DNA of 64,000 nt, taken from Natronococcus occultus SP4. GTDB taxonomy: Archaea > Halobacteriota > Halobacteria > Halobacteriales > Natrialbaceae. Each line of letters begins with the position of its first letter. The first letter of the stretch is position 1. A model generated the notes under the pieces. The model was not told the DNA's origin. It saw only the letters and a program-made list of their open reading frames with translations, and ran no database searches. The DNA is taken from positions 1,913,001 through 1,977,000 of the forward strand of contig NC_019974.1 of the NCBI RefSeq assembly GCF_000328685.1, read 5' to 3'. Positions 1 to 64,000 of the stretch are shown in pieces. A program made the position numbers and the translations under genes.

Positions 1-440
1 TCGACCGCCGCCCACAGCGCCCGTGCGAGTTCGGTCGTCGGCTCCTCTCCGGCGGGGAACTTTCGATTCAGGTCACCCTCCGGGCCGTCGCGGGTGTTTC
101 GCTCGACGGCGACGATCTCGGCCCAGGGAATCACGACCAGCGTTCCACGCTCGACACCCCAGCCGATGATCTCCTCTGCAGCCCGGTACCCGTTCGTCTC
201 GCCGCCGTGGATCCCGCCGAAGACGATCGCCGTCGGGCCCGACTCCGGGGCCTCGAGTTCGAACAGCGGCGTCTCGCGGTCGGTTCCCTCCATGATCGGA
301 CGAGTCTCGAGGTCCATCGACGAATGCGGGGAGGCCGGCTCGCCCGGTCCCGCTGGCTCACCTCTCGACCGGAGGACGCTTGCGCCCGCGACCAGGCCGA
401 CGGTCGCAGCCCCGGCTCCGAGCACCGTCCGTCTGTTCAC
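1..440 (-). CDS. Succinylglutamate desuccinylase/aspartoacylase-like, Tat-exported, 3' end outside window
   Basis: I translated this by eye from a GTG at 440; the gene leaves the window at base 1, so only about 146 residues are visible. The N-terminus MNRRTVLGAGAATVGL is a twin-arginine signal. After a spacer come GGIHGGETNGY (the zinc-binding GGxHGxE pattern of M14-like aspartoacylases) and later GDLNRKFP, the family's DLNR substrate-binding motif. The family removes acyl groups from N-acyl amino acids or acts as a zinc carboxypeptidase; with a Tat signal it probably works outside the cell. The GTG start is chosen because a TATA-like element lies about 30 bases upstream, as in leaderless haloarchaeal transcripts. 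The substrate cannot be read. Confidence 0.8.
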   Translation of the reverse strand, partial: MNRRTVLGAGAATVGLVAGASVLRSRGEPAGPGEPASPHSSMDLETRPIMEGTDRETPLFELEAPESGPTAIVFGGIHGGETNGYRAAEEIIGWGVERGTLVVIPWAEIVAVERNTRDGPEGDLNRKFPAGEEPTTELARALWAAV

Positions 441-466
441 ACTGTGTCCGTTCTCGAGCGCGTGAA

Positions 467-477
467 GATAAATGATG
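467..477 (-). promoter_or_regulatory. TATA-like element of the aspartoacylase-like gene
   Basis: On the minus strand this reads CATCATTTATC, about 30 bases before the GTG at 440. That spacing fits a leaderless haloarchaeal mRNA. No other element was recognised between 441 and 683. Confidence 0.4.
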
Positions 478-683
478 TGCCGCCGGGAACCGATATCGAA
501 GCGCAGCAGGCCCGCGGATCGATGGCTCCAGTGTTCGGCTCCCCAGACCGTTGATATAGACGTCCTATCGGGACGATCGGCGACGGGCGTGACCGCCCGA
601 TCGAACCGTGACGGACCCGGCCGGCCTTCGGATTCTACTTCGGTCGCGGACGCAGTCGTCTCACGTCGGTGGCGGCGTCACTG

Positions 684-1496
684 TCAGGTCACCACGATCA
701 GGACGGTGGAGACGGCGACGAGAGCGACGTGGAACGCGGCGTGTGCGATCATCGCGGTCTCGAGCGAGCGGCGCCAGAACAGCCAGCCGAGGACGACCCC
801 GACGATCGCGTTCAGCAGGACGGTGCGGACGATCAGCGGGGTCGTGAGTCCGATCGTCGAGGCGAGCGCGGGCAGGTGACCGATACCAAACACGACGGAA
901 CTCACCGCGATGGCGGCCCACACGATCGTCCCGGACGGTGCCTCGGTCGCGGTACCGGCCCTGTTTCGCCCCCACCAGAGGACGTACACGAGCGGTGCCA
1001 TGAGTCCCCAGCGGAGGAGAAGTTCCTCCGTGATACCGCCGTAGAACAGTCGCATCGGAATCGACGCGACGAGATCGCGCAGTGCGTCTGCATCCGTCGG
1101 GGGTTCGTCGACGGGAAGCTGCGTGAACTGTGCGAACGCGGCGTCGAGGACGGCGACGACGACGAACAGGCCCGCCCCCAGCGCCGCCGCGAGCGGAAGC
1201 GAGTCGCGTATCTCGCCCCAGTCCGGCGTCCCGCCGGCTGCCCACGCGAACACGTGAGAGTCGAGATCGAGACGCGGGGCCGTAACCGTGCCGAGGACGA
1301 CGGCCACCGCCAACAGAAGCGTCGAGTTCACCGACGCGAGCACCACTAGCGTCGGAGTCGAGACCGTCGACAGTTCGGGGAGTTCCCGCAGCATCGGGAC
1401 GGAGTAAACGGCCAGGGCGATCACGCCGAGCATTCCGAGTGCGAACAGCGCGATCGCACCGCGAGCGGAGGAGTTCCAGTTCCGGATAGCAGTCAT
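684..1496 (-). CDS. CPBP family intramembrane metalloprotease
   Basis: Multi-pass membrane protein of about 270 residues with the three CPBP (CAAX protease/Abi) motifs in order in the C-terminal half: EELLLR (motif 1, glutamate pair), FGIGH (motif 2) and HAAFH (motif 3). Homologues cleave within the membrane; archaeal substrates are mostly unknown. An in-frame extension starts at 1523, but ATG at 1496 gives a normal short cytosolic N-terminus (MTAIRNWN) and is preferred. It is a single gene at the edge of the GC-rich chromosome, just before composition falls into the accessory island. No bacteriocin or immunity partner is next to it, so an Abi-type role is not supported. Confidence 0.85.
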   Translation of the reverse strand: MTAIRNWNSSARGAIALFALGMLGVIALAVYSVPMLRELPELSTVSTPTLVVLASVNSTLLLAVAVVLGTVTAPRLDLDSHVFAWAAGGTPDWGEIRDSLPLAAALGAGLFVVVAVLDAAFAQFTQLPVDEPPTDADALRDLVASIPMRLFYGGITEELLLRWGLMAPLVYVLWWGRNRAGTATEAPSGTIVWAAIAVSSVVFGIGHLPALASTIGLTTPLIVRTVLLNAIVGVVLGWLFWRRSLETAMIAHAAFHVALVAVSTVLIVVT

Positions 1497-2057
1497 TGTT
1501 GAGCAACCGACTACACCCGCCAAAAAGATGCTGATGATACCGGCTTCAGTACCTGTCTACGCTCTTTTCTGTATCATAGGATCGCATAGTGCGCGATAGG
1601 ATGCTGGTCTACTAACCCCGGTCTCTTCGAGCTGGGAGTCCTCGGCACTCATCGGCGGTAAGACTAAGGATGTTGTCATGACCATGGTGGTCGGACACAA
1701 ATGTACTCAGTACTGGCTCCTGTGAACAGGTAATTTCAGATGGTGGCCAACATACTGTAGGGATCCACCGCTGATAGAGATTGGATTTGAACATATATTT
1801 GCTATCCAGGTTGTTTATCGTATGTTTGAGGGTGTGGGATGGGTGAGAAAAGTTGCCAACCGTGGTAGCGAGGTGATCGACGCAACTCCTGGTGCAGTAA
1901 ACGAGGAGACAGTGGCAGTGCTTCTCGTCCGTCAAATCAGAGGTTCCCATCTGGTAACGATCATGATCCGTCAGACCCCTACTGACAGGAAATACGGTTT
2001 TTGAGCGGGATACGAATTGATTTTTGAAAATGTTATAGGGAGGTTCAGTGTGCTCGT
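1497..2057. other. Gene-poor left edge of accessory island
   Basis: About 560 bases in which GC falls sharply from the chromosomal level. Open frames here (for example 1612-1950 minus, 1822-2004 plus) have no recognisable domain and no haloarchaeal acidic bias. The only element I can point to is the repeat core at 1640-1652. Confidence 0.5.
1640..1652 (+). repeat. Repeat core CCTCGGCACTCAT, copy 1 (left edge)
   Basis: Thirteen bases identical to the cores at 9880-9892 and 17069-17081, in the same orientation. The flanks of this copy do not match the other two. It lies at the point where composition switches from chromosomal to AT-richer sequence, which suggests a left attachment or junction scar. 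A 13-mer match alone could be chance. Confidence 0.4.
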
Positions 2058-2519
2058 TTATTGAACCTCAAGATAGGCTTCAGCTACATCGTGCTGTGTC
2101 CATGCGAAGACATGGTGTCTATCGAGGGTGCTGTCAAGATCGTTTGTATGAAGGCGCCACTCAAATGGACGGCATGCCCGGATCGTCATGTCTTCTCTGC
2201 GGTACCTCTCGTCCACTCCGTCTATTCCTATCGTGATATCAGCCTCTGGATTCGATCCAAACACGAAATCTCCCCAACTACCACTGGTGTCTTTGCAGAC
2301 CTCTGCCGTAATAGTGAACCAGTTTCCTTCTACGACTGGATTTGGGTTGATTATGAGATCGACACTCGTCTCCTGCGCTTGTGCTGTTCCTGTGGCACCA
2401 GCTGTGAGAGCTACCGCCCCAGTGGCTGTTTTCAGGACCTTGCGTCTGGAGCCGGTTATTAGATCGTCCTTGTACTGTTCTTGATCAAACCGCTGGTGGT
2501 CGTTCTGGCCTTTCTCCAT
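2058..2519 (-). CDS. Small Tat-exported protein of unknown function
   Basis: A protein of 153 residues beginning MEKGQNDHQRF. Around residues 23-50 is a twin-arginine signal (SRRKVLKTATGAVALTAG) followed by an AQA cleavage-like site. The mature part, about 100 residues, looks like a beta-rich domain ending in HVFAWTQHDV and contains two cysteines that could pair. ATG at 2519 is preferred over the upstream in-frame start at 2549. A perfect palindrome lies just upstream (2540-2556). I recognise no family; the start of the mature part resembles the beta-strand edge of an extracellular adhesion or CARDB-like module, but that is weak. Confidence 0.65.
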   Translation of the reverse strand: MEKGQNDHQRFDQEQYKDDLITGSRRKVLKTATGAVALTAGATGTAQAQETSVDLIINPNPVVEGNWFTITAEVCKDTSGSWGDFVFGSNPEADITIGIDGVDERYRREDMTIRACRPFEWRLHTNDLDSTLDRHHVFAWTQHDVAEAYLEVQ

Positions 2520-2539
2520 GGACCTCGTCCCCCAATATA

Positions 2540-2556
2540 ATGCTAACACTTAGCAT
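2540..2556. promoter_or_regulatory. Perfect palindrome in front of the Tat-protein gene
   Basis: ATGCTAA-CAC-TTAGCAT: seven-base arms around a three-base centre, 20-37 bases upstream of the ATG at 2519 and touching the AT-rich TATA-like tract at 2533-2541. Its place next to the promoter suggests an operator. No regulator gene is adjacent. Confidence 0.45.
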
Positions 2557-2906
2557 ACCATATTTCTGGTGGGCGCTGGGGTTCTGGCCGACTAGCTATG
2601 TTTCTAAGAAGTAGTTCTTGGTGGTAGAAAGAAAGAGAACAGATCGCATAGAGTACTTTGAAAATAGCCCGACTGCCGTCTCATTTGCGGCTATGAGGGT
2701 GCAGAACAGACCCATCTGAGTGAACCAGCGGCCGAGTATGCCGATGATGGACTGGGAGGTTTTCTGGATCTCCACGCAATAATAGAATGTCTTGATGAGA
2801 GGACAGTTATGGGTGATCTGAGTGACTTCTTCCAGCCCATTCCCTCGGGAACTCGGTGGTAGCCATGCCGGTTTCTTCGAGTCAGTAGTTCTGGTTTCGA
2901 CCGCTG
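2557..2906. other. No supported gene
   Basis: About 350 bases of lower-GC sequence between the palindrome and the recombinase remnant. The overlapping frames on both strands (2596-2964, 2691-3305, 2882-3244 minus) are antisense or out-of-frame shadows of the recombinase or its decayed 5' part. The missing N-terminal half of that recombinase may once have lain here, but I could not trace it. Confidence 0.4.
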
Positions 2907-3422
2907 TTGCGGTACGTGGGATGGGCCACCATGTCGGCTGGCCTTCTGTATGGAACACAGCCACGCGTACCGCTGGAGCAGGACGATCTGATGCTCAATA
3001 AGGGGTTTATCCGGTTCCGAAACCGGAAGGGAAGTACAACTACTGTTTTTCCGATTGATGAAGAGACGCGGGAGGCGCTTGAGCGATATATGTTCGTCCG
3101 GAATGACGGAGAAAACGACTCGGTATTTACGAGTATTCGGGGTGGACAACTTAGCCGAGAGTTGGTCCGACGTAGCGTTCGAGATGCAGCCGTGGATGCG
3201 GGTGTGATGTCCGAGGATGAAAACCGGTTTGAAAAGAAGTTCACGCCTCACACGTATCGGACCGTGTTTACGACTGAGATGCGGAATGCAGGGATGCCAG
3301 ATCACATCCTACGGTATCTTCGGGGAGACAGCGACAGTGAGGCGATGGACGTCTATACGCGGGTGGATCGCGAAACAGCACGAAGAGCGTATCTCGACTG
3401 CATCAAGCCGCTTCATCTATAA
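2907..3422 (+). pseudogene. Tyrosine recombinase/integrase, C-terminal remnant
   Basis: About 170 residues resembling the catalytic domain of XerC/D-like haloarchaeal integrases: beta-hairpin Lys in FRNRKGS, box II HTYR (HxxR), LRGD in place of the usual LGH, and DVYTRV with the nucleophilic tyrosine. The N-terminal SAM-like domain and the first catalytic arginine (normally in TGxRxxE) are missing. The frame is closed upstream by TAG at 2886, and the stretch just before LMLNKG looks scrambled. I therefore read it as a decayed integrase. It lies just inside the left edge of the island, where an element's integrase is expected. Confidence 0.7.
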
Positions 3423-3846
3423 TATAAATCACCAACCTGTTGCATCATTTAATTAGTGCTATATTTCGGAGGTCAGCACTGTCTAGTTGACTTGCTTGAG
3501 AAGTGGGCAGGTCGCGAAGCTAAGTTGAATCAGTGTTCGTAGACTTGCTCAGCGAGAGTGATGTGTCAAATTTAAAGTTTATCGAGGAAATGAGCGGATG
3601 ATGAGTTCTCGAGAGTTATGTTCTTGTGCATCCCCCTGCAGAACCAGATAGTGACTCTTTGAATACGGATTTTCACTCAACAACGAAATCGTGGCCTGGT
3701 TTGATGCATAATATTCACAAACGTATGTTGTTGCACCACCAATACAAACAATCTCTTTTCAAAAGTGTAAAATCCTCTTGGTCTGTATTTCTCATCATGT
3801 GGAATTCAGGAGTAGATAGAATGCTTTGACTGGCGTAGCTCCGGGT
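3423..3846. other. AT-rich intergenic stretch
   Basis: About 420 bases, markedly AT-rich, between the recombinase remnant and the SHOCT protein. The frame at 3626-3829 has no domain and a non-haloarchaeal composition. I see no repeat, RNA or convincing gene. Confidence 0.4.
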
Positions 3847-4203
3847 ATGTCAACCGACGATTCTCTAGTTCGGACAGTTTTGATCCTCATCGCCGTGATC
3901 CTGTTGCTGCCGCTTTTTGTAATGATCCTGGCGATGCCAGTAATGGGTTTGTGGGGCTGGGGTCACATGTGGGATAGCGGTATGTGGAACGGAACCGGGG
4001 CGGCATGGATGTGGCTTCTCATGTCGATCATTCCAATAGCTATTGTTCTTGTAGTTGGGTACTTATTGTACCGTCTGATTCGACATCTTGCTACTCGACA
4101 GTCTGACCCAGCGCTCGAGGAATTGCGGACTGCCTATGCTCAAGGTGAAATTTCAGATGAAGAATTTGAAGAGCGTCGGAACCGTCTCGAACGTAAGGAA
4201 TAG
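3847..4203 (+). CDS. SHOCT-domain membrane protein, Met/Trp/His-rich loop
   Basis: A protein of 118 residues. A first membrane segment (about 10-35) is followed by a loop rich in Gly, Trp, Met and His (GLWGWGHMWDSGMWNG), then a second membrane segment (about 60-80). A C-terminal SHOCT helix pair follows (DPALEELRTAYAQGEISDEE), the short domain often found at the ends of membrane proteins. ATG at 3847 is chosen over TTG at 3826. Met/His-rich SHOCT proteins are common in copper-handling clusters, and the copper ATPase gene converges on this one 400 bases away. A role in copper binding at the membrane is inference. Confidence 0.75.
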   Translation: MSTDDSLVRTVLILIAVILLLPLFVMILAMPVMGLWGWGHMWDSGMWNGTGAAWMWLLMSIIPIAIVLVVGYLLYRLIRHLATRQSDPALEELRTAYAQGEISDEEFEERRNRLERKE

Positions 4204-4297
4204 CCTGTCTCAAGTGCGGAATCAGCGTGTTCCTGTTTGAGTCTGGATATCAAACTCAAATAGTATCATCGTGCTTCTTGTTTGCTTTCCTCTGTCA

Positions 4298-4588
4298 TCA
4301 ACGGCAGATGAAGTTCATGTGTGGCTCGTCGATCGCAGCTACAATAATCGAGACCTCATCATTCTCCAGTATGCTATTCTCGAGGGACACAAGCCTATCG
4401 GAAAGAACTTGCTTCACAAGCGCTGAGAACGGTAACTGCTGCCAAAGACATGCCTCCAAATAATCTCGGAACCGTTGATGAGTCAGACCTTCGGGAATAG
4501 TACGCTGTCGAAGCCGTGCGAATGGCTGAGGAACACAGTCCCGATGAGTCGGTTTGATTGCCGCGCTTGACGGGTTATGGGACTGCAA
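4298..4588 (-). CDS. Doubtful 96-residue hypothetical protein
   Basis: An open frame with a TTG start at 4588. It has no recognised domain and is less acidic than typical haloarchaeal proteins, although FRDYLEACLWQQLPFSALVKQV reads like a helical segment when split as FRDYLEACLW and QLPFSALVKQV. It lies directly behind the stop of the copper ATPase gene in AT-richer DNA. It may be a relic of a mobile gene or a chance frame. If it is not a gene, 4204-4607 holds nothing I can identify. Confidence 0.2.
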   Translation of the reverse strand: MQSHNPSSAAIKPTHRDCVPQPFARLRQRTIPEGLTHQRFRDYLEACLWQQLPFSALVKQVLSDRLVSLENSILENDEVSIIVAAIDEPHMNFICR

Positions 4589-4607
4589 AATAAGAAAGAA
4601 AAGTCAG

Positions 4608-6908
4608 CTACAGTTCGAGGTTCCGCAGACGGGCCGAGTTCGTAATTACTGAGAGACTCGACGTGAACATCGCAACAACGGCGATTACCGGATGAAGCAA
4701 TCCAAAGAAGGCAACCGGAATTGCCACTGTGTTGTAGATAAACGCCCAGAAGAGGTTTTGTTTGATTTTTGAGAAGATCTTCTCCGAGAGGGTAAACGAG
4801 TTCACGAGTGCATCGAGCGACCCTCGAACGAGGCTGACGTCGCTGGACTGGATCGCGATATCGGTCCCGGTCCCGATGGCGACGCCGACGTTCGCCTGCT
4901 TCAGCGCCGGGGCGTCGTTGATGCCGTCGCCGACCATCGCAACCTCGTACCCTGCGTCCTGTAGCTCGCGGACTTTGTCGATCTTGTCCTCCGGGAGGAC
5001 GCCGGCCATGACGCGATCGGGATCGATGTTGACCTCGTCGGCGATCGCGCGGGCCGTCCGCTCGTTGTCGCCGGTGATCATCCACGTCTCGAGCCCGCGG
5101 TCGTGGAGTTCCCGGATCGCGTCGTATGATTCTTCCTTGATCGTATCGGCCGTACTGACGACGCCGACGACCTCGTCCTCGACCCCGACGAGCACGGTCG
5201 TCTTGCCCTCCTCCTCGAGGGCGTTCAGCTCCGCCTCGAAGGCGAGCGGGATGCCGACCTCCTCAAAGAACGTCGTATTCCCGACGTAGACGGTTTGTCC
5301 GTCGATCGTCGCCGTAATCCCTTTTCCGGGGACGCTATCGAACTCGTCCGGTTCGGCCAGTTCGACATCCCGTTCCTCAGCGTAGTCGATAACCGCCTGT
5401 CCGATGGGGTGTTCGCTTCCCCGCTCGGCGGAGGCTGCGAGCCTCACGACGTCTCGCTCGTCGAATTCGGTCGCCGACTCATCAGCCACGGTGCTCCCTC
5501 CATCGCTGCGTGGCTGCCGGCTAGATTCCGTGACGACATCCGTAACGGAGTGGTTGCCCTCCGTGATCGTTCCCGTTTTGTCGAGCACCACGACATCCAG
5601 GTCTTTCATCGTCTGGATGGCCTCTCCATCGCGGAAGAGGATGCCGTTCTCCGCGGCTTTCCCGGTCCCGGCCATGAGGGCCGTCGGCGTCGCCAGTCCG
5701 AGCGCGCACGGACAGGAGATCACCAGGACCGCGACGGCCGCGAAGATTCCCAGCGTCAGGGGGTCCAGTGCGAGATCGACCCAGGGGAGCGACGCCTCGC
5801 CGAGACCTGCGACGACCGCCATTCCGTCGGGAAACAGGACCCACAGCACGAACGAGAGCGAGGCGAGGACCAGGACGGTCGGCACGAAGTAGTTGGTCAC
5901 TCGATCCGTAAGCGCCTGAATCGGAACCTTCGTCCCCTGCGCTTCCTCGACCAGGTCGACGACCTGCGAGAGGAAGGTGTCGTCGCCGACCTTCTCCGCA
6001 CGAACCTTGAGTAGCCCCGCCTGATTCACGGTCGCTCCGATCACCTCGTCACCCGCTTCCTTCGTGGCGGGATCGGACTCGCCCGTCACCATCGACTCGT
6101 CGACGTTGCTCCGTCCGTCGATGACCGTTCCGTCGACGGGAACCTTCTCGCCGGGGCGAACGATCATCACATCGCCGACTTCGACCTCGTCGATGGGGAT
6201 CTCCACCTCTTCGCCGTCCCGTTCGACTGCCGCCGTTTCAGCCTGCATCGAGACCAGTCCCTCGATCGCTGCGCTCGCTCGGCCCTTCGCTCGGTGCTCG
6301 AGGTAGGTCCCCACCTTGTGCGAGGCCATGATCATCGCACCGACGCCGGCGTAGTTCTCCATCGGCATCGCGAAGACCATGACGCCGGTCGCCCACGCGA
6401 CGAGGGTCCCGATCGAAATCAGCGAGTCCATGTTGAACGTCCCGTTTCGAATCCCCCTGTACGCGGATTCGTGGGTCGTCCGACCGTAGTAGAAGACGAC
6501 GATCGTGGCAAAGACCAACATCGCAACGTCGATCTGGAAGCCGGTCAAGACCTCCAGCGGCGTCCACATGAAGACCATCAGGAGAACGATCGGCGACGTG
6601 ACGATCCACGCTCGGATCGCTCTCCGGCGCATGTCCCGCAGCTCCGCCTCGTCTTCCATCTCCTGTTCGTCCTCGAGCAGCTCGTCGCGGACTCCGTAGC
6701 CGGCAGCGTCGACGGCGGCAACGAGCGCGTCGACATCGACGTCCGGATCGTGGTGGACGTTCGCTCGTTCGGTTGCGAAGTTTACGGACGCGTCAGCAAC
6801 CCCCTCGACATCTTGCAGGCTCTCTTCGATGGTCGAGGCGCACGTCGTACACGACATCCCCGAAAGGGAGAGATCGGTACGTTCGAGATTCGATTGGTCG
6901 GTTTGCAT
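4608..6908 (-). CDS. copA: Cu+-exporting P1B-type ATPase
   Basis: A 766-residue ATPase starting [10 protein letters not shown]. Near the N-terminus is one heavy-metal-associated domain with GMSCTTC (Cys20 and Cys23). Then come the actuator-loop TGES, the membrane metal site CPC ([13 protein letters not shown]), the phosphorylation site DKTGT, the SEHP motif of P1B ATPases, GDGINDAP, and the last two helices with YN and MFTSS, the P1B-1 signature for Cu+/Ag+. It pumps monovalent copper out at the expense of ATP. ATG at 6908 is preferred to an upstream frame start at 7004 because it places the HMA domain normally. It is divergent from the DUF305 gene across a 400-base promoter region, and is probably induced by copper. 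Confidence 0.93.
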
Positions 6909-7311
6909 GGGCTGTCCACCTCGTGCTAAACTACGAGATCCATTTTTAAGCGACTTGTCGTTAACAGTATTCGACTCTCGACGGGGGTCGATCTTCGAAT
7001 CCAAAGAAAGCGCTCGAGGCCGATTCGCTTCCTACCGTAGTCGTTCGTATCGCCGTCCCTTCCGGGCGGGCGCGAGAGGAGGGGACCACCTCAAAAGCGC
7101 CTCGAACGAGAATATCTGAATGCGGTGGGATCGATCGTCTGTGGGGACTCTCGCCGGAACTCACTAGTTGTTCGGGCGTAGTTCGCACTCGAAACCCCCA
7201 CCTCACTAGTTACTCGCGAGCGCCTCTACCGGCCGAAAACAGCTACTTACGATTTCGGAACTGGAACGATATTCACCATTGAAGCGGGACGTATCCGTGG
7301 ATCCGCTTACA
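6909..7311. promoter_or_regulatory. Divergent promoter region between copA and the DUF305 gene
   Basis: About 400 bases without a gene. A TATA-like tract (CTTAAAAATGG on the minus strand, near 6940-6951) lies about 30-40 bases before copA. Two copies of a TCACTAGTT sequence lie in the DUF305 half. No copper regulator gene with a known DNA-binding domain is adjacent, although the membrane winged-helix protein at 8079-8633 is a candidate. Confidence 0.4.
7161..7216 (+). repeat. Pair of TCACTAGTT direct repeats in the copper promoter region
   Basis: TCACTAGTTGTTCG at 7161-7174 and TCACTAGTTACTCG at 7203-7216 match at 12 of 14 positions and start 42 bases apart, about four helical turns. Each holds the palindrome ACTAGT. 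They lie upstream of the DUF305 gene and may be binding sites of a metal-responsive regulator. Confidence 0.35.
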
Positions 7312-7953
7312 ATGCGACGAGTAACACGACGCCGTATCCTGTACGCCACGGGAGCGACGGGCGCAATCGGTCTGACAGGCTTCGCGACCGCCAGCGAAGA
7401 CGATGAAACCGATCACGGAGAGCACCACGACGACGACCACGATCACGACGAAGAACACGGAGAACACATCAACTTCGACGAAGACTCCGAGTTCAACGAA
7501 GCGGACGTGATGTTCATGCAGGGGATGATCCCCCACCACGAACAGGCGATCGAAATGGCCGAGCTCATTCCCGGCCGGTCGGACAGCCGAGAGCTGTGCG
7601 AACTCGGTCCGGAGATCATCGATGTCCAGCAAGCGGAGATCGAACAGCTACACGAGTGGCTGAGCGAAGCCGGAGTCGACGATCCCGAAGAGCACGAGAT
7701 GGATCACGAGGAGATGGACGGCATGCTAACCGAGGAGGACTTCCAGGAGCTCCGCGAATCCGAGGGACGGGAGTTCGACTGCCTGTTCGCGGAACACATG
7801 ATCGCTCATCACGAGGGCGCGATCATGATGTCCGAACACGTCCTCGAGGAGGGAGCGTCTGAGCGCGTCGCCGATCTCGCTGACGAAATCATCGACGTTC
7901 AGCAAGAAGAGATCGAGATGATGGAGTGCTGGAAAGACCGGTGGAACTGCTAA
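7312..7953 (+). CDS. DUF305 family Tat-exported metal-binding protein
   Basis: A 213-residue protein with a twin-arginine N-terminus (TRRRILYATGATGAIGLTGF), then a His/Asp-rich linker. Two halves follow with the DUF305 pattern: MQGMIPHHEQAIEMAE and AEHMIAHHEGAIMMSEH, each followed by a helix ending in VQQ-E-I. DUF305 proteins are four-helix, ferritin-like folds rich in His and Met, often found with copper-resistance genes; binding of copper outside the membrane is likely. ATG at 7312 is chosen over TTG at 7279 because it places the RR motif at residues 6-8. It is divergent from copA. Confidence 0.85.
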   Translation: MRRVTRRRILYATGATGAIGLTGFATASEDDETDHGEHHDDDHDHDEEHGEHINFDEDSEFNEADVMFMQGMIPHHEQAIEMAELIPGRSDSRELCELGPEIIDVQQAEIEQLHEWLSEAGVDDPEEHEMDHEEMDGMLTEEDFQELRESEGREFDCLFAEHMIAHHEGAIMMSEHVLEEGASERVADLADEIIDVQQEEIEMMECWKDRWNC

Positions 7954-8078
7954 AACGGTAGGTTCCTTCTCGTCTCTTTGAGCGACCACGGACTTCGAAA
8001 CGCCATTTTCACAGGTCGTCAAGGCGGCTGCCCCGACTCTTGAGACGGGGGTCGTTGACAAATGGAGTAGGAGGCGGG

Positions 8079-8633
8079 CTACGAAAGAGTCGGATTGAAC
8101 TCCCCGGAGAGATACGCTTCACCGTTAGGTGTCATCCGGTATTTTCCTCGGTCGACCTTCTCGACCAGATCGGCCTCTTCGAGCTTTCGGAGGCGTCGAT
8201 TTACCTCTTCTCGGCTGTGATCGATATTGTACGCGATAATTGCAGGTGTGAGGACCAACTCCGAAGAGTGAAACAAGCTGAGAATTGCATCGTCCATCGG
8301 GACCATCCACTCCATACTGGCCCGAATTTGAGAGGGTTCCGCTAGGAGAAGTTCCGTCCACTGATCCCTGCGAAGGTCGTTCTGCACGGGGCTGTAGAGT
8401 CCAAACAGGACGAGGCACGCGGCAAGCCCGTGTATCCAGTGCACGAGGTTCGGGTACACTACCTCGGATAGCGGGCCACCGATTATGAACAGGAAAAGAC
8501 CGCTCATAGTGACAATGAAGAAGGGGTCGTATTCGACGGCATACTGCTCCGCATACAGTAGGTAGAGTAACCCGGAACCGGCGACGATTCCCATCAGGAG
8601 GATGTATCCGGTGAAAAAGTCTATCTCGATCAT
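8079..8633 (-). CDS. Membrane protein with C-terminal winged-helix domain
   Basis: A protein of 184 residues. The first 75 hold three hydrophobic helices, and the C-terminal 80 form a winged helix: LTPAIIAYNIDHSREEVNRR reads as the recognition helix and KVDRGKYRMTPNGEAYL as the wing. Haloarchaea have many such membrane-tethered MarR/ArsR-like proteins. Its start overlaps the end of the upstream membrane gene by four bases (ATGA), so the two are translated together. Its position among copper genes suggests a local sensor-regulator, which is inference. Confidence 0.7.
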   Translation of the reverse strand: MIEIDFFTGYILLMGIVAGSGLLYLLYAEQYAVEYDPFFIVTMSGLFLFIIGGPLSEVVYPNLVHWIHGLAACLVLFGLYSPVQNDLRRDQWTELLLAEPSQIRASMEWMVPMDDAILSLFHSSELVLTPAIIAYNIDHSREEVNRRLRKLEEADLVEKVDRGKYRMTPNGEAYLSGEFNPTLS

Positions 8634-8938
8634 AGCTCTTCGTTCCGGCTCACTCTACTCTGGATGGTATTGTTTTGGAGGATTACTACCCAAATCGTGA
8701 GAGCCAAAATCGTATAGATCGCCGCTCGAAAGGCCCGCAACCCCGTCGATTCCGTCCCTACCGTAAGTAGAACCGTGTGATAGATCGTTGCTGCAGACAT
8801 CACGATCACCAGCAGCCCGATGGTCATCCCAAACGGTGACTCTCGGAAGATTCGCCACGATAACAGTGCGAGCAATCCGGCTCCAGTGCCGGCAATGATA
8901 GCGAAAGGAATGCTCAAATAGAACAGCGCGTGGTCCAT
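8630..8938 (-). CDS. Small three-helix membrane protein, first gene of the pair
   Basis: A 102-residue hydrophobic protein with about three membrane helices and a short charged tail (VSRNEEL). Its stop overlaps the ATG of the membrane winged-helix gene, giving a two-gene operon. It probably works with that regulator as a membrane partner. I recognise no named family. Confidence 0.65.
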   Translation of the reverse strand: MDHALFYLSIPFAIIAGTGAGLLALLSWRIFRESPFGMTIGLLVIVMSAATIYHTVLLTVGTESTGLRAFRAAIYTILALTIWVVILQNNTIQSRVSRNEEL

Positions 8939-8978
8939 ATCCTCCCTATCGAGGCAGGACCAATAAATTTAGCACACA

Positions 8979-9112
8979 TCCTGGAAATCTGGCCTCCTCG
9001 CACCGATCGGGGACCTGCTGTCGCCCGCCGTCGGCGCCGTTCTCATGTCCGTGAGTACGGTTATCGTCACGATCAATGCTCAACTCTCCGCCGGGCAGAT
9101 CTTACCGTCTGA
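8979..9112 (+). pseudogene. C-terminal remnant of a second P1B-type metal ATPase, frameshifted
   Basis: Read from 8997 this strand encodes LAPIGDLLSPAVGAVLMS, then VSTVIVTINAQL. This is the final membrane helix typical of CopB/Zn-type P1B ATPases, in which MSxSTxxVxxNAxxLRR is the usual end. After NAQL the frame moves by one base: the expected LRR continues in another frame as LRRADLTV and a TGA ending at 9112. One missing base near 9084 explains this. No catalytic domains remain nearby, so a metal ATPase gene was probably lost by deletion. Confidence 0.6.
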
Positions 9113-9178
9113 ACGGCTTATGAGAAGATCTCACGAGTACGTAACCTAAACGTACTGTAGGGGTGAGAATACAGACAG

Positions 9179-9445
9179 ATGACATCGAAGTACAAGATCG
9201 AACTGCTACCGGATACGGAGACGTGCTACCGATACCTCCAGGTCGGGTTCAGCATCATTATTCTCACGTTCTTGGCCGGGCTTCTGGCGCTCGCGGTTCC
9301 GGACTTGCGTCCGACCTACGAGATACTCGTAATGCCCGCGTTGTTCGTTGGACTCGGTCTGCTTCTGTACGGCGTCGGCACACACCTCCACATTATGCAC
9401 CTGAACGTGCTCGAGATGAGGAACGAAGACGGAAGCCACGAGTGA
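9179..9445 (+). CDS. Small two-helix membrane protein
   Basis: An 88-residue protein with a short polar N-terminus, two membrane helices (about 22-45 and 50-73) and a His/Met-containing end (THLHIMHLNVLEMRNED). No family is recognised. It follows the ATPase remnant on the same strand, which may make it a survivor of a metal-transport operon; the HLHIMH cluster would suit a metal ligand, but that is speculation. Confidence 0.55.
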   Translation: MTSKYKIELLPDTETCYRYLQVGFSIIILTFLAGLLALAVPDLRPTYEILVMPALFVGLGLLLYGVGTHLHIMHLNVLEMRNEDGSHE

Positions 9446-9714
9446 AGAACGTCGGATCGGGGACTATCTGGTGACGACTCGGGTTTCGTCACGCGTCATC
9501 GCTTCCACGTCTCGCGGGTTTCCTCATCTAGACGGACCGTCTCGACCGTTGTGCCACGAACTCGAGTGTCGCCTCTATTATCTCGGCTCGAATCTCAAAA
9601 CGAGGTCAGTACAGCAGGTAGTATTTTGTGACATCTATATGAAACGTAGCACACTCGGGCGTGGTCACAGCCGATAATCGGCCGATAACGGTTAATCGAC
9701 CAAAGCCGATCTTA

Positions 9715-9759
9715 GATCAGTGCCCTATGGTCGCCTAGGGTTCGACCCAGGCACTGATC
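9715..9759. repeat. Inverted repeat with nested hairpin
   Basis: Ten-base perfect arms, GATCAGTGCC (9715-9724) and GGCACTGATC (9750-9759), enclose 25 bases that can themselves fold (CCT-A-GGG TTCGA CCC-AGG). The TTCGA loop recalls a tRNA T-loop, but no tRNA can be assembled. There is no T-run for a terminator. It may be the end of a mobile element or a recombination site. Confidence 0.45.
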
Positions 9760-9870
9760 AACTAAATCCAACCCTACCGGGGAGTAGTTGTTGTATGGAT
9801 ATTTAGAAGCGTACGCCACTGAGGCGAGGTTTCTGGATGTTTTCAACCAATGCCGCAAGATCAAACATTA

Positions 9871-9893
9871 GAAACGGGGCCTCGGCACTCATA
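9871..9893 (+). repeat. Island direct repeat, middle copy
   Basis: GAAACGGGGCCTCGGCACTCATA, 21 of 23 positions identical to 17060-17082 and in the same orientation. It shares the 13-base core with 1640-1652. It would be the left attachment site of the 7.2-kb right-hand segment if that segment moved as a unit. Confidence 0.5.
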
Positions 9894-9928
9894 CCGTAGA
9901 ATCAGGCGTCAGAAGTCGTGAGTGTACC

Positions 9929-10028
9929 GAATAGTTGTAGGTGTGCTTGATCGTCACGTATGTGGCGGATGGTCATAGGTGTGACTGATTAAGTTGCCTC
10001 CGTGACAAATGGTTGTAAAGTGTGTTCG
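9929..10028 (+). repeat. Three degenerate repeats upstream of the HsdR_N-type gene
   Basis: GAATAGTTGTAGGTGTGCTT (near 9929), GGATGGTCATAGGTGTGACT (near 9968) and AAATGGTTGTAAAGTGTGTT (near 10008) are alike and spaced 39-40 bases apart. All lie within 170 bases upstream of the gene at 10101. They could be operator repeats or iteron-like binding sites; no Rep gene is present. Confidence 0.35.
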
Positions 10029-10100
10029 CTGGTGGATGACTTGACTTTCTCATTGAGTCATATCATTATTTAGGACGCTCCTGCTTATCCATCTGTAAGA

Positions 10101-11198
10101 ATGGACGAGGCTGATCTCAGGGAATACATCGAGCGGTCCCAGTCACTTCTCGAGGACTCGCCGCAGATGGGAGAGGAGAACACGAAGGTGAAAATCATTC
10201 AGCCTCTGATTGAGCTTCTTGGGTGGGAAGTGTACTCGTCTGAAGTTGATCTGGAGTATCCGATGCAGATCGGTCAGGGAAGTGCTCGGGCGGATTACGC
10301 GCTTCAAGTAGAAGGTGCCCCGGTCGTGTTCATAGAGGCGAAAGGCAGTGATTCCTCCCTGAGTGATACTGATCGAAGCCAGCTTTCGAGCTACATGCGG
10401 CAGAAGGGTGTTGACTGGGGGCTGCTCACTAACGGGAAACGGTTTGAGGTTTTGAAACGCCGGTCTGATAGCGATCGGCCAGAGGAGGTCTCGCTGGGCA
10501 AGTTTGATCTCGGTGAGTTGGATGAGAACTGGTCGGTGGTACGTCTCTTGTCGAAGGATCTCGTTCAGTCGGGGGAGGCAGATACGATCGCTCAGCGGAT
10601 CGAGGCTAGGAAACAGGCGGTACGTGTTCTTCAGGGTGATAAGGAGGCGGTCTCTGAGCAGGTAGCTGAGGTTATCGTTGGTGAGGTCGGGGAAACATTG
10701 GCACAGGAGATCGATGCGGAGTCCAAGGAGTTCGTGGATAATCTGATTGACTCATTGGGAACGGATCGTGAAGCCGATGTCCATCTGACAGGGACGGCTA
10801 CAGAAGAGCCTGTTCCGGAGCCAGAGAATCCCGCGAATGAGTCTGAAGAAGAAGAATACGTTATCACGCTCTATGAAGATAGGAATCTTGTACAGACCTT
10901 CACAGGGGAAAGTCAGGCGGATGTTATGGGGGATGTAGTTGATCTTCTCATTCAGGAGTTTGGTTTGCTTGATGAGTTCGAGTCGTTCCCGTATGTTCCT
11001 GGAGAGAAGAACGCGATTTTGAATTCGGAGCCGCGGCATCCGTCGGGTGAAGAGATGCGGCTGTATCGGGAACTCTCTGACGGGTACTATCTGTATGTGG
11101 CGCTCAATCAGGTTTCGAAGAAGCGGTATGTAGAGCGCTTCTCAGGTTGGTGCGGTCTGGATGTAGAGTTTGAGGGTGAATGGGTAGAGCCGAATTAG
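10101..11198 (+). CDS. Solitary HsdR N-terminal-type (PD-(D/E)xK) nuclease-like protein
   Basis: A 365-residue protein. Residues 20-130 match the HsdR_N fold of type I restriction subunits: ENTKVKIIQPLIELLGW, then ARADYAL with an Asp, VVFIEAKG (the ExK of the nuclease site), a QLSSYM helix and WGLLTNGKRFEVLK. There is no helicase domain and no HsdM/HsdS nearby. An acidic linker (about 225-250) leads to a second domain of about 110 residues with YVITLYEDRN and ending LDVEFEGEWVEPN, of unknown role. Such solitary proteins are common in archaea and plasmids; DNA cleavage or defence is plausible but unproven. The start follows three degenerate repeats. Confidence 0.75.
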   Translation: MDEADLREYIERSQSLLEDSPQMGEENTKVKIIQPLIELLGWEVYSSEVDLEYPMQIGQGSARADYALQVEGAPVVFIEAKGSDSSLSDTDRSQLSSYMRQKGVDWGLLTNGKRFEVLKRRSDSDRPEEVSLGKFDLGELDENWSVVRLLSKDLVQSGEADTIAQRIEARKQAVRVLQGDKEAVSEQVAEVIVGEVGETLAQEIDAESKEFVDNLIDSLGTDREADVHLTGTATEEPVPEPENPANESEEEEYVITLYEDRNLVQTFTGESQADVMGDVVDLLIQEFGLLDEFESFPYVPGEKNAILNSEPRHPSGEEMRLYRELSDGYYLYVALNQVSKKRYVERFSGWCGLDVEFEGEWVEPN

Positions 11199-11251
11199 GC
11201 CACCAAATGGGTGAATATTGGTGAAAGCGCTCGAAGCGATGACCACAGCAC

Positions 11252-11262
11252 AAAAATATATA
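11252..11262 (+). promoter_or_regulatory. TATA box of the 11288 gene
   Basis: AAAATATATAC lies about 30 bases upstream of the ATG at 11288, a strong archaeal TATA box for a nearly leaderless mRNA. It shows that the 11288 gene has its own promoter. Confidence 0.55.
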
Positions 11263-11287
11263 CGTTTCTGAATTTGAGTTTCTAAAA

Positions 11288-11935
11288 ATGGATGTGCCCG
11301 AGCTGACTAACAACGCCTACCAATTCATCGATGGTCTGATCGAGATTTACAGAGAAGTGCCAAATGGGAAACACGGCCTTGTCGGTGAATTAGCTAATTT
11401 GGAAGGCGCTAAATACGGGGATGCTGGAATCGCGGAAATGCCAGTCAGCCATCCAAACTATGGTGAGCTTGTGACTGATACTTCTGAAGAATATTATCTA
11501 AAAGTCCGGTCCGCCGACTCTTGGCCGGACATCACGCAGAAAATGCCGAAAGGCTACAAAAGAGAGGAAAAACATGGCTGTCATTATTTGAACGAGTGCT
11601 TTGGTGAGGCACGGGTCTGGTTAGAAGCCAAGGAGCGCGGCAGAGAGCACATGGAGCTGTTCGCACCTGTCGTCGGGTATGATGGCGAGGACTTTCTGTG
11701 GACTGTGATGCTGAAATGCCAAAATATGCCATCTCGTAGACCAGGTGCACCGGATCCAGAAGAAACACACGACCCCAAATCACTAGGCTGGAAGCCACAT
11801 GATACCGAGTCCGGATTATTAGATGGTCGAAAAGTAGCGTATGACTATGGGATGTGGCGAAGAGAACACGATGAGTGGATAGTGGCGGAAGAAGACGTTT
11901 TCAAACAGAACCCTGTGTACAGATCAGGATTTTAG
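11288..11935 (+). CDS. Hypothetical protein, 215 residues
   Basis: An acidic soluble protein that I do not recognise. It has an N-terminal helical segment (VPELTNNAYQFIDGLIEIYR), a central stretch with HGCHYLNECFGEARVWLEAK, and a C-terminal YDYGMWRREHDEWIVAEEDV. It has no membrane segment or signal. It has its own strong TATA box and converges on the DUF4238 gene 50 bases beyond its stop. Low GC and lack of known relatives fit an island gene. A partner role with the upstream HsdR_N-type protein is possible only by proximity. Confidence 0.6.
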   Translation: MDVPELTNNAYQFIDGLIEIYREVPNGKHGLVGELANLEGAKYGDAGIAEMPVSHPNYGELVTDTSEEYYLKVRSADSWPDITQKMPKGYKREEKHGCHYLNECFGEARVWLEAKERGREHMELFAPVVGYDGEDFLWTVMLKCQNMPSRRPGAPDPEETHDPKSLGWKPHDTESGLLDGRKVAYDYGMWRREHDEWIVAEEDVFKQNPVYRSGF

Positions 11936-11985
11936 AGCTGATTGGGTTGACCGAACAGGCTCTCGAAAAGAACAGGATTGCACTT

Positions 11986-13125
11986 TCATTCCAGGTCTAA
12001 AAAACTTTCAAACGTTCTGATAGCGTAAATTAATCCAAGATCAGGAGCGCCAGCTTCATTGAACATTTTGTTTACCAGATTTTTCTCCTTCTGTGATTGT
12101 GATGCAGGCCGTCTCTTGGTATAGGGTAGATGCGTCATAGTGGTGCAGTTAGGAAGATTTGGGGAGAGACTTGGAATTTGATAGGCAGGAGTTATAGGTA
12201 GCTCTTTAGCTATACCAGACTCTGTTTCTAAAGATATTGTTCTTTCTTCTCGCTGTCGAACTTCATCCGATCTCTCATACAAACTTCGAATGTAGGACTC
12301 ATCACTGGAATCAAACATGATGATATCTTCCGCGTTATGGAACTGCAGCAAATTCAGTTGATCAACAACGCTAGGAGACTTGATTAGGATTTGTTTCTTT
12401 GAATTGGTGTCAAATCTGTATACTGCTGGATCGTAGAGAAGGAGGGTTCGATATTTATCGATAGGGCAGAATATCTGAAGTCCGCGGTTGGAGAGTCCTG
12501 CTACAGTTATCTCATGATTGTGTTTGTACTGTGGAATATCATGTACTGTGGGGGCATCAGATATTATGAAGTCTTGATCAGTCACATTGTATAGCATTAC
12601 AGGCTTGAGGTCACTGATACTGATGTATCCGAATACCCCTAACGAGATGATGTATTGATGGGTTCCAAGCAGAGAAGCATCAACGAGTGTATCTTCTTTT
12701 TCCTCTTCCGTTAAATCTGAAGTCCATTCAATGGAATCATTATATTGATTCGAGTCTAAATCAGCTTTAACTGCCTCACGGAGGAATGGATCTCCACTTC
12801 TGATGGTTTCCTTTGTAGCCTTGGTTCTGGATCGCTGTGTAGTGACAAATGAATAAAGCAGTTTTAGGGTTTGACCTGTGAGATCTGTCAGATTATCACC
12901 TTCGCGTATACGGTTGATTGGACGGGCCTGGTATCCTTCCAGGCCAGCAAGTTCCGTTTCGACTATAGGCGGATTACCATAGAAGTAGTCTCGAGAACAG
13001 ACTGCGCTAGTCCCTTCTGAGAATATTCCTTCAGAGTCAAGATGAAATACCTCAAGTTGTTCGTTGGTCGCCCAAGCACGAAGATAGTGTTGAGGTACGT
13101 AGTGCTGGTTCTTCCGCGCTGGCAT
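11986..13125 (-). CDS. DUF4238 family protein
   Basis: A 379-residue protein starting MPARKNQHYVPQHYLRAW, the hallmark N-terminal motif of DUF4238 (KxQHYVPxxYLxxF/W), followed by the family's early DYFYGNPPIVETELAGLE region and a long helical middle. DUF4238 proteins occur sporadically in bacteria and archaea, often in mobile or defence regions; the activity is not known. The N-terminal HY and downstream acidic residues are probably functional. It is one of the most AT-rich genes in the window, a sign of recent transfer. It is alone on the minus strand between two plus-strand groups. Confidence 0.8.
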   Translation of the reverse strand: MPARKNQHYVPQHYLRAWATNEQLEVFHLDSEGIFSEGTSAVCSRDYFYGNPPIVETELAGLEGYQARPINRIREGDNLTDLTGQTLKLLYSFVTTQRSRTKATKETIRSGDPFLREAVKADLDSNQYNDSIEWTSDLTEEEKEDTLVDASLLGTHQYIISLGVFGYISISDLKPVMLYNVTDQDFIISDAPTVHDIPQYKHNHEITVAGLSNRGLQIFCPIDKYRTLLLYDPAVYRFDTNSKKQILIKSPSVVDQLNLLQFHNAEDIIMFDSSDESYIRSLYERSDEVRQREERTISLETESGIAKELPITPAYQIPSLSPNLPNCTTMTHLPYTKRRPASQSQKEKNLVNKMFNEAGAPDLGLIYAIRTFESFLDLE

Positions 13126-13389
13126 TTTGGTACGCTATATGAATAGTTCCACATCTAAAGGAATTTTCAACTGTGCTTGGTGTCAGATTTGGAGTGACAT
13201 CTGTTTCTGGACTTGAACAGATGTGCCAGATTCTAGCGGTATGTCTCCAGAGTTTTGACTATATCAGGGTATCGGGAAACCGCTACGGGCGTTTTCCCTC
13301 TACGGTAAGGAAGATCGCGGAGTGTTCGTTTGTCGTGTACGCCCGAACTTTCGGATGCTTAGTTATTTAAATGAATCTTACGAAATTAT

Positions 13390-13635
13390 ATGTATCGGTT
13401 GATAAAAGTGGTAAGACGACGACACGGTGGGAAAATCAAGAATTGGTCTAAAACAGGTAAACAGTCCTGGCAAAACGATAGAACTGGAACGCGAGTTGAT
13501 TACGGGAGAACGCATGGTGGACACTACCGGATTGACGTGGAGAGGGACACGCTTCAAACAATCGGTACAGCAGACACAAAAGAAGAAGCACGCCGAAAAG
13601 CAGTAGATTGGATGCGCCGTAATCCACGAGGGTGA
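13390..13635 (+). CDS. DUF2188-like small basic protein, first of tandem pair
   Basis: An 81-residue basic protein. The C-terminal part (HYRIDVERDTLQTIGTADTK, then EEARRKAVDWMRRNPRG) has the short sheet-plus-helix pattern of DUF2188-type proteins. It shares its ending with the next gene (ARxxAVxWMRRNPR). Its basic charge is unusual for a haloarchaeon and would suit nucleic-acid binding. ATG at 13390 follows an AT-rich stretch (13360-13389) that can serve as promoter. Confidence 0.55.
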   Translation: MYRLIKVVRRRHGGKIKNWSKTGKQSWQNDRTGTRVDYGRTHGGHYRIDVERDTLQTIGTADTKEEARRKAVDWMRRNPRG

Positions 13636-13664
13636 ATGTTTTGGCAAGTCCAAAGAACTGATAT

Positions 13665-13862
13665 ATGGTGGGAGACACCCGGAAGCTATGGCGAAACCGC
13701 AAGGTAAGCGCGAACGTAAATATTCGTCCTGCACCTAAAAACGGGTGGGACGTTTGGACTGTCGTTAGAGGCGAGGAACGAGTCATCGGAGAAAACATGA
13801 CTTTGCGCGAAGCTAGGAAGAGAGCAGTGGAGTGGATGAGACGCAATCCACGTCCGAGGTAG
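13665..13862 (+). CDS. DUF2188-like small basic protein, second of tandem pair
   Basis: A 65-residue paralogue of the preceding protein: GWDVWTVVRGEERVIGENMT, then LREARKRAVEWMRRNPRPR. It starts 30 bases after the first gene's stop, so both are probably on one transcript. Divergence over the N-terminal halves shows that the duplication is not recent. Confidence 0.55.
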   Translation: MVGDTRKLWRNRKVSANVNIRPAPKNGWDVWTVVRGEERVIGENMTLREARKRAVEWMRRNPRPR

Positions 13863-14016
13863 ATCGGTCGAAAGAGTGGATCTCTGACCTTGAGAAGGAT
13901 ATCCCTGGAAAAGCGAATCGTGTTCCTGTAGGTCAGTCAGGTCGGCAGCCTACCCCTGTGTGACGAGCGACTATTCAGATGATGCTGGTTGTAAAGTTCG
14001 TTCAGGATTGACAACT

Positions 14017-14096
14017 GCGGCCGTGGGCGACGCTGGCACACAGCCACCGGGCCTCATATGCGCGGACACCCGATGGTTCGATTCCAACCGGCTGCA
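14017..14096 (+). tRNA. tRNA-Met(CAU)-like sequence, possibly decayed
   Basis: Folded by eye. Acceptor arms GCGGCCG (14017-14023) and CGGCTGC (14089-14095) pair 7 of 7 with one G-U. T8 and G9 are present; a short D stem GGC/GCC (14026-14028 with 14043-14045) carries GG in its loop. The anticodon loop CTCATAT (14053-14059) presents CAT, with a 5-6 bp stem containing one G-G mismatch. The T loop is TTCGATT (14077-14083) with a T stem of 4 of 5 pairs. The discriminator is A and CCA is not encoded. Two mismatches and two bases between D and anticodon stems suggest a mobile-element tRNA or a pseudo-tRNA rather than the housekeeping gene. Confidence 0.5.
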
Positions 14097-14223
14097 CTAC
14101 AGCCTATAACCGCTGGCGACTATATCGCCAAAACCTCTTTTCATATTTTCCCATCCTAGTACGACACTCTAAATGTGATTCCTCCGTCCCAACATTTATG
14201 CTATAGTTGCTCCTCTTCCCAGT

Positions 14224-15261
14224 ATGTCAGATGTCACCACTATCGAGGATGATTACGAGTATCCTGGGTGGTTAGTGTTCAACGGTTTGTTCAAGACATC
14301 CGTACATAGCGAAGGGAGTGTATCTCCACAGGAGATTGTGGACCGTTTCGATAAATACAGTTCTGGATCGCCAAATGAACCGGATTCCGGCTTTGAGGTG
14401 AAGGAACTTCCTGACAAGCTCCAGCAGATGGGTGAGTTATCAGAAGCAACCGAGGAGTTTGCTCAGGGGCTTCATGCACTACGGTATGTGGACGAGGATT
14501 GGGTGGAGCAGTGGGGGTATGATGAGGATGGTAAAGAGGAGATGTATTTTCTACCCAACCACGACGAGATACGTATTTATTGGGACTATGTAAACGATGT
14601 TGTAGCTTTTAAAGGACAGAAGCAGCTTCTCAAACGAAAGCAAGATGATCTATTAGCAGCATTATCTGGAGATGTAAAACTGGAGGAAGTTAACTTTGAC
14701 TTTGATTTCTTCCTCTGGATTTTGTATAAACAATACCAGGGGGAGCCTCTCTCGACAGATTTACGCGTCCGTAATATCACTCGTGGATCAACTGCTGCAG
14801 AGACGAAAGACAATATGGGTGCAGGAGACGTCAGGGAATCAAATAATGTTCTGCGGTCGGTCCTCATGATTGCGCCTATCCTCTCTGGCAAGAAAATCGA
14901 CAAAATACAGGGCAACTTTATCATGGGCAATCACCAAGTGAAAGCTCAAATCGAGTTCGGTGGAAAAGTCCATGTGAAGGTTAGCGACAGTCCACTGAGT
15001 ACTTTGAGCGATCTACGTCGAATGGGTGTCTCACTGCGACTCCTTTCCGAACTGGTAACTCTCTTTGAGGACTGGAAACAACTCGATCCAGAAGAACGGT
15101 ATCCGCCAGCGTCCTTCTTCGATGATATGACCGACAACGCTGAAGAAGAAGGGTGGATTGCCCGGTTCGATCCGGAAGAGGTAAAGGAACGGTACAAGCG
15201 CAAACGCCAAGGAATCGGAGATGATACCTATGAAACAGCAGCCGTAGAAGACGCTTCATAA
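14224..15261 (+). CDS. Hypothetical protein, first gene of a three-gene island cassette
   Basis: A 345-residue acidic soluble protein, family not recognised. The N-terminal part includes DYEYPGWLVFNGLFKTSV and a run of helices; the middle has FDFDFFLWILYKQYQGEP, SSxxA-like polar stretches and AGDVRESNNVLRSVLMIAPI; the C-terminal 70 residues are charged helices ending DTYETAAVEDAS. The repeated hydrophobic/acidic helices would suit a protein-binding scaffold. It is the promoter-proximal gene: an AT-rich tract (near 14193-14200) lies about 30 bases upstream, and the next gene begins 33 bases after its stop. Confidence 0.65.
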   Translation: MSDVTTIEDDYEYPGWLVFNGLFKTSVHSEGSVSPQEIVDRFDKYSSGSPNEPDSGFEVKELPDKLQQMGELSEATEEFAQGLHALRYVDEDWVEQWGYDEDGKEEMYFLPNHDEIRIYWDYVNDVVAFKGQKQLLKRKQDDLLAALSGDVKLEEVNFDFDFFLWILYKQYQGEPLSTDLRVRNITRGSTAAETKDNMGAGDVRESNNVLRSVLMIAPILSGKKIDKIQGNFIMGNHQVKAQIEFGGKVHVKVSDSPLSTLSDLRRMGVSLRLLSELVTLFEDWKQLDPEERYPPASFFDDMTDNAEEEGWIARFDPEEVKERYKRKRQGIGDDTYETAAVEDAS

Positions 15262-15294
15262 CAACGGGAGATAAAAGACGAACATCAAGACACT

Positions 15295-16062
15295 ATGTCC
15301 ACAAGCAGGCTGGGTCAAGCCGAGGATCTTGAAAAATACTGGTCCAAACACCTTGGTGACCAGCCTGAGACCAACGTGGAAATCCAGTCAATTGAACGCA
15401 AACATATTACCGCGTTCCCAGAAATAGAAGACTATCCGTTCAACGGGCAGCTACGGCTCACAGGCACCTTTTCGTTCGAGATTCCCGGCCGAAAAGGAGA
15501 CTCGTTTACACAGACCGGCGAATATCAGTACCGGGCTGGCTCTGGCTTGTTCCTGCTCGAAACACCGACCGATCTTGTTGACTCAGATGAAGTCTTTTCC
15601 GAGATCAATACGCAGCTTTCATCAACCGCTCGAATAGAGGAGGCACTTTCATTGCCGCGAGATTCATTCTGGCGGTTTATTGAGGCGGCAGACTCTGTTG
15701 AGACGCTACGACTCCGTGGACCAGAAGGCACATATGATGCTGTCCAACTCCTGCACCTCCTCCAATATGATGACCCCATTGAGACGCTACGGACAAATCC
15801 CGAATTTAGCGATCTCCGGAACATCGAAAACATCGAGAGCGCACTAGCTGCAGTAGATTCTTCATCCGAAATCGAAGGGATTCAAGATCTTGATATCGAT
15901 ATTTACAGTACGTTGATTGACGAGGTGGAAGCGACGTACTGGTTTAGAAGATGGACCGCGAATTTCTGGTACCGGCGCGGAGAACTAAAACTGGATGCCG
16001 AGACTGAAGACTCTCGAGAGTACCTTATCCAACTTTTTGAACGAGATGTTTTGAACTCCTGA
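15295..16062 (+). CDS. Hypothetical protein, second gene of the cassette
   Basis: A 255-residue acidic protein with no membrane segment. The N-terminal half has alternating strands (NGQLRLTGTFSFEIPGRKGD, TGEYQYRAGSGLFLLETPTD), consistent with a beta-rich domain; the C-terminal half is helical, with WFRRWTANFWYRRGELKL near the end. I do not recognise it. It lies between the first and third genes with gaps of 33 and 10 bases, so co-transcription is very likely. Confidence 0.65.
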   Translation: MSTSRLGQAEDLEKYWSKHLGDQPETNVEIQSIERKHITAFPEIEDYPFNGQLRLTGTFSFEIPGRKGDSFTQTGEYQYRAGSGLFLLETPTDLVDSDEVFSEINTQLSSTARIEEALSLPRDSFWRFIEAADSVETLRLRGPEGTYDAVQLLHLLQYDDPIETLRTNPEFSDLRNIENIESALAAVDSSSEIEGIQDLDIDIYSTLIDEVEATYWFRRWTANFWYRRGELKLDAETEDSREYLIQLFERDVLNS

Positions 16063-16072
16063 CTGCGAAGAT

Positions 16073-16786
16073 ATGTCCTCTACCCGTTCGTGTCTGGATT
16101 CTTTGCTTGGCTCTCAGATAATAGCGGTTCTGGAGCTTCTCTTCGTTTACGTTGCGTTAGTAGCTGTCATTTGTGGAATATCGTTTGTTGTGAGTCCTGT
16201 TTCAAGTGTAGAGGAACTGGATTATGAGCTGAGAGAGTTCGTCCACTACTACAAAGAGACGAGCTGGTGGTGGCTAACTACCTTTTTCACCTCTGTCATC
16301 GCGCTCACCGTGGGTGCTGGCCACGGTCTGTTTGTCAGTTTGATCTTCCTCAGCGTCTTCACCGGGCCTGCGATCCTCTACTACCACCGAAAATACCCGT
16401 TCTCTCTCAAATGCGGCTACCGGGCGAGAACATCATCTGGACGGACAGCGATCAATGAAGAGCAGGAGAACATCGCTACTCCGGATGATGGGCTGTATGT
16501 GCTGGAATTTCCGATTACTACTGGGTCGAATATCGAGGAGTTCACCATCGATCTCACGATACCAGATGGTGTCAAGGTCAGGAATCATTCTGGAATTCGG
16601 GGTGTTGGACTATCAGAGAACAAAACAGCTATTGAAGGGAAAGCACCACCAGGTCGAGATTCGTTCGTATTCGAGATCATACTCTCGGAAACAGCCGGTG
16701 TACAACAAGGCGCAAATCTGTTGATTCTCTCTGATGCAGAGAGTGGTCGAGAGTTAACCACTATCCGGCTGTTACCGCAGCAGTAA
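16073..16786 (+). CDS. Membrane protein with C-terminal beta-rich domain, third gene of the cassette
   Basis: A 237-residue protein. It has a hydrophobic segment at about 15-42, then a short extracellular or cytosolic loop (EELDYELREFVHYYKETSW). Two further membrane helices follow (about 63-103), then a juxtamembrane HRKYPFSLKCGYRARTS. A domain of about 110 residues has strand-like repeats (GLYVLEFPITTGSNIEEFTI, FVFEIILSETAGVQ), resembling an Ig-like or CARDB-type fold. It begins 10 bases after the previous stop. It probably anchors the cassette's product complex at the membrane; no known family is recognised. Confidence 0.65.
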   Translation: MSSTRSCLDSLLGSQIIAVLELLFVYVALVAVICGISFVVSPVSSVEELDYELREFVHYYKETSWWWLTTFFTSVIALTVGAGHGLFVSLIFLSVFTGPAILYYHRKYPFSLKCGYRARTSSGRTAINEEQENIATPDDGLYVLEFPITTGSNIEEFTIDLTIPDGVKVRNHSGIRGVGLSENKTAIEGKAPPGRDSFVFEIILSETAGVQQGANLLILSDAESGRELTTIRLLPQQ

Positions 16787-16915
16787 ATCTATCAGACCGC
16801 TTGATTGGGGCTATTCGGTAGTATTTTTGTGCTGGCCGCGTGAGTGATTAGCACATAGGAACGGTCATTAATCAGATCATGATTTACGAGTGTGACTGCC
16901 GGCGAAAGACGGTGT

Positions 16916-16931
16916 CCTCGGGTGACCGAGG
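16916..16931 (+). terminator. Hairpin after the three-gene cassette
   Basis: CCTCGG-GTGA-CCGAGG, a perfect six-pair stem with a four-base loop, 130 bases after the cassette's last stop. No T-run follows immediately, so this is a possible RNA processing or pausing structure more than a classical terminator. Confidence 0.3.
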
Positions 16932-17059
16932 CCACTAACTGATATCAGCTATAGCAGAAAAATGCTACAATCACATAAATATCGACCCAAGTGGGATGAA
17001 TATTTTCCACTTGTACAGTTATTTCTCAACCTACCATCAAAATTTATCTGGAAGTGGTT

Positions 17060-17082
17060 GAAATGAGGCCTCGGCACTCATA
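17060..17082 (+). repeat. Island direct repeat, right copy
   Basis: GAAATGAGGCCTCGGCACTCATA matches 9871-9893 at 21 of 23 positions, same orientation. It sits where GC content jumps to the chromosomal level. Its CTCGGCAC (17070-17077) can pair with GTGCCGAG at 17100-17107, giving this copy an extra hairpin. Confidence 0.5.
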
Positions 17083-17195
17083 GGGCTCGTCACTACCGGG
17101 TGCCGAGTCCGGCTCGGAGCGAGTGGGTCGTCATCGGCCGTGCGAGGCTACGCTCGAGAGCCAAAAGACGGTTTGGATCTCCGCTAATACCGTGT

Positions 17196-17438
17196 TCACT
17201 CGGCGCTCGACCCGTCCGCCGCGAAGGCGGTGTTCCACTCGTCGATGAGATTCTGCAGGCGATCGTTCTGCGTCCTCGAGAACGTCGCCGGGGCGCGTTC
17301 GCTCGCCGTCGGTCGCGAGGACGTCGCGGCCTCGGCCTCAGTTGTCGCCGTCTCGGCTGTCGCGTGCGAGGACGGCGTCTCGGTCGTCAGCTGGTCGGAA
17401 GTCGGTTCGGGCTGGGCGTAGTGTGGGTGGGTGCTCAT
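17196..17438 (-). CDS. Small acidic hypothetical protein
   Basis: An 80-residue protein starting MSTHPHYAQPEPTSDQL, with a Thr/Ala/Glu-rich disordered middle and a C-terminal helix (RTQNDRLQNLIDEWNTAFAA). ATG at 17438 is chosen within a longer open frame because the composition upstream is not protein-like. I do not recognise the family; such short proteins with one conserved C-terminal helix are common in haloarchaea. The region 17439-17641 between it and the divergent glycosyltransferase gene holds AT-rich promoter-like tracts (near 17547-17556). Confidence 0.5.
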   Translation of the reverse strand: MSTHPHYAQPEPTSDQLTTETPSSHATAETATTEAEAATSSRPTASERAPATFSRTQNDRLQNLIDEWNTAFAADGSSAE

Positions 17439-17641
17439 TGTCGGTCGTGAGGGACGGTCGTCGAAAGGCGGTACTGTCGTCGGAGAATCAGGCGAGCGTG
17501 CGTACGGGTACGACCGACATCTGTACGCCACCCTTCCAGCCGAACCATAATAAATGTTCATGACTAACCGAATATCGCCGCGGCCGTCGGCACCTGCACG
17601 CCGACCGGTTATATTTACGCACGGTGGACTCGAGAATACGA

Positions 17642-18307
17642 ATGGGCGCCCCACCGGACGTGAGCTTCGTCGTCCCCGCGAGAAACGAGGCCGACTACCT
17701 CCCCGACTGTCTCGAGAGCATCGCGGCCCTCGAGACCGACTACGAGTACGAGACGATCGTCGTCGACGGCGCCTCGACCGACGCCACCGCCGATATCGCC
17801 CGGACACGCGGCGCGACCGTCCTCGAGGGAACCGGCTCGAGCATCGCCGCCGGGCGAAATCGCGGCGGACGGGACGCGACGGGCGAGTGGCTGGCATTCA
17901 TCGACGCCGACACCCGCGTTCGCCCGAACTACCTGACCGAGCTGCTCGGGTTCGCCGAGCGCGAGGACGTCGCGGCCGCCAGCTCGGCCTGTCGGATGAC
18001 CGGACCCCTGCGAGCGAAGCTGATGGAGGGGACGATCAACCACGTCTTCCCGCGGCTCGAACGGCCGATCCTGCCCGGATTCAACTTCTTCGTCCACGGG
18101 GAGGCCTTCCTCGAAACCGGGGGGTTCCCCGAGGTCCCCAACGAGGACACCGCCTTTAGCCGTCGACTCGGCCGACGGCTCCCGACGGACTACCACGACG
18201 CGGTGCTCGTCGAGAGCTCCGGCCGACGGATCGCCGACAGCGGGCTGGCGGGGACGCTGTTTCACTACGCCACCCTCGACGTGGGTCGGCTCCGGGCGTC
18301 GGTCTGA
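17642..18307 (+). CDS. Family 2 glycosyltransferase
   Basis: A 221-residue GT-A protein. VSFVVPARNEADYLPDCL starts the nucleotide-binding fold, IVVDGASTDATADIA follows, and FIDADTRV carries the DxD metal site. FVHGEAFLETGGF is the acceptor-side motif ending in ED-type NEDTAFSRRL. It has no membrane helix, so it is a soluble or peripheral enzyme. It transfers a sugar from a nucleotide sugar to an unknown acceptor (glycolipid, glycoprotein or polysaccharide). ATG at 17642 puts the fold at residue 7. It stands alone. Confidence 0.88.
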   Translation: MGAPPDVSFVVPARNEADYLPDCLESIAALETDYEYETIVVDGASTDATADIARTRGATVLEGTGSSIAAGRNRGGRDATGEWLAFIDADTRVRPNYLTELLGFAEREDVAAASSACRMTGPLRAKLMEGTINHVFPRLERPILPGFNFFVHGEAFLETGGFPEVPNEDTAFSRRLGRRLPTDYHDAVLVESSGRRIADSGLAGTLFHYATLDVGRLRASV

Positions 18308-18360
18308 GTCCGGCAGCCGCGCGGCGGTCGCTTTTGCGGATCCACGTCCAACGTCGAGCC

Positions 18361-18747
18361 GTGACGACGGTTCCACCCGAAGCCGAACGACTGCTCGAGA
18401 ACGAGCCGGTGATGGCCCACTTCGCCACCTCCGTCGACGGGCGCCCCCACGTCGCGCCCGTCTGGTTTCGCTACGAGGACGATCTCGTCGAGATCGTCAC
18501 GACGGGACGGAAACTCGAGAACGTCAGGGAGAACCCGAAGGTGGCGCTGTCGATCCAGAACGACGACGACGGCGACACGCAGTGGATGGTGACGCTGCTT
18601 GGCACCGCGAGCGTGATCGAGGACGAGGCCGAGACCGAGGCGGCCAGACGCCGGATCAACGAGAAGTACGGCGCGCCCACCGACGCCTACGAGGAGAACC
18701 GGCTCGTTCGAGTCGACGTCGGAACGGCGAGCTATCGGACGTACTGA
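18361..18747 (+). CDS. Pyridoxamine 5'-phosphate oxidase-fold (FMN/F420) protein
   Basis: A 128-residue split-barrel protein: VMAHFATSVDGRPHVAPVWF is the first hairpin of the PPOX fold, followed by EIVTTGRKLENVRENPKVAL and VTLLGTASVIEDE, and VRVDVGTASYRTY at the end. Family members bind flavin or F420 and reduce varied substrates; the exact role is not readable. GTG at 18361 is preferred to TTG at 18334 because it gives the usual short N-terminus. Confidence 0.85.
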   Translation: MTTVPPEAERLLENEPVMAHFATSVDGRPHVAPVWFRYEDDLVEIVTTGRKLENVRENPKVALSIQNDDDGDTQWMVTLLGTASVIEDEAETEAARRRINEKYGAPTDAYEENRLVRVDVGTASYRTY

Positions 18748-18776
18748 CCCTCAGACTGCCGGGATCGACGCGCCCG

Positions 18777-19820
18777 CTACTCCAGACGTTCCCGGGTGGC
18801 AGCCACCACGAGCGGCAGCGTGATCGTCGCGTCGGCGTACACCGAGACGTTCTCGGCGTCCGTCTCGAGTTTGCCCCACGAGCGGGCCTCCTCGAGGGTC
18901 GCCCCCGAGAGCCCACCGGTCTGTTGGGGATCCATCGTCAGCTGGACCGCGTAGTCGTAGGCCCCGGGCGCGACCAGCATCGTCTGGAGCGTGAAGTTCT
19001 TCGGTACGCCGCCGCCGACGACGAAGGCGCCGGCCTCTTCGGCCTCGAACGCGAGGTCGGTCAGCGCGGTCATGTCCGCGAGGGCGTCCAGCGAGAACGA
19101 CGAGGTCTGGGAGTACATCCAGGCCTGCAGTCCCAGCACGGAGTCCTGGACCGCCGGACAGTAGATCGGCACGTCGTGCTCGGAGGCCGCGGCGGCGATC
19201 CCCGGACCCTCCTCGATGTCCTCTCGTTCGTTGATCTCGGCGTTGGCCCGTCCCAGTTCGCGGGTCAGGCGTTCGATCGAGACGGGACCCGACTCCTCGG
19301 CTTCGGCCTCGAGGACGGGGAAGACCTCCTCGCGGAGGTGCGACTCGAACGTCGCGAAGTACTCCTGAGGGAGATAGACGTTGTAGATTCGGTCGACCCC
19401 CTCGTCGCGCAGCGTTTCGTCGTGTTCGCGCTCCGTTTTCCCCTCGGCCTCCACGCAGCCGTGGTGGTGCTTGCCGCCGATCGCCTCGATCGAGTCGTGG
19501 GTGAGGTTCGCTCCGGTCGTGATCAGCGCGTCGATGTACCCGTCCCGGATCAGGTCAGCGACGATCCGGCGCATTCCAGTCGGCACCATCGGACCCGCCA
19601 GGCCGAAGAAGACGGTCACGTCGTCGTCGAACATCGCCTCGGTGACGTCGACGGCCTCGTGGAGGTTCGCCGCGCCGACGCCCGCGTTACCGTACTCGTC
19701 GGCGAGTTCGCCGACGGTCATCCCCGCGCGAGCCTCGGCATGGCCGATGGGATCGTGTTCGAACGTCTCTCGCTCGGGCTCGTGGCCCGCGTCCTCGGCG
19801 CTGTCGTGGTCGTCGGTCAT
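18777..19820 (-). CDS. dys: Deoxyhypusine synthase
   Basis: A 347-residue enzyme of the deoxyhypusine synthase family. TVFFGLAGPMVPTGMRRI is near the NAD site, ALITTGANLTHDSIEAIGG and VVGGGVPKNF follow, the last with the lysine that forms the covalent imine intermediate. The enzyme moves an aminobutyl (or, in haloarchaea, an agmatine-derived) group onto one lysine of aIF5A. In this window aIF5A and an agmatinase-family gene overlap at 27.6-28.8 kb, completing the known haloarchaeal agmatine route. ATG at 19820 is chosen over an in-frame start at 19850. It is convergent with the PPOX gene. Confidence 0.93.
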   Translation of the reverse strand: MTDDHDSAEDAGHEPERETFEHDPIGHAEARAGMTVGELADEYGNAGVGAANLHEAVDVTEAMFDDDVTVFFGLAGPMVPTGMRRIVADLIRDGYIDALITTGANLTHDSIEAIGGKHHHGCVEAEGKTEREHDETLRDEGVDRIYNVYLPQEYFATFESHLREEVFPVLEAEAEESGPVSIERLTRELGRANAEINEREDIEEGPGIAAAASEHDVPIYCPAVQDSVLGLQAWMYSQTSSFSLDALADMTALTDLAFEAEEAGAFVVGGGVPKNFTLQTMLVAPGAYDYAVQLTMDPQQTGGLSGATLEEARSWGKLETDAENVSVYADATITLPLVVAATRERLE

Positions 19821-19918
19821 GTTCTCGAGTCGGCGGGCCAGCGCTTTCAACGCCGCGGTCTCGCGGACCGAGTCAACTCCGGACCGCGCCCGTCACTGCC
19901 GACGGTGCGGCGACACCC

Positions 19919-20770
19919 TTACTGCCGCTCGTCGAGAACCGTTGTCGGCGATTCGAGGACGCCGTCGTCGCCGGGCTCGATCGGACGCGGACACGCCACG
20001 TCGGAAGCGCTGGTGCGCTCGACGAGCAGCTCCCCGTCCCGGAACAGCTGGACGGCGACCGGGCCGTCGGGAGCGTCGACGGCGAAACAGGTCGTCGCCT
20101 CAGCCGGCACCGTCAGCGACGTGAGTTCGTCGGGGTCGGGCTCGACGTCCTCGTCGGCCGTCGGCTCCGGCTCGTCGTCCTCGTCCCCGACGAGTACCTC
20201 GCCGAAGAACGCCTCCTGGCAGGCGGCGAACTCGGGGTTCGAGGCCGTGAGATCGCCGGCGCCGGGGACGACGGGACCGTCCCGGAACGCCTGGACGGTG
20301 CCGGCGATCGCGTCGTCCGGGATCCCCTCGATCTCGCGGACGTCGAACGTCCGAACGCCGTCGACGGCGCCGACCGGTTCGATGACGTTGCCGATCTCGC
20401 CGTTCGAGAGAAACGTCGCCTCGATGATTACGTCCTCGAACTCGCCGACGACCCGTACCGTCTGACAGTCGACAAACTCGATGCGTTCCTCCGGCGGAGC
20501 GACGGCTCGCCACTCGAGGACGGTCTCCTGGGGGCCGTCGTTGGTGACACAGAAGACGGCCGTCCCGTCGTCGACACAGGCGGGGACGAGCCGAACGTCG
20601 ACGGCGCCGGCATCGGGCTCCGGACACGCCGACCCCGTCTCGCCACCGTCGGGTATCGGTTCGTCCGTCCTCGTGTTGGCGGCGACCGAACTCGACGCGC
20701 CGCCGATCACCGCCGCGGTAACGGTAACCCGTCGCAACCACTCTCGTCGTGAGGGGATCTCTCGTGTCAT
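19919..20770 (-). CDS. Tat-exported hypothetical protein
   Basis: A 283-residue very acidic protein. The N-terminus (SRREWLRRVTVTAAVIGGAS) is a Tat-like signal with a hydrophobic core. After it come repeated beta-type segments with paired cysteines (ACPEP..., PACVDD, VFCVTND, VDCQTVRV, FAACQEAF, TTCFAVD, VACPRP), suggesting disulfide-linked extracellular domains. The central acidic stretch (DEDDEPEPTADEDVEPDPDE) is a linker. Family unknown. Upstream 20771-21057 holds no gene I can identify. Confidence 0.65.
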   Translation of the reverse strand: MTREIPSRREWLRRVTVTAAVIGGASSSVAANTRTDEPIPDGGETGSACPEPDAGAVDVRLVPACVDDGTAVFCVTNDGPQETVLEWRAVAPPEERIEFVDCQTVRVVGEFEDVIIEATFLSNGEIGNVIEPVGAVDGVRTFDVREIEGIPDDAIAGTVQAFRDGPVVPGAGDLTASNPEFAACQEAFFGEVLVGDEDDEPEPTADEDVEPDPDELTSLTVPAEATTCFAVDAPDGPVAVQLFRDGELLVERTSASDVACPRPIEPGDDGVLESPTTVLDERQ

Positions 20771-21057
20771 AGGTTGTCTCCCCGGGAACGACCCCGAGAA
20801 CGGACGCGGGTTCTCCTGCGACGACCATTGTTATCGGGAGGCTGCAGCGCGGTTCACGGGGGCCAACAGCCGCTCGGAACGGTTCCCTGTCGTCATAGCT
20901 GCCGAAGAACCGACAGACAGGCGGTCACGGCCGGAAACGACCTACACGACCCGACCGAACGCTCGCGGTCGCGCCTGTCGACGGGCTCCGGTCCCGTACG
21001 GGGCCGTTACGCGTGCCCGGGACGGTGTACGCAGCCCCATCCCTCGTCAACGACGGT

Positions 21058-21831
21058 CTACAGCCCGGTCGGCGCCTCGAGGAACGTCGTCTCGAGCCCC
21101 CACCCTTCGGCGAGTTCTTGGAGCGCACGGACACCGAACGTCTCCGTGGCGTAGTGGCCCGCCAGCACGACGTGGATCCCCGCCTCCCTGGCCTCGTGGT
21201 AGACCTGCTGTTTCCCCTCGCCCGTGACGAGGACGTCCGCGCCGAGCTCGACGGCCTCGTCGAGCCAGTCGACGCCGCTGCCCGTGACGATCGCGACGTC
21301 CTCGATCTCGTCGGGGCCGAACTCGAGGAGCCGAACGGGCTGCCCGTCGGTCACCAGCTCCGACTCGAGGCGGTCGACGAGCTCGTCGGGCGCCGTCGGC
21401 TCCGGAACGGTACCGCACTGACCGATGTGTTCGGGACCCAGCTCGCCGAACGGCGCCCGGTCCTCCAGCTCGAGGACGTCGCCGACGCCGGCGGCGTTGC
21501 CCAGCTCCTGGTGGCCGTCCAGCGGGAGGTGGGAGACGTACAGCGCGATGTCGTGCTCGAACAGCGGTTCGAGGCGATCGTAGGTCCGCCCGGTGACCCG
21601 GTCGAACCCGCCCCAGGAGAGCCCGTGGTGGACGACGACGGCGTCCGCGTCGGCCACGGCTGCGTCCTCGAAGGGTTCGACGGCGCCGTCGACGGCGAAC
21701 GCGACCCGCTCGACGGTCCCTTCGTCGGGACCGACCTGGAGGCCGTTCGCGCTGGCGTCGATGTCGGCGTAGTCGTCGGTGCGAAGCCGCTCGTCGAGTC
21801 GATCGGCGAACGTCGAGAGATCGAGGGACAT
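21058..21831 (-). CDS. Nif3-like dinuclear metal centre protein
   Basis: A 257-residue protein. VVVHHGLSWGG has the metal-binding His pair, YVSHLPLDGH gives another His, and LAGHYATETFGV supplies the C-terminal His/Glu ligands, all in family order. Nif3 proteins form hexameric rings with two metal ions per subunit; reported activities differ (GTP cyclohydrolase I-like, phosphatase) and none is certain. Length is normal for the short archaeal form. It lies head-to-tail with the UspA gene, 49 bases apart. Confidence 0.9.
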   Translation of the reverse strand: MSLDLSTFADRLDERLRTDDYADIDASANGLQVGPDEGTVERVAFAVDGAVEPFEDAAVADADAVVVHHGLSWGGFDRVTGRTYDRLEPLFEHDIALYVSHLPLDGHQELGNAAGVGDVLELEDRAPFGELGPEHIGQCGTVPEPTAPDELVDRLESELVTDGQPVRLLEFGPDEIEDVAIVTGSGVDWLDEAVELGADVLVTGEGKQQVYHEAREAGIHVVLAGHYATETFGVRALQELAEGWGLETTFLEAPTGL

Positions 21832-21880
21832 AGCCGATCGGTAGGACGCCGAGGGCTTGTAACCTTGCGATCGCGCTCGG

Positions 21881-22372
21881 TCAGGCGGGTTCGCGCTCGG
21901 GTTCGGCCCGATCGACGGCGTCGTCGGTCGCGTCGACGACCAGGACGGGGACGTCCGTATCGCGAGCGACCGCCTCGGTGACGCTCCCGAACAGCGCGCG
22001 CCTGACCCCGCCCCGCCCCTGCGAGGTCATCACGATGAGATCGACGCCCTGCTCCGCGGCGAACTCGGTAATCACCGTTCGGGGGTTCCCGGCCTCGATC
22101 ACCGGGTCGACGTCGACGTCGCCCGGGGTGTACTCCCGAACCCCGTCGACCGCCGCCGCAGCCCGCTCATGGAGCTCGGTCATCTCCGCGAACTGACCGG
22201 CATTGATCCGATCGACCTGTTCTGGACCGAGCGCGTGGCTGATAGCCTCGGTGTCGACGACGTAGATCGGGTGTAGCGTCGCGTCGAAGCGCTCGGCCAA
22301 CTCGACGGCGTACGGCGCCGCCCGCTCCGCCCGCTCGCTGCCGTCCGTCGGGAGGAGGATTCGTTCGAACAT
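21881..22372 (-). CDS. Universal stress protein (UspA family)
   Basis: A 163-residue single-domain protein. RILLPTDGSERAERA opens the fold and SQGRGGVRRALFGSVTEAV is the ATP-binding GxxGx9GS/T motif, so this is an ATP-binding type. ATG at 22372 is the second in-frame start and gives the normal N-terminus. Haloarchaea carry many paralogues; the trigger for this one cannot be read. It follows the cytochrome oxidase gene on the same strand by 125 bases. Confidence 0.9.
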   Translation of the reverse strand: MFERILLPTDGSERAERAAPYAVELAERFDATLHPIYVVDTEAISHALGPEQVDRINAGQFAEMTELHERAAAAVDGVREYTPGDVDVDPVIEAGNPRTVITEFAAEQGVDLIVMTSQGRGGVRRALFGSVTEAVARDTDVPVLVVDATDDAVDRAEPEREPA

Positions 22373-22496
22373 ACGTTCGGAACTACGAGAGACGATACCA
22401 AACAACTATGGTAAGTGTTGGAACACGTACACCGATGAAGAAACGACGGTCGGGCGAGCACGATCGGACCGGGGCGAGAGCCCGCTTCGGGGCCCA

Positions 22497-24971
22497 TCAG
22501 AGCAGGTAGAACAGCGGGAAGAGGATGACCCAGACGATGTCGACGAAGTGCCAGTAGAGACCGAAGAACTCCACCGGTCGGTGGTCCTCGAGGTAGGCGT
22601 CGATCGACCAGATCCGATAGATCATGAAGCCGGCGATCAGCAGGCCGAAGATCACGTGTAACGCGTGCATCCCGGTTGTCACGTAGTAGATCGAGTACTC
22701 GATTCCGTACCACCAGTACTCGCCGTCGGCGAACTTGACGCTGTACTCGTAGCCCTTCACGCCCATGAACGTGAGCCCGAGCGCGAGCGTCGCACCCAGC
22801 GCCGCGAGCAGCCCCCGTTTGTTCTCACGTTCGGCCATCACCAGCGCGAGGACGACGGTGAAACTCGAGGTCAGCAGGACGTACGTGTTCAACAGCCCGG
22901 GCCAAGAGGCAAACGGAACGGTCGTCCACTCGCCCCACCCGGCGTGGAGGCGCATGAAGATGTACGCGCCGATGATGGCGCCGAAGACGACGACGTCCGA
23001 GGCGAGAAATACCCAGACGCCGACCTTCGTGGTGCCGGCACCCTCGACGGGCCAGCGTTCGGCGATAGCCATCTCGGGGACGACGAACTGCTCGCGGCCG
23101 AACTCGAACAGGGTGTATCCCAGAATTGCCACGCCGAGAACGACCAGAATCGGATACACGACGCTCTGTTCGGCACCGGTACCGACGAGCGCGTCGGGCG
23201 GAACTCCGGTTCCCTCGGCGAACGAGATCGTGTACGGCGTTATGCCGGAGAGTCCGAGGAAGAAGACGAACATCCCGAATCCGATGCCGAGCGGCCAGAC
23301 GCTGGCGTGGTCGGCGTGGGCCTCCTCCGCGGCCGCCGCGGAGGGAGGTCCCTCGTGGGTGACGCCGCCGTCCGTCTCGGCCGGCGAGTCCTCGACGAAC
23401 TCGAGGGAACCGCTGGCGTAGCTGGGACGGCCGTCCCAGTTTTCGAGCGGCGGGGGCGAGGGGATCGCCCACTCGGCGGTCCGAGAGAACTCCCAGGGGT
23501 TCTCGGGCGCTCGCGGCCCCGCGACGAAGCTGTGAGCCAGCGTTCCGAACAGGATCAGAAACGACGCCCCGAAGACGAACGCGCCGACCGTCGAGAGCTG
23601 GTGGTAGATCTCGACGCCTTCGGTGTAGTGGAAGACGCGTCGGGGCGTCTCCCAGGCGATAAACTGCGGGAAATACAGCAGATTGAAGCCGACGAAGTAG
23701 ACTGCGAAGTTGAGCTTGCCGAGCGTCTCGGAGTACATCCGCCCGGTGAGTTTCGGCCACCAGTAGTAGAGCCCGCCGACCAGCGCCGTTACGCCGGAGG
23801 CCATCACGTAGTGGAAGTGGGCGACGACCCAGTAGGTGCCCCGGAACTCGTAGTCCAGTACGACCGCGCCCAGGAACACCCCCGTAATGCCACCCAGAAT
23901 AAAGAGGACGAGCGCGCCCAGCGCGAAGAGAAACGGCGTCGTCATCCGTACTCGGCCCTTGACCATCGTGTAGATCAGCGCGAAGACGATCAGGTCGAAC
24001 GGTAACGAGATCCCGATGGTCGTCGCCATCATCAGGGTCTTGATCTCTAAGTTGATGGTCGTCAGAAACATGTGGTGCATCCAGACCAGGAACGACTGCA
24101 CCGCGATCAGCACCATCGCGATGATGACCCACTTCCGGCCGACGAGTCGCCGCCCGGTGAAGGTCTGGAACGCCTCGAGCATGATCCCCAGCGCAGGGAA
24201 GAAGACGATATACACCTCCGGATGGCCGAAAAACCAGAACAGGTGAGCCCACAGCAAGCCCGACCCCTGGTCGGTCGCGAAGTACTGGGTCAGGAAGAGT
24301 CGATCCGAGGCCTGTAACAGCAACGCGGCGAGCAGCGCCGCGAACGCGAACAGCATCATCCAGACGGTCAACAGCCACGTCCAGGTGAACATCGGCATGT
24401 TCCACAGACCAAGCCCCTCCGCCCGGGAGCGGTGGATCGTCGTAATGAAGTTGACCGAGCCGAGGGTGATCGAGAGGACGAACAGGATCAGGGCGAGTAC
24501 CACGCCGTTACCACCGGACGTGGCCTCGAGGGCCGGCGTGTACATCGGGACGTTCAGGGGCGCGTACATCGTCCACCCGCCCGAAAACGAGCCGCCCTGG
24601 AAGTACGTGATCCCGAACAGGATCCCCGAAAACAGGTAGAACCAGTAGCTCAGGGCGTTCAATCGCGGGAAGGCGAGGTCCTTCGCCCCGATCTGTAAGG
24701 GGACGAAGTAGTTCGCGAATCCGGAGGCGATCGGCGAGAGAAACCAGAACACCATCAGCAAGCCGTGAGTCGAGACCGCCTGGTTGAACTGGCTGTCGGT
24801 GAGCAGGCCGGTTCCGCCGCTCTCCCAGAGATGCGCCCGGAACAGTAGCGCCATCACGCCGCCCACGACCAGGAAGAACAGGGCGGTCACGATGTAGAGG
24901 ATCCCGACGTCCTTGTGGTTGGTCGTCACTAACCACCGCTTGACGCTCGTTTTCGGCGGCAGATCGCTCAC
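22497..24971 (-). CDS. ctaDE: Heme-copper oxidase, subunit I-subunit III fusion
   Basis: About 824 residues. The first 520 are subunit I: VSTHGLLMVFW (low-spin heme His), WFFGHPEVY (CuB His with cross-linked Tyr), MHHMF (two CuB His), and HFHYVMA (heme ligands), over 12 helices. An acidic linker leads to a five-to-seven-helix subunit III (KVGVWVFLASDVVVFGAIIG, then YWHFVDIVWVILF). It is a terminal oxidase that reduces O2 and pumps protons. GTG at 24971 (VSDLPPKTSV) is chosen; GTG at 25016 is in frame and possible. A TATA-like GGCTTAAAAAC lies upstream near 25160. Subunit II is not in this window. Confidence 0.93.
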   Translation of the reverse strand: MSDLPPKTSVKRWLVTTNHKDVGILYIVTALFFLVVGGVMALLFRAHLWESGGTGLLTDSQFNQAVSTHGLLMVFWFLSPIASGFANYFVPLQIGAKDLAFPRLNALSYWFYLFSGILFGITYFQGGSFSGGWTMYAPLNVPMYTPALEATSGGNGVVLALILFVLSITLGSVNFITTIHRSRAEGLGLWNMPMFTWTWLLTVWMMLFAFAALLAALLLQASDRLFLTQYFATDQGSGLLWAHLFWFFGHPEVYIVFFPALGIMLEAFQTFTGRRLVGRKWVIIAMVLIAVQSFLVWMHHMFLTTINLEIKTLMMATTIGISLPFDLIVFALIYTMVKGRVRMTTPFLFALGALVLFILGGITGVFLGAVVLDYEFRGTYWVVAHFHYVMASGVTALVGGLYYWWPKLTGRMYSETLGKLNFAVYFVGFNLLYFPQFIAWETPRRVFHYTEGVEIYHQLSTVGAFVFGASFLILFGTLAHSFVAGPRAPENPWEFSRTAEWAIPSPPPLENWDGRPSYASGSLEFVEDSPAETDGGVTHEGPPSAAAAEEAHADHASVWPLGIGFGMFVFFLGLSGITPYTISFAEGTGVPPDALVGTGAEQSVVYPILVVLGVAILGYTLFEFGREQFVVPEMAIAERWPVEGAGTTKVGVWVFLASDVVVFGAIIGAYIFMRLHAGWGEWTTVPFASWPGLLNTYVLLTSSFTVVLALVMAERENKRGLLAALGATLALGLTFMGVKGYEYSVKFADGEYWWYGIEYSIYYVTTGMHALHVIFGLLIAGFMIYRIWSIDAYLEDHRPVEFFGLYWHFVDIVWVILFPLFYLL

Positions 24972-25216
24972 CGAACCCCACCTCCGAGCCAACCGTGCCG
25001 CCTGCCGATCGGCCACGGCCGTCGGAACTCGAACGGAACGTCGCTCGCCGGGCGGCGATGCCGGCGTTTCCGAGAGTGGGAAGCGAGAACCATGGGCAAG
25101 GGAACCCTCTCGACTGTCGGGGGAATGAAGATATCCAGTGCGCTTGCAAGGTCGTTTTTAAGCCAGCTGCGGCAATCGATTCCCGCTCGCGGTTCGGTCG
25201 CGGCGGAGTGGGATTC

Positions 25217-25867
25217 TCACTCCGCGGGCGGCCGGAAGGCCCTGAGCGTGTGGTAATCGAGAACAGTCGCGTCGTCCTCGAGTTCGATCCACCCCCGATC
25301 GGTAAAGGCCCGACTCCAGTCACGGACGTACAGAGGCATCCCGTCGGCCTCCCGGACCTCGGTCACGGTCGGGGAGCCGGCGACGTCCTCGGATGTGTCG
25401 TCCGCCGGTCCGTCGGCGTCGGTCTCGCCGGTGACGAGAAGCGAGGACGCCAGCCGAACCAGCTCGTCGAACACCCACTCGGCGTCGGGGTGGAGATGCT
25501 GGAGCGTCTCGACGGAGTAGACGACGTCGAACGCATCCGTCTCGCACCCCCGGACGAACTCCTCGAGGGTTGTGTGGTGGAACGTTCCCGCTGCGGCGAG
25601 GTCGGGGTAGGCTCGCTCCATCACTTCGAACGCCTCGGCGTTGATATCGACGCCGTGAAGGTCGTCGTACCCGTGCTCGTGGAGGTGGGCGAGGTGGCGA
25701 CCGGAGCTACAGCCCAGCTCCAGGACGGTCGCGTCGGGACCGACGACGCGGCCGACGAGTTCACAGAGCAGTTCGCTCGTCTCGTTTGGCCCGTAGTGGG
25801 CGTAGTACGCCGGAGAGTAGGCACCCGTTCGGTCCGCCCATCGATCGTGGATCTCGTCGGTGTTCAT
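25217..25867 (-). CDS. SAM-dependent methyltransferase
   Basis: A 216-residue class I methyltransferase: VLELGCSSGRHLAHLHEHGY is the SAM-binding glycine loop, DLHGVDINAEAFEV the acidic ribose-binding residue, and FDVVYSVETLQHL motif IV. The C-terminal part is a short cap region. Family resembles SAM methyltransferases type 11/12 with unknown substrate. ATG at 25867 is chosen inside a longer open frame because upstream sequence is antisense to neighbouring genes. Confidence 0.85.
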   Translation of the reverse strand: MNTDEIHDRWADRTGAYSPAYYAHYGPNETSELLCELVGRVVGPDATVLELGCSSGRHLAHLHEHGYDDLHGVDINAEAFEVMERAYPDLAAAGTFHHTTLEEFVRGCETDAFDVVYSVETLQHLHPDAEWVFDELVRLASSLLVTGETDADGPADDTSEDVAGSPTVTEVREADGMPLYVRDWSRAFTDRGWIELEDDATVLDYHTLRAFRPPAE

Positions 25868-25982
25868 AGAAAAACGGTAATTCGGCGGCCTCTCGTCGGC
25901 GCCGCTTGCTGAACGCGTCGCTGGCCGCCCGTCCTCGAGCGCCCGGTACGTCGTCGCGGATCGAAGTCCTCGAGGACTTCGA

Positions 25983-26177
25983 TCAGAGGCGCGTGAGGTT
26001 CTTCGCGCGCGGACCCTTGTCCGCCTGTTCGATCTCGAACTCGACTTCCTGACCCTCCTCGAGGTCGGGACCGCCGACGTCTTCCATGTGGAAGAAGACG
26101 TCGTCGTCGCTCTCGTCGGTTTCGATGAAGCCGTAGCCGCCAGTGTCGTTGAAGAAGTCGACCGTTCCGGTTGGCAT
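25983..26177 (-). CDS. cspA: Cold-shock-domain protein
   Basis: A 64-residue cold-shock domain: MPTGTVDFFNDTGGYGFIE with RNP1-like YGFI, and DVFFHMEDV as RNP2-like VFFH. This OB-fold binds single-stranded RNA/DNA and serves as an RNA chaperone. A short in-frame start at 26177 fits the family exactly. Haloarchaea usually have several copies. Confidence 0.93.
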   Translation of the reverse strand: MPTGTVDFFNDTGGYGFIETDESDDDVFFHMEDVGGPDLEEGQEVEFEIEQADKGPRAKNLTRL

Positions 26178-26286
26178 CGACTATACCTCCGGCGTCCGGC
26201 CATATATATCCGAGGGTGACGATCGCCGACACACGCACTGCATCGAGGGACCGTTTTAGGATCCCCCCGTTCGTAGCAGTGAGTGT

Positions 26287-27192
26287 ATGGTACGTGAACA
26301 AGTGACGTACGAGGACGGCGTCGTCTACGAGTTTACCCCTGATCTCGAGGCGATCGCGACCGTCGAGCCCGGCACGAAGCTGACGATCGAGACACAGGAC
26401 AGCCTGAACGGCACGATCCACACGGAGGCCGACGTGATCGAGTCGATTCCCTCGCAGGTCAACGCCGCGACGGGGCCGATCGCGGTCGAGGGTGCCGAGC
26501 CGGGCGACGTCCTGCGGGTCGAGATCGAGGAGATCCGACTCACCGAGGAGCAGGGACGAGTGGTCACGATCGGCGGATTCGGCCTGCTCGACGGCGACGG
26601 AGGGATCGAGGCGCCCCGAACGCGGTTGCTGTCGGTCGAGGACGACGCGCTCGCGTTCGGCGACCTCGATATCCCCGTCGAACCCGTTATCGGGACGATC
26701 GGGGTCGCGACCGAGGCCGACGCCTACACCACGCTGGTTCCCCACGATCACGGCGGCAACCTCGATACGACCGACATGACCGCCGGCTCGGTCGCGTACT
26801 TCCCGGTGTTTCAGGAGGGTGGGCTGCTCGCGATGGGCGACTGCAAGGCCGCGATGGCCGACGGGGAGATGTGTGGCACCGGCGCGGAGATCGCCACCGA
26901 GATCGACGTCACCCTCGAGGTCGTCTCGGCGCCCGAGCCGGGCCTCGAGCGGCCGCTGGTCGAGACGGCCGACGCCTGGAAGACGATTGCCAGCGCCGAG
27001 ACCCTCCAGGAGGCCTGCCGGCTGGCCAACCGCGACGCGAGCGAACTGCTCGCGGCCGAGCACGGCTGGGATCTGACCGACGCCTACATGCTCTCGAGTC
27101 TGGTCGGCGGGCTCGAGATCAGCCAGGTCGTCGACCCGCTCGTGACCGCCCGCAATGCGGTTCCGAAGGCGTACCTCGAGGAACCGGTTTAA
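26287..27192 (+). CDS. Acetamidase/formamidase family protein
   Basis: A 301-residue protein of the FmdA/AmdA family. GAEPGDVLRVEIEEI and DHGGNLDTTDMT in the core, and GDCKAAMADGEMCGTGAEI (with Cys and the conserved GxMxDGE) are the family signature stretches. These enzymes hydrolyse formamide or acetamide to ammonia and acid; the archaeal members are often only presumed so. It overlaps the next, oppositely oriented gene by four bases at their 3' ends. Confidence 0.88.
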   Translation: MVREQVTYEDGVVYEFTPDLEAIATVEPGTKLTIETQDSLNGTIHTEADVIESIPSQVNAATGPIAVEGAEPGDVLRVEIEEIRLTEEQGRVVTIGGFGLLDGDGGIEAPRTRLLSVEDDALAFGDLDIPVEPVIGTIGVATEADAYTTLVPHDHGGNLDTTDMTAGSVAYFPVFQEGGLLAMGDCKAAMADGEMCGTGAEIATEIDVTLEVVSAPEPGLERPLVETADAWKTIASAETLQEACRLANRDASELLAAEHGWDLTDAYMLSSLVGGLEISQVVDPLVTARNAVPKAYLEEPV

Positions 27193-27527
27193 CAGATCCA
27201 GCGCAGCGACGCCTCGAGCAGCCGACGCGTCTCGCGATCGGCAGTGAGGACGACCTGGTTCGTCGAGGGGTCGTACGCGACCACGCCCCAGTCGGCGAGT
27301 CGCGGCAGGTGGTTGTGGGCGAGGGCGATCTCGACCCGACGGCGGCGCGGCGGATCGACCGCTTCGACCGGCTCGCCGCGGTCCCGGGCGGCGATCTCGG
27401 CGGCTAGCGATGACAGCGTTACCGGCTCTCCCGGATGCAGACGCTCGAGCAGGTATCGTCGATGTGGATCCGCGAGCAATCGCCAGACGGTCCTCGGAGA
27501 ACTCTCGGTTACGTCCCGACGCGACAT
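27189..27527 (-). CDS. DUF7344-like winged-helix regulator
   Basis: A 112-residue protein. An ArsR-like winged helix (LLADPHRRYLLERLHPGEPV, then SLAAEIAARD and LAHNHLPRLADWGVVAYD) fills the length; the last 25 residues (ETRRLLEASLRWIC) form a helix. This is the haloarchaeal single-domain type with a family wing (LPRLADWGVVxYD). No ligand domain is seen. Its targets cannot be read; the neighbouring amidase gene is a possible target only by position. Confidence 0.75.
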   Translation of the reverse strand: MSRRDVTESSPRTVWRLLADPHRRYLLERLHPGEPVTLSSLAAEIAARDRGEPVEAVDPPRRRRVEIALAHNHLPRLADWGVVAYDPSTNQVVLTADRETRRLLEASLRWIC

Positions 27528-27599
27528 ACGTCGGCTTGGACGACGACTCGCACAACGGTAGCCCCTAACTGGTTGGGACCAGCGCCGCGCGAGGGACGG

Positions 27600-28451
27600 T
27601 CAGGCGCGCTCGGAGCGCGTGTAGACGAACTCCCTGACCAGCTTGCCGGCCAGCGACGCCGCCTGGCCGTCGTCGCGGTCGTTGACCTCGACGGCGTCGA
27701 ACCCGGTTACGGCGGGTGCGATCGCGCGTACGACGTCGCGCATCTCACGGGGCTCGAGCCCGAACGGCTCGGTCGTCCCGGTTCCCGGCGCGTAGCCGGG
27801 GTCGGCCGCGTCGATGTCGACGCTACAGTACAGTTCCCGATCGAGCAGCGCCGGTTCCGGCTCCCAGTCGGCGACGTCCTCGGGCGGAACGATCGTCACG
27901 TCGGGCTCGCTCGCCCGTTCCCACTCCGCCTCGCTGCCGGTTCTGGCTCCGAGGACGACGACTTCCTCGACGGACGCGACGTCCTCGAGGATCCGTCGGG
28001 TGACACAGGCGTGGGAGCGGCGGTTCCCGTCGTACTCGTCGCGAAGGTCGAGGTGTGCGTCGAGGACGACCAGCGCCTCGGGCTCGACCGCCCGGGCGCC
28101 AGCGAGCGTGACGGTGTGTTCACCACCGAGTACGAGGGGGATGGCCTCGTCCCAGACGACGTCCCGGACCGTCCCCTCGAGCCATTCGAGATACTCGGAG
28201 ACGTCGTCCCAGGGTCGAACGTCGCCGTGATCGACGACGCCAAGCTCCGAAAAGTACTGGTCCGTTCGGTGGTCGTAGTCGTCGAACGTCTCGGCAAAGT
28301 GGCGGATGCGCCGGGGGCCAAAGCGGGTCCCCGGCTGAAAGGTCGTCGAAGCGTCCAGGGGCGCGCCGACGACCACGAAGTTCGCGTCCGTACGGTCGGG
28401 TTGGCCCGTCCCGTCGGTTCGCTCGCGCTCGTCAGTCGCCCCGGGAAACAT
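27600..28451 (-). CDS. speB: Agmatinase-family ureohydrolase
   Basis: A 283-residue ureohydrolase. LVLGGEHT, LDAHLDLRD (DxHxD) and SVDIDAADP (DxD) are the manganese-binding motifs. It overlaps the aIF5A gene by one base (28451), a pairing known in haloarchaea, where this protein releases urea from the agmatine-derived group that deoxyhypusine synthase adds to aIF5A. So it is a modification-pathway enzyme more than a general agmatinase. The partner synthase is at 18777-19820. The GTACGAGGGxxD-like differences around the substrate loop were not tested. Confidence 0.9.
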   Translation of the reverse strand: MFPGATDERERTDGTGQPDRTDANFVVVGAPLDASTTFQPGTRFGPRRIRHFAETFDDYDHRTDQYFSELGVVDHGDVRPWDDVSEYLEWLEGTVRDVVWDEAIPLVLGGEHTVTLAGARAVEPEALVVLDAHLDLRDEYDGNRRSHACVTRRILEDVASVEEVVVLGARTGSEAEWERASEPDVTIVPPEDVADWEPEPALLDRELYCSVDIDAADPGYAPGTGTTEPFGLEPREMRDVVRAIAPAVTGFDAVEVNDRDDGQAASLAGKLVREFVYTRSERA

Positions 28452-28825
28452 TATATGATCTTTCGCTGGTCTTCCATCTCGAGGAACTCGATGTTCTCAT
28501 CGGGGGAGACGTCCTGGTCGTCGGGGACCTTCATCGTGATCGTCTCGTACGTTTCCAGGTCCATGACCTGCATGTCCGAGCCGTCGACGGAGACGACCTG
28601 ACCCTGCTTGCGCTCGATGATCGGGACCCAGATCTTCGCGTCGACGGGCTGGGAGAGCGACCGCTTCTTGCCGTCGAAGACGCCCTCAGCCTCGATGCGG
28701 GCCTTGGCGCTGCCGTGCTTGCCCGGCTTCGCCGTCGAGTAGGAGTTGATCTTACACGCGGCGTCGTCGATGACGACGTAGCTTCCTTCCTGGAGGTCGC
28801 GAACTTCTTGCTGCTGTTTCGCCAT
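28451..28825 (-). CDS. eif5A: Translation initiation factor aIF5A
   Basis: A 124-residue two-domain factor. The N-terminal loop carries [12 protein letters not shown], with Lys36 the residue to be hypusinated, and the C-terminal half is an OB fold ([19 protein letters not shown]). It promotes peptide-bond formation at stalled ribosomes, especially at prolines. Its stop overlaps the first base of the agmatinase-family start, so it is cotranslated with its own modification enzyme. Confidence 0.97.
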
Positions 28826-28967
28826 GTCCCGGCGTAATCAACCGACGGCCATAAACCGTTTGGAATGGCCCCTCGCAGGGTGAAATCCGCTACCACGCCC
28901 CGATCCGGGTCTCGTGGGCGATCGAAAACCGAAATCCCCTCGACGCCACCTGCCGAACCCGTAGACG

Positions 28968-29513
28968 ATGCGAACCGTGCTCGCGGCGGTGCTGTTCGTC
29001 GTCCTCGTCGGCGTCGGGCTGTCGCTCCACCGCCGCCGATCGCGACGGCGTCGCTCGCCGCTTCTCGAGGACGTCGACGACCAACTCGCCGAGTCGATGG
29101 GGCCGGGAACGGGGTCACACCTGGAACGTGCGCCGAGGGTTCGACGGCTCGACGTCCTCGAGGGGCACAACGGCGATCCGGTCTACGCACCGCGGATTCG
29201 AATCGTGCTCGGAACGACCGATGCGCCGGGGATGGGGCTCGTCTTCGAGTACGTCGCGAGTGCGCTCGAGGCAGCCCATCCCCGCTTCCGCGAGCGGGAC
29301 GGGCGCGTCGAGTCCTACGACGTCGAGTTCACGTTCGGCCCCGACGGCCTGCTGGTTGAGGGAGCGTGTCGACGGGTGACGGTTCCGGCGGCGCTGGCCG
29401 ACGAGCTGCTCGCGAACGATCGCTATCGGGCGTTCGACCTCCGGCGGGACGTCGAACGTGCCGACGGCGACGAGGACTCGGTCGCTGCGCTGTGGGAGCC
29501 GTGTCGGTCGTAG
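28968..29513 (+). CDS. Hypothetical protein with N-terminal membrane anchor
   Basis: A 181-residue protein. The first 20 residues (VLAAVLFVVLVGVGLSLHRR) form one membrane helix, followed by an arginine-rich stop-transfer (RRRSRRRR) and a 130-residue acidic soluble domain on the cytoplasmic side. In that domain YAPRIRIVLGTTDAPGMG and VESYDVEFTFGPDGLLV look like beta strands with a helix between. No family recognised. Confidence 0.6.
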   Translation: MRTVLAAVLFVVLVGVGLSLHRRRSRRRRSPLLEDVDDQLAESMGPGTGSHLERAPRVRRLDVLEGHNGDPVYAPRIRIVLGTTDAPGMGLVFEYVASALEAAHPRFRERDGRVESYDVEFTFGPDGLLVEGACRRVTVPAALADELLANDRYRAFDLRRDVERADGDEDSVAALWEPCRS

Positions 29514-29545
29514 CCGAGATGGGATCCGGCCGAGTTCGTCCGCCG

Positions 29546-30625
29546 CTACTCGAGGACGCGCTCGATCCGTTCCAGTCCGTCCTCGAGTTCCGCGGTCGGG
29601 AGCCCGAACCCGATCCGGAACCGATCGGGGTGGCCGAAGAACTCCCCGGGCGCGAGGACGACACCCTCCTCGAGGACGGCCCGACAGAACGCCTTCCCGG
29701 TCTCAAAGCCCTCTGGGACGGTGACGAAGCCGTTGACGCCCACGGGGTCGTACCACTCGAGGTCGTGTTTCTCGAGGAACGACTGTACTCGATCGTGGTT
29801 CTCGGCGACGAGCGCGCGGTTCTCGGCGAGGATCTCCCGTTCCCGGTCGAGGGCCTGTTTCGCGACGTGCTGGCCGAATACGGAGGGCGAAATGGTGGTG
29901 TAATCCTTCCAGTTCCAGGCGGTCTCGAGGACGTCCTCGTCGCCGACGAGCCAGCCAAAGCGCAGTCCCGCGAGCCCGTAGGCCTTCGAGAGGCTCGCGG
30001 TCGAGAGACCACGCGGACCGAGGCTCGCGACGGGCGCCAGCGGGTCCTCGGCGAGCAGCCTGTAAACCTCGTCGCAGAGCAGGTAGGCGTCGTTGTCGGC
30101 CGCGAGGTCGTACAGCGCCTCGACTTTCCCGAGGGGGTGGTACCGACCCGTGGGGTTGTTCGGGTTGTTCAGCACGACGAGTCGCGTCTCGGGGCGGATC
30201 GCGTCGGCGACGGCGTCGACGTCGAGCTCCCAGGTCGGTGGCTCGAGAGGAACCCGGGTGACCTTGCCGACGGCGTCAGGGACGGCGTGGAGCGCCTGGT
30301 AGGTTGGAGTGACGACGACGGCGTGAGGACGCCCCGAGGCGGAGTCGGACGGCGAGTCACCGAGCGCCGAGAGGACGGCCAGGAAGTTCGCCTCCTGGGT
30401 CCCGCAGGTACACAGGACCTCGCTGGCAGTCCGGTCGTAGCGCTCGGCGATCCGCGCCCGGAGCTCGGGGTCGCCGTTCGTCGGGATCACGTACCCCAGC
30501 TCGCCGGGGTCGGTATCGAAGCGATCCGTCGAGAGGCTCCGCACACCGCTTTCCGCGAGCATGATCTCGGCCTCGTGTTCGTACTTGGCGAACCAGCGCT
30601 CGAGCCCGAAGGTGTCGATCTGCAT
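29546..30625 (-). CDS. Class I/II PLP-dependent aminotransferase
   Basis: A 359-residue fold-type I aminotransferase. LVVLNNPNNPTGRY holds the substrate-binding Asn, YLLCDEVYRLL the Asp that contacts the pyridine nitrogen, and STASLSKAYGLAGLRFGW the lysine that binds PLP; RIGFGLP supplies the C-terminal Arg. The substrate is not clear (aspartate, alanine or aromatic amino acids). It is monocistronic, next to the XRE/DUF2178 pair. Confidence 0.92.
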   Translation of the reverse strand: MQIDTFGLERWFAKYEHEAEIMLAESGVRSLSTDRFDTDPGELGYVIPTNGDPELRARIAERYDRTASEVLCTCGTQEANFLAVLSALGDSPSDSASGRPHAVVVTPTYQALHAVPDAVGKVTRVPLEPPTWELDVDAVADAIRPETRLVVLNNPNNPTGRYHPLGKVEALYDLAADNDAYLLCDEVYRLLAEDPLAPVASLGPRGLSTASLSKAYGLAGLRFGWLVGDEDVLETAWNWKDYTTISPSVFGQHVAKQALDREREILAENRALVAENHDRVQSFLEKHDLEWYDPVGVNGFVTVPEGFETGKAFCRAVLEEGVVLAPGEFFGHPDRFRIGFGLPTAELEDGLERIERVLE

Positions 30626-30710
30626 GCTCGAGGGTTCGCGGGAGTCGGTAATACGGGTTGGTGGTTCGGTGTTGATCCACTGGACTCGAGAGCCGTGCCC
30701 GATTTCGGCG

Positions 30711-30914
30711 TTACTCGCCGTCGAGATCCGGATCGAAGAGATCGTCGACGCGACAGTCGAAGTACGCTGCCAGCTTGAAGGCCAGTTCCAGTGATGGATC
30801 GTACCGTTCGCGCTCGATCGAATTGATCGTCTGACGGGTTACGCCGACAGCTTCGGCAAGTTCACCCTGACTCAGCCCCCGTTCGTTCCGACGTTCCGTG
30901 ACCTGATTTTCCAT
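30711..30914 (-). CDS. XRE-family small HTH regulator
   Basis: A 67-residue protein: RNERGLSQGELAEAVGVTRQ and TINSIERERYDPSLELAFKL form a Cro/C1-type helix-turn-helix; the tail CRVDDLFDPDLDGE is short. It is the kind found paired with DUF2178 membrane proteins in archaea. It begins only 6 bases after that gene's stop, so they share a transcript. Two palindromes in the shared promoter (31344-31376) suggest self-control. Confidence 0.9.
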   Translation of the reverse strand: MENQVTERRNERGLSQGELAEAVGVTRQTINSIERERYDPSLELAFKLAAYFDCRVDDLFDPDLDGE

Positions 30915-30920
30915 AGATCG

Positions 30921-31340
30921 TTAGTTGCGCCAGAGGACGATTCCGTAGCAGAGTCCGTAGAGGAGTGCGAGGGCCGACAGGACGTAGATCCCGCCCCACA
31001 TCGTCGACGTGATGGTGAAGTAGCCGCCCGCATCGAGGACGTAGAGTACCGGGACGACGCTGATCGTTCCGATCGCCGCAATCGAGAACATGAGGCCGCT
31101 AGCGCGGTTGTGATAGGCTTCGTCGCGTTCGTCGGAGAGGTGGGTCTCGGTAACGCGCGGAAGCCCGAACACGATCCCCATCATGGCCCAGACTGCCACG
31201 AGGTAGATGATCGTGCCCGCGAGTTGTGCACCGAAATAGAGGCCCGACCAGAGGCCGAGACAGCCGAATCCGACCAGTATCCACGCGATTCGTTCGTACG
31301 TCCGCTTGGTGATGCCGACCGAATTGAGGGTGGTGTTCAT
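30921..31340 (-). CDS. DUF2178 family membrane protein
   Basis: A 139-residue protein with four membrane helices in two pairs. Between helices 2 and 3 lies LPRVTETHLSDERDEAYHNR, a conserved DERD-type polar loop typical of DUF2178. ATG at 31340 is chosen over 31352. The family is usually encoded with a small XRE regulator, as here. Function is unknown; a stress or signalling membrane sensor is a guess. Confidence 0.75.
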   Translation of the reverse strand: MNTTLNSVGITKRTYERIAWILVGFGCLGLWSGLYFGAQLAGTIIYLVAVWAMMGIVFGLPRVTETHLSDERDEAYHNRASGLMFSIAAIGTISVVPVLYVLDAGGYFTITSTMWGGIYVLSALALLYGLCYGIVLWRN

Positions 31341-31343
31341 GGT

Positions 31344-31376
31344 GTAAAACACCTTTTACAGTAAAGCGTACTTTAC
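31344..31376. promoter_or_regulatory. Two tandem palindromes in the DUF2178-XRE promoter
   Basis: GTAAAA-CACC-TTTTAC (31344-31359) and GTAAAG-CGTA-CTTTAC (31361-31376) are both perfect inverted repeats with four-base spacers, end to end, directly upstream of the ATG at 31340. The TATA-like tract (CTTTAATAC on the minus strand) is just beyond. This arrangement suits cooperative binding of the XRE protein made by the same operon. Confidence 0.65.
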
Positions 31377-31476
31377 AGCCAGTATTAAAGCTACCGGCTG
31401 TTCGGAGATCGGCTATTTCAGCAAATCCAGTAGGAATTCGATGGAGAATAGCGAACCGACCTCCCGCCTCGTCGCC

Positions 31477-32532
31477 TCAGGACCAGCGAAAGCCCTTGGG
31501 ATCCGCGGGCGGCTCCAGGGGACTCTCCGGGAGCTCGCCCGTCACCTCGGGATCATTGTACGCCCCCGGCGCGACGTCGTTCGGCGTGTCGGGGTAGAAC
31601 AGCGACGCTACCGCCTGAAGCTGGCCCCGCCCGACGCCGAGCTCGAACTGGCCGCCGCCGTACAGCGTCATCCCGCGCTCGAGGCAGTAGTCGATCGTCT
31701 CGAGCAGCGACTCGAGCGAGCCGAACCGCGAGGGCTTGATGTTCAACCACTCGGGCTCCCACGGCAGGTTCCGGACGTCCTCGAGCCCGTGGATCGGCGC
31801 GTCCCAGGAGGTCCGCGAACGGACGTCCTCGTTCTCGAACAGCGCCTCGGTGTCGTCCTCAAGCGCCGGATCCTCGAGAACGGCCTCGGGAAACGCCTCG
31901 ATCACCAGCTCGTACAGCTCGGGGTCGGCCTCGACGTCGACCTCGGTACCGTGGTACTGGCCCTTCAGATCGAGGACGCGGACGGCGTCGGTCGCCGCCA
32001 GCGCCTCGACCAGCGCGGCGTCCCACTCGGGGGTCGGATCGAGCTTGAGTTCGACGTCGGCCACTGCCTCGCGCAGCGCGTCGACCCGATCGGTCGAGGG
32101 CTCGTCGCCGAGTCGTGTGCTGGCGATAAACCGTACCGGCTCGTACTCGCGGTCGAATCGCGTTGCCAGATCGGTCCCGGCCTGGCGGAGCGCGAGATCC
32201 AGCGCGGCGGCCTCGAGCCCCCAGCGTCGGTAGTTCCGGAAGACCTCGCGGTCGGGCGCGCCGGCGGGAAACAGATCGAGATCGGCGAGCCGAGCCGAGA
32301 CGTCGTCGATCGTGTACTCGCCCGCGAGGTCGGGCGGGCCGGCCTCGGCGAGCGCGTCGTGTTCCTCGGTCTCGTAGGTGACGTCCTCGCCCCTGCCGAC
32401 GGCGCCGTCGGGCCCCTCGAGGACGAACTCGGTCGTCACGCGGGTGAACCCGCTCGAGGTCTCGCGCTCGAGGCGGTCCATCGAGACGTCCTCGATCGTC
32501 AGCGACAGGTCGGCGAGCTGATCGTAGCGCAT
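31477..32532 (-). CDS. Enolase-superfamily protein (muconate/OSB synthase-like)
   Basis: A 351-residue protein with the enolase-superfamily capping domain and TIM barrel: GLEAAALDLAL, VELKLDP (metal-end lysine region), VRVLDLKGQY, AVLEDPAL and WLNIKPSRFG match the usual barrel strand ends, and GGGQFELGVGRG closes the barrel. Some catalytic motifs (KxK, DxN) are altered, so the reaction cannot be stated. ATG at 32532 is natural. It follows the UbiB-family gene on the same strand by about 57 bases. Confidence 0.8.
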   Translation of the reverse strand: MRYDQLADLSLTIEDVSMDRLERETSSGFTRVTTEFVLEGPDGAVGRGEDVTYETEEHDALAEAGPPDLAGEYTIDDVSARLADLDLFPAGAPDREVFRNYRRWGLEAAALDLALRQAGTDLATRFDREYEPVRFIASTRLGDEPSTDRVDALREAVADVELKLDPTPEWDAALVEALAATDAVRVLDLKGQYHGTEVDVEADPELYELVIEAFPEAVLEDPALEDDTEALFENEDVRSRTSWDAPIHGLEDVRNLPWEPEWLNIKPSRFGSLESLLETIDYCLERGMTLYGGGQFELGVGRGQLQAVASLFYPDTPNDVAPGAYNDPEVTGELPESPLEPPADPKGFRWS

Positions 32533-32589
32533 ACCGAAGCCTCGGGAGCCAGCGGAAAGAAGGTTGCAGTGGCGGCAGCCTCGGTCCGG

Positions 32590-34263
32590 CTACTCCTCGC
32601 GGCGGCGCTGACGGAGGTTCTGTCGGGTGAACTGCGGCTTCGCCTGCAGCGAGCCGCCCCTGTCGCGGAACGACCGGTAGAGCTGAACGAGCACGATCAC
32701 CGAGAAGACCGCAGCGACGATCGACGCCTCCGGCGCCCCCAGCGCGTACAGCACACCCATCGAGAACAACGACATCGTCAGCAACATTCCGTAGACGAGT
32801 CGCTTCGCGAGCGTGTCGAAGACGCCTTCCGAGTCCTCGACGCCGACCCGGACGTAGAGGTTGTCCCGGTCGAGCCGATCCAGCGTGCGCTCGGTCTTGG
32901 GGGCGATTCGGGTCAGCGACTCGCCGGATTCGCGGATCTGGCGGCCCGTCTGCTCGGCGTACTGGCGGATCGACTCCTCGCGGTACCCCTGCTCGGTCAG
33001 GTAGTCGGTGGCCGTCGCGATGAAATCGAACTCCTCGTCGAGGGTGACACAGACCCCCTCGACGACGGTCGCGACCCGCAACACCAGCGCGAGGTTCTTC
33101 GGCAGCCGGAAGGGGAACTCGTAGATCGAGTCCTCGATCTGGCCGACGATCTGCTGGATGCGGTACTGCTCGATCTCCTGGCCGCGGGCGTCCTGAATGG
33201 CGAGTTCCATCACCTCGGCCATCACCGCCCGGTCGGCCTCGGGAGAGAGGGTTCCGACCTCGATCAGCGCGTCGAGGATTGCGTCGATGTCCTGGTTGGC
33301 GACTGCGATGTAGAACTCGACGATCTTTCCCTGGACGAACTCGTCGACCCGGCCGGACATCCCGAAGTCGTAGAAGATGATCGTTCCGTCGTCGGCCACC
33401 GCGAGGTTGCCGGGATGGGGGTCGGCGTGGAAGACCCCGTCGTCGATGATCATCTGGAGGTAGGCCCGCTGGAGGTTCTCCGCGACCTGGCTCCGGTCGA
33501 TCCCCTTGCGGTCGAGCTCCTCGACGTCGTTGATCTTCGTCCCCGGAACGTACTCCATCGTGAGTACGCGCGGGCCGGAGTGGCTCTCGAGGACCTCGGG
33601 GACGAGGATCCGATCGTCGTCCGCGAAGTTCGCTCGGATCTCGGTGAGCATCGTCGCCTCCCGCTCGTAGTCCATCTCCTCGCGGATCGTCTTCGCGAAC
33701 TCGTCGGCGAGGTTCTCCAGCGAGAACGATCGGGACTCGTCGACGAAGTACAGCAGTATCGGCAGCGACCAGCGGATGACCCGCAGGTCGGCCTCGACCA
33801 GCGACTCGATCTCGGGGCGGCGGATCTTCACGGCGACGGGGTCGCCGTCGATCCGGGCTCGGTAGACCTGGCCGAGGCTCGCCCCGCTTATCGCCTCGGT
33901 GTCGAACTCCTCGAAGCGGGCGTCGACCGGGCCGAGTTCGTCCTCGAGGACGCGCTTTGCCTCGGGCCAGTCGGCGGGTGGCACGTCGTCTTGCAGGGCC
34001 GCAAGCTCGTCGATGTACTCGGGTGGGAGGATGTCGGGACGCGTCGAGAGCAGCTGGCCGAGCTTGATGAAGGTCGGGCCGAGGGTCAACAGCGACTCGA
34101 GGAGGGTCTGTGCGCGACGGCGTCGCGTCTCCGGATCGACCCGTCGCCGCGAGCCAAACAGCAGGAACCGGCGGCGGTCGCGGGCGTACGCGAGCAACAG
34201 CGGGAGGAACTGCCAGGCGACGACGGCGAACCGGCGGTACGCACGGAGTCTCGCCAGCCTCAG
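32590..34263 (-). CDS. ABC1/UbiB family atypical protein kinase
   Basis: About 557 residues with the UbiB motifs: FIKLGQLLSTRPD (KxGQ), ISGASLGQVYRA (Ala-rich loop, catalytic Lys in VAVKIRRP), VLTMEYVPG, FHADPHPGNL and YDFGMSGRV (the catalytic loop and DFG). C-terminal helices (about 495-530) anchor it in the membrane. UbiB kinases support isoprenoid quinone or lipid metabolism. The start is odd: the conserved N-terminal helix (ARLRAYRRFAVVAWQF) continues back to the TGA of hsp20 with only CTG codons available at 34263 and 34257; the first standard start is TTG at 34197. I use CTG. Confidence 0.88.
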   Translation of the reverse strand: MRLARLRAYRRFAVVAWQFLPLLLAYARDRRRFLLFGSRRRVDPETRRRRAQTLLESLLTLGPTFIKLGQLLSTRPDILPPEYIDELAALQDDVPPADWPEAKRVLEDELGPVDARFEEFDTEAISGASLGQVYRARIDGDPVAVKIRRPEIESLVEADLRVIRWSLPILLYFVDESRSFSLENLADEFAKTIREEMDYEREATMLTEIRANFADDDRILVPEVLESHSGPRVLTMEYVPGTKINDVEELDRKGIDRSQVAENLQRAYLQMIIDDGVFHADPHPGNLAVADDGTIIFYDFGMSGRVDEFVQGKIVEFYIAVANQDIDAILDALIEVGTLSPEADRAVMAEVMELAIQDARGQEIEQYRIQQIVGQIEDSIYEFPFRLPKNLALVLRVATVVEGVCVTLDEEFDFIATATDYLTEQGYREESIRQYAEQTGRQIRESGESLTRIAPKTERTLDRLDRDNLYVRVGVEDSEGVFDTLAKRLVYGMLLTMSLFSMGVLYALGAPEASIVAAVFSVIVLVQLYRSFRDRGGSLQAKPQFTRQNLRQRRREE

Positions 34264-34629
34264 TCACCCCGCGTTCTCGCGGTCGGCGACGTCGAGGGGC
34301 GTCTCGCCACCCGACGGACGCTTCGGAACGGTCAGTTCGAGGACGCCGCGCTCGACGGTGACCGCCGTCTCGCCTGCAGCGTCGTCGGGAAGCGGAAGCT
34401 CGAGGTCGACCAGGAGCGGCCGGTTCTCCTCGAGGTACCGGTACTCGCCGTCGTCGAGCTTCTGCCGCCGGGCCTCGACCACGACCGTCCCGTCCGCGAC
34501 AGTGACCTCGACAGACTCCGCCGTGGCCCCGGGGACGTCCAGCACGAGGAGGTAGGCGTCGTCGCTCTCGAGGAGATCGAAGAAAACGTCCTCGGAGAGG
34601 TCCCGCAACGCGTCGCGCAGCGTTGACAT
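34264..34629 (-). CDS. hsp20: Hsp20/alpha-crystallin small heat-shock protein
   Basis: A 121-residue protein with an alpha-crystallin domain: YLLVLDVPGATAESVEVTVA, DGTVVVEARR and GVLELTVPKRP (the LxVxVPK C-terminal-type motif). It is short at both ends, normal for archaea. Its TGA (34266-34264) is followed in the same frame, without a gap, by the UbiB-family sequence. Confidence 0.92.
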   Translation of the reverse strand: MSTLRDALRDLSEDVFFDLLESDDAYLLVLDVPGATAESVEVTVADGTVVVEARRQKLDDGEYRYLEENRPLLVDLELPLPDDAAGETAVTVERGVLELTVPKRPSGGETPLDVADRENAG

Positions 34630-34739
34630 GGGCGTGGGTTCGAACGCGGGTACGAAAAACCCCGCGGTAGCGGTCGGTTCCGGCCGAGCGGTGGGCAGGG
34701 TCCCGTACCCTTTTGGGTCCCGCCGACCCGAGTCAGCGT

Positions 34740-36014
34740 ATGGAAGGAGCCGACCGCGAGCGCAAGGAGGCGGGGTTCAAGGAGCGAACGCCCGTCGACG
34801 AGGCGCGCCGGATTCTCAGTGAGGCGGCCGTCGGGGGCGAGTCCGACGAGCCGTCGACGGGTACCGAGACGGTCCCGCTCGAGCGGGCCGACGGCCGGGT
34901 GCTGGCAGCGCCGATCACGGCCGCGAGAAACGTTCCCCACTACCGACGGGCGGCGATGGACGGCTACGCCGTCCGAGCCACAGACACCTTCGGGGCGAGC
35001 GACCGCTCCCCGGAGGTGCTCCGGATCGGTGACCGGGACGGCGCCGTCGGCCCCGACAGGGCGGTTCGGGTCCACACGGGCAGCGCCCTGCCCGACGGGG
35101 CCGACGCCGTCGTGATGATCGAACACGTCGAGGAGCTCGAGGACGTCGGGGAGCTCGAGGTCGACGACGCCGTCGCCGAGGGAGAAAACGTCGCCCCGAT
35201 CGGCGAGGACGTCGCGGAAGGGACCCAGCTCTACGACGCGGGCCACCGCCTGCGTCCCTCCGATATCGGACTGCTCCGGTCGGTCGGCTACGACCGCCTC
35301 GAGGTCGCACAGCGACCGACCGTCGGCGTGGTTCCGACCGGGGAGGAGCTGGTCGACACCGATCCCGGGCCCGGCGAGGTCATCGAGACGAACGGGCTCA
35401 CCGTCTCGCGGATGGTCGAGCGCTGGGGAGCCGACGCGACCTACCGCGACGTTGTCACCGACGACGCCGAGTCGCTGCGGGTCGCGATCCAGCGCGATCT
35501 GACGAAAGACGTCGTCGTCACCACCGGTGGCTCCTCGGTCGGCGAGCGGGACCTGCTCCCGGAAGTGATCGACGACCTCGGCGAGGTACTCGTCCACGGC
35601 GTCGGGCTCAAACCCGGCCACCCCGTCTGTCTCGGGATCGTCGAGGAGACGCCCGTCCTCGCGCTGCCGGGGTACCCCGTCGCCTGTATCGTCAACGCCG
35701 TCCAGTTCCTCCGGCCGACGCTGCGCTGGCTCGAGGGGACGGCTCCCGACCCCCACCCGACCACGCCGGCCGTCCTCGAGCGCAAGATTCCCAGCGAACC
35801 CGGCACCCGGACGTTCGCGCGGGTTCGGCTAGAGGAACGCGAGGACGCCGCCGCAGACGAACCCGCGTTCGCGGCGACCCCGACCCGCGCTAGCGGCTCG
35901 GGCGTCCTCTCGAGCGTCGCGCTGGCCGACGGCTGGGTCGTCGTCGACGACGACCGCGAGGGGATCGCCGAGGGAGAGACGGTCGCGGTCCAGGACTGGG
36001 AGTCCCATCCCTGA
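34740..36014 (+). CDS. moeA: Molybdopterin molybdenumtransferase (MoeA)
   Basis: A 424-residue MoeA protein: RRAAMDGYAVRA near residue 70 is the family's MDGYAV motif; ADAVVMIEHVEEL, IGEDVAEGTQ, TGEELVDTDPG and TTGGSSVGERD follow, with KPGHPVCLGI and GYPVACIVNA near the end. It inserts molybdate (or tungstate) into molybdopterin-AMP. ATG at 34740 is chosen over a start at 34713. A second MoeA with an extra domain is at 38387. Confidence 0.93.
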   Translation: MEGADRERKEAGFKERTPVDEARRILSEAAVGGESDEPSTGTETVPLERADGRVLAAPITAARNVPHYRRAAMDGYAVRATDTFGASDRSPEVLRIGDRDGAVGPDRAVRVHTGSALPDGADAVVMIEHVEELEDVGELEVDDAVAEGENVAPIGEDVAEGTQLYDAGHRLRPSDIGLLRSVGYDRLEVAQRPTVGVVPTGEELVDTDPGPGEVIETNGLTVSRMVERWGADATYRDVVTDDAESLRVAIQRDLTKDVVVTTGGSSVGERDLLPEVIDDLGEVLVHGVGLKPGHPVCLGIVEETPVLALPGYPVACIVNAVQFLRPTLRWLEGTAPDPHPTTPAVLERKIPSEPGTRTFARVRLEEREDAAADEPAFAATPTRASGSGVLSSVALADGWVVVDDDREGIAEGETVAVQDWESHP

Positions 36015-36067
36015 TCGTCGCTTCGATCGAGCGCTACAGCTGACCGCTTCGAACTCGAACCCCACTC

Positions 36068-36340
36068 ATGGTCTCAGCCGAAACCCTCGAGGACGCGATC
36101 ACGACCTATAACGAGTACCGGAGCCCGATGGCCACGGCGACGGCTGTCGACTCGACGGCCGACTCGTTCGAAGTACGGTTCGAGGGACCGTTCTGTCGGA
36201 TGTGTTGTGACTACGACTACTTCGAGGACCTGCGCTACGAGCTGGCCGAGTACGGCGTGGCCGTCGACGCGATCGAGATCGTCGACATCGGCTACCGCGG
36301 CGACGAGACGTTTTTCGTCGAGTTCGCGGATCGGTCCTGA
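36068..36340 (+). CDS. Small haloarchaeal protein with Cys-cluster
   Basis: A 90-residue acidic protein. After a helical start, EGPFCRMCCDYDYFEDLRYE has three cysteines next to a DYDYFED acidic patch. It is likely a metal-binding or redox site. It follows moeA on the same strand with a 53-base gap and could be its partner, but no family name comes to mind. Confidence 0.65.
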   Translation: MVSAETLEDAITTYNEYRSPMATATAVDSTADSFEVRFEGPFCRMCCDYDYFEDLRYELAEYGVAVDAIEIVDIGYRGDETFFVEFADRS

Positions 36341-36418
36341 CGGCGTGGTAGAGCGGGCGGCGAGCCGCGTTGGCGTCGGCGCCCGCGTCCTCGGGAGCAC
36401 CACTCCGAGAGGCGACAG

Positions 36419-36856
36419 CTACCGGTTGCGCTCCGCCTCGCGCTCGAGTTTGGTCTCGGCGTTCGATCGATCGGACGAGGACCCGTCCGAGAAAACGTCC
36501 GCGAAGGCGTCATCGACGCCGACCAGCCGCTCGAGGCGGCGCTCGAACTCGTCGTCGTCGATCTCGCCCGCGGCGTAGCGGCGTTTGAGCTCCTCGAGGG
36601 CGCCGTCCGATTCGGATGTCGACGACGGGACCGTCTCACTCGCGGGCTCCGGCGTACGTTCCTCGAGGACGAGGTCGGCGATCTCCTCGCCCCAGAACAG
36701 GAACAACGGCACCAGCAGGAACCAGCCGACGATCGCGATCAGGACGCCGACGGTCTCGAGACCGATCAGGGAGACAATGCTGACGACGGCGAACGTGACG
36801 ATCGCGAGCAGGAGCCAGAGGTCTTCGGCCACGAAATCCCGGAGATCGGTCACCAT
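36419..36856 (-). CDS. SHOCT-domain membrane protein
   Basis: A 145-residue protein. Two membrane helices lie at about 15-35 and 38-58, then a Ser/Glu linker and a SHOCT pair (ALEELKRRYAAGEIDDDEFE). The C-terminal tail is acidic. It is a relative of the copper-block protein at 3847 but lacks that protein's Met/Trp/His loop. ATG at 36856 is chosen over an earlier in-frame start. Confidence 0.8.
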   Translation of the reverse strand: MVTDLRDFVAEDLWLLLAIVTFAVVSIVSLIGLETVGVLIAIVGWFLLVPLFLFWGEEIADLVLEERTPEPASETVPSSTSESDGALEELKRRYAAGEIDDDEFERRLERLVGVDDAFADVFSDGSSSDRSNAETKLEREAERNR

Positions 36857-36911
36857 ACCCGCGTTTTCGGTGGCGAACCACAAAGTCGCTCCGTCGCGAC
36901 GGGACGTCCTC

Positions 36912-37136
36912 CTACTCGCCGCGACCGCGCCGCCACCGCCCGACGTACCGGGAGACGGTCGCCAGCGCGAGCGCGTTCGTCGAGAGGCTCGAGCACAGCA
37001 GGAACAGGTTCCGTCGTTCGGTCCACTCGATCCGTTCGCTCTCCGAGACCGTCGTCCAGGCGACGAGCTGGGAAAGCGCCGTCGCGGTCCAGGAAAGCGC
37101 CGCGAGGACGGCCAGGGCGCGTCTCGATCCGATCAT
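36912..37136 (-). CDS. Two-helix small membrane protein
   Basis: A 74-residue protein with two hydrophobic stretches (about 8-26 and 42-62) and an arginine-rich end (RWRRGRGE). Family not recognised. It lies between the SHOCT gene and the beta-lactamase gene on the same strand. Confidence 0.55.
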   Translation of the reverse strand: MIGSRRALAVLAALSWTATALSQLVAWTTVSESERIEWTERRNLFLLCSSLSTNALALATVSRYVGRWRRGRGE

Positions 37137-37163
37137 ACCGACCGTTCAATCCCGGGGAATAAG

Positions 37164-38300
37164 TCAGGTTCCCTCCCGGAGCGCGAGCCGCACCGCGTCC
37201 GCGAGGGCGTTCACCCGGGCCATGTGCTCGTAGGAGCCGTCACGGACACCGTTTGTCACGTACGAGAAGGCGACCCCCGTCTCGGGGTCGGCCCAGCCGA
37301 CGCTGCTGCCCAGGCCCGCGTGGCCGAACGCCCGCTCGGGCGCCAGCGAGCCGAACGTGTTCGCGGCGGTGCCGCCCTTGTAGACCCCCAGCCCGTACCG
37401 GCGAGGACGCGAGAGGGTTCCGTCGTCCTCGGTCTCGGCCGCGAGCTCGGTCATCGCGTCGACCGTTTCGGCCGAGAGGATCCGGGTTCCCTCGAGTTCC
37501 CCGTCGTTCGCCAGACAGGCGTAGAAGCGGGCCATATCCCGGGCAGTGCCGATCCCGTTACCGGCGGGGACGACCGCCCGGTGGATCGCCTCGGTGTTGA
37601 ACGGGGCGGCGACCGCGGCGTTGTCGCCCAGTCCCTCGTCGGGATCCCGACAGCGATCGAACGTGTCGAACCCGACGAGGGTGGCGACGTCGTCGGGCTC
37701 GTAGTCGCGGAGGCCGATCCCCGTCTCGTCCATCCCGAGCGGGTCGAACACGCGCTCGGCCGCAACCGTCTCGACGCGCCGTCCCGCGGTCCGGCGGACG
37801 AGCTCACCGACCAGCCAGCCGAACGTCAGCGCGTGGTAGGCGACCCGTTCGCCCGGCGGCGAGACGAGTTCGGCGTCCTCGAGTCCCTCGACGACCCGCT
37901 CCCAGTCGGGCCACAGGTCGGGGCGGTCGTCGAGCGCGCTCCGCTGGAGGCCGGCGGTGTGGCTGAGCACCTGCCGAACGGTGATCTCGGCCTTCTCGGA
38001 TCCCTCGTCGGCGAACTCCGGCCAGTAGTCGACGACCCGATCGTCGTAGGCGAGGACGCCGTCCTCGACGAGCGCGTGGAGCGTGGCTGCAGCGTACGGC
38101 TTCGTACACGAAAACAGGACGTGACGCGTCTCGGGAGTCGTCCGCTCGCCGTCGGGACCGGTCGTCCCGCCCGCGAGATCGAGGACGCAGTCGCCGTCGA
38201 CGAAGACGGCGAGCTGAGCGCCGTGGTGGAGACCGACCTCGAGGTGGCGGTCGAACAGCGCGGCGATGCGTTCGCGGTCGGTGGGATCGAGTCGCGACAT
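37164..38300 (-). CDS. Beta-lactamase-fold serine hydrolase (class C/esterase type)
   Basis: A 378-residue protein. FSCTKPYAA carries the SxxK pair (Ser64, Lys67), and VRQVLSHTAGL is the family's HTAGL helix; YHALTFGWLVG replaces the YxN tyrosine motif. LGDNAAVAAPF and FGHAGLGSSVGW (HxG near the end) complete the site. No signal peptide, so it acts inside the cell, probably as an esterase or peptidase rather than a drug-resistance enzyme. It diverges from the second moeA across 86 bases. Confidence 0.88.
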   Translation of the reverse strand: MSRLDPTDRERIAALFDRHLEVGLHHGAQLAVFVDGDCVLDLAGGTTGPDGERTTPETRHVLFSCTKPYAAATLHALVEDGVLAYDDRVVDYWPEFADEGSEKAEITVRQVLSHTAGLQRSALDDRPDLWPDWERVVEGLEDAELVSPPGERVAYHALTFGWLVGELVRRTAGRRVETVAAERVFDPLGMDETGIGLRDYEPDDVATLVGFDTFDRCRDPDEGLGDNAAVAAPFNTEAIHRAVVPAGNGIGTARDMARFYACLANDGELEGTRILSAETVDAMTELAAETEDDGTLSRPRRYGLGVYKGGTAANTFGSLAPERAFGHAGLGSSVGWADPETGVAFSYVTNGVRDGSYEHMARVNALADAVRLALREGT

Positions 38301-38386
38301 ACCCGTGCCAACCGGGGGCGCGCTTGTAACCGTTCCCCCGTACGCGATCGACCGACGTTTTTAGCCCCGGCCCGCTAACTGCGGGT

Positions 38387-40243
38387 ATGGAACGCAAGGA
38401 GTTTCGCGATCTCGCCTCCCCCGAGGAGGCACGCGAGGCGATCCGCTCGCTCTCGCTGGAAGGCGGTATCAACCGCGTCCCGCTGTCCGAGGCCCGGGGC
38501 CGCGTCCTCGTCGCGCGACTGGACGCCGAGCTCGACGTCCCCGGGTTCGACCGGGCGAGCCTCGACGGCTACGCGCTTCGCGCGCGGGACACGTTCGGCG
38601 CCGACGAGGCCGACCCCGCCGACCTCGAGATCGTCGGCGAGGTCCATGCCGGCGAGGAGCCCGACGTCGCCGTCGGCGAGGGCGAGGCCGTCGAGATCTC
38701 GACAGGGGCGGTGATGCCTGCGGGCGCGGACGCGATGGTTCCAGTAGAACGAACCACCCCTGCGGGAGAGCGCGTTCAGATCCGCACCTCGGTCGCCCCC
38801 GGTGACAACGTCATGTTCGCGGGCGCCGACGTCGCCGCGGGCGAGCGGGCGCTGGGCCCGGGCACGCGGATCACGCCCCGCGACATCGGCCTGCTCTCGG
38901 CGCTCGGAATCGACGAGGTCCCCGTCAGGGCGAAGCCGACGGTCGGGATCGTCTCGACGGGCGACGAGCTCGTCCGCCCCGGCGAGGACGTCGCGAGCGA
39001 GCGCGGCGAGATCTACGACGTCAACAGCTATACGATCGCCGCGGGCGTCGAGGACGCGGGCGGCGAGGCCATCCTCTACCCTCACGCGGGCGACGACCAG
39101 GACGAGATGGAGCGGATCCTCCGGGAGGCCGCCGCGGAGTGTGACCTCGTGCTCTCCTCGGGGTCGACCAGCGCGAGCGCGGTCGACGTCATCTACCGGG
39201 TGATCGAAGAGCAGGGCGAGTTGTTGCTCCACGGCGTCGGCGTCAAGCCCGGGAAGCCGATGCTTGTCGGTCGACTCGAAGAGTCGGCGTACGTCGGGCT
39301 GCCGGGGTATCCCGTCTCGGCGATGATGGTCTTCAGGACCTTCGTCGCGCCCGCGATCCGCGAGGCCGCGGGACTCCCCGAGACCGAGACCGCGACGGTC
39401 GAGGGCCGGATGGCCGGACAGGAACGGTACGACGAGGGACGGCTGCGGCTCATGCCGGTGGGACTGGTCACCGACGGCGACGGCGAGACGCTGGTCTACC
39501 CCGTCGATAAGGGCAGTGGCGCGACGACCAGCCTCGCAGAGGCCGACGGCGTCGTCGAGGTCGCCCCCGAGACCGACTACCTCGAGACGGGCGAGTCAGT
39601 CACCGTCTCGCTGTTCTCGCCGGACGTCCGGCCCCCAACGCTGCTGGGCGTCGGCGAGGACGATCCGACGCTTTCCCGGCTGCTCGACGGCCTCGACAAC
39701 CCGCGATATCTCTCGGAAGGCTCCCGACCCGGTCTGCGGCGGCTCCGGGAGGGGCTGCCGGACGTCGCCGTCCTCGCGGGGCCGACCGACAGGGACGTCG
39801 ACGCCGAGGAGCTGGGGAGCTGGGAGCGCGAGTGGGGGCTGCTCGTCAAACCCGGCAACCCCGATCGGATCGAGGGAGTTGCCGATCTGGTCGACGAGGA
39901 CGTCCAGTTCGTCAACCGGACGACCGACTCCGGCCTGCGCTCGAGTCTGGGCGCCGCGGTCGCCGACCTCGCCGAGAGGCGCGACGTCGAGCGCCACGAT
40001 ATCGTCGACGCGATCACGGGCTTCGATCTGGGGCTGCGCGCCCACGAGAGTCCCGCCAGAAAAGTCCTCGCAGACGAGGCCGGCGCCGGCCTCGGGCTCC
40101 GCGAGACCGCCGACCGGCTCGATCTTGGGTTCGTATCGCTTGGCAGCCAGCGGGTTCGGGTCCTCGTAAATTCCGACCGCCGCTCGAAACCCGGCGTCGC
40201 GGAGCTCGAGGACGCCCTCGAATCGATCGCGACCGACAGGTAG
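38387..40243 (+). CDS. MoeA with C-terminal periplasmic-binding-like domain
   Basis: A 618-residue two-domain protein. The first 400 residues are MoeA: FDRASLDGYALRARDTFG, VSTGDELVRPGEDV, SSGSTSASAVDVIY and GYPVSAMMVF. The last 200 residues (from about 415) are a substrate-binding-type domain (LLKPGNPDRIEGVADLVDED and the helical FVNRTTDSGLR) seen in molybdate-uptake/regulatory proteins. The fusion joins metal insertion with sensing of a molybdate-like ligand. ATG at 38387 lies 30 bases after a TATA-like TTTTTAG. Confidence 0.92.
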   Translation: MERKEFRDLASPEEAREAIRSLSLEGGINRVPLSEARGRVLVARLDAELDVPGFDRASLDGYALRARDTFGADEADPADLEIVGEVHAGEEPDVAVGEGEAVEISTGAVMPAGADAMVPVERTTPAGERVQIRTSVAPGDNVMFAGADVAAGERALGPGTRITPRDIGLLSALGIDEVPVRAKPTVGIVSTGDELVRPGEDVASERGEIYDVNSYTIAAGVEDAGGEAILYPHAGDDQDEMERILREAAAECDLVLSSGSTSASAVDVIYRVIEEQGELLLHGVGVKPGKPMLVGRLEESAYVGLPGYPVSAMMVFRTFVAPAIREAAGLPETETATVEGRMAGQERYDEGRLRLMPVGLVTDGDGETLVYPVDKGSGATTSLAEADGVVEVAPETDYLETGESVTVSLFSPDVRPPTLLGVGEDDPTLSRLLDGLDNPRYLSEGSRPGLRRLREGLPDVAVLAGPTDRDVDAEELGSWEREWGLLVKPGNPDRIEGVADLVDEDVQFVNRTTDSGLRSSLGAAVADLAERRDVERHDIVDAITGFDLGLRAHESPARKVLADEAGAGLGLRETADRLDLGFVSLGSQRVRVLVNSDRRSKPGVAELEDALESIATDR

Positions 40244-40306
40244 CCGGACGAGACGGTCAGTCGACGCTGAACAGCGATTTTTAGGTCGGGTGGTGTACGA
40301 AGCGTG

Positions 40307-40948
40307 ATGTCGACCATCGCCGAGTTTCGGATTCCGGCCGCGGACACGGTCCTGGCCGATTCGTTCGATCGGCTCCCGACGCTGCGCGTCGAGCTCGAGG
40401 CGGCCGTCTCGCGGTCCCAGCCCTGCCTCTGGATCACCGACGTCGATCGTCGGGCGCTCGACGACGTCCTCGAGGCGGACCCGACCGTCGAGACCGTGAC
40501 ACTTCTGGTCGAGGCCGACGACCGGCTGCTGTACGACGTCACGTTCCGCGAGGAGCGGACGGTGTGCGACCAGTTGCTCGCCGACGGCGGATCGCTGCTC
40601 GAGGCCTGGGCGACGGACGGCTGGTGGCAGACTCGCGTCCGATTCCGGGACCGCGAGACGCTCTGTGTGGCCCACGATCGGCTCGTCGAGCGAGGCGTCA
40701 GCGTCGACCTCCGGCGAGTGACCGACGTCGAAGCGGGCTCGCACTCCAGGACGAGCCTGACGACCGAACAACGGGAGGCGCTCGAGGCTGCCCTCGAGCG
40801 TGGCTACTTCGAGATCCCCCGGGAGATCTCGATGGAGGAGCTGGCCGCCGAGCTGGGGATCTCCCACCAGGCGCTGTCCGAGCGGCTGCGCCGGGCCTAC
40901 GAGACGCTCGTCGACGAGGAGATCCAGCCGGCTCGCGAGCGAGCGTGA
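40307..40948 (+). CDS. Bat-like/HTH-10 transcription regulator
   Basis: A 213-residue protein. The N-terminal 150 residues form the bacterio-opsin activator-type sensor (RIPAADTVLADSFDRLPTLR), and the last 60 the HTH-10 domain (TEQREALEAALERGYFEIPR, EELAAELGISHQALSERLRR). ATG at 40307 overlaps GTG at 40304, both in frame; ATG is used. Its targets are unknown. It is convergent with the HAD gene, one base apart. Confidence 0.88.
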   Translation: MSTIAEFRIPAADTVLADSFDRLPTLRVELEAAVSRSQPCLWITDVDRRALDDVLEADPTVETVTLLVEADDRLLYDVTFREERTVCDQLLADGGSLLEAWATDGWWQTRVRFRDRETLCVAHDRLVERGVSVDLRRVTDVEAGSHSRTSLTTEQREALEAALERGYFEIPREISMEELAAELGISHQALSERLRRAYETLVDEEIQPARERA

Positions 40949-40949
40949 G

Positions 40950-41588
40950 TCAGGGTCGTCCGGGAAGTTCGTCGAACGATTCGACGCGGTAGTCGCCAAG
41001 GACACACTGGCCGCGACGCTCGTGGCCGACCCGTTCGACGTGGATCGCGTCGAGGCCGGCGTTCCAGGCCGCGCCGACGTCGTTCGCGCCGTCGCCGGCG
41101 AGGACGCCCTCGTGACCGTTGTGCGCGACGCCGAGCTCACGCAGGACGGACTCGACGGGGGCGGGGTCGGGCTTCCAGCCGGTTTCTTCGGTACAACAGA
41201 GGCGGGCGTCGAACCAGTCGCGGATCCCGACGTTGTCCAGCACGGGCTCGCAGAGGAACTCCTGGCAGTGGGTCACGAGCCCGACGGGGACGTCGAGCTC
41301 GGCGACGAACGCAGCGTCGTCGTGCAGGTAGGTCTGTTCGGCACGGACCATCGGATCCTCCTCGGCGTGGAACGCCTCCCAGAACTCGTGGGGGTCAATC
41401 CCCCAGGCCTCGAGCTGGCGGTCGCGGGAGCCGGTGAGCCCGCTCCAGATGATGTCTGCCTCCTGGTCGGTGAACTCGCGGCCGAGGCGGTCGCCGACCC
41501 GGTCGAACACCTCCCGGGTGTAGGACCACTCGACGTCGATGAGCGTGCCGTCGAGGTCGAGCAGCCAGTAGTCGTATTCGGAGACCAT
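40950..41588 (-). CDS. HAD-superfamily phosphatase
   Basis: A 212-residue HAD hydrolase: YWLLDLDGTLID (catalytic Asp pair), VGLVTHCQE (motif II Thr), WKPDPAP (motif III Lys) and VLAGDGANDVGAAWNAG (motif IV). The cap lies between motifs I and II (about 15-85). The natural phosphate ester is not readable. Confidence 0.9.
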   Translation of the reverse strand: MVSEYDYWLLDLDGTLIDVEWSYTREVFDRVGDRLGREFTDQEADIIWSGLTGSRDRQLEAWGIDPHEFWEAFHAEEDPMVRAEQTYLHDDAAFVAELDVPVGLVTHCQEFLCEPVLDNVGIRDWFDARLCCTEETGWKPDPAPVESVLRELGVAHNGHEGVLAGDGANDVGAAWNAGLDAIHVERVGHERRGQCVLGDYRVESFDELPGRP

Positions 41589-41644
41589 TCGGACGACTCC
41601 CTACGCGATTCGTGAGTAAATGCGTGTCGCTCCAGCGGACCGCG

Positions 41645-42034
41645 CTACACCTGGTCGGTGACGTGGACGCTCGACCCCAGATACTTCGAGAGCACCTCGG
41701 AGACGTCGTCGGCGTTGAACGCCTCGAGGTCGGCCGCGATCGCGGTCTTCAGCGCGTCGAGGTACGCCTCGTCGGTCCGCAGCTCCCGGAAGGAGACGTC
41801 CTCGATCGCGCCGAGAGGTTCGCCGAGCCAGTCGGCGGCGAGCCGACGGGCGTGCTCCGCGTCGCCGACCTCGCCGCGCCAGAGCGTGTTTCGGAAGAAC
41901 AGCCACCCCTCGGTGCCGGGCTCCGGAGCCTCCCGAGAGACCGTCACCGTCGTCTCGCCGTCGCCGTCGACCCGAACGCCGTCGGTGGCCGGCTCGAGTC
42001 GGAGCCGAACCCGAAAGACGTACGCGGCCTCCAT
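41645..42034 (-). CDS. LWR-salt-type haloarchaeal hypothetical protein
   Basis: A 129-residue acidic protein: MEAAYVFRVRLRLEP, then EGWLFFRNTLWRGEVGDAEH and SFRELRTDEAYLDALKTAIA. The central FFRNTLWRGE is distinctive and seen in haloarchaeal proteins of unknown role. Its ATG overlaps the stop of the dehydratase gene by one base (TGATG), so the two are translated in one unit. Confidence 0.7.
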   Translation of the reverse strand: MEAAYVFRVRLRLEPATDGVRVDGDGETTVTVSREAPEPGTEGWLFFRNTLWRGEVGDAEHARRLAADWLGEPLGAIEDVSFRELRTDEAYLDALKTAIAADLEAFNADDVSEVLSKYLGSSVHVTDQV

Positions 42035-42315
42035 CAGCCCCCGTACGCCTCGTCGCACAGCTCGGCCATCTCGATGTCCGCGTCAGTGATCCCACCCTCC
42101 TCGTGGGAGGTCAGCCGTACCTCGACCTCCTCGTAGCGGATGCGGATCTCGGGGTGGTGGAACTGCTCCTCGGCGACCTCGCCGACGTCCTGGGCGAAGC
42201 TTACGCCCTGCAGGTAGTCGTCGAACTCGTAGGTGCGGACGATCTCGTCGTCCTCGCGCTCCCAGCCGTCGGGCAGCTGTGCGTCGATCTCGTCGTCCGA
42301 AAGCAGGTCTGCCAT
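42034..42315 (-). CDS. pcd: Pterin-4a-carbinolamine dehydratase
   Basis: A 93-residue protein: MADLLSDDEI, then WEREDDEIVRTYEFDDY and QFHHPEIRIRY with the catalytic His-His-Pro (His53, His54). It dehydrates 4a-hydroxytetrahydrobiopterin, or, in archaea, may serve molybdopterin-like chemistry. ATG at 42315 is chosen over an upstream in-frame start. It shares a stop/start with the next gene. Confidence 0.92.
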   Translation of the reverse strand: MADLLSDDEIDAQLPDGWEREDDEIVRTYEFDDYLQGVSFAQDVGEVAEEQFHHPEIRIRYEEVEVRLTSHEEGGITDADIEMAELCDEAYGG

Positions 42316-42368
42316 AGCGGATGGACGGAAGCGACGAAAATAACGGTTGTGCCGTCTTTCTCGTGCCG

Positions 42369-43673
42369 TCAATCGTCGTCGGTGGCACCGATCGGGACGT
42401 CGGCTCGCTCGTCGTCGGAGACGCCGAACGACGGCGCGCGCCGAGCGTCGCCGAACTCGGGGTCGAACAGCTGCAACGCGGTGTTGATCGTGCTCCAGTC
42501 GTCCTCCGCGGCGGCCTCCCGCAGGCTCTTGGTCGGCGGAGCGAGCAGCTGGCTGACCATCGAGTCGGCCATCGCCTCGAGCACGTCCCGCTGTGAGGTT
42601 CCCTCCTTCTCGAGTTCCGTCAGCGCCCGCTCGAGTTCGCGTTCCTTGATGCGATCGGCCGACTCGTACATCGCCGCGATGACCTCGTCGGCCCGGGCGC
42701 GTTTGTACTGGTCACAGAGGAGCTCGAACTCCCGGTCGATCATCAGCTCGACCTCGCTTGCGGCGTCGGCGCGCTGCTCGCGGGTCTCGGCGGTAATCGA
42801 CTCGAGGTCGTCGAGGTCGTACACCGTCACCGACTCGAGGGCACCGACCGCGGGCGCGACGTCGCGAGGCTGGCCGAGGTCGACGACGACCTGGTCGCCC
42901 CCGTCGAGGTGGTGGGGTTCGACAACCGGCTCGTCGCTGCCGGTCGCCGCGATCACGACGTCTGCGTCGTCGGCGATCGTGGCGAGCGCCTCGAGGGGTT
43001 CGCCGCGGGCCTCGACGTCGAGCTCGTCCGCGAGGTGGTCGGCGCGGTCGACGGTGCGGTTCGCGACGACCAGCTCCGAGACCCCGGCGTCGGCGAGGCT
43101 TCGGGCTGCCAGCCGTCCCATCTCACCGGCGCCGACGACCAGTCCCGTCGCCCCCTCGAGGACGACGTCGTCGGCGACGAGCCGGGTCGCAGCCGATCCG
43201 AGCGAGACGACGCCCTCGTTGATCGCGGTCTCGGTTCGGGCGCGCTCGCCGACGTGGATCGCCTTCGTGACGGCCGCGTCGAGCATCGGCCCGATCCCGC
43301 CGGCGCTGCGGGCGTCCTCGTAGGCGGTGCGGACCTGACCGATGATCTGGTCCTCGCCGAGCACGACCGATTCGAGTCCCGTCGCGACCCGCAGCAGGTG
43401 TCGCAGGCTCTCGTCGTGGCCGGTGACGACCAGCGCGTCGTCGTTGGCCGTCGCGAAAAACTCCTCGAGCGTCGCTCGTCCGATCGTGGCGTCGGTCGAG
43501 ACGACGTAGGCCTCGACCCGGTTACACGTCGAGAGGACGTACGCCTCCTCGATCTCCGGAAGCTCGCGGAGAGTCGCGACGGCGGCCCGCTGGCTGTCGG
43601 GGCTCGCGGCCGCGAGATCGTCGACGCTGCCGCTGTCGTGTGTGACGCGTGCGGCCGTGATAACGCCGCTCAC
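42369..43673 (-). CDS. hemA: Glutamyl-tRNA reductase
   Basis: A 434-residue enzyme: VLSTCNRVEAYVV carries the catalytic Cys, GEDQIIGQVRTAYEDAR is the family's second signature, VVGAGEMGRLAARSL the NADPH site, and the C-terminal helices the dimerisation domain. It converts Glu-tRNA to glutamate semialdehyde, the start of heme synthesis. GTG at 43673 is used, overlapping the upstream sirC-type gene by four bases. Confidence 0.97.
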   Translation of the reverse strand: MSGVITAARVTHDSGSVDDLAAASPDSQRAAVATLRELPEIEEAYVLSTCNRVEAYVVSTDATIGRATLEEFFATANDDALVVTGHDESLRHLLRVATGLESVVLGEDQIIGQVRTAYEDARSAGGIGPMLDAAVTKAIHVGERARTETAINEGVVSLGSAATRLVADDVVLEGATGLVVGAGEMGRLAARSLADAGVSELVVANRTVDRADHLADELDVEARGEPLEALATIADDADVVIAATGSDEPVVEPHHLDGGDQVVVDLGQPRDVAPAVGALESVTVYDLDDLESITAETREQRADAASEVELMIDREFELLCDQYKRARADEVIAAMYESADRIKERELERALTELEKEGTSQRDVLEAMADSMVSQLLAPPTKSLREAAAEDDWSTINTALQLFDPEFGDARRAPSFGVSDDERADVPIGATDDD

Positions 43674-44326
43674 GGTCGATCACCGTTCGTCGACTGCTCC
43701 TCACTCAGCACGTCCTCGATCACTTGGGATGGCTTGGACGCACCCGTACGTAAATCTGTCCAAACGGCCGATGATTTGACGACGTCTCCGACGAGCTCAC
43801 GCCGACGGGCGGGTGCGACGTCCCGCGATTTGAGCTCCGAACGGAGCGTCCCGCAGAGCCGCGCCATCTCGCCGGCGCCCGCCAGCCGGTCCTCGAACTC
43901 CTGACGGAGGTGTTTGCTCAGCGCGGGAGCGGTCCCGCCCGTCGAGACCGAGACGACGACGGGGTCCTCTCGGACGGTCGCGGGGACGACGACGCTTCCG
44001 GGCTCGCGTCCCCCGGCCCGGTCGGCGCGGTTGACGAGCGTGCCTCGCTCCCGGGCCGCCCGCTCGATCGCTCCGTTGAGCGCCTCGTCGTCGGTCGCGG
44101 CGACGACCAGCGCGGGCTCGGCACGGGCGAGCCAGCCGGGGACGGCCGCTGGATCGGGTGCGGCCCGCACTCGCTCTGCGTCGCCGAACCGCTCGTCTGT
44201 GAAGTCGGGACTGACGACCAGCACCCTCGCCTCGCGGGCGAACCGGCGAGCCTTCCGGGCTCCGACCGGGCCACCCCCGAAGACGAGCACCGTCGTCCCC
44301 GTGAAGTCGTGGAGTAGCGGAATCAT
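43670..44326 (-). CDS. sirC: Siroheme-type precorrin-2 dehydrogenase
   Basis: A 218-residue protein of the CysG N-terminal type: TVLVFGGGPVGARKARRF is the NAD site, NRADRAGGREPGSVVVPAT a catalytic stretch, and VSVSTGGTAPALSKHLRQ the helical SAM-like domain. It oxidises precorrin-2 to sirohydrochlorin, a step shared with the archaeal alternative heme route. It overlaps hemA by four bases. Confidence 0.92.
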   Translation of the reverse strand: MIPLLHDFTGTTVLVFGGGPVGARKARRFAREARVLVVSPDFTDERFGDAERVRAAPDPAAVPGWLARAEPALVVAATDDEALNGAIERAARERGTLVNRADRAGGREPGSVVVPATVREDPVVVSVSTGGTAPALSKHLRQEFEDRLAGAGEMARLCGTLRSELKSRDVAPARRRELVGDVVKSSAVWTDLRTGASKPSQVIEDVLSEEQSTNGDRP

Positions 44327-44442
44327 TGTGGACTCAAACGATCTGTCGCCGCGTCGACGGCGACTCCTGTCTCCGATAACCGGGAGACGGCTACCGCGTA
44401 CGTGACCGTCGGGACGCGGCCCTCATAAGCGACTCGGCGGAG

Positions 44443-45927
44443 CTAGAACGGGTACTCCCGGGAGTCGTGTTGCAGGGAGAGCCACTTCCGTTCGGTGATC
44501 TCCTCAAGGAACGCCTCGGCGTTGTAGCTGCCGATCCCGGAGGCGCCGGTGCCGCCGAAGGGGACGTGGGCCTCGTCGTTGATCGGCTGATCGTTGATGT
44601 GGACCATCCCGGTCTCGAGGCGGTCCGCGATCCGCCGTCCCGCGCCGACGTCGCCCGCGTGGACCGATCCCGAGAGGCCGTACTCGACGGCGTTGTGGAG
44701 CTCGACGGCCTCGTCGATATCCGAGAACGGGATCACGGGTGCGATCGGACCGAAGTGTTCGTTACAGGCCGCGGCCATCTCGTTCGTCACCCCCGAGAGG
44801 ACCGTCGGCGCGACGATCAGCGAGTCGTCGACCCCGTCGATCTCGACCGTCTCGCCGCCGGTCTCGAGAGTCGCGCCCGCCTCGACGGTCTCCTCGACGT
44901 AGCCGAGCATCTCCTCGCGCTGGCTCTCGTCGATGATCGGCCCGACGACGGTGTCGTCGTCGTGGGCGCTGCCGGCTGGCAGCGACTCGGCGCGCTCGGT
45001 CAGCCGCTCGACGTACTCGTCGTAGACGTCCTCGTGGACCAGGTGGCGGTTGATCGAGATACAGACCTGTCCCTGGTGGACGAACGTGCCGAAGACGCCG
45101 GCGTCGACGGCGTCCTCGAGGTCGGCGTCTTCGGTGACGATGTGAGCGTTGTTCCCGCCCAGCTCCATCGCGGCCTCAGCGAGGTTCTCGCCGGCGGTGG
45201 CGGCGACCTGGCGGCCGATCGGCGTCGATCCGGTGAAGGCGACGACGTCGCTCTCGGGGTGGCCGGCGATCCGATCGCCGATCTCCGACCCCTTCCCGGT
45301 GACGACGTTGAGGACGCCGTCGGGAACCCCGGCGTCCTCGAACAGCTTTGCGAGCAACAGTCCGCCCGTGATCGGCGTATTGGAGGCGGGCTTGAGCACG
45401 ACCGCGTTCCCGGCGGCGATCGCCGGCGCGACCGCTCGCATCGAGAGGTTTAGCGGGAAGTTCCACGGCGAGATCACCGTGACCACTCCCTCGGGGACAC
45501 GCTCGACGACGTTTTCCTTCCCCGGAACGTTGGAGGCGGCGTGCTGGCCTTTCATCCGGCGGGGCAGCGTCGCCGCCTCGGCGGCCTGATCGGTCGCCAG
45601 CTGGAGCGACGTCTCGCCCATGATCTGCGAGCCGCCGGCCTCGCTTGTGAGCAGCTCGACGATCTCGTCGTGGCGCTCCTCAAGCCCATCGACGACGTCC
45701 TGCAACAGCTCCTCGCGCTCTGCGGGCGGGCGGTCTCCCCACGCTGACTGGGCGGCCGCGGCGGCCTCGTAGGCCGCGTCGACGTCGTCCTCGACGGCCG
45801 CGGGAACCGACGCGATCGACTCCCGCGTCGAGGGGTCCTCGACGGTCAGCTCCTCGCCGCTTTCGGACGGCGTCCACTCCCCGTCGACGTACAGCTCGCT
45901 CCAGTCGTCGGTGATTGGTAGAGTCAT
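44443..45927 (-). CDS. NAD(P)-dependent aldehyde dehydrogenase
   Basis: A 494-residue aldehyde dehydrogenase: ISPWNFPLNLSMRAVAPAIA (cofactor site), FTGSTPIGRQVA, AMELGGNNAHIV (catalytic Glu), FVHQGQVCISINRHLV (catalytic Cys) and EHFGPIAPVIPFSD. The substrate class resembles the benzaldehyde/salicylaldehyde-like enzymes but is not certain. ATG at 45927 is chosen over TTG at 45930. Confidence 0.94.
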   Translation of the reverse strand: MTLPITDDWSELYVDGEWTPSESGEELTVEDPSTRESIASVPAAVEDDVDAAYEAAAAAQSAWGDRPPAEREELLQDVVDGLEERHDEIVELLTSEAGGSQIMGETSLQLATDQAAEAATLPRRMKGQHAASNVPGKENVVERVPEGVVTVISPWNFPLNLSMRAVAPAIAAGNAVVLKPASNTPITGGLLLAKLFEDAGVPDGVLNVVTGKGSEIGDRIAGHPESDVVAFTGSTPIGRQVAATAGENLAEAAMELGGNNAHIVTEDADLEDAVDAGVFGTFVHQGQVCISINRHLVHEDVYDEYVERLTERAESLPAGSAHDDDTVVGPIIDESQREEMLGYVEETVEAGATLETGGETVEIDGVDDSLIVAPTVLSGVTNEMAAACNEHFGPIAPVIPFSDIDEAVELHNAVEYGLSGSVHAGDVGAGRRIADRLETGMVHINDQPINDEAHVPFGGTGASGIGSYNAEAFLEEITERKWLSLQHDSREYPF

Positions 45928-46021
45928 CAAGCGTTGTTCCTACGGGCGTACGGAGGAAAACGGTCACGGACGGAGAACCCGTGACCGCGACCGTAACCGA
46001 TTCGGAGCCGAAGCCGCCCGC

Positions 46022-46426
46022 CTACTCGCCCTCGACGCCGCTTACGTCGAACCCGAGCTCTTCGATCTCTTCGAGGATCGCCTCGTGGTCGGCGCTGGCC
46101 TCGTAGTAGATGACGATGTCGAAGCTCCCCTCCCGGAGCAGCTGCTGGCACTCCCAGACGAATTCCTCGTCCTCGAGGGTCAGCCCCTGGTGTTGGTTCG
46201 AGGAGAAGTCGGGGTCGTCGTTGCCCGAGTAGACGTAGCAGTCTTTCGGATCGTACCCCGAGTGCTCGGCGATGATATCGCCGACGTCGATCGTCGTCTG
46301 CATCATCCGGACGTCCTCGCTGCCGTCGTACTCGGTGTGGACGATGGCACCGTTAAGGTCGACCTCGCCGGGCTCGAGTAACGCCTTCGTTCGCTGGTAG
46401 AGATCCTCGTCGAGTGTGTCGCTCAT
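46022..46426 (-). CDS. DUF5778-like haloarchaeal protein
   Basis: A 134-residue acidic protein: MSDTLDEDLYQRTKALLEPG, then GSEDVRMMQTTIDVGDIIAE, YDPKDCYVYSGNDDPDFSS and FDIVIYYEASADHEAILEEI. No membrane segment. The resemblance to DUF5778 proteins is from memory of the composition and is moderate. It diverges from the first cis-prenyltransferase gene. Confidence 0.65.
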   Translation of the reverse strand: MSDTLDEDLYQRTKALLEPGEVDLNGAIVHTEYDGSEDVRMMQTTIDVGDIIAEHSGYDPKDCYVYSGNDDPDFSSNQHQGLTLEDEEFVWECQQLLREGSFDIVIYYEASADHEAILEEIEELGFDVSGVEGE

Positions 46427-46551
46427 CGGCCGACACGAGGACCTCCGGCCTGATAGCGGTCACGATCGGTCGTCGCGTGCCGTGTTGGGACGTGTCGGCG
46501 TCGGCGAGTAACACACAAGACACATACTTCTGCCCTTCCTCACGTCGAACG

Positions 46552-47484
46552 ATGAATCGGTGGCTCCGTGAGCGCGTGGACGCGGCCTACGAGCAGCTTC
46601 TCTCGCGGGAGATCGACGGTGTGCCAACCCACGTCGCCGTGATTCAGGATGGAAACCGTCGGTACGCGCGCCGACAGGGATCGGACGCGACCGACGGCCA
46701 CCGCGAGGGCGCCGAGACGACCGAGGACGTCCTCGAGTGGTGCCAGGAGGTCGGCGTCGAGGAGCTGACCCTCTACGCGTTCTCGACGGAGAACTTCGAG
46801 CGGCCGGCCGAGGAGCGCGAGGCGCTGTACGATCTGCTCTGCGAGAAGCTCCGTGAGTTCGCCGACGCCGAACGGGTCCACGAGAACGGCGTCAAGATCC
46901 GCGCGCTCGGTGCGGTCGAGCGACTGCCCAAGCGGGTCCGAGAGGCCGTCGACTACGCGGAGGACCGGACCCGCGACTACGACCGCTTCGTGTTGAACAT
47001 CGCGCTGGCCTACGGGGGCCGCTCGGAGCTCCTGGAGGCCGCCCGCGGCGTCGCTGAGGACGTCGAGTCCGGCGCGGTCGACCCCGAGGAGATCGACGTA
47101 GAGACGATCGAGCGCCGGCTGTACGACGAGCCGGTCCGTGACGTCGACCTGATTATCCGGACCGGAGGCGACGAGCGCACCTCGAACTTCCTGCCCTGGC
47201 ACGCCAACGGCAACGAGGCCGCGGTCTTTTTCTGTACGCCTTACTGGCCCGAGTTCTCGAAGCCCGACTTCCTCCGTGGGATCCGCACGTACGAACACCG
47301 CCAGGAGTCCTGGCGGCGAACCCGCGCTCGACGGGCGCTTGCCCTGCTGGGCGCGATGAGCGACCGCGAACTCGCCGAGGCTCGCTCGATCGTCGACCGG
47401 TTCCGGGACTCGCTGCCGACCGCCGAACAGCCCGACGAGGACGAACTCGAGGGGGCCGACTCGAGCGGACCCGCCGCGGACTGA
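46552..47484 (+). CDS. uppS: Cis-prenyltransferase, catalytic-type (UppS-like A)
   Basis: A 310-residue protein. HVAVIQDGNRRYARRQG carries the catalytic Asp33 of the family's DGN motif, FSTENFERPAEE is the substrate-binding stretch, and DLIIRTGGDERTSNFLPW is the IRTGGE region, followed by NEAAVFF with the metal-binding Glu. It condenses isopentenyl diphosphate into long cis-polyprenyl chains. The C-terminus (DEDELEGADSSGPAAD) lacks the RXG ending of self-sufficient enzymes. ATG at 46552 is chosen well inside a longer open frame. Confidence 0.92.
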   Translation: MNRWLRERVDAAYEQLLSREIDGVPTHVAVIQDGNRRYARRQGSDATDGHREGAETTEDVLEWCQEVGVEELTLYAFSTENFERPAEEREALYDLLCEKLREFADAERVHENGVKIRALGAVERLPKRVREAVDYAEDRTRDYDRFVLNIALAYGGRSELLEAARGVAEDVESGAVDPEEIDVETIERRLYDEPVRDVDLIIRTGGDERTSNFLPWHANGNEAAVFFCTPYWPEFSKPDFLRGIRTYEHRQESWRRTRARRALALLGAMSDRELAEARSIVDRFRDSLPTAEQPDEDELEGADSSGPAAD

Positions 47485-47529
47485 GCAGTGTCTCGAAACC
47501 TACAATCGGACGGCGTCCCGAGAGCCGGT

Positions 47530-47754
47530 ATGGACCGCCAGCTCGCCGCCGGCCTCGCCGCGACGGCGACCGGAGTCGCCGCCGTTCTGGTGCTCGGAGC
47601 CGCCGGCGTGCTCCGTCACCCCCAGGCCGCCGCTGACCACACCCAGCCAGCCGAGTTTCTCGCGATCGGCGGGAGCCTCCTGTTGGTGACCGTCGGCGTC
47701 CTCGTGACACTGTTTGCCTACGTCGAGTTTCCGGAGCCCGACGTCGATCCGTAA
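47530..47754 (+). CDS. Two-helix small membrane protein
   Basis: A 74-residue protein with two membrane helices (about 4-26 and 42-64) and a polar loop (HPQAAADHTQPAE). ATG at 47530 is used. It lies 45 bases after the uppS stop on the same strand, so it may be cotranscribed with it. No family is recognised. Confidence 0.65.
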   Translation: MDRQLAAGLAATATGVAAVLVLGAAGVLRHPQAAADHTQPAEFLAIGGSLLLVTVGVLVTLFAYVEFPEPDVDP

Positions 47755-47826
47755 CCCGCCCGAAGCTGGCTGGCAGCCCGAACCGACCGCAGCGACTTTT
47801 GCTCGTCCGGAGCGAGCACCGGGACG

Positions 47827-48498
47827 ATGGAAGCGAAGCTCGAGACCGAGTCGCTCACGAGAACGGTATCGGGCGAGACGATCGTCGAGGACGTCTCGCT
47901 CCGCGTCGGGGGGTCGACGGTCCTCGCGGTCGTCGGCTCCTCGGGGGCGGGGAAGTCCTCGTTCCTCCGGCTGCTCAACCGACTGGACGAACCGACCGAC
48001 GGCACGGTGTTTCTCGACGGCGTCGACTACCGCGAGATCGATCCCCAGACACTGCGTCGTCGGATCGGGCTCGTTCCCCAGGAGTCGGCGCTCCGGCCGG
48101 GGACCGTCCGAGAGAACGTCGCCGCGAGCGATCGGATCCGGGGCGAACCGGTCGACGACGAGCGCGTCGCGGCGCTGCTCGACCGAGTCCAGTTGCCGAA
48201 CGCGGCGGAACGGGACGTCGAGGACCTCTCCGGCGGCCAGCAACAGCGCGTCGCGGTCGCCCGGACCCTCTACGTCGATCCCGAGGTGCTCCTACTCGAC
48301 GAGCCGACCTCCCACCTCGATTCGGAGACGGAAGCGCGGGTCGAGGAGCTCCTCGGCGACCTGATCCGAACCGAGGGGTTGACCTGCGTCCTCGTCACCC
48401 ACGACACCGCCCAGGCCGAGCGCCTCGCCGACCGCGTCGCCGAGTTCGAGGACGGACGGGTCGTCGCCGAGGGACGGCCCGAGGAGGTTCTCGCGTGA
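47827..48498 (+). CDS. ABC transporter ATP-binding protein (FetA-like)
   Basis: A 223-residue ATPase: VVGSSGAGKSSFLRLL (Walker A), LSGGQQQRVAVARTL (signature) and LLLDEPTSHLD (Walker B). The pair with the next gene matches the FetAB/YbbLM arrangement, thought to export iron or to protect from oxidative stress. The last base overlap (GTGA) with the permease gene shows translational coupling. Confidence 0.92.
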   Translation: MEAKLETESLTRTVSGETIVEDVSLRVGGSTVLAVVGSSGAGKSSFLRLLNRLDEPTDGTVFLDGVDYREIDPQTLRRRIGLVPQESALRPGTVRENVAASDRIRGEPVDDERVAALLDRVQLPNAAERDVEDLSGGQQQRVAVARTLYVDPEVLLLDEPTSHLDSETEARVEELLGDLIRTEGLTCVLVTHDTAQAERLADRVAEFEDGRVVAEGRPEEVLA

Positions 48499-49319
48499 CC
48501 GATCCGGCCCTGGAGCGCGTCCTCGAGCACGCGGCCGACCCGGTCCTCGTCACGGGGTTCGTCCAGATCGCGATCGCGGCGGCGCTGACGGCGGTCGTCC
48601 TCGGAGTTGTCTACGTCCGCCAGCTCGGGTTCGAGCGGGAGGTCGTCACAATGTCCGTTCGCGGGCTGATCCAGGTGGTCGCCGCCGGTGCGGTGATCAG
48701 TCTTCTGCTGGCGGCCCACCTCGCCTGGGCGGCGGTCGCCCTCGCGGTCATGATCGTCGTCGGCGCCTACATCTCCTACAAGCGCGGGACCGCGCTACCG
48801 GGCGTGTTCAAGACGTCGCTGGCGTCGATCGGGTTCGGAGCCGGGCTGACGATCGTGGCGATGGCCGCCGCGGGCGCCATCGAGATGACGATGCGGGACT
48901 TGCTGGTCATCGGGAGCATGGTCATCGCCAACTCGATGCAGACGAACTCGCTCGCCCTCGACCGGTTTACCGGGGAGATCGCCTCGAACCGGGCGGAGAT
49001 CGAGGCGCTGTTGAGCGTCGGCGCCTCGCCGGACGAAGCCATCACCGAGTACGTCTCGACGAGCGTCTACGCAGCGTTGATCCCGACGGTCGACGCGATC
49101 AAGAGTCTCGGCGTTGTCAAGATCCCGGGGCTAATGGCGGGGATGATCATCGCCGGCGAGAACCCGATCTACGCCGCCCAGTACCAGTTCGCGATCATGC
49201 TGATGCTCTTCGCTGCGGGCGGGCTCACCGTCGTCGCCAACACCGTCCTGCTCAGCCGACGGGTGTTCACCGACGCGAAACAGCTCGACGAGGAGGTCGT
49301 CGACGCGATCGACAACTGA
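48495..49319 (+). CDS. FetB-like (UPF0014) permease
   Basis: A 274-residue membrane protein: VYVRQLGFEREVVTMSVRGL, KRGTALPGVFKTSLASIGFG and SMVIANSMQTNSLALDRF are the conserved stretches of the UPF0014/YbbM family, and PGLMAGMIIAGENPIYAAQY follows. GTG at 48495 overlaps the ATPase stop by four bases. The pair is flanked by the two cis-prenyltransferase genes, so a lipid-linked role is a possible alternative to metal export. Confidence 0.9.
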   Translation: MTDPALERVLEHAADPVLVTGFVQIAIAAALTAVVLGVVYVRQLGFEREVVTMSVRGLIQVVAAGAVISLLLAAHLAWAAVALAVMIVVGAYISYKRGTALPGVFKTSLASIGFGAGLTIVAMAAAGAIEMTMRDLLVIGSMVIANSMQTNSLALDRFTGEIASNRAEIEALLSVGASPDEAITEYVSTSVYAALIPTVDAIKSLGVVKIPGLMAGMIIAGENPIYAAQYQFAIMLMLFAAGGLTVVANTVLLSRRVFTDAKQLDEEVVDAIDN

Positions 49320-49342
49320 GACGGTCCGCCGTACCGATCGAA

Positions 49343-49975
49343 CTACCGACCGAACCGTCGCGAGCGATTGCAGTACTCCCGGACCGCACGCAGGAAGTCC
49401 CGCTCGCGGAAGTCCCGCCAGTTGACGTCGGTGAAGTAGAGTTCGGAGTAGACCGACTGCCAGATCATGAAATCGGAGAGGCGTTCGGCGCCCGTCTTGA
49501 TCACCAGATCGGGCTCGGAGGGAAAGACGAGGTGGTTCTCGACGCGCTCGTCGTTGATCTCGTCGGGCTCGAGCTCGCCCGCGTCGACGCTCTCGGCCAG
49601 GGTGCGAACCGCGGCCGTGAACTCGTGTTTCCCGCCCAGACCGATCCCGATCTGGATCGGAGCGTCGGCCTGACTCGGATCGTCAGGGGTTCGGACGGCG
49701 ATCTCCCGGGGGGCGTCGACGGTCTCGAGCTCGCGGCGCAGGGCCGGGATCGCGTCGGCGTCGAGGACGCTGACGTAGACGGTCACCCGTCGGGCGTACT
49801 CGAAGGCCCACTCGAAAAAATCCGCGAGCGTCTCGTAGGCACCGCGCTCGAGCAGGTCCCGTTCGGTGATCACGAGCGCGACGTGGTCGGGACTCTCGGC
49901 GTCGTGGCGGGCGATACGGACGGAGAGGTAGCGCTCGTACAGACCCACGCCCTCCCGTTTCCGGGCCGATGGCAT
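49343..49975 (-). CDS. Cis-prenyltransferase homologue lacking the catalytic Asp (B subunit-like)
   Basis: A 210-residue protein aligned to UppS throughout. At the DGN position it reads HVALVITERDLLERG; counting from the shared His, the catalytic Asp is Thr37. Later family positions remain: IQIGIGLGGKHEFTAAVRTL, DLVIKTGAERLSDFMIWQ and SVYSELYFTDVNW (metal-binding Glu), and the last residues are RRFGR, a C-terminal RXG. In eukaryotes the NgBR/Nus1 subunit has lost the Asp and keeps RXG while DHDDS keeps the Asp; the pairing with 46552-47484 looks alike. A role as non-catalytic partner is inference. Confidence 0.85.
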   Translation of the reverse strand: MPSARKREGVGLYERYLSVRIARHDAESPDHVALVITERDLLERGAYETLADFFEWAFEYARRVTVYVSVLDADAIPALRRELETVDAPREIAVRTPDDPSQADAPIQIGIGLGGKHEFTAAVRTLAESVDAGELEPDEINDERVENHLVFPSEPDLVIKTGAERLSDFMIWQSVYSELYFTDVNWRDFRERDFLRAVREYCNRSRRFGR

Positions 49976-50096
49976 ACCGGTTACGGGTTCGATCGGTGAC
50001 GGGCGGACAGGAGAGTTAGCCCCGCTACCCGCGGGAAACCGGCTCCGGAGCGGTTCACGAAGGTTGAAGTAATCCCCACAGAAAGGACCGATTACC

Positions 50097-59057: not shown

Positions 59058-60722
59058 TCAGTCCTCGAGCGACGCGTCCCGGAGCTCGTCGCGATCGATC
59101 TTTCCGGCAGTCGTCCGCGGCAGCGCCTCGCGGAACTCGAGCTCCGCCGGCGCGGCGCGCTCGGGCAGTCGGTCGGTCGCGTCCTCGCGGATCGCCTTGG
59201 CGAGCTCGTCGTCCGGTGTCACACCCTCGGTGGGAACGACGACGGCGTTTACGACCTGTTCGAGTTCGGGATCGGCCGTCGGCACCGCGGCGGCCTCGGC
59301 GACCGACTCGTGGTCCACGAGGACGCGTTCGACCGCGTAGGGCCCGATGCGTGATCCCCCGCTGACGATCATCTCGTCGGCCCGTCCCTGGTACCAGAAG
59401 TAGCCGTCCTCGTCGATCCGTCCCAGATCACCCGTCAGGTACCAGTCGCCGACGAAGGCGTCCTCGGTACGGTCGGGGTCCTCCCAGTACCCAAGGAAGA
59501 ACGAGGGAAACTCGCCGCTAACGGCGATCTCGCCCGTCTCGCCGGGCTCGAGCTCGTCGCCGGTGTCGGGATCGACCACCGCAGCCTCCACGCCGGGTAG
59601 CGGTTTCCCCATGCTGCCCGGCCTGGTCTCGATCGACGGGTAGGTGTTGATCAGCATGTTCCCCGTCTCGGCCTGGCCGTAGCTGTCGGCGATCGGCGTT
59701 CCGAGGACGTCCTCGCCCCACTCGATCAGCTCGGCCGCGAGGGGTTCCCCGGTGCTCATCGCCCGGTGGAGATCGAGGTCGGCGTCCGCGAGCCCGTCGG
59801 CGTCCTCGCGTAGCCGTCGGTAGTGGGCGGGGACCCCCGAGAGGACGGTGACGGGGAACTCGTCGAGCAGCCCCGTCCAGGTGTCGGGATCGAACGCGCC
59901 CGCGTAAGCGAGGATACTGTGACCCCAGAACCAGACGCCCAGCGCGTTGACCGGGGCCGTGAGCCACCCCCGGTCGCCGGTCCCCCAGTAGAGGTCGGTC
60001 TCGTGTTGCTGGAGGTCCGCGGCGTACAGCTGGGCGGCGGCGACGCCGACGATCCAGCGGTGGCCGTGGACGATCCCCTTCGCGGGGCCCGTGGTACCGC
60101 TCGTGTAGTACAGCAGGGCGGGATCGGAGCCCTCGGTCCGGACGGTCTCGTACTCGTGATCGGCCCGGTCCAGCGCCTCGTAGTAGCTGACGTCACCCTG
60201 ACGCACGCCGACGCCGTCGTCGCTGACGACGATCACGTGTTCGACCGAGGGGACGTCCTCGAGGGCTTGCTCGACCGTTTCACGGTTCGCTGGCGTCGTG
60301 ACGACGACGCTCGCCTCGGCGTCGGCGAGCCGGTAGGCGACCCCCTCGGGACCGAACTGCGGGTCGATCCCACCGAAGACACAGCCCGACTTGAGCGTCC
60401 CGAGCATCGCGACGTACTGCTCGGGAATTCGGGGAGTGTAACCGAAGACGCGGTCGCCGCGCTCGAGACCCAGCTCCTCGAGGACGTTCGCGAACCCGTT
60501 CGACCACTGTGCGAGCTCCCAGAACGTGATGCGCTCGCGCTCGCCATCGCGCCCGACGAAGTACAGCGCGACGGTGCCCCGATCGGTCCGGTAGCGGTCA
60601 CAGACCTCGTGAGCGACGTTGATCTCGTCGGGCGCGTTCCAGTCGGCGTCGGCGTAGATGCTGTCCCACTCGAAGACCTCCGAGAGCCCCTCGTAGTCGG
60701 CGAGGTTCGGTGCCGTTTCCAT
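59058..60722 (-). CDS. AMP-forming acyl-CoA synthetase
   Basis: A 554-residue enzyme: LLYYTSGTTGPAKGIVHGH is the ATP-binding loop, DSYGQAETGNML the second motif, YLTGDLGRIDEDGYFWYQGR the hinge and RTTAGKIDRDEL the catalytic Lys. It makes acyl-CoA from a fatty or short-chain acid, ATP and CoA, like acetate-CoA or medium-chain enzymes. ATG at 60722 is preferred to the in-frame start at 60749. Confidence 0.94.
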   Translation of the reverse strand: METAPNLADYEGLSEVFEWDSIYADADWNAPDEINVAHEVCDRYRTDRGTVALYFVGRDGERERITFWELAQWSNGFANVLEELGLERGDRVFGYTPRIPEQYVAMLGTLKSGCVFGGIDPQFGPEGVAYRLADAEASVVVTTPANRETVEQALEDVPSVEHVIVVSDDGVGVRQGDVSYYEALDRADHEYETVRTEGSDPALLYYTSGTTGPAKGIVHGHRWIVGVAAAQLYAADLQQHETDLYWGTGDRGWLTAPVNALGVWFWGHSILAYAGAFDPDTWTGLLDEFPVTVLSGVPAHYRRLREDADGLADADLDLHRAMSTGEPLAAELIEWGEDVLGTPIADSYGQAETGNMLINTYPSIETRPGSMGKPLPGVEAAVVDPDTGDELEPGETGEIAVSGEFPSFFLGYWEDPDRTEDAFVGDWYLTGDLGRIDEDGYFWYQGRADEMIVSGGSRIGPYAVERVLVDHESVAEAAAVPTADPELEQVVNAVVVPTEGVTPDDELAKAIREDATDRLPERAAPAELEFREALPRTTAGKIDRDELRDASLED

Positions 60723-60806
60723 GCGCAACTGTGACACGCGAACGGCCATAACTCATCGCCCGGAACCGCCGATCGGACGTCGACGCCGACCCCGGCGATC
60801 GGGGGC

Positions 60807-63431
60807 CTACGCCGATCCCGCCGTTCCGAACCGCTCGAGGACGCGTTCCCGGACCACGAGCAGACACGGCAGCACGGTGAGACAGGCGACGAAGGCGAAG
60901 ATGATGCTCAGTCCCGTCACGAGCCCGAACCGCTGGAGCGGCGGCGCCAGCGCGAGCGCGAGGACGCCGAAGCCGGCCGCCGTGGTCAGCGCGCTACCGA
61001 GCAACGCCCCGCCGGTGCCGGTGATCGTCGCGCCGAGGGCGTCGCTGAGCGACGGCTGGCGCTCCGACTCGTCCTGGAACCGCTCCGCGACGTGGATGCT
61101 GTAGTCGACGCCCAGTCCGATCGCGAGGCTCGTGATGACGGCCGTCTCGCTGTTGAACGGCACGTCGAGGACGGCCATCGTCCCCAACAGCCACGCCAGC
61201 GCGGCGACCACGGGCGCGAGCGTGATCGCCCCCAGCGTGAGCGCCCGATGGCGGACCCAGTACAGCACCGTCAGGAAGACCAGAATCACGACGAGCGTCA
61301 CGGCGAACGCCTGGACGAGCGTCTCGAGCAAGGCGTCCTGGACGACAGCGTTCGTCACGGGGCCGCCGGTGGCGATCGCCGACACCGAGGCGTCGGCCTC
61401 GATGGCGCTTGCGAGGGTGCGCGTATCGTCGGCGACCGCCTGCGCGGAGGCGTCGCCGCGGACGTCGACGAGCATGCGTGCGGTCTCGTACTCACCCTCG
61501 TCGGTCCGATGCAGTACGGTGGCGGCTGCGTCCTCGTCGGCCTCGTACAGTTCATCGTACAGTCCCGCGAGATCCTCGTCTGGCAGCCCGTCACCGTCCG
61601 TGTCGCGCTCCTCGAGGGCCGTGGCGACTGACTCGTTTTCGGCGGCGACCTCCTGGATGACCGAGACCGGACTCTCGACGGCGGGCTCGCCCCCGGGACC
61701 GACCGCGATCGTTCCGTCCTCGCCGTCGTCGATCCCCGCCGTCCCGTTCTCGATTGCGGCGAGCGTCGCGGGGTCGGTGACGTCCCCGCGTATCAGTAGC
61801 TGGGCCTGACTTCCCTCACCCTGCTCCTGGAAGTTGTCGCCGAGGTACTCGGCGTCGTCGCTGACCGTGTACGTGTCGGCCGCCAGCGGCCCCGGGAGCG
61901 ACTGCGCCCACTCGGGGGCGTCTTCGGGCAGGAAGTCAGCCTGGTTGAACTCGGTGTCGATCCCCGTGGCGCCGTAGGCCCCGCCGATCGCGAGCAACAG
62001 CGCGACGGCGACGACGGCAAGCGGCGCGCGCTGGACGAGCGAGACGACTCCCGAGAGCGCGCGGTTGACGGGACCCGCGCTCCGTCCGAACGGCTCCTTC
62101 CGTCGATCGATCCCGAACCGTCCCTCGAGCAGTTCGTCGACCTCGACCTTCAGCGCGGGTACGAGGACGGCGAAGGCGACGAACGTCGCGAGGATCCCGC
62201 CCGCCGAGAGGATCGCAAAGTCCTGGATCGCCGGCAGGGGGCTGACGACGTTCGAGAGGAACCCGACCCCGGTCGAGAACGTCGCGGCCGCGAGCGCGAG
62301 GACGACCCCCGCCAGTCCGAAACGCATTCCGTTTCGCGGCGTTCGGTCGTCGCCCCCGTCAGTGGCAGGCTCGTCGACTGTCGTCGAATCGGCCTGCCTG
62401 CGGTCGTCGCGCTCGAGGATCCCCGCTCTCGCCTCCCGTGAACGCATGATGACATGCAGGGAGTAGTCGATGCTGAGCCCGATCAGCAGGAACGGAACCG
62501 CGATCAGCAGCTGGCTCGTGGGGATCTCGAGCCAGCCGAGGAGGCCCGCGAGCCAGGCCATTACGACGCCGATCCCGAACAGGCTGACCAGCACGTCGAC
62601 GACGTCGCGGTAGGCGACCCCGAGCGCGACCAACACGAGCACGAACGCGACGGGCGTGATGATCGCGAAGCTGTCGCCGACCGCGCTGCTCGAGGCCTCG
62701 TCGGTGACGCCCTGTCCGAAGAGGAAGGCGTCGTCGAAGCGATCCTCGACGAGCCCGTCGATCTCGACCTGGGCCGCGTAGGCCGCTTCGGGATCGTCGT
62801 CCTCAGCACCGTCGTCGACCTGGAAGAGGAAGGCGATCCGGGCGTCAGCGCTCGTCGAGCCCGGATCGTAGTCGTTCGGGAGGAACTCGTAGGGATCCTC
62901 ACCCTGGTTGTCCGCGTCGGGGTCCAGAACGTCGGCGAGCAGCTCCTCGACGTCCTCGTCGGAGCGGTCCTCGAGCGCTTCGATCTGCTCGTCGAGGGTC
63001 GGCTCGCTGGTGTCGGGCGGCCCCTCGGCCTCGGCTGCGCGGTCCTCGAAGACCGCCCCCGTTGCGACGACGTTCTCGAGAGCGACGAAGCCCTCGTCGG
63101 CGAGCGTCGCGTTCAGACTCTCGTTCTCGCGGATCTCTTGTTGGAGGGACAGTCCCTCGAGCAACGAGTCGCGGGTGAGGACGTCGCCGCCCTCGTCGCG
63201 AACGACGAGCTGGGCGACGACCTGATCGTCGGTCGCGTACGTCTCCTCGATCTCCTCGAGCGCTTCGGTCTCCTCGGAGTCGGTCTCGAACTGGCCGATC
63301 TCCCCGTCCTCGCTCTCGCCGATCGCGGCGCCGACGGCGACGATCCCCGTGAGAACGAGCACGAGCAGGACGATCAGCTTGCTATGGGAAACGATCAGGT
63401 CAGCGTAGCGATCGGCGATCGATCCGCCCAT
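60807..63431 (-). CDS. MMPL/RND-family exporter
   Basis: An 874-residue transporter with two repeats, each a membrane helix, a large extracellular domain (about 40-240 and 480-680) and five helices. VPFLLIGLSIDYSLHVIMRS and ITSLAIGLGVDYSIHVAERF are the Asp-containing proton-relay stretches in helices 4 of both halves. The family exports lipids or hydrophobic compounds using the proton gradient; in archaea it may handle membrane lipids. The 3' end nearly touches the acyl-CoA synthetase gene start. Confidence 0.9.
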   Translation of the reverse strand: MGGSIADRYADLIVSHSKLIVLLVLVLTGIVAVGAAIGESEDGEIGQFETDSEETEALEEIEETYATDDQVVAQLVVRDEGGDVLTRDSLLEGLSLQQEIRENESLNATLADEGFVALENVVATGAVFEDRAAEAEGPPDTSEPTLDEQIEALEDRSDEDVEELLADVLDPDADNQGEDPYEFLPNDYDPGSTSADARIAFLFQVDDGAEDDDPEAAYAAQVEIDGLVEDRFDDAFLFGQGVTDEASSSAVGDSFAIITPVAFVLVLVALGVAYRDVVDVLVSLFGIGVVMAWLAGLLGWLEIPTSQLLIAVPFLLIGLSIDYSLHVIMRSREARAGILERDDRRQADSTTVDEPATDGGDDRTPRNGMRFGLAGVVLALAAATFSTGVGFLSNVVSPLPAIQDFAILSAGGILATFVAFAVLVPALKVEVDELLEGRFGIDRRKEPFGRSAGPVNRALSGVVSLVQRAPLAVVAVALLLAIGGAYGATGIDTEFNQADFLPEDAPEWAQSLPGPLAADTYTVSDDAEYLGDNFQEQGEGSQAQLLIRGDVTDPATLAAIENGTAGIDDGEDGTIAVGPGGEPAVESPVSVIQEVAAENESVATALEERDTDGDGLPDEDLAGLYDELYEADEDAAATVLHRTDEGEYETARMLVDVRGDASAQAVADDTRTLASAIEADASVSAIATGGPVTNAVVQDALLETLVQAFAVTLVVILVFLTVLYWVRHRALTLGAITLAPVVAALAWLLGTMAVLDVPFNSETAVITSLAIGLGVDYSIHVAERFQDESERQPSLSDALGATITGTGGALLGSALTTAAGFGVLALALAPPLQRFGLVTGLSIIFAFVACLTVLPCLLVVRERVLERFGTAGSA

Positions 63432-63599
63432 TCGTTATCGTCCCCTCAGGTTTATCGAGACGTTACGGGCCGGTTCCCTGACGGTTCGTCGGCAGCGAGA
63501 CGAGGATTTCGAATCGCCGACGCTCCGCCGTTCGCTACTGTGCATGCCACTCCTTCGAGCCCAAGCGCTCATATCGGTTCGGGTAGAACCCCATGTTGT

Positions 63600-63618
63600 A
63601 TAATCGGAATCCGATTAT
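63600..63618. promoter_or_regulatory. Palindrome overlapping the start codon of the last gene
   Basis: ATAATCGG-AAT-CCGATTAT: two perfect eight-base arms with three bases between, ending inside the ATG at 63617. A protein bound here would block translation start or transcription near it, so it is a likely operator. No regulator is in view, as the gene leaves the window. Confidence 0.5.
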
Positions 63619-64000
63619 GAACACTGACACCGACCGCGACCGCGGAATCCTCACCCCGGCCGACCGCGCGTTCCTGCTCGGCGAACGCGAGCTGGGCCAC
63701 GAACAGTCCCGACGAAACGCCGAGGCGCGCATCCGGCGGCGCGTGATCGACTCGATTCTTGACTTCGATCTGTTGTTACACACCCTCCCCGAAAAGGATC
63801 GACGGCAGGTGTTCGAGGAGGTAGCGACCGATCCCGACGCTCTCGACGGTCTCAGGGCAGCGCTCGCGTTCACCTACATCGGAACCAGCGAGCAGGGTCT
63901 CGACTTCGAGGACGTACTGGTTCCGGCCGTCCGTCACTCCGAGGAGGCCTGCGCGGCCTCGAGACGCGGCGCGAACGTCTCGGTCGAGGTCACCTTCGAG
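63617..64000 (+). CDS. Haloarchaeal hypothetical protein, 3' end outside window
   Basis: At least 128 residues are visible. MNTDTDRDRGILTPADRAFL and LGERELGHEQSRRNAEARIR lead to a helix-rich acidic part (LLLHTLPEKDRRQVFEEVAT). ATG at 63617 follows directly on the palindrome. The LTPADRAFLLGE pattern is familiar from haloarchaeal proteins of unknown function, with no known catalytic motif. Confidence 0.7.
   Translation, partial: MNTDTDRDRGILTPADRAFLLGERELGHEQSRRNAEARIRRRVIDSILDFDLLLHTLPEKDRRQVFEEVATDPDALDGLRAALAFTYIGTSEQGLDFEDVLVPAVRHSEEACAASRRGANVSVEVTFE

Follow-up and report, generated by a model that had tools for sequence, protein, structure and literature searches.

Results

Two complementary cis-prenyltransferase homologues in the window

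The window, that is the whole stretch of 64,000 nucleotides analysed here, comes from Natronococcus occultus SP4, whose genome (4.31 Mb, 3 contigs) contains exactly two genes matching the Pfam family PF01255, both located inside the window. These genes, called A and B in the following, are listed below together with the codons discussed in the text and the gene next to B.

46552 to 47484, plus strand: A, catalytic cis-prenyltransferase of 310 aa with a putative DHDDS-like role, without RXG and with a C-terminal extension beyond the domain
46648 to 46650, plus strand: codon of Asp33 of A in the DGN motif (D26 of E. coli UppS), read from the sequence
49343 to 49975, minus strand: B, RXG-bearing cis-prenyltransferase homologue of 210 aa, non-catalytic, with a putative NgBR-like role
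49865 to 49867, minus strand: codon of Thr37, which in B replaces the catalytic Asp (mapping onto E. coli UppS)
49442 to 49444, minus strand: codon of Glu178 of B (E213 of E. coli UppS), from the column census
49349 to 49357, minus strand: codons of R207-F208-G209, the C-terminal RXG of B, from the column census
50097 to 51422, plus strand: DUF92 (PF01940) membrane protein, head-to-head with B (PF01940 at 204 bits)

The reading frame of A begins with the ATG at 46552 and its stop codon ends at 47484. The protein matches PF01255 over positions 1-216 of 219 (234.7 bits for a cut-off of 27), so that the match stops three positions short of the end of the profile, exactly where RXG lies. In the numbering of E. 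coli UppS, A retains D33 (D26), N35 (N28), R37 (R30), H50 (H43), S78 (S71), N81 (N74), R84 (R77), R203 (R194) and R209 (R200), and S211 is retained as well. At the lost sites, A224 occupies the place of E213, and S253 and R255 those of R242 and G244. The C-terminus of A is a variable hydrophilic extension, unlike a TLGG-type tail. The position of the ORF, the extent of the PF01255 match and the residue mapping thus agree with the claim of an earlier note on this DNA that A keeps the catalytic Asp33 and ends without RXG.

The match of B to the same profile covers positions 114-219 of 219 (93.2 bits for a cut-off of 27), and the N-terminal half of the protein falls outside it. As the match of A ends at 216 and that of B reaches 219, the match ends alone already tell the two types apart. 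The columns of the donor site are substituted in B, with T37 at D26, R39 at N28, L41 at R30, V70 at S71, A73 at N74 and I76 at R77. E178 corresponds to E213, and the RXG is formed by R207 (R242) and G209 (G244), with a single residue following it, as is the case in human NgBR; R165 and S167 are also retained. The mapping of T37, E178 and R207/G209 confirmed what the note had described for B, namely a Thr at the Asp position, a later Glu that is kept and an end in R-F-G-R. An artefact of frame or annotation was considered and rejected, both ORFs being clean and conserved among relatives.

Partition of the active-site residues among homologues

The residue census comprised 145 A, 99 B, 5 proteins of the MM_0014 type (C) and 50 archaeal proteins of the single type. 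The D26/N28/R30/S71/N74/R77 set was found in every A and single-type protein having those columns, and is absent as a set from B. The Asp at D26 was present in 140 of the 140 A having that column, in 50/50 single-type proteins and in none of the haloarchaeal B, whose dead-Asp site holds T, S or A in each of the 59 proteins having that column. The C-terminal RXG showed the reverse distribution, being found in 99/99 B and 48/50 single-type proteins; its Gly was counted in 99/99 B, and its Arg, replaced by Lys in two of them, likewise in 99/99. No RXG ending was found in the 145 A tails.

A Glu at the E213 column was present in 99/99 B, in 48/50 single-type proteins and in 0/145 A, a loss which in haloarchaeal A is alignment-dependent, because a Glu (E222) lies two residues before this column in a loop that is two residues longer. 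In A of other Halobacteriota lineages, a Glu before this column is often missing.

A homodimeric UppS has the DGN Asp and the C-terminal RXG in one chain; neither protein of the window does, A being without RXG and B without DGN. What A and B display is the arrangement of a heteromeric enzyme, with the DGN set without RXG in one chain and RXG without the DGN set in its partner. This partition is neither chance nor a quirk of a single genome, the same split being present across Halobacteriota in 145 A and 99 B.

Predicted structures

Single-chain AlphaFold2 models were built from the A and B alignments, with a pLDDT of 86.5 and 82.2, respectively. The model of A has a cis-prenyltransferase fold, with a Z score of 29.9 over 224 residues for E. 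coli UppS and of 29.6 for human DHDDS. The model of B adopts the same fold over residues 6-210, and matches DHDDS and UppS-family chains with a Z score of 14.7 over 193 residues; no NgBR chain was found among the matches listed, which give one row per entry. The confidence of B modelled alone is low around E178 (pLDDT below 50 at 173-178).

Distribution of A and B over archaea

Within the Halobacteria (194 genomes, 65 genera), B was found in 194/194 genomes and 65/65 genera, the catalytic type in 193/194 and both types together in 193/194; the lone genome without the catalytic type is a 120-contig assembly. The earlier note had counted relatives that keep A and lack B as evidence against its proposal, and among these Halobacteria no such genome was encountered. 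In a draw of 197 genomes over the whole phylum Halobacteriota, 191 gave a PF01255 match, of which 187 carry at least two copies. The four single-copy genomes include three that are 83-89% complete (G278, G313 and G349) and one at 95% (G344). No PF01255 gene was found in the five sampled genomes of one family (f17). Thirty-nine genomes, taken as one to a few per Halobacteriota family with the exception of f17, contain one A and one B, some of them with an additional A or with a third type besides.

Archaea outside Halobacteriota were reached via named loci in Thorarchaeota, Lokiarchaeota, Bathyarchaeota, Thaumarchaeota, Thermoplasmatota, Methanocaldococcus, Thermococci, Hadesarchaea and DPANN. 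Nearly all of them have a single PF01255 gene spanning positions 1-219, RXG included. For Asgard archaea, a PF01255 match was obtained in 120/129 genomes, with full-length genes extending to 218-219, and no B type was found among these matches. Partial Asgard matches resemble contig fragments or weak matches. Outside the phylum, the archaea covered have essentially a single full-length gene, which bears RXG, so that the A/B split belongs to Halobacteriota and is missing from the Asgard relatives of eukaryotes that were sampled.

Gene order and neighbouring genes

In the window, A and B are convergent and about 1.9 kb apart, with an 88-aa ORF and a pair formed by an ABC ATPase and a UPF0014 permease between them; in none of the other loci examined was this ABC/UPF0014 pair found between A and B. 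Among the matches listed for Halobacteria, A and B are convergent within 10 kb in 92/110 genomes, 52 of these having them within 500 bp, and in the rest of Halobacteriota the same holds for 18/25 same-contig pairs, this sample consisting of the genomes with both coordinates among the best-scoring matches and not of a random draw. The Methanosarcina-like genomes examined have A and B far apart or on separate contigs. Being convergent, the A and B genes are not co-transcribed, which, like their spacing in the window, counts against a joint enzyme.

The gene coding for the DUF92 protein was present at no fewer than 67 of the 99 B loci, including loci outside Halobacteria, and lies head-to-head upstream of B in at least 58 of them; these counts are lower bounds, many loci having just 1.5-2 kb of flank. 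Plant VTE6, a kinase of isoprenoid phosphates, belongs to the DUF92 family, and this makes a role of the neighbour in polyprenyl phosphate metabolism plausible. From neighbourhood and family, the DUF92 protein is a possible kinase-like partner acting on polyprenyl or dolichyl (phosphate).

Phylogeny of the two types

In a careful maximum-likelihood tree, A formed one clade (100/94) and B another (99/100), and the A clade was obtained again in a second data set (99/97). Both clades include the Methanosarcina-like genomes G318 and G326, and the MM_0014 type (C) forms a third, separate clade. The possibility that A is an enzyme of the MM_0014 type was discarded on the basis of these separate clades and of the different tails.

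Every residue of the human and yeast sequences was compared with PDB chains, and for NgBR and Nus1 the letters of the PDB were used. Human NgBR and yeast Nus1 pair up, apart from B and on very long branches, in the careful tree; a quick tree had placed NgBR with B (support 75), which the careful one did not. With such very long branches, the union of B, NgBR and Nus1 was not rejected by the AU test (p 0.29). DHDDS branches loosely, close to the base of the archaeal sequences, and its union with A was not rejected either (p 0.60 in the quick test and 0.07 in the careful one). The LVITE stretch at the dead site, identical in B of the window and in human NgBR, was set aside as proof of homology, as yeast Nus1 and other Halobacteriota B differ there.

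Discussion

A probable two-subunit cis-prenyltransferase

With a probability of about 0.87, A and B each provide one subunit of a single heteromeric cis-prenyltransferase, whose product is the polyprenyl diphosphate from which the dolichyl-phosphate glycan carrier is made. What was computed here for this reading is the partition of the sequences, the folds predicted for both proteins, their co-occurrence across the phylum and the linkage of their genes. The suggestion of the earlier note that the locus codes for a two-subunit archaeal polyprenyl synthase gains support from the partition (145 A and 99 B), the co-occurrence and the linkage, from which we infer the physical pairing of A with B and the action of the tail in trans in this organism. 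A would use the DGN Asp to bind Mg2+ and the allylic donor, and would house the elongation tunnel. B, its own active site being lost, would serve as dimer partner, and its C-terminal R-x-G tail would cross the dimer interface and complete the isopentenyl-diphosphate site of A. The A/B enzyme is presumably essential, and its product would be C55-C60 by analogy with the carriers of Haloferax volcanii, in which dolichyl phosphate is C55-C60 (PMC3827465).

In both the archaeal and the eukaryotic pair, E213 goes with the accessory chain (Glu in NgBR and Nus1, Cys in DHDDS), which suggests that this residue serves the tail-bearing chain; a literature search on the role of E213 gave nothing usable.

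Two other readings were weighed. A might function as an RXG-less homodimer, B being an accessory regulator or a membrane tether outside the active site. The precedent is M. mazei MM_0014, which is without RXG, has the tail TLGG, forms a homodimer, gives C25-40 products and prenylates alcohols (PMC8131916); human DHDDS alone also forms weakly active homodimers, with an activity about 400-fold lower (PMC7573591). Since the MM_0014 homodimer works without RXG and DHDDS alone is weakly active, A may not strictly depend on B. However, the tail of A is not TLGG-like, and B keeps in 99/99 proteins exactly the RXG and the E213 that are missing from A, which would be needless for a tether. The M. mazei pair is moreover reported as heteromeric (Emi et al. 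2019, cited in PMC8131916). We therefore regard the homodimer with an accessory B as unlikely.

The loss of the whole donor site from B, and an N-terminal half that falls below a Pfam match, would also fit a degenerate paralogue with another role, for example lipid or diphosphate binding elsewhere, whose adjacency to A is coincidental. Such a coincidence agrees poorly with the co-occurrence of A and B throughout the phylum and the absence of both from 5/5 sampled f17 genomes, and equally with the convergent linkage and the strict conservation of the residues predicted to act in trans; it appears very improbable, even next to the homodimer reading.

Origin and significance of the split

Under the two-subunit reading, the Halobacteriota split most likely arose once, at the base of the phylum, by duplication and complementary loss. 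Separate origins of the archaeal and the eukaryotic splits are the simpler reading, because the Asgards are without B-type genes. A single ancestral split for Halobacteriota A/B and eukaryotic DHDDS/NgBR seems rather improbable; the eukaryotic pair would then come from a Halobacteriota-like archaeon, and not from an Asgard host with a one-piece enzyme. If the two splits came about separately, archaea and eukaryotes have divided one and the same homodimeric enzyme in the same manner, with the donor site on one side and the RXG tail and E213 on the other, and E213 is predicted to belong functionally with the trans-acting tail, not with the donor site.

A two-subunit archaeal cis-prenyltransferase was already reported for M. 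mazei in 2019 (Emi et al., cited in PMC8131916). The present analysis adds the extent of the pair over the phylum, the linkage of the genes and the finding that E213 travels with RXG, as in DHDDS/NgBR. No earlier report of the haloarchaeal A/B pair was found in a literature search that covered mostly papers outside subscription. What was reported for one species thus becomes characteristic of an entire archaeal phylum, including the genetically tractable haloarchaea, in which the two genes can be mutated and deleted. Labelling both genes 'UppS' would mislead.

Comparison with known systems

In M. mazei, three paralogues are named, MM_0014 (tail TLGG), MM_0618 and MM_1083 (PMC8131916), and MM_0618/MM_1083 is reported as a heteromeric cis-prenyltransferase with C45-50 products (Emi et al. 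2019, cited in PMC8131916 and also in PMC8904820). In a related Methanosarcina genome of our sample (G383, locus L227), A, B and the third type are represented by exactly one gene each, and DITLGG is the tail of the C proteins in Methanosarcina-like genomes; by elimination on the basis of these genomes, MM_0618 and MM_1083 are taken to be the A and B types. The likeness consists in two paralogues of the same phylum that combine into one enzyme serving the glycosyl carrier lipid, and the difference in that MM_0618/MM_1083 is reported as an enzyme, whereas the haloarchaeal pair is known here from its sequences. Furthermore, most haloarchaeal pairs are convergent neighbours, whereas the Methanosarcina-like ones are unlinked. 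MM_0014 resembles A in being RXG-less and of the same superfamily, and as a third paralogue it is present in some Halobacteriota genomes, but it differs from A by its separate clade, its DITLGG tail and an Asp at the E213 column.

The likeness to DHDDS-NgBR, which the earlier note had put forward, holds residue by residue. Human DHDDS, like A, keeps DGN and has neither RXG nor E213 (Cys); human NgBR, like B, has a Thr at the Asp site, a Glu at E213, as does yeast Nus1, and an R-x-G followed by one residue (RLGK end). In the human enzyme, NgBR reaches across the dimer interface with its C-terminus and completes the DHDDS active site; the phosphate at the IPP site is bound by the backbone nitrogens of L291 and G292, and activity is lower with R290H and with G292A (PMC7573591). 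Unlike B, NgBR has a membrane anchor and a far more diverged C-terminal half; the B profile is closer to the C-terminal halves of bacterial UppS (E 1e-34) than to NgBR (6e-10). The homodimeric UppS of bacteria and other archaea shares the fold and the active-site residues with A/B but has them all in one chain, DGN and RXG coming from one gene whose identical chains dimerise.

Insert within the DGN motif of Asgard cis-prenyltransferase genes

In six cis-prenyltransferase genes from the Asgard genomes drawn, at least one of them from a Lokiarchaeota genome, an in-frame insert of 30 nt carrying stop codons was located exactly within the catalytic DGN motif, as in DG|I*M*LPLLNV|NRRWA, where the bars bound the insert and the asterisks are stops.

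L371, L372, L373, L375, L376, L377, 1135-1214 (-): DGN-interrupting insert

One copy, that of locus L371, forms a bulge-helix-bulge with a 3-bp helix flanked by two 3-nt bulges, together with an internal hairpin. Both sides of the pairing were changed in 5 of 16 pairs, far exceeding the slid controls. The insert resembles a very short intron of an archaeal mRNA, the rival explanation being translational bypass. Such an insert is not known to have been described.

Neighbourhood of the A and B genes

The genes for the catalytic subunit (A) and the non-catalytic, RXG-bearing homologue (B) are convergent in the window, with the following features between and beside them:

47488-49319 (+): 88-aa ORF, ABC ATPase and UPF0014/FetB-like permease, between A and B
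50097-51422 (+): DUF92 (PF01940) membrane protein, neighbour of B

An ABC/UPF0014 pair separating A from B, as in the window, was seen in no other examined locus. The DUF92 gene adjoins B in the same place in at least 67 of 99 B loci, in Halobacteria and beyond, head-to-head for most, and its product may be a kinase connected with polyprenyl or dolichyl phosphate.

Distribution and copy number

An MM_0014-like protein with the tail DATLGG (L380) was found outside Halobacteriota, in a Methanomassiliicoccus genome (G373) that also contains a normal one-piece UppS. The cis-prenyltransferase family PF01255 was absent from all five sampled genomes of family f17 in Halobacteriota (G200, G209, G218, G227, G234), where A and B seem to have been lost jointly. 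Some haloarchaea (L127, L128, L129, L119, L131, L132) exhibited two catalytic A-type genes versus a single B gene. In yeast, likewise, Nus1 is common to Rer2 and Srt1.
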